Below are positions 1 through 23,047 of a stretch of DNA of 23,047 bases, piece by piece. This stretch comes from a virus. The position numbers were made by a program, and so were the translations under genes. How positions within the stretch are numbered: the stretch's first letter is position 1; every line of letters starts with the position of its first letter. Location of the stretch: the IMG/VR virus record IMGVR_UViG_3300027747_003235, positions 1-23,047 of that record; one strand, written 5' to 3'. The notes under the pieces are model-generated. The model saw only the letters and a program-made list of their open reading frames with translations, searched no databases and was not told where the DNA came from.

Positions 1-1272
1 AGCAAGACGATTAGTATCTGGTTCGCCAATATATTGACGAAGAGGATACTTCATATTTGGATCAGAAAATCCAATAACTAAATTTCTTTGACGATCTAGT
101 GGTAAACCATTATCTGCAACTGGTATACCCTGTGCTTCTGCACCAGGTTTTGTAGACTTGTCAGTCTGTTCTGTAGGAGGAGCTTCGCCTAAAAAATACT
201 GATAGTATGCTTCTTTCTTTGGCCATCCTGATTGCGCACCACCAACAGCCTTTAATGCGGCTTGAAAATAGCCAGGATCTGCACTATCTAATTGAACTCT
301 ATCTTTAAAATATGCTACTGCAACAATTGCAGAAGCCGTTAAATCTGTATTGAGTAAGTTTGGTTGAGTTAAAATGTCAATACCACTTAATCTAGCATAC
401 TTGGTATAATTTGATCTACCTGTTATTTGGATAAATCCACGACCATAGAATCTTCCACCATCACCTGATTGAGTGTTTCCTAAAGAACCTCCATTATTTT
501 CAGGCGCGTATACGTAGTCAAAAAATCCTTCTATAGTACCTTTCCATCTTGCATACTTTGCAGCAATATCTGGTTTATTTTTAAATGTTTTTGAAAATAC
601 AGATACTAATGCTTCAGCTGAATAACTATATCCTTCAGATTGCGGAATCCAACCAGATTCACCTCCTGCAATACCAAGAATCGCTGCACGTCCATATTTG
701 CCAATAATTCCACCAGCAGTCATTGCTGAATTTAATGCATCAATGCCTGGTTTAGCGCTGGCTGGAGGAGTCTTACCTGTTTTAGATGGAATGGTTGGAA
801 TAGGTGTTGCACTTTGTACAGGACTATCTGATGAACCTGCGCCAGTTTTTATTGGATCTCCATTACCATCAGTTACAACAGATCCGTTACCACTAAGTAG
901 TACATCTCCCTGAGGAGTTACTTCTTTCTTAGCTGCTGCTGAATCAATAGAGATACTATCATCATCGTCTTGATCAACACTCTTAGATTCTTCTTGAGGA
1001 ATTCCACCAATGCTACCAATAATAATTGGTTGCTGTTGATCCTCATCTCTAAACATGACAACAACCCAAGTACCTTCAACAACTCCAACAGGACTTTGGC
1101 CAATTCCACTTATAGCTGCAGAGGTAATAGGCTGCATTGGAAATGCCCAAGGTAGCTCTTCTGTTGGCAAAATTGTTTTATCATGTGTATGAATACCAAC
1201 CACACGCACTTGGCAGCGACCCAACTTTAATGGATCTTTTCTATTTTCAACACATCCTGTAAACAGACTCAT
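1..1272 (-). CDS. 5: Baseplate hub / tail lysozyme, gp5-like with GH19-type domain (partial, C-terminus off window)
   Basis: Central spike protein of the baseplate: in T4, gp5 joins the gp27 hub and digests peptidoglycan as the tail tube enters the cell. The 424 visible codons begin at ATG 1272 after a GAGG ribosome site. Residues about 1-95 look like the gp5 OB-fold (LGRCQVRVVGIH, then PWAFPMQP, then GTWVVVMF and QQPIIIGSIGG). A Ser/Pro/Thr linker follows. Residues about 180-370 resemble GH19 chitinase-like endolysins: GGESGW (Glu205), SEGYSYSAEAL (Glu213) and GRGFIQITGRSNY near 276-288. T4 gp5 instead carries a T4-lysozyme-type domain at this point, so the enzyme module has been swapped. 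The last visible stretch (DPNMKYPLRQYIGEPDTNR) looks like the junction to the C-terminal beta-helix needle, which lies beyond the edge. It is last in an operon 8 nt after the gp27-like gene. The fold calls rest on motifs read by eye. Confidence 0.85.
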   Translation of the reverse strand, partial: MSLFTGCVENRKDPLKLGRCQVRVVGIHTHDKTILPTEELPWAFPMQPITSAAISGIGQSPVGVVEGTWVVVMFRDEDQQQPIIIGSIGGIPQEESKSVDQDDDDSISIDSAAAKKEVTPQGDVLLSGNGSVVTDGNGDPIKTGAGSSDSPVQSATPIPTIPSKTGKTPPASAKPGIDALNSAMTAGGIIGKYGRAAILGIAGGESGWIPQSEGYSYSAEALVSVFSKTFKNKPDIAAKYARWKGTIEGFFDYVYAPENNGGSLGNTQSGDGGRFYGRGFIQITGRSNYTKYARLSGIDILTQPNLLNTDLTASAIVAVAYFKDRVQLDSADPGYFQAALKAVGGAQSGWPKKEAYYQYFLGEAPPTEQTDKSTKPGAEAQGIPVADNGLPLDRQRNLVIGFSDPNMKYPLRQYIGEPDTNRLA

Positions 1273-1280
1273 AATACCTC

Positions 1281-2552
1281 TTATTGATTACTCAAATCTA
1301 CTAACACAGAGTTCTTAATCAATTCGATATTACACGTATGATTCTCTCTATTAATAACATGACTTATTGCAGACACCAAATAATTGCCAGAAAGAATTTT
1401 ATCTCGTGTATCAGTATCATTTTTAGTAATTTGTGATACTCTAGGAACAATTACTTCTACGATTTGTCCAACTGTATAATCAGTTCTTCCAAAAACTTGA
1501 ATGTTTATCTTATATTTATTAAGTCCCTGAAAGAAAGACATTCTCTTTTGTATAACTTTTGCGTTTGATACGTCGGAAAAATTGTTAAAGTTTGCATAAT
1601 ATTTTGGAAGAAATAACATAGTACTAGCGTTATTTGCACTTCCATATTTTGAATATGCTGGATTCGGATTTAATAGTGTAGGAGGAGACGGATCTTTCTT
1701 AACACTATAATCTCTTACAGTATATTTCTTTGTAACAATATCATGAGTTACTAATCTAGATTTTAATCTTCCCGATTGTATTTCCGTAATATAATCAGTC
1801 AGAACTGGAACACTAAATTCTAGAATTCTTTTATAATCTTCTGCAGGATCTCTTATACTTTCACCAGAATTTCCAATAGGAGTTCTAGTATAATTATCTT
1901 TTATAAATTGTTGATATGGCTTAGCAGATAATAGTGCATCTATAGATCTAAAATTGAAACCATCTCTATTTTCATAGAAAAGATATGTTGGAGATCCTGC
2001 TGCATTAGTAGCAGCTGCTGCAATATAATTTAAACATTTAGTAGGTGTCCAAAAATTAGCTGTAAATTTTACAGTGTTTGAACTAGTTTCAACATTTAAT
2101 TTCTTTTGAGTATTTAATCCATCTTTTCCAAAAATCTTAAATGCAATATCACTAATTCCCCAAGAAAATGTTTTACTTATTTTTGTATTTGCATCAGTTA
2201 TAAATTCTTCTGAAATACACTTAATAGTATATGCAACTTCTCGTTCACTTGTGTATTCACGATCTGTTATCTTATAGATATAGAATCTACCTTTAATATG
2301 CTGATCCATTGTAGGAGTAACAATATCAACATCAACATATTCTTCTCCAACAAATGGAAATAGATTAATATAGTCAATTGATTCTCTAAGAACTATAGAC
2401 AGAGTTGTAAAAGATGAAAATAGGTCTTCATATATTTCAATGAGAACTACTTGATTTGTTATGTTTGCAACTTGTCCATTTAATGAACTTAATGTAATTT
2501 GCTTTAGTTGAACATCACCAGCAAATCTTATAGCTGAATTACTATCTTGCAT
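1281..2552 (-). CDS. 27: Baseplate hub protein, gp27-like
   Basis: Likely hub subunit that forms the torus carrying the gp5 spike and links it to the tail tube. The protein is 423 residues, close to T4 gp27 (391). The N-terminal half (VDVDIVTPTMDQHIKGRFYIYKI..., then ISDIAFKIFG) has the pattern of gp27/VgrG/gpD hub proteins, and the C-terminal part has the repeated small-barrel style of that family (YTVGQIVEVIVPRV, then LSGNYLVSAISHVI). I chose ATG 2552 because the longer frame would start at TTG 2561 inside the preceding gene; ATG 2552 falls 1 nt after that gene's stop, which suggests translational coupling, and no clear ribosome site is seen. It lies between the gp53-like and gp5-like genes. 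Assignment is by pattern and context rather than strong identity. Confidence 0.7.
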   Translation of the reverse strand: MQDSNSAIRFAGDVQLKQITLSSLNGQVANITNQVVLIEIYEDLFSSFTTLSIVLRESIDYINLFPFVGEEYVDVDIVTPTMDQHIKGRFYIYKITDREYTSEREVAYTIKCISEEFITDANTKISKTFSWGISDIAFKIFGKDGLNTQKKLNVETSSNTVKFTANFWTPTKCLNYIAAAATNAAGSPTYLFYENRDGFNFRSIDALLSAKPYQQFIKDNYTRTPIGNSGESIRDPAEDYKRILEFSVPVLTDYITEIQSGRLKSRLVTHDIVTKKYTVRDYSVKKDPSPPTLLNPNPAYSKYGSANNASTMLFLPKYYANFNNFSDVSNAKVIQKRMSFFQGLNKYKINIQVFGRTDYTVGQIVEVIVPRVSQITKNDTDTRDKILSGNYLVSAISHVINRENHTCNIELIKNSVLVDLSNQ

Positions 2553-2553
2553 A

Positions 2554-3336
2554 TTAAGCAACTAATAATTGAAATTCATTAATGATTTGATCTATTAATT
2601 TACTAGAAATAAGTTTAATAGTACGCTTAGATTCATTAAGTCTAATTTCATATTCTAAATTAGTAATGATCTGATAATTATCATTTATTGTAAATCCATC
2701 AGGCAATATAGTAAAATTTACTACTCCACTATACGCAATTTCACCAGTTGGCTCATTTACTTTAGTGTCTGGATTATAAATTGTAACTGGGCGAATTCCA
2801 TTTACAGTTACTAATTGACCAGAAGTAAATCTGCCAATGTCTACTAGAACAGATGCAGTATTATTAATTTTATCAATTGATTCTATTCTTGCATTAGATT
2901 TTGGTAAACCATTAATATAGTCATGCACTTTTAAAAGTGGAGTTACTTTGTTAGGAAGTTTCACTATACCTCGAGCTTCTGTGATAATACCATTTACTTC
3001 ATAGTGATGAACATCATTTAAATTATCTTGGCCGTATTTGTCAATAGCATATTGTTCTAGCTCTAGATTTGACATAGGAAAGTCTTTAAGATAATCATAT
3101 CTCTCATTTACGAGCATAATAACCCAGTGCAATTCTGGATTACCATAAACTTTCTCAGCAACAATTTCTGGAGTTTCTCCATCTTTCATATCATACTCAT
3201 CGTAGAGAGTGATATTTTCCAGCACTGCTTTTCTTATTCTAACGTTTGTAGTAATATCAGTTAGAATTTGCAATGATGTAGACGTAAGATCTTGAGGAAA
3301 ATCGTAGTATATTTTAGGAAAATTTGCAAAATACAT
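2554..3336 (-). CDS. 53: Baseplate wedge subunit, gp53-like
   Basis: Wedge protein that in T4 helps tie the six wedges to the hub. The diagnostic segment is at residues about 45-85: YDMKDGETPEIVAEKVYGNP, then ELHWVIMLVNERYDY, matching the LysM-like core of T4 gp53 (PEELANAIYGNPQLYWVLLM). The protein has 260 residues against 196 for T4 gp53; the extra length is in the C-terminal half, a beta-rich region (about 120-260) without a recognised motif. It starts at ATG 3336, directly after the gp48-like stop, and is followed at once by the gp27-like gene. In T4, genes 53 and 5 are neighbours, so the context agrees. Confidence 0.88.
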   Translation of the reverse strand: MYFANFPKIYYDFPQDLTSTSLQILTDITTNVRIRKAVLENITLYDEYDMKDGETPEIVAEKVYGNPELHWVIMLVNERYDYLKDFPMSNLELEQYAIDKYGQDNLNDVHHYEVNGIITEARGIVKLPNKVTPLLKVHDYINGLPKSNARIESIDKINNTASVLVDIGRFTSGQLVTVNGIRPVTIYNPDTKVNEPTGEIAYSGVVNFTILPDGFTINDNYQIITNLEYEIRLNESKRTIKLISSKLIDQIINEFQLLVA

Positions 3337-3337
3337 A

Positions 3338-4480
3338 TTAAGTATACTTTTCGATAAGTTCTTTTGACAAGAGTTGTAGTTCTTTGAATGTCAATGTTAA
3401 ATTTATTTGAGTTGGCATTCCATTGCTAAATGTGTTGAACACTCCATTTGGCGTATAATTTACATTAACTTGTGTCAATACGCATGAAGTATGTCTATGA
3501 ATATTTAAATTTTCAGTAGCACCTTTATAATAAGCAATGTCAAATTCAGATGGGTAAATATATAAAAATGCATTTTCTGTTTTAAATTCAGGATGCATAT
3601 GATATTTAAATGCTCTAATAATATTCAAAACATTTTGAGCTTCTTCTGGTGATTGAGGAGCAAAATTATATTCAAAAGTGAATGTTCTAAAATCTACACC
3701 TATAAATGCTTGTTCTTTCTTAGGATTTGCCGCTAATCCCGATGCAACACCCATCTCTTTGCCAAATTGACCTTTATCAATTGCAAGTGCAGTAAGAACT
3801 TCTCCAGCAACTCCAGGTGCACCTTTTAGTCCACGACCAAGAGTATCAGCTCCTTTTGCTGCAGCAGAAAATGCAGCAGTATCATCTGCTTCCCAAGATA
3901 CTGTATAATTTATTCCTAATTGATTTGGAATATATAGTGCAATTGCTGCATTTAATCGTTTTTGTGGTCTAGAAAATGTAGGCTGTTTTGTTTCACCCGG
4001 AGGAACTTCTTGATTATTAGCACTCATTGCAATAGATGCGCCAGTACCAGTTCCAAGTGCAGCACCAACACCAGCACCAATTGCGCCTTTGCCACCAATA
4101 ACACTTCCACTAACTGCACCTTTGACAGCAGCTACACCACCAGCAGCTGTAATTGCAGCCGCAGTAGATATCTTTTGACCAACTAATTGGCCACGCATAT
4201 CACGCTGAACGCCTTCTACGACAGAAACTTCACTTCCACTTTTTAATACCCGTGAATCTACTGAAGTGTTAATGTAAAATATTACTCTATTTTCACCATA
4301 CTTAGGATTATTCATTAAATCTTGTGGATATGATAAACCAGTAGTACTATACTTATCACTCATTGTTGAGGCAATATAGTCAAACTTTGGAGCGAATTTA
4401 GCTGTTCCGGCACCAATCTGTTGAGTCCAGAGGTCTGCGCTAGCTTGTTGTTCAAATCTACGGAAGTCTGCTTGTGACAT
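3338..4480 (-). CDS. 48: Baseplate tail-tube cap protein, gp48-like
   Basis: Probably the baseplate protein that caps the hub and, with gp54, starts tail-tube polymerisation. The 380 residues compare with 364 for T4 gp48. The C-terminal third carries the features shared with T4 gp48: FRTFTFEYNFAPQSPEEAQN with IRAFKYHMHPE (T4: KVFTWDLTPRSTEDL), VNYTPNGVFNTFSNGMPTQI and a final LTLTFKELQLLSKELI, matching FDKTPNGNF and LEITMREIITL. A Gly/Ala-rich low-complexity stretch lies at about residues 100-155. First gene of the minus-strand operon, 33 nt downstream of a TATAAATA late box. No ribosome-binding site is visible before ATG 4480. Confidence 0.75.
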   Translation of the reverse strand: MSQADFRRFEQQASADLWTQQIGAGTAKFAPKFDYIASTMSDKYSTTGLSYPQDLMNNPKYGENRVIFYINTSVDSRVLKSGSEVSVVEGVQRDMRGQLVGQKISTAAAITAAGGVAAVKGAVSGSVIGGKGAIGAGVGAALGTGTGASIAMSANNQEVPPGETKQPTFSRPQKRLNAAIALYIPNQLGINYTVSWEADDTAAFSAAAKGADTLGRGLKGAPGVAGEVLTALAIDKGQFGKEMGVASGLAANPKKEQAFIGVDFRTFTFEYNFAPQSPEEAQNVLNIIRAFKYHMHPEFKTENAFLYIYPSEFDIAYYKGATENLNIHRHTSCVLTQVNVNYTPNGVFNTFSNGMPTQINLTLTFKELQLLSKELIEKYT

Positions 4481-4483
4481 GGG

Positions 4484-4491
4484 TATAAATA
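4484..4491 (+). promoter_or_regulatory. T4-type late promoter box for the plus-strand virion operon
   Basis: Exact TATAAATA, the -10 element recognised in T4 by the gp55 sigma factor. It lies 32 nt before ATG 4524 of gp4. A start about six bases downstream would leave a leader of roughly 27 nt. No -35 element is expected for this class. Confidence 0.8.
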
Positions 4492-4512
4492 TTGTTATGT
4501 TAGTCTTATTGT

Positions 4513-4520
4513 TATTTATA
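4513..4520 (-). promoter_or_regulatory. T4-type late promoter box for the minus-strand baseplate operon
   Basis: TATTTATA on the plus strand, TATAAATA on the minus strand, 32 nt before ATG 4480 of the gp48-like gene. It mirrors the plus-strand box at 4484-4491, so the two late units diverge and each box lies in the leader of the other transcript. Confidence 0.8.
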
Positions 4521-4523
4521 TAG

Positions 4524-4943
4524 ATGTATCACAAACGAAAATATCAACCGATGTTTCCAGAGAAATATATGGGAGATCCATCAAATATAATAATGCGTTC
4601 AAGCTGGGAAACTCGTTTTGCTATATGGTGTGATAAAAATCCACAAATTGAAAAATGGAGTTCTGAAGAAACTGTAGTACCTTATGTTTCTCCAATTGAT
4701 GGAAGACCTCATAGATATTTTGTAGACTTTAAAATACGAACTTCAAACGGAAAAACATATCTAGTAGAGATTAAGCCAAAGAAGCAAACACTTCCTCCAG
4801 AAGGAACTAGGAAAACAAAACAGTATTTAACAGAAGTTAGTACTTATTTAGTAAATCAGGCAAAGTGGGAATATGCAAAGAGATATGCAAAGGAAAGAAA
4901 TTGGGAATTTGTCATCATAACAGAAGACAACCTAGGAATATAA
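4524..4943 (+). CDS. 4: Head completion protein, gp4 (gp50/65)-like
   Basis: Acts late in head assembly, after DNA packaging, to prepare the portal for tail joining; T4 gp4 has a TnsA-like nuclease fold. The 139 residues match T4 gp4 (about 150) closely along their length: NIIMRSSWETRFAIWCDKNP (T4 NIIYRSSWELKFMLWADSNP), WSSEETVVPYVSPIDGRPHR, YFVDFKIR, YLVEIKPKKQT, then NQAKWEYAKRYAKERNWEFV. The E (RSSWE), D (YFVDF) and ExK (VEIKPK) positions follow the nuclease-type metal site seen in this fold. First gene of the plus-strand operon, directly behind the late promoter, with no clear ribosome-binding site. The next gene starts at the base after the stop. Confidence 0.93.
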   Translation: MYHKRKYQPMFPEKYMGDPSNIIMRSSWETRFAIWCDKNPQIEKWSSEETVVPYVSPIDGRPHRYFVDFKIRTSNGKTYLVEIKPKKQTLPPEGTRKTKQYLTEVSTYLVNQAKWEYAKRYAKERNWEFVIITEDNLGI

Positions 4944-5519
4944 ATGAATGATAATTTAGAAACAATCTTTCAAAAGTATAAGTATGATAAGAGCATTGCT
5001 GAAAAATCAAGAACTTGGTTTCAGCAGCAGCAAATGCTATTGGCTAAAAAAAGAATTGATCCAAATAAAATACTAAGAGAACAGCGTAAAGTTACTAGAA
5101 TAACTCCTGGAAAATTATACATGTTTATATATGATCCTAAGCATAAAGATACTCTTCCATATTATGATGCGTTTCCATTAGTATTCCCATATCAGGCAAT
5201 GAATGATGGATTTATGGGATTAAATATGCACTATCTTCCATATTTTCAACGAGTTCAATTGATGACTAGATTGATGCAATTTGCAAATAATGATTCATTT
5301 GATGAAAAAACTAAAATAAGATATTCTTGGTCATTAATTGCAGGTGCTTCTAAATTTAAATTAGCAGAAGCATGTATTAAACACTATCTTAAAGATCACG
5401 TAGAATCAATATTTGTAGAAATTCCTGGGTCACAATGGCATACTGCTATGATGTTACCAGTAGAAAAATTTGTTGGTAGTAATAAAAATAGAGTATGGGG
5501 AGATTCACTTAGAAAATGA
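4944..5519 (+). CDS. Conserved T4-like phage protein, function unknown
   Basis: A 191-residue soluble protein that I cannot name. Its core, PGKLYMFIYDPKHKDTLPYY then FPLVFPY and GFMGLNMHYLPYFQRVQLM (residues about 52-110), is a pattern I associate with a conserved gene of marine T4-like phages. There is no signal peptide or membrane segment. It sits immediately after gp4 and overlaps the gp54-like gene by 4 nt (ATGA), so it is probably a structural or head-tail joining factor. In T4, gene 2 (DNA end protector) lies near gene 4, but I see no motif that would establish a gp2 relationship. Confidence 0.6.
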   Translation: MNDNLETIFQKYKYDKSIAEKSRTWFQQQQMLLAKKRIDPNKILREQRKVTRITPGKLYMFIYDPKHKDTLPYYDAFPLVFPYQAMNDGFMGLNMHYLPYFQRVQLMTRLMQFANNDSFDEKTKIRYSWSLIAGASKFKLAEACIKHYLKDHVESIFVEIPGSQWHTAMMLPVEKFVGSNKNRVWGDSLRK

Positions 5520-6268
5520 GCAATAAACTAGAAGAATTCATTAGCCATATTAAAACAGGCATGGCAAAGACAACTCATTTTGAAGTTCTCATTGCTCGTC
5601 CTTCTTCACTAATGACAGAACCACTTAATTCAAATATTCGTAAGATATTTTTATTCTGTGAACAGGCACAACTTCCTGGTGTATCATATGAAACTAATCA
5701 AGTTAGATCATATGGTGAAGTTAAAGATGCCGTATACTCAAAACTATACGAACATATTAATTTAAGTTTCTATGTAGATTCTGGATTCTTAGTAAAAGAT
5801 TTTTTCAATTCATGGATGAATGTAATACAAGATCCAGAAACTCGTGATTTTAATTATCCTACTGAATATCTTTCACCTACTATTGAAATTATAGTACAAG
5901 ACGCGCAAGACATAGGAAGATATAAGTGTACACTATATAATGCATTTCCTAAATCTATAAGCGCAGTGCAATTAGATTATGGTGGTAAAGATGTTATGAA
6001 ATTGCAAGTATCAATGTCATATCAATACGCTAAAAATGAAGTAATGGGTAATTATAATCAAGTAGCTGATAGTAGTTTTCCACCTATAACTCCAGAACTT
6101 CCTTCGTATGATTATGGATATGATTCATTTTCAACTATTCCTGAAAATTACTTTAATAACTTTGTTGCATTCCAAGATGAGTTTGACTTTACAACTGGTG
6201 GAGTTCAATCACCATTTAACATTGAAAATGCAAGCGAATTTTCTGGCTTTGGAGGAGTATTTTCGTAA
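5516..6268 (+). CDS. 54: Baseplate tail-tube initiator, gp54-like
   Basis: Probably the protein on which the tail tube begins to polymerise. The 250 residues (T4 gp54 has 320) carry the tube-fold signature shared by gp19, gp48 and gp54: THFEVLIARP, LFCEQAQLPGVSYETNQVRS, YSKLYEHINLSFYVDSGF, FFNSWMNVI, then YNAFPKSISAVQLDYGGKDV and LQVSMSYQYA. That is the usual beta-strand order of phage tube proteins. The C-terminal 50 residues are low in pattern and rich in Phe, Asn and Ser. Overlaps the preceding gene by ATGA and is followed 16 nt later by the small terminase gene. A major tube protein (gp19) is the main alternative, but the position with hub and completion genes favours gp54. Confidence 0.7.
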   Translation: MSNKLEEFISHIKTGMAKTTHFEVLIARPSSLMTEPLNSNIRKIFLFCEQAQLPGVSYETNQVRSYGEVKDAVYSKLYEHINLSFYVDSGFLVKDFFNSWMNVIQDPETRDFNYPTEYLSPTIEIIVQDAQDIGRYKCTLYNAFPKSISAVQLDYGGKDVMKLQVSMSYQYAKNEVMGNYNQVADSSFPPITPELPSYDYGYDSFSTIPENYFNNFVAFQDEFDFTTGGVQSPFNIENASEFSGFGGVFS

Positions 6269-6284
6269 ATACTAATTAAAAATT

Positions 6285-6701
6285 ATGAATATAGATGATA
6301 AATTAAGTGCAGTGTTTGACGTAGAACCTATTGGTAAAACTGAAATTTTATTACCTCCTACAAATACATTGCCTGAAAAAAACGAGGCATTTGACAATGA
6401 CTATGAAACAACGCGAAGTAATCTTCACTCTATATTGACACAAGGACAAGAGGCTTTATTTCATGCGCTGGAGGTTGCAAAGCAAAGTGAACACCCACGT
6501 GCATTTGAAGTTGTTGGTGGTTTAATGAAACACTTATCTGACATTAATCATCAGTTACTTGATCTTCATAAGAAAAAGCAAGTGTTAGAATCTGGAAATG
6601 ATGATTCTAAGAAAACTAATGTGACAAATAATAATGCTATCTTTGTAGGTAGCACAAATGAACTAAGCAAAATGCTTAATACTATTAGAAAAGGAAAATA
6701 A
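6285..6701 (+). CDS. 16: Terminase small subunit, gp16-like
   Basis: Regulates the large terminase (gp17) and recognises DNA for packaging. The 138 residues (T4 gp16 has 164) show the family's central helical hairpin: DNDYETTRSNLHSILTQGQE, then ALEVAKQSEHPRAFEVVGGL and LSDINHQLLDLHKKKQVL at residues about 38-100. This SEHPRAYEVV-type core is the clearest marker of T4-like small terminases. Acidic N-terminal and basic C-terminal ends (SKMLNTIRKGK). Gene 17 is not in the window: the next gene is gp26-like, so packaging genes are not adjacent as in T4. Confidence 0.82.
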   Translation: MNIDDKLSAVFDVEPIGKTEILLPPTNTLPEKNEAFDNDYETTRSNLHSILTQGQEALFHALEVAKQSEHPRAFEVVGGLMKHLSDINHQLLDLHKKKQVLESGNDDSKKTNVTNNNAIFVGSTNELSKMLNTIRKGK

Positions 6702-6703
6702 TT

Positions 6704-7417
6704 ATGGCTTTACCAGTAATGTCTGTACCGACGTATGAATTGATCGTACCTTCAACTAAACAAAAAATTAAGTATAGACCGTTTTTAGTTCGTGAAGAAA
6801 AAGCTTTAATGATTGCTCAGCAAAGCGAAGATGAAAGTGTAATGCTTGATACTTTAAAGAGTATTATTGAAGGATGCACTCTAAATAAATTAAATGTTGA
6901 AAAACTTGCAATGTTCGATATCGAGTATATTTTTACTCAATTGCGTGCAAGATCTGTTGGAGAAATTTCTGAATTGCTATTCAGTTGTTTAGAATGCAAT
7001 GATCCTAAAGCAAAGATGCCAGTAGATATTGATCTAACTACACTAAAAGTAGAATTTGATGAAAATCATTCTACAACTATTCCGCTATTTGACAATGTTG
7101 GAATCAAAATGAAATATCCAAGTCTTGCGCTTTTAGACAAGATGAAGGATTTTGATAGCACTGATATCTCAGTAATATTCAACATTATTTTTGATTGTGT
7201 TGATTCTATCTATGATGAAGACTCCGTCTATCCAGCAGCAGAACAAAGCAAAGAAGAACTTGAAGAGTTTATCAATAATCTAACTCAAGAACAGTTTAAA
7301 AAGATACAACAGTTTTTTGAAACAATGCCAAAGTTAGAAAAGACGATAGAATTTGATTGTCCGGTATGTAAGCATCATCATAAGCATATAGTAAAAGGAC
7401 TAAGCGGTTTTTTTTAA
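6704..7417 (+). CDS. 26: Baseplate hub assembly protein, gp26-like
   Basis: Assembly factor of the baseplate hub in T4-like phages. The 237 residues compare with 208 in T4 gp26. Family pattern: YELIVPSTKQKIKYRPFLVR with EEKALMIAQQ at the N-terminus, DIEYIFTQLRARSVGE, and a split zinc-ribbon-like pair of CxxC motifs at Cys95/Cys98 and Cys219/Cys222, the second followed by a His cluster (HHHKH). Ribosome site AAGGA lies before ATG 6704. The last sense codons, GGT TTT TTT, sit in an 8-T run that forms a slippery heptamer; a -1 slip would add 61 residues. Followed by the tape-measure gene, the position in which other phages place frameshifting tail chaperones. Confidence 0.8.
   Translation: MALPVMSVPTYELIVPSTKQKIKYRPFLVREEKALMIAQQSEDESVMLDTLKSIIEGCTLNKLNVEKLAMFDIEYIFTQLRARSVGEISELLFSCLECNDPKAKMPVDIDLTTLKVEFDENHSTTIPLFDNVGIKMKYPSLALLDKMKDFDSTDISVIFNIIFDCVDSIYDEDSVYPAAEQSKEELEEFINNLTQEQFKKIQQFFETMPKLEKTIEFDCPVCKHHHKHIVKGLSGFF
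7408..7414 (+). other. Probable -1 ribosomal frameshift site (T TTT TTT)
   Basis: A slippery heptamer in correct phase with the gp26 frame (GGT TTT TTT TAA), one base before the zero-frame stop at 7415-7417. A -1 slip puts the ribosome on TTA ATA GCT and continues open to the TGA at 7597-7599. No strong downstream stem or pseudoknot is obvious by eye. A miscounted T in the 8-base homopolymer would mimic the same picture. Confidence 0.6.
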
Positions 7418-7599
7418 TAGCTCTATGTCATGATAATTTGGCAAACTATTATAAAATGAACTTTGCGCTGCTCCAGTATCATAAGTATAGTTTGTCCGAC
7501 ATTGAGGATATGTTACCCTTTGAGCGCGAAATATATGTTGCTATGCTAATTAATCATTTGGAAGAAGAAAAACAACGATTAGAGAGAAATAGACAATGA
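7414..7599 (+). CDS. Frameshift-encoded extension of gp26 (possible gp51-position product)
   Basis: An open -1 frame of 61 residues continuous with the end of gp26, beginning LIALCHDNLANYYKMNFALL and ending in a charged helix (FEREIYVAMLINHLEEEKQR). The composition is protein-like, and the stop overlaps the tape-measure start as ATGA (7596-7599), which would couple translation. The only in-frame Met is ATG 7456, which would give 47 residues and has no ribosome-binding site before it; the pattern LCHDNLANYY upstream of that Met also looks coding, so I favour fusion to gp26. In T4, gene 51 (hub assembly catalyst) follows gene 26, but this product is far shorter than T4 gp51 and homology is not shown. 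Confidence 0.6.
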   Translation, partial: LIALCHDNLANYYKMNFALLQYHKYSLSDIEDMLPFEREIYVAMLINHLEEEKQRLERNRQ

Positions 7600-9689
7600 A
7601 AGAAGTCATAGAAAAACAAACAGCTCTTTTACAAACAGTTGAAAAATACTTATCAAATGATAGGGTTATTCAGCTAAGCCAAGCTACGATCCAAGATCAA
7701 TCAGAGAAAAAATTAGATTTAATCTATCATGTCTTAAAAGATGGAATGGTAGATGATGGCAATAAAAAAGCTCTCAATTCTAACGTAGTAAAGCTTTTCA
7801 ATGAGATCAAAAATCAGACTAAAGAAATAAAAGGACTATCAAAATTAGTTCCAGTTTCACCTGAACAGAGCAAAGCAATATTAGATAAATCGCGTCAAAA
7901 TCGTGAATTTAAATCTATTGGTCAAAGAGTACAAAGTGCTAAAGAAAATTTCAAAGACTTTTTTACATTGCGTGGATTTCTTGATAAAACTGGAATTGCT
8001 AAACGTGGATCTGGTGGAATCTTAAGTGAACACTTAGATGCTAAGGAAGCAGTGCAGAAAAAAGCACAAGCTAGAATAGATGCTGGTGATCCAACTGTTA
8101 GATTACATGGCGTAGAAAAATCTAGAAAAATATTTGAAAGACAAGAAACTGAAGCGCAACAACTTCGTCGTAATCAAGGTGATGATGAAAGAAAGATTGA
8201 ATCTTATAAGAAGCTAGGGATTAGCGAAAAGCAAATAGAAAAGTCTCCTGAAGCAAAGCGCTTACAAAAGACTGCAATTGAATTGGCAAAGGTAGATACT
8301 GCATTAAGACCAGAAGGATTTGATGTTAAAACTGGAATGATAAAACCTGATACCACAGAAAATAAAAAAGCTAAAGAATCTAAAGAACCTAAAGCAACTG
8401 CAAAGAAGGAAGCCGCAAAAAAAGAAACAACTGCAAAGAAGGAAACTGCAAAAAAAGAAACAACTGCATTAGCTCCATTAATGCAACTTACTAATTCAGC
8501 AGAGAAACGCAATAATGATGACGTAACTGATATAGATTTTAAAGAAGTTGTTAGACAACCTGCACTAACTTATGAAGAACCTAAAGCAACTGCAAAGAAA
8601 GAAACAGCTGAACTAATTCCTTTAATGCAACCTACTGCTGCAAAAGTAAGTGAAGATCCATTAGCAGCTCAAGAATCAACGGACGAATCTCAACGTAACA
8701 TTGAAAAGCAAACCGATCTATTAGCAGAAATTGCAGCTAACACTGCTAAAATGGCAGGTGAACAAGAAAAAGTTAAGCCAAAAGCAGATAAAGAAAGTTC
8801 TGATGGTAAAGGAATTCTATCAGGAATTCTTGGATTCCTTGGAGATGGACTAATGAGTGCTGTTAAATTCTTATTTAATCCAAAGAATATTCTAAAATTT
8901 ATTAGCAAGATCGCATTACCAGCAATGATCATTGGCTCTTTAGTAAGTGGTATTATGGATGGCTTTAAAGCATTTGCAGAAACCGGTGATATTGGAGAAG
9001 CTCTTATTGCAGGGCTTGGTGGCGTATTAAGCTTCTTATCATTTGGATTATTTGATGCAGAAACAGTTAGAGGTGTTGTTGATGCTGTCAAAGGATTTGT
9101 AGATGATTACATCATTGAACCTGTTAAAAACTTCTTTTCATTCATCAGCGATTCATTTGAAAAGTATATTGTAAAACCACTTTCAGATTTCTTTGCACCC
9201 GTTATAGACTTCTTTAAGTCAGTCAAAGATCAATTGTTATCAATGGTTGAAAGTATTGGAATTCCGGAAATTAGTTTTACTATTCCTCTTATTGACAAGA
9301 AAGTTTCAATAGGACCATTCTATCCATTTAAGAAAGAAAGCGCTAAAGCAGAATCTGGAGGAGCATCATCTACTATTGCTGCTGGAAATAGTGATGCAGG
9401 TGCAGGACGTGGATCATCTTCATTTAACGAAACAGATCCTAGAAGATTAGACCTAAACACAAGTTCAACTATGTCTGCGCCAAGTCCTACTGAAGGCACT
9501 TCAGTATATAACAAATCAAGTGAAAATATTGAAATGAGCAGCAAACCAGTACAAAGTGCTCCAATTATTGTTAGTGCACCTACTACTAATAATACTATGT
9601 CAAAACAGAATATTAGTATGCCTACACCAATTCGTAACGATGATTCTGGTTTTAATAGATATCTTTCTAGAAATTCTGCTATCGTATAA
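7596..9689 (+). CDS. 29: Tape measure / baseplate hub protein, gp29-like
   Basis: Probably sets tail length and fills the tube before ejection; T4 gp29 has 590 residues, this one 697. Residues 1-230 are mostly charged and helical. Residues about 255-295 are Lys/Ala/Thr-rich with repeated AKKET units, and EPKATAKKE recurs near 264 and 328, each followed by a PLMQ motif (near 295 and 342), so this part is internally duplicated. Residues 405-485 are hydrophobic (GILSGILGFLGDG, LPAMIIGSLVSGIM, LIAGLGGVLSFLSFGLF), as in tape measures, followed by amphipathic repeats of aromatic residues (DDYIIEPVKNFFSFISDSF) up to about 555. The tail is Ser/Asn/Thr-rich. It directly follows the gp26-like gene and its frameshift extension, mirroring the chaperone-tape measure order of other tailed phages. 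Identity with gp29 is inferred from composition and order, not from conserved motifs. Confidence 0.65.
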   Translation: MKEVIEKQTALLQTVEKYLSNDRVIQLSQATIQDQSEKKLDLIYHVLKDGMVDDGNKKALNSNVVKLFNEIKNQTKEIKGLSKLVPVSPEQSKAILDKSRQNREFKSIGQRVQSAKENFKDFFTLRGFLDKTGIAKRGSGGILSEHLDAKEAVQKKAQARIDAGDPTVRLHGVEKSRKIFERQETEAQQLRRNQGDDERKIESYKKLGISEKQIEKSPEAKRLQKTAIELAKVDTALRPEGFDVKTGMIKPDTTENKKAKESKEPKATAKKEAAKKETTAKKETAKKETTALAPLMQLTNSAEKRNNDDVTDIDFKEVVRQPALTYEEPKATAKKETAELIPLMQPTAAKVSEDPLAAQESTDESQRNIEKQTDLLAEIAANTAKMAGEQEKVKPKADKESSDGKGILSGILGFLGDGLMSAVKFLFNPKNILKFISKIALPAMIIGSLVSGIMDGFKAFAETGDIGEALIAGLGGVLSFLSFGLFDAETVRGVVDAVKGFVDDYIIEPVKNFFSFISDSFEKYIVKPLSDFFAPVIDFFKSVKDQLLSMVESIGIPEISFTIPLIDKKVSIGPFYPFKKESAKAESGGASSTIAAGNSDAGAGRGSSSFNETDPRRLDLNTSSTMSAPSPTEGTSVYNKSSENIEMSSKPVQSAPIIVSAPTTNNTMSKQNISMPTPIRNDDSGFNRYLSRNSAIV

Positions 9690-9691
9690 TC

Positions 9692-9716
9692 AAAAAAGGA
9701 GGCCGAAGCCTCCTTT
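9692..9716 (-). terminator. Rho-independent terminator of the gp32 operon (UUCG loop)
   Basis: Read on the minus strand: AAAGGAGGC, loop TTCG, GCCTCCTTT, ending in a run of six T. The 9-bp stem closed by a C(UUCG)G tetraloop and followed by T6 is a classic strong terminator. On the plus strand the same hairpin has only TTTGTC after it, so it is weaker there but may still stop the tape-measure transcript. Confidence 0.9.
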
Positions 9717-9719
9717 GTC

Positions 9720-9737
9720 ATCTACATTTATGTAGAT
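9720..9737. repeat. Perfect inverted repeat beside the gp32 stop codon
   Basis: ATCTACA, loop TTTA, TGTAGAT: a 7-bp perfect stem ending on the last base of the gp32 stop codon and lying just before the UUCG terminator in the minus direction. It could protect the mRNA 3' end or assist termination; no T-run follows it directly. Confidence 0.55.
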
Positions 9738-10645
9738 TATTCTTCCATAGCAATCTTCTTAAAGTAGCTTAGAGCTTCTTCATCACTATCATCAGATGAA
9801 GCAATAGATACTTTAGACTTTGGAGCAGTTGCCTTAACTTGGCGAACTGGCTCATCATCATCTTCAGAGATAGATGCTGCAGAAGGAGTACCATTGTTAC
9901 TCCATTCAAGAACAGAAGCCAACTTACGAGAAAGTTCTTCATAAGTCTTAAAGTTCTTCTTATCAAGAAACTCAGTAAGCTTATGTTGTGAATTTGCAAT
10001 TGCAAGAATTTCTTCTTCACTATCAGCAATTGGAGATGATTCTTGGAATGCAGATTGGTCATAGTTAGGGTAACCATCAACCTTACGCATACGAAGTTTG
10101 AAGTCTGCACCTTCCCAGAAGTCAAAGACATTCACAGGGGTTTCATCTTCAAAAGTAGGACGTGCTTTGTCCATGATCTTATCAAAGATCTTCTTACCAA
10201 ACTTGAATAGCTTTACCTTACCTTCGTTTTCTGGATGCTTAGGATCAGACACGACTAATACATTTGCGTAGTAAGCTAGCTTACGCTTTTGCTTACGAGC
10301 AACTTCTTTATCAGCATCAGAACCAGTGTTCCACAAACGAGAGTTTAGTTCACCAACAGGATCGTTTTCACCAATCGTGGTAAGAGAGTTTTCGATGTAC
10401 CACTTACCTGTAGGACCTTGAAAACCGTGGGAGAAAATCTTAACCCAAGGTAATTCATCGCCTTCAGCGCGTGGGAGGAATCGAAGAGTTGCCGTACCAT
10501 TACCTGCTTTGTCAGCTTCAAGCTTCCAGAAGCGATCGTCTTGGTAGGATTTTGAATCGCTTTGAGGATTAGCGATTTTTTCGAATTCGGAAGAGATTTT
10601 ACCGAAGTCTGTATTGCGCATTTTGCGTAGTGTATTAATATCCAT
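9737..10645 (-). CDS. 32: Single-stranded DNA-binding protein gp32
   Basis: Coats ssDNA in replication, recombination and repair. At 302 residues it matches T4 gp32 (301). The N-terminal LAST-like basic patch (TLRKMRN, residues 5-11) serves cooperativity in the family; the OB-fold core includes FWKLEADKAGNGTATLRFLP, HGFQGPTGKWYIENSLTT, AYYANVLVVSDPKHPENEGK and FWEGADFKLRMRKV with GYPNYDQSAF. The acidic tail (EDDDEP..., SSDDSDEEAL) matches the protein-interaction domain. The T4 zinc ligands (His64, Cys77, Cys87, Cys90) are not kept: the region reads SLTTIGENDPVGELN and the whole protein has no cysteine, so zinc is unlikely. Ribosome site AAGGA precedes the ATG. Last gene of an operon with gp59 and gp33, ended by a strong terminator. 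Confidence 0.96.
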   Translation of the reverse strand: MDINTLRKMRNTDFGKISSEFEKIANPQSDSKSYQDDRFWKLEADKAGNGTATLRFLPRAEGDELPWVKIFSHGFQGPTGKWYIENSLTTIGENDPVGELNSRLWNTGSDADKEVARKQKRKLAYYANVLVVSDPKHPENEGKVKLFKFGKKIFDKIMDKARPTFEDETPVNVFDFWEGADFKLRMRKVDGYPNYDQSAFQESSPIADSEEEILAIANSQHKLTEFLDKKNFKTYEELSRKLASVLEWSNNGTPSAASISEDDDEPVRQVKATAPKSKVSIASSDDSDEEALSYFKKIAMEE

Positions 10646-10656
10646 TTTGTATTTCC

Positions 10657-10860
10657 TTATTTACGTTGTGTTTGCGAAGTATAATCGTTATGTTCATAAT
10701 CTAAATCAGAAATAGTATACTCATCGTATTCTTCTTCCGACCAGTTATTTATAACGCGCATGCCCTTACCAGGAATATTTTTTGAATGTTTTAAAGACTT
10801 AGAAGACTTTTTACGACGGTCATCTTCGTCATCACGAAACTTACTAATTGTGCGGCCCAT
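10657..10860 (-). CDS. Small highly charged protein between gp59 and gp32
   Basis: 67 residues from ATG 10860 (MGRTISKFRDDEDDRRKKSS), with a basic N-terminal half and an acidic, Tyr-rich C-terminal half. A longer reading from 10932 would lie mostly inside gp59, so I chose the start just after the gp59 stop. No recognised domain. Its place between the helicase loader and the ssDNA-binding protein suggests a replication accessory role, without direct evidence. Confidence 0.6.
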   Translation of the reverse strand: MGRTISKFRDDEDDRRKKSSKSLKHSKNIPGKGMRVINNWSEEEYDEYTISDLDYEHNDYTSQTQRK

Positions 10861-10861
10861 G

Positions 10862-11467
10862 TTAATTCTCTGAATATTCTTTCCTAAAGGTATGATAGAT
10901 TGATTGTAACTTATCTTTGTCGTACTTGACAAACTTTTTTATCTTATTTAAGATACGAAGCTGATCGCCCCAAACTAATAGAAGAGGTTCCCACTTTGGG
11001 AGAAATTCTTCTACATCATTTAGAATCACCATTGTTTCAAGATGTATATATCCACCTACGTAAAGCTTTAAAAGCTCGGGGACATTGTTTTCAATACTAA
11101 AGAGATCTTGAAACTTTTTATCAGTATCCGTTTCAAGATATGTGCGAATGTAATCTAATTGTTGCTTAAACATATAAGTACGAGCTTCTTTACGCTTAAG
11201 CCATATATCATAATGCTCATCAGACTCACTCGAGTAAATCACATTCTTATTGCCATAACCAATATTTGCAACAAAGTATTCTATAAGTTCTCGTGGAGTA
11301 TCAAAGTTGCGTCCTAGCTTTTCAAATAAGAAGCGATCATTGCGTGCTTCAAATGTTGCACGAGTTCCTGACACCTTACCATTAGATTGAAATACATCAT
11401 AGCGATCTGTTGTTAAATGCAACTTGATCGCCATAAAATACTTGTATGTTTGGAATCCATCAATCAT
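10862..11467 (-). CDS. 59: Loader of gp41 helicase, gp59-like
   Basis: In T4, gp59 binds forks and gp32 and loads the replicative helicase gp41. The 201 residues (T4 217) align in pattern: MIDGFQTYKYFMAIKLHL (T4 YIDGKSVYKLYLMIKQHM), YDVF, then DRFLFEKLGRNF (T4 DKYFFQKLSEKY), LIEYFVANIGYGNKN, and a C-terminal helical region (GYIHLETMVILNDVEEFL). I chose ATG 11467 because it overlaps the previous stop as ATGA and matches the T4 N-terminus better than the alternative at 11491. It sits two genes upstream of gp32 in the same operon, as in T4, where 59 directly precedes 32. Confidence 0.8.
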   Translation of the reverse strand: MIDGFQTYKYFMAIKLHLTTDRYDVFQSNGKVSGTRATFEARNDRFLFEKLGRNFDTPRELIEYFVANIGYGNKNVIYSSESDEHYDIWLKRKEARTYMFKQQLDYIRTYLETDTDKKFQDLFSIENNVPELLKLYVGGYIHLETMVILNDVEEFLPKWEPLLLVWGDQLRILNKIKKFVKYDKDKLQSIYHTFRKEYSEN

Positions 11468-11658
11468 TTTGGTGTATTTGCGTGAATCCAATTAATAGCT
11501 TCTTGATACGGCATAGTATATTTTAGCAATTTTGCTGCTGCATCTGCAATGAGTATATCGTGATTATCAATAGAACTTACATTTCTAAGAAAGATATCTT
11601 TAAGTTCTGTTACAAAGATATGATCTACAAATTCATCAGTAAGTTCAATTGTTCTCAT
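11464..11658 (-). CDS. Small protein upstream of gp59, function unknown
   Basis: 64 residues (MRTIELTDEFVDHIFVTELK...), largely helical in pattern, no cysteine or membrane segment. Overlaps the preceding gene by 14 nt and gp59 by ATGA, so it is translated as part of the replication operon. Its end (TMPYQEAINWIHANTP) loosely recalls the helix in gp33, but the gene at 12276 is a better gp33 candidate. Confidence 0.6.
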   Translation of the reverse strand: MRTIELTDEFVDHIFVTELKDIFLRNVSSIDNHDILIADAAAKLLKYTMPYQEAINWIHANTPK

Positions 11659-12064
11659 CTAATTTCTCCACCAATATTGCGTCTCTTAAGTCTTCACCAA
11701 ATGACATATTTTCTCTATGAATTTTAACAAGACCTTTGCGATATAGAGATTCAATTATTACAAAGTTTCCAAACATATTTAATTGCAAAGTATAATCATT
11801 GACATTAGAACCTTGACAACCTTCAGCAGCTGCTAACATTATTGAAATTAGCATAAGATCACCAAAGCTTTCATGATTTTCACCTGCATCAATAATTTCT
11901 ATTAGATGTTGAATATCACTATCGCTAGTATTTTTAAAAAAGTCACCTATAGTCATATAGGGATTTTTTGTCATATCTGCTGCAAGCATACGCGTAATAG
12001 AAAGAAGAGATTTTTCTTTTACGATATTCTCATAATTTACACTGAATCCTTCATCTTCATTCAT
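11645..12064 (-). CDS. Conserved replication-operon protein, function unknown
   Basis: 139 residues, mainly helical: SITRMLAADMTKNPYMTIGD, FFKNTSDSDIQHLIEIID, then LMLISIMLAAAEG. I associate the TIGDFF...LAAAEG pattern with a conserved gene of marine T4-like phages but cannot assign a role. Starts by ATGA overlap with the zinc-ribbon-like gene upstream and runs 14 nt into the next gene. Confidence 0.6.
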   Translation of the reverse strand: MNEDEGFSVNYENIVKEKSLLSITRMLAADMTKNPYMTIGDFFKNTSDSDIQHLIEIIDAGENHESFGDLMLISIMLAAAEGCQGSNVNDYTLQLNMFGNFVIIESLYRKGLVKIHRENMSFGEDLRDAILVEKLDENN

Positions 12065-12276
12065 AGCAATTCCTCATATGTCGTTTTTCCGCCTTGAGTT
12101 GTAGCAGACCATCGTCTATCGCAAATGCCACATTCAATAGGAGTATTACTCTTATTCATATCTGGATTTAAATTATTTCCATGCTTATCATACATAGGTT
12201 CATAATAAACAGTAGTACTCATAGTCATACCATGTCTAAATCTGCATTCTAGCTTACACGTTGGATTCGGATTCAT
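12061..12276 (-). CDS. Small protein with four cysteines, probable zinc-binding
   Basis: 71 residues with Cys7, Cys11 and a CGIC pair (Cys49, Cys52), plausible zinc ligands, and a Tyr/Asn-rich middle (VYYEPMYDKHGNNLNPD). No named family recognised. Its ATG overlaps the gp33 stop by one base (TAATG) and its stop overlaps the next start by ATGA. Confidence 0.6.
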   Translation of the reverse strand: MNPNPTCKLECRFRHGMTMSTTVYYEPMYDKHGNNLNPDMNKSNTPIECGICDRRWSATTQGGKTTYEELL

Positions 12277-12494
12277 TATACGTATAGAGTTGCTTGTTTA
12301 GGAAGTAGATTTGCTTCACGCATATCCATTTGAATTTTATCTTTAAGAGTCTTATTGATTAGACTCTTAATGTCTTCAGGTTCAACATAGTTATCAGCAC
12401 AATATTTAAGTACTGCATCCATGTGAGACATCTTATGATTTCGTGCTAGTTCTTCAATGTGAAGAGAGAATGCTGCGGCATTTTTAAACATCAT
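12276..12494 (-). CDS. 33: Late-transcription co-activator, gp33-like
   Basis: In T4, gp33 bridges RNA polymerase and the sliding clamp gp45 to activate late promoters. These 72 residues follow the T4 gp33 core: HIEELARNHKMSHMDAVLKY (T4 IIEKMVEEFGMSYLEATTAF), CADNYVEPEDIKSLINKTL, then DKIQMDMREANLLPK (T4 EKIQSEAIDENLLRP). The protein is shorter than T4 gp33 (112): it lacks the N-terminal third and, after NLLPKQ, the clamp-binding C-terminal tail (T4 ends TLDFLL; here ATLYV). Position upstream of gp59 and gp32 matches T4. The presence of TATAAATA late boxes in the window fits a gp33/gp55 system. Confidence 0.75.
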   Translation of the reverse strand: MMFKNAAAFSLHIEELARNHKMSHMDAVLKYCADNYVEPEDIKSLINKTLKDKIQMDMREANLLPKQATLYV

Positions 12495-12757
12495 GCTTTT
12501 CTTAGGTAGTATTCGGCGGTTTTGATAGTTTGAACTACATCACTATATTCTTCAGATTTTATATGATAGAGTTTCCATACTGGATCTGAACGAGTAGATG
12601 AATTCATCTTTTCATCAAACATATCGAGGTATTTGTTGAACCAACGATCAAGTTTGGCTTTTAGATTTATGAGATCGTAATAGATTACTGTAATCTTTTC
12701 TTTCTCATTATAGAGATGAGCATTTGCAATTTGATTTTCAATATGTGAACGATTCAT
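12491..12757 (-). CDS. Conserved small helical protein, function unknown
   Basis: 88 residues, first gene of the operon leading to gp33, gp59 and gp32. The sequence is charged and helical with aromatic spacing (YYDLINLKAKLDRWFNKYLD, WKLYHIKSEEY). No domain recognised. A repeated promoter lies just upstream (12763-12792), and the stop overlaps the gp33 start by ATGA. Confidence 0.65.
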   Translation of the reverse strand: MNRSHIENQIANAHLYNEKEKITVIYYDLINLKAKLDRWFNKYLDMFDEKMNSSTRSDPVWKLYHIKSEEYSDVVQTIKTAEYYLRKA

Positions 12758-12762
12758 AACTT

Positions 12763-12792
12763 ATTATATCACCTTTACGATTTAAAATACAA
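12763..12792 (-). promoter_or_regulatory. Repeated phage promoter, copy 1 (gp33-gp59-gp32 operon)
   Basis: Minus strand: TTGTAT (12792-12787), 18-bp spacer TTTAAATCGTAAAGGTGA, TATAAT (12768-12763), then ATG 12757. Shares the 18-bp spacing and the TAAATCRT block with copies at 13366, 13714 and 15300. Confidence 0.75.
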
Positions 12793-12793
12793 C

Positions 12794-13135
12794 TCAACCT
12801 CGACGCATGCGCGCCATTTCCTTAGCTTCTCCATCAGAGAAAACAGGCACTGCATTAGATTTGTGAAGAGTTCCAATACCTAGCATTTTGTCACCAGTGT
12901 ATTGCATAGTTGGTTTTGACGAAGCAATACCATCACCAGTGTTACGACTAGGAATATTGTGATATGTGCTACGGCCAGGAGGAGTAGGCAATGAATAGCT
13001 GAATGTAGTATCTACACGCTTTAGAGGTTTCTTGGGTGCGTACTTTGCTTGAATAGCATCCCATTCTGCTTGCAATTGACGTTGTGCAGCATTAGGTTTC
13101 TTTGCTTTACGTTTTGGAATAGAAGTATAAATCAT
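12794..13135 (-). CDS. Conserved phage protein, function unknown
   Basis: 113 residues, basic N-terminal third (SIPKRKAKKPNAAQRQLQAE) and a conserved C-terminal block (TGDKMLGIGTLHKSNAVPVF then DGEAKEMARMRRG) that I have seen repeatedly in unrelated tailed phages. Mostly disordered in appearance, no enzyme motif. ATGA overlap with the gene upstream. Confidence 0.7.
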   Translation of the reverse strand: MIYTSIPKRKAKKPNAAQRQLQAEWDAIQAKYAPKKPLKRVDTTFSYSLPTPPGRSTYHNIPSRNTGDGIASSKPTMQYTGDKMLGIGTLHKSNAVPVFSDGEAKEMARMRRG

Positions 13136-13359
13136 AGAATCAATTGTTGGATTGCAAACTTAGCTTCGGACACAGATCGACACACATCACCATTTACAGT
13201 GATGTGTTTGAAGTGTTTGATTTTAACATTAAATTGAGGGACACGCAAAGTTACAAACTCTGGAGATTTGATTTTCTCTACACGGTCACCCGTAGCAAAG
13301 AAGAGAGTATCGCGAAGTTCGTCACCTGCGACTTTTTGTTGAAAGTGTATATTTGCCAT
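13132..13359 (-). CDS. Small protein, function unknown
   Basis: 75 residues with a beta-rich pattern (FVTLRVPQFNVKIKHFKHIT), no domain recognised. Starts 7 nt downstream of the TATAAT of promoter copy 2, so the transcript leader would be very short or absent. Forms a two-gene unit with the gene at 12794. Confidence 0.6.
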   Translation of the reverse strand: MANIHFQQKVAGDELRDTLFFATGDRVEKIKSPEFVTLRVPQFNVKIKHFKHITVNGDVCRSVSEAKFAIQQLIL

Positions 13360-13365
13360 AGATCT

Positions 13366-13395
13366 ATTATATCACTATAACGATTTAATGTACAG
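13366..13395 (-). promoter_or_regulatory. Repeated phage promoter, copy 2
   Basis: Minus strand: CTGTAC (13395-13390), 18-bp spacer ATTAAATCGTTATAGTGA, TATAAT (13371-13366). ATG 13359 follows seven bases later. The upstream hexamer begins just after the stop codon of the 13398 gene. Confidence 0.75.
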
Positions 13396-13397
13396 GC

Positions 13398-13610
13398 TTA
13401 AATAACTTTCCCTAGGACTTTATAGATATATGCATCCATAAGATGATCGTATGGTTTACCATTGCGACGTAATTGATAAATCACTTCAAGATCTTCTTCT
13501 TTAGAAGAATGACTTACGCCATCCACGTGCAATCCACGTGCTTTAATTTCTTGAATAAGCTCATCATCATCAAATTGATCAAGATCTACTTCAAATTCAA
13601 CATATGCCAT
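13398..13610 (-). CDS. Small acidic protein, function unknown
   Basis: 70 residues, acidic N-terminus (VDLDQFDDDELIQEIKARGL) that looks like a helical/SAP-type opening, then a basic middle. Ribosome site GGAG precedes ATG 13610. It lies 20 nt after the tRNA-Arg gene and is probably co-transcribed with it from promoter copy 3. Confidence 0.6.
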   Translation of the reverse strand: MAYVEFEVDLDQFDDDELIQEIKARGLHVDGVSHSSKEEDLEVIYQLRRNGKPYDHLMDAYIYKVLGKVI

Positions 13611-13629
13611 AATGTAACTCCAAGTTAGT

Positions 13630-13704
13630 TGGTCCGGCGTAGAGGAATCGAACCTCTATAATGACTTTAGAAGAATCATGTCCTATCCGTTGAACGAACG
13701 CCAG
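13630..13704 (-). tRNA. tRNA-Arg (anticodon UCU, reads AGA)
   Basis: Minus strand, 75 nt with CCA encoded (13632-13630). Acceptor CTGGCGT/ACGCCGG (one U-G pair) with discriminator A; D arm GTTC/GGAC; anticodon stem TGATT/AGTCA with loop CTTCTAA, anticodon TCT; 4-nt variable loop; T arm AGAGG/CCTCT with loop TTCGATT. All arms fold, so it looks functional. AGA is a frequent Arg codon in this AT-rich phage, which gives a reason to carry it. Promoter copy 3 lies directly upstream. Confidence 0.93.
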
Positions 13705-13713
13705 ATATGGTTT

Positions 13714-13743
13714 ATTATACTACAGTTATGATTTATTGTACAG
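13714..13743 (-). promoter_or_regulatory. Repeated phage promoter, copy 3 (tRNA-Arg)
   Basis: Minus strand: CTGTAC (13743-13738), 18-bp spacer AATAAATCATAACTGTAG, TATAAT (13719-13714). It begins inside the last codons of the ClpP-like gene and ends 9 nt before the tRNA. Confidence 0.75.
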
Positions 13744-14398
13744 GCTTCTTTTTAGCAGGAGCTTTCTTTACAGCTTTTTTACGCGCAGGCTTAGGATTAG
13801 CTTCAGCTTCAAGCGCAGCTTCTGCAGCCTCCATCTCTGCTTGAAGTTTTTCTATGCGTGCTGTCATGCGTAGCACAACACTCTCGCCATCCATCCACAT
13901 ATCTTTATTTTCAAGCATAGATTTTATTTCATCTTCTGTCATGAAATCTTTATAGACTTCTTTCATTAGACGTTCTGACCACTTACGCTCATGTAAGAGT
14001 TGGTCAATCATTTCACCGCCTTTACCAATTGCTCCACCAGAATAATTATGAAACATAAACACAGAGTGAGGAGTAACTTCAAAGCTATCAGCACACATGA
14101 AAATCATTGTAGCTGCAGACATACATGCACCTTCAACTGAACATATGACTGTAGCATCAGTGTCGGCCAAGACACGCATGAATTGAATTGCTGTGAATAG
14201 ATCACCACCATAACTATTAATGTAGATCTTAACTACATCATTTTCTCCAGCGTGACGAATTGTGTCAAACCATTCTAAATAATTCTCAGGCTCTTCAATT
14301 GTTCCAGTAAGATAGAACTCATGAACTTGAGCTACAGATTTACTTGGAAAATATCCATTAGAATGTGCCTTTGACTTCATCATGTCTAAAATATCCAT
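13733..14398 (-). CDS. ClpP-like serine protease with lysine/alanine-rich tail
   Basis: Peptidase S14 (ClpP) family, a self-compartmentalised protease that normally works with an unfoldase such as ClpX. In 221 residues: IYINSYGGDLFTAIQFMRVL (residues 58-77, ClpP INSPGG region), nucleophile Ser94 in VEGACMSAAT (ClpP GQAASMGA), His117 in VFMFHNYSGG, and likely Asp166 in KDMWMDGESV, so the triad appears intact. ClpP peptidases are usually about 195-200 residues; the extra 40 residues form a helical segment (IEKLQAEMEAAEAALEAEA) and a Lys/Ala/Pro tail resembling histone H1-like ends. No N-terminal processing site is evident. Start overlaps the SleB-like stop as TAATG. A phage tmRNA lies just beyond SleB. 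A ClpP-type prohead protease is an alternative role, but no capsid genes are near. Confidence 0.85.
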   Translation of the reverse strand: MDILDMMKSKAHSNGYFPSKSVAQVHEFYLTGTIEEPENYLEWFDTIRHAGENDVVKIYINSYGGDLFTAIQFMRVLADTDATVICSVEGACMSAATMIFMCADSFEVTPHSVFMFHNYSGGAIGKGGEMIDQLLHERKWSERLMKEVYKDFMTEDEIKSMLENKDMWMDGESVVLRMTARIEKLQAEMEAAEAALEAEANPKPARKKAVKKAPAKKKPVQ

Positions 14399-14919
14399 TA
14401 CGCTTCTCCGATTGGTTTATAAAAAATATGTCGGCCAATTGTAGTAGTCACTTCAAGATTAGTCCAACGTGGGCGAACATAGTTAGCGTGATAAAATAAC
14501 GCACCTTGAGTCGTATCCTCGATTGTCTCATGATTGAAGAAGACTCTTATCGCCAGACTTCTGCTATAGCTATATATCTGCTCATCAATGTCAGGAAGCT
14601 TTTTCATGCAAGCCCAAGAAAATTGACAAGTTTTCTTTTTCTTTTGTTGTACGACTTTACATACAGTATTTGGAAAACCAGGTGCTTTGACTCTATTCAT
14701 AGTCACCAGTGCAACAGCAATCATCCCGTCTTCTTTTTCAATTCCAGCTTCACGATAAATGTTTTGAGTAAGACAATCTATTTCATTTTTATCATGATCA
14801 GTTAGATCATTATACTCAGGCACATTTAACTTGTGCATAGATTGTAAATTGTATTCGACGCCAATTGTTACAAACATTGACATGATTACAAATGCGATTA
14901 TTATTATTATTTTTTGCAT
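14398..14919 (-). CDS. Cell-wall hydrolase, SleB-like, with N-terminal membrane anchor
   Basis: Hydrolase_2/SleB-type peptidoglycan hydrolase, probably an endolysin-type lysis enzyme. 173 residues from ATG 14919, chosen over TTG 14946 because AAAGGA lies 6 nt before it. Residues 4-20 are a hydrophobic signal-anchor or signal peptide (IIIIIAFVIMSMFVTIG). The family core follows: LTQNIYREAGIEKEDGMIAV (Glu57 likely catalytic), LVTMNRVKAPGFPNTVCKVV, CQFSWAC and GALFYHANYVRPRW. The N-terminal hydrophobic segment would allow export by the host Sec system, or a SAR-type anchor, without needing a holin. A TATAAATA late box at 14972-14979 fits late lysis timing. ClpP-like follows by TAATG overlap. Confidence 0.8.
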   Translation of the reverse strand: MQKIIIIIAFVIMSMFVTIGVEYNLQSMHKLNVPEYNDLTDHDKNEIDCLTQNIYREAGIEKEDGMIAVALVTMNRVKAPGFPNTVCKVVQQKKKKTCQFSWACMKKLPDIDEQIYSYSRSLAIRVFFNHETIEDTTQGALFYHANYVRPRWTNLEVTTTIGRHIFYKPIGEA

Positions 14920-14945
14920 TGTAGTCCTTTCTTTTTCAGATAACA

Positions 14946-14965
14946 AAGGCCCTTAAAAGAGCCTT
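14946..14965 (-). terminator. Hairpin downstream of the tmRNA, probable terminator
   Basis: Minus strand AAGGCTC, loop TTTTAA, GGGCCTT (7 bp with one G-U pair), followed by TGTT. It would end the tmRNA transcript. The 5' strand may also pair with the acceptor piece in the mature tmRNA. Confidence 0.6.
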
Positions 14966-14971
14966 GATTAT

Positions 14972-14979
14972 TATTTATA
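14972..14979 (-). promoter_or_regulatory. T4-type late promoter box for SleB and ClpP-like genes
   Basis: Minus-strand TATAAATA, 53 nt before ATG 14919. It sits inside the 3' end of the tmRNA coding piece, so the late transcript would start near 14966 and begin with the tmRNA terminator hairpin. Confidence 0.65.
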
Positions 14980-15031
14980 TAATGGTTGGTTATTCTGTTA
15001 CGAGGAAACCAACCGAAACCCTAAGCGGCGT

Positions 15032-15064
15032 TTAGGCTGCTAATGCGAACTGTGAGTCGTTTGC
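15032..15064 (-). other. tmRNA tag reading frame (ANDSQFALAA, stop)
   Basis: GCA resume codon at 15064-15062, then nine codons and TAA at 15034-15032. With the charged alanine the tag would read AANDSQFALAA, close to the common AANDENYALAA. The ALAA end is the ClpX/ClpP degradation signal. Confidence 0.9.
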
Positions 15065-15151
15065 GTTTACTTATTTTGCTTGATTTGCGGTCATCGCCTA
15101 CCGTGTTGCCGTCTCTAATATCTCTCGCTGTCGAATACTGAGTACACCCCC

Positions 15152-15227
15152 ATCAAAAGCACTCTCAAATCTGAATAGTACGGAGTTGGTGACCGTATCT
15201 CTTGGGACTCAAACCCACGAATGCTTT
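15152..15227 (-). other. tmRNA intervening segment removed during maturation
   Basis: Joins the acceptor piece to the coding piece. The ends pair as AAAGCATTC with GAGTGCTTT (9 bp with one G-U), and inside are two further hairpins (GGG/CCC with TTTGAGT loop; ACGG/CCGT). Such closed loops mark the part excised in two-piece tmRNAs. Confidence 0.75.
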
Positions 15228-15299
15228 TGGTGGAGGTGGGGGGATTTGCACCCCCGTCCAACAAGCCTTCTCTTTGAAGGGATTACAACAATTAAATTA

Positions 15300-15329
15300 A
15301 TTATATACTAAAAACGAATTAATGTATAC
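15300..15329 (-). promoter_or_regulatory. Repeated phage promoter, copy 4 (tmRNA)
   Basis: Minus strand: GTATAC (15329-15324), 18-bp spacer ATTAATTCGTTTTTAGTA, TATAAT (15305-15300). Same spacing and near-identical spacer core (TAATTCGT) as the other three copies; it lies just ahead of the tmRNA acceptor piece. Confidence 0.7.
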
Positions 15330-15746
15330 TCACCAAGAGAACTTTGGATACTTAACTTTCACAGCAGCGCAGGCAGCTAAGTATTCTTTCTCTTGTGATG
15401 CACTACCTTTTACTTTAGCATCTAAATAATCTGCTATTGGTGGGTAGGCTTCAGCACGCAGTGTTTCAATTACTCGATGAATAATATCTTCAGTGATAGT
15501 AAGACCCCATTCCTGTCTAAAGATAAAAACGTAACCCTCAGGAATTGAAGTTTGTTTAACTAGCAATTCATGTTCTGATGGTGAGAGCACAAGGTATGAT
15601 GATGCCTCTGGTGTTTTTTGACCAATCATAATTAAATCAAAATCTACAGTGCGAGGCCAATCAACAAAGTCTCCAGGTATATTCATAGCTGGTCTGCCAT
15701 ACATCTTTTGTAGGTTTACAGATGTTACTGTATAAAGAGAAAACAT
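15330..15746 (-). CDS. Probable tail-fibre assembly chaperone-like protein
   Basis: 138 residues. The C-terminal block, RVIETLRAEAYPPIADYLDA followed by YLAACAAVKVKYPKF, resembles the conserved YPPIxxQLD ... KxKYPK end of small phage proteins that accompany tail fibres. The N-terminal part (FSLYTVTSVNLQK...) has no domain I know. It begins by TAATG overlap with the 15746 gene, downstream of three fibre genes in the same direction. Role in fibre folding or attachment is inferred from context. Confidence 0.55.
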   Translation of the reverse strand: MFSLYTVTSVNLQKMYGRPAMNIPGDFVDWPRTVDFDLIMIGQKTPEASSYLVLSPSEHELLVKQTSIPEGYVFIFRQEWGLTITEDIIHRVIETLRAEAYPPIADYLDAKVKGSASQEKEYLAACAAVKVKYPKFSW

Positions 15747-16375
15747 TAATTATTCTCCAGTTGATGTGTTGTTGGTGTATTTAAAAACTCAATCTTTTGA
15801 GGATTAGCTCCGCCAATTAAAACCTGAGCATTTTCTGGAATTAGGCCAATTTGTTGTAGCGCAGTCCATGTATATGGATTTGACATTGCATTGCGCAGTT
15901 TAGCTGGAGATGGACGTCCATTTGCAATAATTTCTGCATGAATTTCTTTACCAATCATTACAGTAAATTCATTTGCTGCGTTTGCTTCATACATTTCTTC
16001 ATCAGTAAATGACGTTCCATCATGATGTTTCATGCGAGTAGGTTCTGCAACTTCATAGAGTTCAGCTAATAGTCTTTCAAGAATTTTAATTTCTTCTTTA
16101 TTAAGAAGAAACGCTTCTTGTTGTGCTGGAAAACCAGATTCCCATTCTAGAATATCTGCACGAAGGTTAAGAATTAAATGCTGCATTGCATTATTATCTT
16201 TAAGAGTTTGTAGCTCTGAGAGTTTTGCTTGATACTTAAGTTGAGAAACCTCTTCAAGCGCTGCAGCACGAATGCGTCCTTCTAAGAAACCTTTAAGAGT
16301 TTTAATCTTTTCCCAAGGGGTTTCACCGATCACTTGATAGCGATAGTTGAATTCAGTATTTAATTTTGAAGCCAT
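15746..16375 (-). CDS. Conserved tail-fibre neighbourhood protein, function unknown
   Basis: 209 residues, strongly helical and likely coiled coil at about 25-115 (KTLKGFLEGRIRAAALEEVS, LSELQTLKDNNAMQHLILNL, LNKEEIKILERLLAELYEVA). The C-terminal part holds NGRPSPAKLRNAMSNPYTWT and LQQIGLIPENAQ. This combination is familiar from marine T4-like phages next to fibre genes, but no function is known to me. Ribosome site AAAGGA lies before ATG 16375; a weak late-like box sits further upstream. Confidence 0.65.
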   Translation of the reverse strand: MASKLNTEFNYRYQVIGETPWEKIKTLKGFLEGRIRAAALEEVSQLKYQAKLSELQTLKDNNAMQHLILNLRADILEWESGFPAQQEAFLLNKEEIKILERLLAELYEVAEPTRMKHHDGTSFTDEEMYEANAANEFTVMIGKEIHAEIIANGRPSPAKLRNAMSNPYTWTALQQIGLIPENAQVLIGGANPQKIEFLNTPTTHQLENN

Positions 16376-16402
16376 AATAATTTCCTTTATAAAAACATAA
16401 CA

Positions 16403-16410
16403 TATTTATG
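16403..16410 (-). promoter_or_regulatory. Possible late promoter, one mismatch
   Basis: Minus-strand CATAAATA, one base from the TATAAATA late box, overlapping the stop of the fibre gene at 16406 and 28 nt before ATG 16375. Could give separate late transcription of the 16375 and 15746 genes. Confidence 0.35.
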
Positions 16411-17344
16411 CTGCAAACACAGTAGCAGCAACATAATACCGCGCAGTACCAACGCCAGTAGTATCACTAGCAACTACTCCAGTGTTAGATATCAGATTAG
16501 TTATGTTATTAGTTGAACCAGAACTATAACCAAATCCAAATATTGCTTTATCACCACCAAAGCTACTAGCTGCTAATCCATATCTAGCAGTACCAACAAT
16601 TGTTGTATCAGTTGCTATAACACCAGTACTGGATATTAGATTACTTGCTGAAACATATGGTGCAGAAGAGTTTAGACCATATCCAAATATTGCTTTATTA
16701 CCACCATAACTAGCAGCAGCTAATCCAGATCTAATAGTAGCAGTGTTAGATACATCTGTGGCAACTACGCCAGTATTAGATACACGATTAGTGAGTGAAT
16801 AATATGTAGATCCTGAAATGCCAAATCCAAATATTGCTTTATCATCACCATAACTAGCTGCAGCTAGACGCGCTCTAGGAGTACCAACGCCAGTAGTATC
16901 ACTAGCAACTACACCAGCATTAGATACAAGATTAGTAATAGATTCAACTGAAGTGGCCTGGCCATATCCAAATATTGCTTTATCACCATCATAACCAGCT
17001 GCAGCTAAACCCAAGCGCGCTTTGCCTACACTAGTAGTATCATTAGCAACTACACCAATATTAGATACAAGATTAGTCAATGACACGTTTGATGCTGTTG
17101 TGCTACCAAATCCAAATATTGCTTTATCGCCACCATAACCAGCTGCAGCTAATTGAAATCTAGCAGTACCAGTAGTAGATGTATCTGTTGCAACAACACC
17201 AATATTAGATACAAGATTAGTCATTGAAAGCTTTGTACCATTATTATCGCCATATCCAAATATACCTCTTTGCGTAGAAGCATATGAATTAAATTCTAAA
17301 GATGTATCAGAATATTGTAAAGCTATTGGAATTAATGCTGCCAT
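16406..17344 (-). CDS. Kelch-like repeat tail fibre/adhesin, paralogue A
   Basis: 312 residues made of six repeats of about 48 residues. Each reads roughly DKAIFGYG, a variable 5-10 residue loop, (S)LTNLVSNIGVVA, DTTxVGTARYGLAAAGYGG. The R-x-LAAA / IFG(Y/F)G alternation resembles Kelch blades, so a six-bladed propeller is plausible, with the partial repeat at the C-terminus (GTARYYVAATVFAA) closing the ring to the first blade. The first 25 residues are a non-repeat cap (IPIALQYSDTS). Variation lies mainly in the loop after IFGxG, the likely contact surface. Third and last of three tandem paralogues, AAGGAAAT ribosome site, 9 nt after paralogue B. Adhesin function is inferred from repeat type and neighbours. 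Confidence 0.65.
   Translation of the reverse strand: MAALIPIALQYSDTSLEFNSYASTQRGIFGYGDNNGTKLSMTNLVSNIGVVATDTSTTGTARFQLAAAGYGGDKAIFGFGSTTASNVSLTNLVSNIGVVANDTTSVGKARLGLAAAGYDGDKAIFGYGQATSVESITNLVSNAGVVASDTTGVGTPRARLAAASYGDDKAIFGFGISGSTYYSLTNRVSNTGVVATDVSNTATIRSGLAAASYGGNKAIFGYGLNSSAPYVSASNLISSTGVIATDTTIVGTARYGLAASSFGGDKAIFGFGYSSGSTNNITNLISNTGVVASDTTGVGTARYYVAATVFAA
17106..17223 (-). repeat. 118-bp perfect direct repeat, copy in paralogue A
   Basis: Identical base for base to 17907-18024 (offset 801). Covers one full repeat unit boundary, encoding NLVSNIGVVATDTS, TGTARFQLAAAGYGG and DKAIFGFG. Neighbouring repeats are much less alike at DNA level. Confidence 0.9.
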
Positions 17345-17353
17345 GTTATTTCC

Positions 17354-18304
17354 TTATGATCCGTATCCAGCAGCAGCTAAATTTTCTCTAGCAGTACCAA
17401 GTGCAGTAGTATCTGTTGCAAATACACCAGTATTAGATGTAAGAACACTATAAGTAGTGACATTAATACTATTATTACCATATGCAAATATAGCTTTATC
17501 GCCACCATATGTTGAGCCTGCTAAATACATTTTAACAATTGTATAACTGTAAGAATCACTAGCAACTACACCGGTGTTTGATATTAAATTGACTTTATTA
17601 CTAAAACTAGTATCAAATCCAAAAGCAAACATAGCTTTATCACCACCATAACCAGCTGCAGCTAGTCCATATCTGGCAGTGCCTACACTAGTAGTATCAT
17701 TAGCAACTACACCTACATTAGATACAAGATTAGTCAATGTCACAGCGCCATCGCTGCCGCGGCCATATCCAAATATTGCTTTATCGCCACCATAACCAGC
17801 AGCAGCTAAAGATCTTCGTCCAGTACCAACAATAGATGTATCTGTTGCAACAACACCTTGATTAGATACAAGATTAGTTAATAATGAGTAGCCAATATTG
17901 GGAGCTCCAAATCCAAATATTGCTTTATCGCCACCATAACCAGCTGCAGCTAATTGAAATCTAGCAGTACCAGTAGTAGATGTATCTGTTGCAACAACAC
18001 CAATATTAGATACAAGATTAGTCAATGAATAGTATGTATTACCAGCTCCATTTATCCCATATCCAAAGATAGCTTTATCACCACCATAACTAGCAGCTGC
18101 CAAACCATATCTAGCAGTACCAACAGTAGATGTATCTGCTGAAATACTACCAGTATTAGATACAAGATTAGTCATAGAATACGCAGTAGTACTATAACCA
18201 CCATATCCAAATATTGCTTTATCTCTATATCTTAGATTTTTTGCCGTTGTTCCTAATGAATTATCAGCGTATGTTAGTGCAGTTGAACTTATTTTTGTTG
18301 TCAT
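17354..18304 (-). CDS. Kelch-like repeat tail fibre/adhesin, paralogue B
   Basis: 316 residues, again six repeats (DKAIFGYG, DKAIFGYG, DKAIFGFG, DKAIFGYG, DKAMFAFG, DKAIFAYG) and a closing GTARENLAAAGYGS. The last two repeats have drifted most (SYSYTIVKMYLAGSTYGG; VTTYSVLTSNTGVFA). N-terminal cap ISSTALTYADNSLG resembles the short capping motif of the other two. It starts 5 nt after paralogue C ends, so the three are one transcript. Shares a 118-bp identical DNA block with paralogue A. Confidence 0.65.
   Translation of the reverse strand: MTTKISSTALTYADNSLGTTAKNLRYRDKAIFGYGGYSTTAYSMTNLVSNTGSISADTSTVGTARYGLAAASYGGDKAIFGYGINGAGNTYYSLTNLVSNIGVVATDTSTTGTARFQLAAAGYGGDKAIFGFGAPNIGYSLLTNLVSNQGVVATDTSIVGTGRRSLAAAGYGGDKAIFGYGRGSDGAVTLTNLVSNVGVVANDTTSVGTARYGLAAAGYGGDKAMFAFGFDTSFSNKVNLISNTGVVASDSYSYTIVKMYLAGSTYGGDKAIFAYGNNSINVTTYSVLTSNTGVFATDTTALGTARENLAAAGYGS
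17907..18024 (-). repeat. 118-bp perfect direct repeat, copy in paralogue B
   Basis: Second copy of the block at 17106-17223. The mismatch at each end is immediate, as expected for a recombination or gene-conversion tract. Confidence 0.9.
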
Positions 18305-18309
18305 AATAC

Positions 18310-19269
18310 TTAAGATCCAAATCCAGAAGCTGCTAAATAATATCTAGCAGTGCCAACGCCTGTAGTATCAGTTGCAACTACACCAATATTAGATACAAGA
18401 TTAGTTATTGAAGTAGTAGAAGCATTCAAATATCCGTATCCAAAGATTGCTTTATCACCACCATAACCAGCAGCAGCTAAGCCCCTTCTAGGAGTGCTAA
18501 CGCCTGTAGTATCTGTTGCAACTACACCAATATTAGATACAAGATTAGTTAATGATACATTACTACCAGCAAAATCACTAGTAACTCCATATCCAAAAAT
18601 AGCTTTATCACCACCATAATCAGCAGCAGCCAAAGAATCTCGTGGAGTACCAACACCAGCTGTATCAGCTGCAAGAACACCTTGATTAGATACAAGATTA
18701 GTCATTGATAAGCGTGCATTAGTAGTGGAGCCACCATATCCAAATATTGCTTTATCGCCGCCATAGCCGGCAGCAGCCAAATATGGTCGTTTAGTACCAA
18801 CACCACTATTATCTGTTGCTACAACACCTATATTAGATACAAGATTAGTTACATTAGTATAAATCGCACTACTATTCCAACCAAATCCAAAAATAGCTTT
18901 GTCATTTCCATAAGTTGCTGCAGCTAAATTAACTCTAATGGTACCAACACCACTATTATCTATTGCTACAACACCAATATTAGATACAAGATTAGTTGTA
19001 GCGGTAACCGAACCATTACCACTAATCACTATTGTGCCATATCCAAAAATAGCTTTATCACCGCCATAGCCGGCAGCAGCATGACCATAACGTGCACTAC
19101 CAACGCTTGATATATCTGTTGAAACCAAACCATTAATATTAACTTGATTTGTTATTGAAATTGTTGCATTATAACCGCATATAAAGATAGCTCTCTTAAA
19201 TCTATTCAAGGAATAAGACTGAGTTCCATCTGGATATAGTATACCGTTAAAATTGAGAGTAGTTGCCAT
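18310..19269 (-). CDS. Kelch-like repeat tail fibre/adhesin, paralogue C
   Basis: 319 residues, first gene of the fibre operon. The N-terminus, LNFNGILYPDGTQSYS, carries the YPDGTQ motif common at the start of phage fibre and receptor-binding proteins, which supports a virion role for all three. Six repeats follow, from KRAIFICG through five DKAIFG(Y/F)G units, ending in GTARYYLAASGFGS. Loops between IFGYG and the (L)TNLVSN strand vary in length (5-14 residues). A TATAAATA late box at 19294-19301 stands upstream, so expression is late. Confidence 0.68.
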   Translation of the reverse strand: MATTLNFNGILYPDGTQSYSLNRFKRAIFICGYNATISITNQVNINGLVSTDISSVGSARYGHAAAGYGGDKAIFGYGTIVISGNGSVTATTNLVSNIGVVAIDNSGVGTIRVNLAAATYGNDKAIFGFGWNSSAIYTNVTNLVSNIGVVATDNSGVGTKRPYLAAAGYGGDKAIFGYGGSTTNARLSMTNLVSNQGVLAADTAGVGTPRDSLAAADYGGDKAIFGYGVTSDFAGSNVSLTNLVSNIGVVATDTTGVSTPRRGLAAAGYGGDKAIFGYGYLNASTTSITNLVSNIGVVATDTTGVGTARYYLAASGFGS

Positions 19270-19293
19270 GTTATGCTATTACCTATAATCTTA

Positions 19294-19301
19294 TATTTAT
19301 A
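19294..19301 (-). promoter_or_regulatory. T4-type late promoter box for the fibre operon
   Basis: Minus-strand TATAAATA, 24 nt before ATG 19269. It lies in the short gap between the PD-(D/E)XK nuclease gene and the fibre genes. Confidence 0.78.
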
Positions 19302-19310
19302 CAAGGAATA

Positions 19311-19961
19311 TTAATGATTTTTAAGTTTAGAATAATCTTGTCGCAGATTAACAAATTCTTGAATCCATGTATCACGCTTCTCTATAAAGATTAAAGGATC
19401 ACTATCATCAACTGACATGATGATCACCAATCTATCTACAGGAATTCCGGTTCTTTCCTCAAACATAACGGCGTATGCCGAAGTCTGCATGAAGTATCCA
19501 TGAATGTCATCTCGTGACTTTACTCGTTTAGACGTTTTAAAATCAATAATAGATAGTCTACCATCAAATTCTGCAATACAGTCTACAGTACCAGCAACTT
19601 GCAAGTGATCAGAATAGAGTTGTGTCTCAAGACAGTGAACATTATTAATTCTATTTAAGTGAGGTTTAATAGAATTAAATACTTCTAAATCAAAAGGTGT
19701 AGGATTGACTTCTTTGTTGAGTAGATAATCTTCGCAGAGCGAGTGTATAGCAGTACCTCGTCTTGCTGCTCGTGAAGAGATTCGATTTGCTTCTTCTTCT
19801 CCAACTGCTTTACGCCAGGCCATGATTTCTGCTTTTCCAAGCAGTCCAAGGACTGACGTAACGGAGGGATACTTTCTACCACTAGGTGTCTCGTAGCGTC
19901 GACCTTCGGGAGAATCAACGCGTACGAGTTTTTCAATGTTATGATGTATGTGATTAAACAA
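19311..19961 (-). CDS. PD-(D/E)XK superfamily exonuclease
   Basis: Probable RecB/Cas4-like or MGME1-like DNA exonuclease of 216 residues. Motifs in order: YPSVTSVLGLL (31-41), RRGTAIHSLCEDYL (67-80, motif I region with His73), ETQLYS (Glu112), GTVDCIAEFDGRLSIIDFKT (124-143, catalytic Asp127 and the D-x-K pair Asp140/Lys142), and MQTSAYAVMFEE (QxxxY motif, 158-169). All expected residues are present. The frame opens with TTG 19961 and no in-frame ATG follows until residue 47, so a TTG start overlapping the PhoH stop by 8 nt is the best choice. It is probably co-expressed with PhoH and used in host DNA breakdown or recombination; the substrate is not visible from sequence. Confidence 0.83.
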   Translation of the reverse strand: MFNHIHHNIEKLVRVDSPEGRRYETPSGRKYPSVTSVLGLLGKAEIMAWRKAVGEEEANRISSRAARRGTAIHSLCEDYLLNKEVNPTPFDLEVFNSIKPHLNRINNVHCLETQLYSDHLQVAGTVDCIAEFDGRLSIIDFKTSKRVKSRDDIHGYFMQTSAYAVMFEERTGIPVDRLVIIMSVDDSDPLIFIEKRDTWIQEFVNLRQDYSKLKNH

Positions 19962-20730
19962 CGTTATCTTCGTAATGTAGTTTAGCCAAGATATAATCCT
20001 TGACTAGTGAACTTCGAACAATGTCGTCCGGAGTAAATTCAATTTTAGTAAATGCGCCCATATGATAGGCAATGTCAAAGAACTTTAAAATGCCTGACAT
20101 ATCATTCTTCTTTTTATTCAAGTCTGTTTGACGATAGTCGCCACACCAAAGAATCTTAGAACGATAACCAACACGAGTCATTACTGTATCAATTTCTTCA
20201 AATGTCAAGTTTTGCATTTCATCAACAATAATGATAGCATCGTCAAATGACATACCTCGAATGAACGAGGTTGAAATGAATTCAATATAACCTTGCTCTT
20301 CTAATCTATCCCAAGCATCTTTACGACCAAAGAGTGTTTCGCAAATCTGACGATATGGTTGTTGATAGATCTCCATCTTTTCATGAACATCACCTGGAAG
20401 ATGTCCAACTTCACGACCCTGTACTGCTGAGCGTACAACAATGATTTTTCTAAATGGATTACTCTTATCCATTACTTCTTCAAGTGCTTTGTATAGTGCG
20501 CAGAATGTTTTTCCTGTTCCTGCCACTCCATGTAGTGCTACAAAATAATCACCTCGCTTATAAGCATCAAAGAATAACTTTTGATTATCAGTAAGAGGAT
20601 CGAATGTTTTTAAATCATCTATTCTAAGCTTTAAGGTGTTATTCACTGGAGATGTTTTTGATACTGGAGTTCTAAGTGCTTTATCAGCAGATTCGTTCTC
20701 AGTAGGTTTTGGTGCTGCTTTACGTGCCAT
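19954..20730 (-). CDS. phoH: PhoH-like ATPase
   Basis: P-loop ATPase of the PhoH family, very common in marine phages; linked by name to phosphate stress and by domain to RNA-helicase-like ATPases, true role in phages unknown. 258 residues from ATG 20730, chosen over TTG 20745 because AAGGA lies just upstream. Walker A GVAGTGKT (68-75), conserved VVRSAVQGREVGHLPGD (98-114), Walker B IIIVDEMQN (167-175), and the sensor motif GDYRQTD (197-203). The N-terminal 45 residues are charged and linker-like. Confidence 0.92.
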   Translation of the reverse strand: MARKAAPKPTENESADKALRTPVSKTSPVNNTLKLRIDDLKTFDPLTDNQKLFFDAYKRGDYFVALHGVAGTGKTFCALYKALEEVMDKSNPFRKIIVVRSAVQGREVGHLPGDVHEKMEIYQQPYRQICETLFGRKDAWDRLEEQGYIEFISTSFIRGMSFDDAIIIVDEMQNLTFEEIDTVMTRVGYRSKILWCGDYRQTDLNKKKNDMSGILKFFDIAYHMGAFTKIEFTPDDIVRSSLVKDYILAKLHYEDNVV

Positions 20731-20788
20731 GTACTTCCTTAGCAAGTTGAAAGATATTCACATACACATAACAATGACTGAAATTTAT

Positions 20789-21034
20789 TTAGAATGCATT
20801 CATTTTCTTTAGATCACTTCCTGGAGTACGTTCATGGATTTGCTGAAGAACGTGTTTGAATCCACTATCACGCTTAAGAGTACCAGCGCGCATAGGATCC
20901 ATGAGCATAGGTGCTCCAGTGATTATAGTCTCGTATTGGGGATTTTCTTTGAGGAATTCTTCGCGAGCAGAAATTGACATGAACTTTTCAATTACTTCAT
21001 TTGTATTAATGTCGCGGAAATTATATGTTGGCAT
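20789..21034 (-). CDS. FmdB-like small protein without cysteines
   Basis: 81 residues from ATG 21034, chosen because MPTYNFRD matches the MPTYxFR opening of FmdB-type putative regulatory proteins. In FmdB this strand leads to a CxxC zinc ribbon; here it reads DINTNEVIEKFMSIS and the protein has no cysteine. The remainder (PMLMDPMRAGTLKRDSGFKH then LQQIHERTPGS) is the form seen in other T4-like marine phages. A longer start at 21100 would lie mostly inside the upstream gene. Overlaps the 21021 gene by 14 nt. Confidence 0.65.
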   Translation of the reverse strand: MPTYNFRDINTNEVIEKFMSISAREEFLKENPQYETIITGAPMLMDPMRAGTLKRDSGFKHVLQQIHERTPGSDLKKMNAF

Positions 21035-21653
21035 ATTGTAGTGGTAATGATATAATACGGTTTCGTTTGATGTCTCGTTGTATATAACAAGCATCTCCAT
21101 ACAAACTATTTATAGCATCAGCAAACCAAAGAGGCATATGTCTATTAGTCCAACGAGACATTTTTACTTTATCACCGGCATAATAATTATGATACGATTG
21201 AATAGAGTTACCTTTCACTCGATAATGATCAGGCATTGCTGGAGGAGGTTCGATAAACCCACCTTCAAACTTAATATTTGTTGGAGGTTTGCTGAGACCT
21301 TCAATTAAGCGTGCTGACGCATGAACTTTATCATATCGATATGTGTACTCATCCATAAGATTAATCCACAATGAAAACAACCAGCGATAGTGTACTTCAT
21401 CAGAACGAGCCCACACAGCACTAGGATGATTAGAATGTGTTGCAGTATATAGAATACCATCACGTTCATCAGGAAGTTCATAGCGCTTAGCTTTACGGCC
21501 AGATTTTGAGACACCTTCAACTAGAGTGCCATCAAGAACACGATGAGCAGTTGACAGTAATTGAGCATATTCTAGAATCATTTTGACGACATGCTTGTCA
21601 TTGTGCATTTCAGCACAAGTCTTAGGATCGCGATCTAGATAGAAGATATTCAT
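21021..21653 (-). CDS. Conserved phage protein, function unknown
   Basis: 210 residues. Strong-looking N-terminal block MNIFYLDRDPKTCAEMHNDK then HVVKMILEYAQLLSTAHRVL, followed by THSNHPSAVWARSDEVHYRW and a Tyr-rich middle (RYDKVHASARLIEGLSKPP). The many His, Asp and Tyr residues suggest a metal site or enzyme, and the pattern is widespread in marine T4-like phages, but I do not know a function. ATGA overlap with the gene upstream. Confidence 0.7.
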   Translation of the reverse strand: MNIFYLDRDPKTCAEMHNDKHVVKMILEYAQLLSTAHRVLDGTLVEGVSKSGRKAKRYELPDERDGILYTATHSNHPSAVWARSDEVHYRWLFSLWINLMDEYTYRYDKVHASARLIEGLSKPPTNIKFEGGFIEPPPAMPDHYRVKGNSIQSYHNYYAGDKVKMSRWTNRHMPLWFADAINSLYGDACYIQRDIKRNRIISLPLQYANI

Positions 21654-21889
21654 TTGTGATCAATAAGAGGAAGTTGAATACGAGGAACTGCAACAAATCC
21701 ACTAGAGCTAGCAATGTTCCCATAGCTATCATGTGTAGTAGCTTGAACTTGCATTTCAACTTTAGCAACTTTACCATCTTTCATATATTCTACTACTTGA
21801 AATTGATATGTTATAGCTTCTGGAATATTAATTGATAGTGCTGACAAAGAATTAAGTTTCTGTGCAGATGCTGGATTATAGTTGTTCAT
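21650..21889 (-). CDS. Small protein, C-terminal domain duplicated in the next gene upstream
   Basis: 79 residues from ATG 21889, preferred over ATG 21895 because GAGGA then sits 6 nt away rather than touching the start. The C-terminal half (VVEYMKDGKVAKVEMQVQ ... FVAVPRIQLP) mirrors the end of the 21892 gene (VVEYTKNGKVTRVELQKY ... WVKIPRIKIE). The first half is unlike. A duplicated small beta-domain is likely; function unknown. Confidence 0.6.
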   Translation of the reverse strand: MNNYNPASAQKLNSLSALSINIPEAITYQFQVVEYMKDGKVAKVEMQVQATTHDSYGNIASSSGFVAVPRIQLPLIDHK

Positions 21890-21891
21890 GA

Positions 21892-22293
21892 TCATTCCTC
21901 AATTTTAATTCGTGGGATTTTGACCCAGTTATTATCACTTTCATCATATTTTTGAAGTTCGACTCGTGTAACTTTGCCGTTCTTAGTATATTCTACCACA
22001 CGCATGTTTATTTGGGAATAGCTAGAATTGGAATTAAGTGATGACGCAGCTATTGTAGAAGTTCCAATAGGTCCATTAGCTCCAATATTATGAATGTAAG
22101 GACTAGTACTGATAGACCCTACATACGTAGTACTATTATCATTAAAATTCGTATGAGAAGTGATAGTCATATTCTTTATGAATTCATTTGTAAGTATATC
22201 AGCCAACTGAGTTGTAATATAGTTCTTAAGATAACGTGGATCTAAATTAAATACTTGATAACGATCAATAGTAACTTGTGCAGTTAAGTTCAT
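21892..22293 (-). CDS. Small protein with the same C-terminal domain as its neighbour
   Basis: 133 residues from ATG 22293, chosen over GTG 22308 because it forms an ATGA overlap with the HAD gene stop and has a GGTGGAGA ribosome site. N-terminal part (TAQVTIDRYQVFNLDPRYLK then YITTQLADILTNEFIKNM) is helical, the middle is a Ser/Thr/Asn-rich linker (about 65-95), and the C-terminal 35 residues are the EYTKNGKVTRVELQ domain shared with the gene at 21650. No known family. Confidence 0.65.
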   Translation of the reverse strand: MNLTAQVTIDRYQVFNLDPRYLKNYITTQLADILTNEFIKNMTITSHTNFNDNSTTYVGSISTSPYIHNIGANGPIGTSTIAASSLNSNSSYSQINMRVVEYTKNGKVTRVELQKYDESDNNWVKIPRIKIEE

Positions 22294-22787
22294 TCTCCAC
22301 CTTGCCACTCCAAATGAAGTTGAGCAAGCTCTTTTAGAGTTACGTTAATATCATAATGAAGAATAGCAGTACCACCTGCAGCACGATACTTTTCAACGAC
22401 ATGAGGAGTGTCATCAATTAGAATATGCCAAGGATCAGCAAACATAGCTTTCTTACTTCCGCCAGGAACAACGTTAGCTTTGTATGGAATTCCATTATTA
22501 CATAACCATGTAATCTTATCTTGAGTTACTTGTTCGTGATACTTTTCACCTCCAGATGATGTAAGGATCTCAACAGGGACACGCATTTCATGCACGAATT
22601 GAAGAAGCTTATCAGCATCTGGATGCTTTTCAAGAGTTCTAAAATTTCCTTCTACAATGAATTGTTCAAAATGGCGCCAAAAGTGAGATGTGCGAGCATT
22701 TTGCTCAGAAGGTCTAATTCCAAACAATTCATCATAACGCTTTTCAAAGTTAGTTAAAACTCCGTCCATGTCAAGATAGATTTTCAC
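22290..22787 (-). CDS. HAD-superfamily phosphatase, 5'(3')-deoxyribonucleotidase-like
   Basis: Hydrolyses a phosphate ester, most likely a (deoxy)nucleotide by resemblance to small HAD nucleotidases found in phages. 165 residues with motif I LDMDGVLTNF (Asp6 nucleophile, Asp8 acid/base), motif II VEILTSSGG (Thr76), a lysine in GGSKKAMFADP (about 111-113), and motif III LIDDTPHVVEKYRAAGG (Asp125/Asp126). The start is GTG 22787, overlapping the upstream stop as GTGA; no ATG fits the conserved start. Family membership is firm, substrate is inferred. Confidence 0.85.
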   Translation of the reverse strand: MKIYLDMDGVLTNFEKRYDELFGIRPSEQNARTSHFWRHFEQFIVEGNFRTLEKHPDADKLLQFVHEMRVPVEILTSSGGEKYHEQVTQDKITWLCNNGIPYKANVVPGGSKKAMFADPWHILIDDTPHVVEKYRAAGGTAILHYDINVTLKELAQLHLEWQGGE

Positions 22788-23047
22788 TTGTTTCTTTCAA
22801 AATCAAAATAAGATGAAGAGTGCTCAATTTCATCTTCTGGAAGTGGAGTAACAAAGCTAAACTTTTGTTCATCACTCCAAGACTTTAGATAACCATTGTC
22901 TTCATCAAAGACACGAAGATATTCTTCGTTGTCAATTACACGATGAGAAACGATTTGTTCACCAATGTGTTCTTGAGAGAACTCTTCAGCTTCATTCATA
23001 GTCACTGTATCAAGTGCCCATTCTTTCTTACCAACAGGCACCTCAAC
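22784..23047 (-). CDS. Small acidic protein, partial at window edge
   Basis: The frame is open to the right end, so the start is probably outside; inside the window only GTG 23041 and ATG within TVTMNEAEEF are possible starts. The visible 87 codons are acidic and aromatic (EEFSQEHIGEQIVSHRVIDN, EYLRVFDEDNGYLKSWSDEQ), soluble, with no domain recognised. Its stop overlaps the HAD gene start. Confidence 0.55.
   Translation of the reverse strand, partial: VEVPVGKKEWALDTVTMNEAEEFSQEHIGEQIVSHRVIDNEEYLRVFDEDNGYLKSWSDEQKFSFVTPLPEDEIEHSSSYFDFERNK

Follow-up and report, generated by a model that had tools for sequence, protein, structure and literature searches.

A phage-encoded permuted tmRNA gene and predicted protein-gene cassettes in the intervening sequences of its relatives

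The tmRNA gene and its neighbors

The window analyzed here is a stretch of 23,047 nucleotides of viral DNA (IMG/VR record IMGVR_UViG_3300027747_003235). By direct reading and by searches with Rfam covariance models we found a complete, circularly permuted tmRNA gene on its minus strand, at positions 15290-14984. The gene matches the beta_tmRNA model RF01850 with 146.3 bits (E = 2.8e-45; gathering score 84) and the tmRNA_permuted model RF04321 with 130.5 bits (E = 1e-25; gathering score 47). The original prediction, of a phage-encoded permuted two-piece tmRNA with the tag ANDSQFALAA at positions 14966-15285, is thus borne out by significant covariance-model matches, and all of the parts it described are present; only its upper limit falls short, as the RF04321 match reaches 15290 and the RF01850 match, which includes a 5' leader, reaches 15342. 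It had also suggested a search with the alpha_tmRNA model (RF01849), which is not the best description: the alpha score of 63.8 bits is above the cut-off of 50, yet 82 bits under that of the beta model. A one-piece tmRNA (RF00023) is ruled out by the acceptor-first order and by the permuted models being the reported matches.

The acceptor piece, or tRNA-like 3' piece (15290-15228; RF04321 positions 1-63), consists of the 5' half of P2, the T arm GGGGG-TGCAAAT-CCCCC (15255-15239, also recovered by the covariance model), the acceptor 3' strand CACCTCC (15238-15232), the discriminator A (15231) and an encoded CCA (15230-15228). After an intervening sequence of 76 nt (15227-15152), which reading, pairing and folding indicate to be RNA-only, the coding piece (15151-14984) begins with the acceptor 5' strand GGGGGTG (15151-15145) and continues through the conserved TTCGAC segment, the 3' half of P2, a pseudoknot-1 region, the tag frame and a 3' terminal hairpin, GGTTGGTT...AACCAACC, with the conserved loop CCTCGTAACAGAA (15014-14984). 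On sequence reading, the ends that had been predicted for the two pieces, 15228 at the CCA and 15151 at the 5' end of the coding piece, are exact. All seven pairs of the acceptor stem form, including the G3-U70 pair of alanine identity. The tag frame (15064-15032) reads GCA AAC GAC TCA CAG TTC GCA TTA GCA GCC TAA, giving ANDSQFALAA and a stop; it is in frame, with an alanine resume codon and an alanine-rich C terminus. The fold of the acceptor piece, spacer and 5' end of the coding piece beats all 200 of 200 shuffled sequences (z = -3.67). ARAGORN also calls a permuted tmRNA (14930-15320), but it reads the tag frame wrongly as DDRKSSKISKRKRLTVRISSLNAA, a frame that we rejected because it lacks an ALAA end and ignores the resume region. 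On these features of the sequence, what the minus strand carries is very probably a functional tmRNA gene of the phage, permuted, in two pieces and of beta type.

Just upstream of the gene is a sigma-70-like promoter, TATACA-17-TATAAT (15328-15300; 10/12 matches), a weak signal with 12 such sites against 8.3 in shuffles. Downstream, on the same strand, are genes for a cell-wall hydrolase (Hydrolase_2, SleB-like; 14922-14398; PF07486, 2.5e-23), a ClpP-type protease subunit (14398-13733; phrog_1827, 1.7e-65; PF00574, 6.9e-10, passing the cut-off) and tRNA-Arg (tct) (13704-13630; ARAGORN and covariance search). The clpP start is therefore about 0.6 kb downstream of the tmRNA, beyond the hydrolase gene. 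The gap after the tmRNA holds a box resembling a T4-type late promoter, TATAAATA (14979-14972; also weak, with 6 in the window against 4.2 by chance), and a predicted intrinsic-terminator-like hairpin (14965-14946), and since both lie between the tmRNA and clpP we do not claim a joint transcript. In the ClpP protein, the residues of the catalytic triad, Ser94, His117 and Asp166, are invariant in 10 homologs and aligned with solved ClpP; a monomer model of moderate confidence (pLDDT 73.9) retrieves ClpP, and also SppA, in a fold search. On the other side of the tmRNA, three consecutive repeat proteins of about 315 amino acids with GYGGDKAIFGYG... repeats are encoded at 19269-16406 (minus strand); the one that we searched has no match in Pfam or PHROGs, and they are possibly tail-associated.

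The intervening sequence and its cassettes

In the window tmRNA, the two ends of the spacer (AAAGCATTC and GAGTGCTTT) pair over 9 bp, in a helix stacked on the acceptor stem, and are followed by TGAT and then the coding piece. We rejected coding potential in this spacer, whose longest frame is 17 codons from a GTG without a Shine-Dalgarno sequence. To see how general the paired ends are, we turned to loci retrieved from metagenomic contigs through the tag, a non-random sample in which counts are lower bounds, as they are in our cassette scans: at least 100 such loci have both pieces matched, with spacers of 20-382 nt, 68 of them distinct. Nearly all of the 68 have complementary ends (mean 9.9 bp, compared to 3.1 bp when shuffled). 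Swapping ends between loci reduces the mean to 5.1 bp, which shows that the two ends of a spacer are matched to each other.

Many of the longer spacers appear to contain a protein gene. Under a strict rule demanding a Shine-Dalgarno sequence, a start codon, a frame covering at least 75% of the spacer and a stop codon at the junction, 12 of 44 qualify among the distinct spacers that are 70 nt or longer, compared to a mean of 0.2 and a maximum of 2 in shuffles. A scan with the cassette 5' end TCCACCATAAGGARRTTT recovered at least 97 tmRNAs with a matching coding piece; their spacers, 74 of which are distinct, measure 100-415 nt. With few exceptions the distinct spacers have an ORF preceded by the AAGGA in the 5' arm, and most stop at a TGA one base before the coding piece; the scan selects for 5' ends bearing a Shine-Dalgarno sequence, but neither the stop nor the frame length is selected for. 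The products include a thioredoxin (locus L309, 28-539; PF00085, 4.1e-21), an IscU protein (L387, 1309-1895; PF01592, 3.3e-55) and, in the group of L118, an Oxidored-like domain (PF09791, 2.1e-10). Other cassettes (L106, L298, L348 and more) encode proteins of 29-133 amino acids in unassigned families; they too have fixed ends that form a helix, and a single base separates their stop from the coding piece. The RF04321 match spans the cassette at L309, L387, L348, L298, L118, L050 and other loci.

Six cassette families have pN/pS ratios of 0.10-0.38, indicating purifying selection, and three further families, with ratios of 0.80-1.12, are too little diverged to be informative. One and the same cassette can turn up in tmRNAs that differ in tag and acceptor stem (ANDSQFALAA in L016 and ANDSAYRLAA in L337, for instance), which fits the expectation for an exchangeable slot. 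With great confidence, though from comparison of sequences, we interpret the intervening sequence in the family of the window tmRNA as a slot that houses protein genes, the window copy being RNA-only.

Some loci depart from the simple arrangement. The 376-nt spacer of L092 has two tandem cassettes, each with a TAAGGAAGTTT start and a TTTCTTTA-type end. In L118, L034 and L050 (also L018, L089 and L009) the Oxidored-like frame (PF09791) has no start inside the spacer; its sole in-frame ATG is 56 nt upstream, in the tRNA-like piece, and the frame crosses the spacer into the coding piece. A strand of the L118 type may be both tmRNA and mRNA.

We found no published report of protein genes in tmRNA intervening sequences in the literature that we searched. 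A PHROGs search of ten cassette proteins gave no match, and a 123-residue cassette protein is in none of the isolated phages searched. In the portion of the tmRNA database paper drawn on here (PMC11915505), a tRNA-Ala gene or a repetitive element is reported inside the intervening sequence of permuted tmRNAs, and a protein gene there is not mentioned. Those cases are alike in having foreign sequence within the intervening sequence, but it is a tRNA or a repeat, whereas the relatives of the window have protein genes with fixed cassette ends.

Relatives, ClpP and the question of the host

The 28-nt tag DNA of the window has exact matches in at least 119 IMG/VR contigs. Among the matches listed, related tags include ANDAQFALAA, ANDEMFALAA, ANDTLYALAA, ANDSVYALAA and ANEERFALAA, in which the termini AND (or ANE) and (F/Y)ALAA are constant and the middle is variable. 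We found no mention of ANDSQFALAA in the literature searched for the tag. Divergence of the tmRNA is correlated with that of the single-stranded DNA-binding protein SSB (Mantel r = 0.27, P = 0.0005, n = 54), and the tmRNA appears to be inherited partly vertically and partly by exchange. Two kinds of rearrangement were seen in individual relatives. In L140 (1231-1674, minus strand), a GIY-YIG-type ORF (PF01541, 3.4e-05) on the opposite strand splits the coding piece in the region of the tag; a new tag end (AANDSRFALAA) comes with the insertion, and the old tag tail remains downstream. In L137 (4853-4897; also in L016 and L138), the tmRNA 3' hairpin recurs beyond the small gene that follows, a pattern that would fit insertion of this gene together with a duplicated tmRNA 3' end.

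Where a ClpP is near these tmRNAs, it is mostly downstream. Among the matches listed for tag-centered loci, 21 of 67 have one no more than 3.5 kb downstream and 1 of 45 has one upstream; in every case it shares the strand of the tmRNA. We also examined loci retrieved through SSB and not through the tmRNA. The tmRNA is upstream of SSB in 19 of the 29 relatives with enough flank, and clpP lies between the two in all 13 loci with a close tmRNA (>100 bits), a count that is weakened by the common ancestry of the loci; the link is positional. In the same sample clpP is present in 2 of 10 loci without a detected tmRNA and in 0 of 6 with a distant one. SmpB is absent from the 19 related virus records that we searched, the largest of 180 kb, and host SmpB is therefore probably needed.

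The closest isolate by SSB is Pelagibacter phage Mosig (52.6%), which has a two-piece ssrA (PMC9004378). The gene order in Mosig is PD-(D/E)XK nuclease, ORF, ssrA, gp33, ThyX, gp59 and SSB, and that in the window is nuclease (19311-19961), repeat proteins, two ORFs, tmRNA, hydrolase, ClpP, small ORFs, helicase loader and SSB. The Mosig tmRNA scores best under the alpha model (67.6 bits). A phage lineage related to the Kyanoviridae therefore holds differing tmRNA types at a corresponding place.

An alphaproteobacterial host had been proposed for the window phage, and is not supported, because the tmRNA scores 146.3 bits with the beta model against 63.8 with the alpha model. The type of a tmRNA is in any case an unreliable marker of the host, since the Methylophilales phage Melnitz has an alpha-type two-piece ssrA (PMC9004378). 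A betaproteobacterial link is possible, judging from the beta type; the top-ranked phage relatives of the thioredoxin cassette protein are Limnohabitans and Curvibacter phages. The only contig from a bacterial genome that matched in a search with the same tag (L122, 43-1131) was placed in the bin of a Lake Erken bacterium with a small genome; on it a permuted tmRNA with the tag ANDTQFALAA, tRNAs and clpP follow one another. It is probably a phage contig misbinned in that genome, and genomes related to the bin mostly lack a permuted tmRNA, so we make no host call from it.

Among isolated phages, only Pseudomonas SM1-like phages have DNA close to the window tmRNA, in short matches. The P. aeruginosa phage SM1 itself (KU245542; L121, 1504-1803) carries an unannotated permuted tmRNA (RF04321, 118.6 bits), with phoH about 1.2 kb upstream; it resembles the window gene in being permuted and differs in its tag, ANDTSFDVRLAA. 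Six further records of Pseudomonas phages contain DNA similar to the window tmRNA by BLAST. Bacteria of the genus Pseudomonas have a one-piece tmRNA.

Interpretation and comparison with known tmRNAs

If the gene works as its parts suggest, host RNase P would cut the precursor before G15151 and tRNA 3'-processing enzymes would cut it at the CCA (15228), leaving two pieces held together by pairing in the acceptor stem and P2. With AlaRS, EF-Tu and SmpB of the host, the RNA would then be loaded on ribosomes stalled at broken mRNAs, which are to be expected during host takeover; the ribosomes would be freed, and products ending in ANDSQFALAA would be destroyed by ClpXP-type proteases, probably assisted by the phage's own ClpP. 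The intervening sequence would be a removable segment that tolerates cargo, RNA-only in the window and whole genes in relatives. The complementary cassette ends, 5' TAAGGAAGTTT with the Shine-Dalgarno sequence and 3' TTTCTTTATGAT with the stop codon, would rebuild the processing helix, and one transcript would mature into the two pieces of the tmRNA plus a short mRNA that has a single base past its stop codon. It is speculative that such an excised mRNA terminates poorly and is a preferred substrate for trans-translation, feeding back on tmRNA activity. It is likewise speculative that the window tmRNA and the phage ClpP form a tag-and-degrade module and that this ClpP docks to ClpX. The reading as a whole, which combines the gene-cassette slot, coupled expression of the cargo and the tag-and-degrade module, we offer as tentative, and would sooner expect to see parts of it revised than not.

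The tmRNA could instead be a passenger, a bacterial ssrA gained by transduction or left as the remnant of an attachment site, that does nothing for infection. Integration at ssrA is known (PMC9004378), phages are mosaic, and the co-divergence of tmRNA and SSB is just moderate, but the window proteins scanned with PHROGs include no integrase match, the RNA is complete, its gene order is common to many relatives and Mosig, and paired spacer ends and tag termini are retained over many diverged copies, so that we consider a passenger improbable. We give slightly less credence still to a decoy or competitor, an RNA that would block or replace trans-translation by the host and add no degradation. 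It has a precedent in mycobacteriophage DS6A, whose RNA, consisting of the tRNA-like part only, inhibits the endogenous tmRNA (PMC4131195, and the consulted part of PMC11915505); against it, clpP is nearby, and the window and its relatives keep a full tag frame, conserved tag termini and a stop codon, which a decoy would not require.

More serious, with a probability that we place somewhat below even, is the explanation that ClpP is next to the tmRNA by coincidence of a conserved gene order, for example as a protease for head maturation or host takeover; what is at issue here is the module and not the tmRNA. Gene order is conserved in these myoviruses, many PHROG matches of the window ClpP are head-maturation proteases, and the distant tmRNA-bearing relatives lack clpP. 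Yet two divergent ClpP subfamilies (A and B) occupy the slot between tmRNA and SSB, clpP is about 0.4 kb from the tag in other arrangements (L055, L070 and L078), and L122 joins tmRNA, tRNAs and clpP with another tag.

If the tmRNA is functional, this group of phages supplies ribosome rescue and tagging itself, and probably a protease too, and would recycle ribosomes and amino acids out of translation that has stalled in the host. Protein genes housed in a structured RNA gene, within the segment that maturation removes, would be an unusual device for packing a genome, and the slot offers a direct handle on the reason for permutation in tmRNA genes and on the purpose of the intervening sequence. 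Annotation that treats a tmRNA as a single non-coding feature may miss ORFs in intervening sequences.

Phage tmRNAs are mostly one-piece, as had been supposed, but two-piece ones are not new: a survey of 402 phages yielded 133 unique tmRNA structures, of which 53 are two-piece and mainly from marine or aquatic phages (PMC9004378), and the tmRNA database paper, in the portion used here, counts 79 unique phage sequences (PMC11915505). Taken singly, the window copy adds one more phage two-piece tmRNA to those already published; what is new is the family around it and not the window gene alone. The one-piece tmRNAs of cluster C mycobacteriophages and Bacillus phage G, and the DS6A RNA, are phage-encoded like that of the window but are not permuted, and the DS6A RNA, unlike the window tmRNA, is without a tag frame. 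The ssrA genes of Melnitz and Mosig are closer, being, like the window copy, permuted tmRNAs borne by T4-like phages, and that of Mosig is in a matching neighborhood, from the PD-(D/E)XK nuclease to gp59/SSB; no clpP is annotated near it in the genome region that we examined, and it is of alpha type with another tag, whereas the window tmRNA is of beta type. With the tmRNAs of RF01850 and RF04321 the window copy shares the order of acceptor piece, intervening sequence and coding piece, G3-U70, the encoded CCA, P2 pairing between the pieces and an ALAA tag. It differs from them in being phage-encoded, and in having relatives that house protein genes in the intervening sequence.
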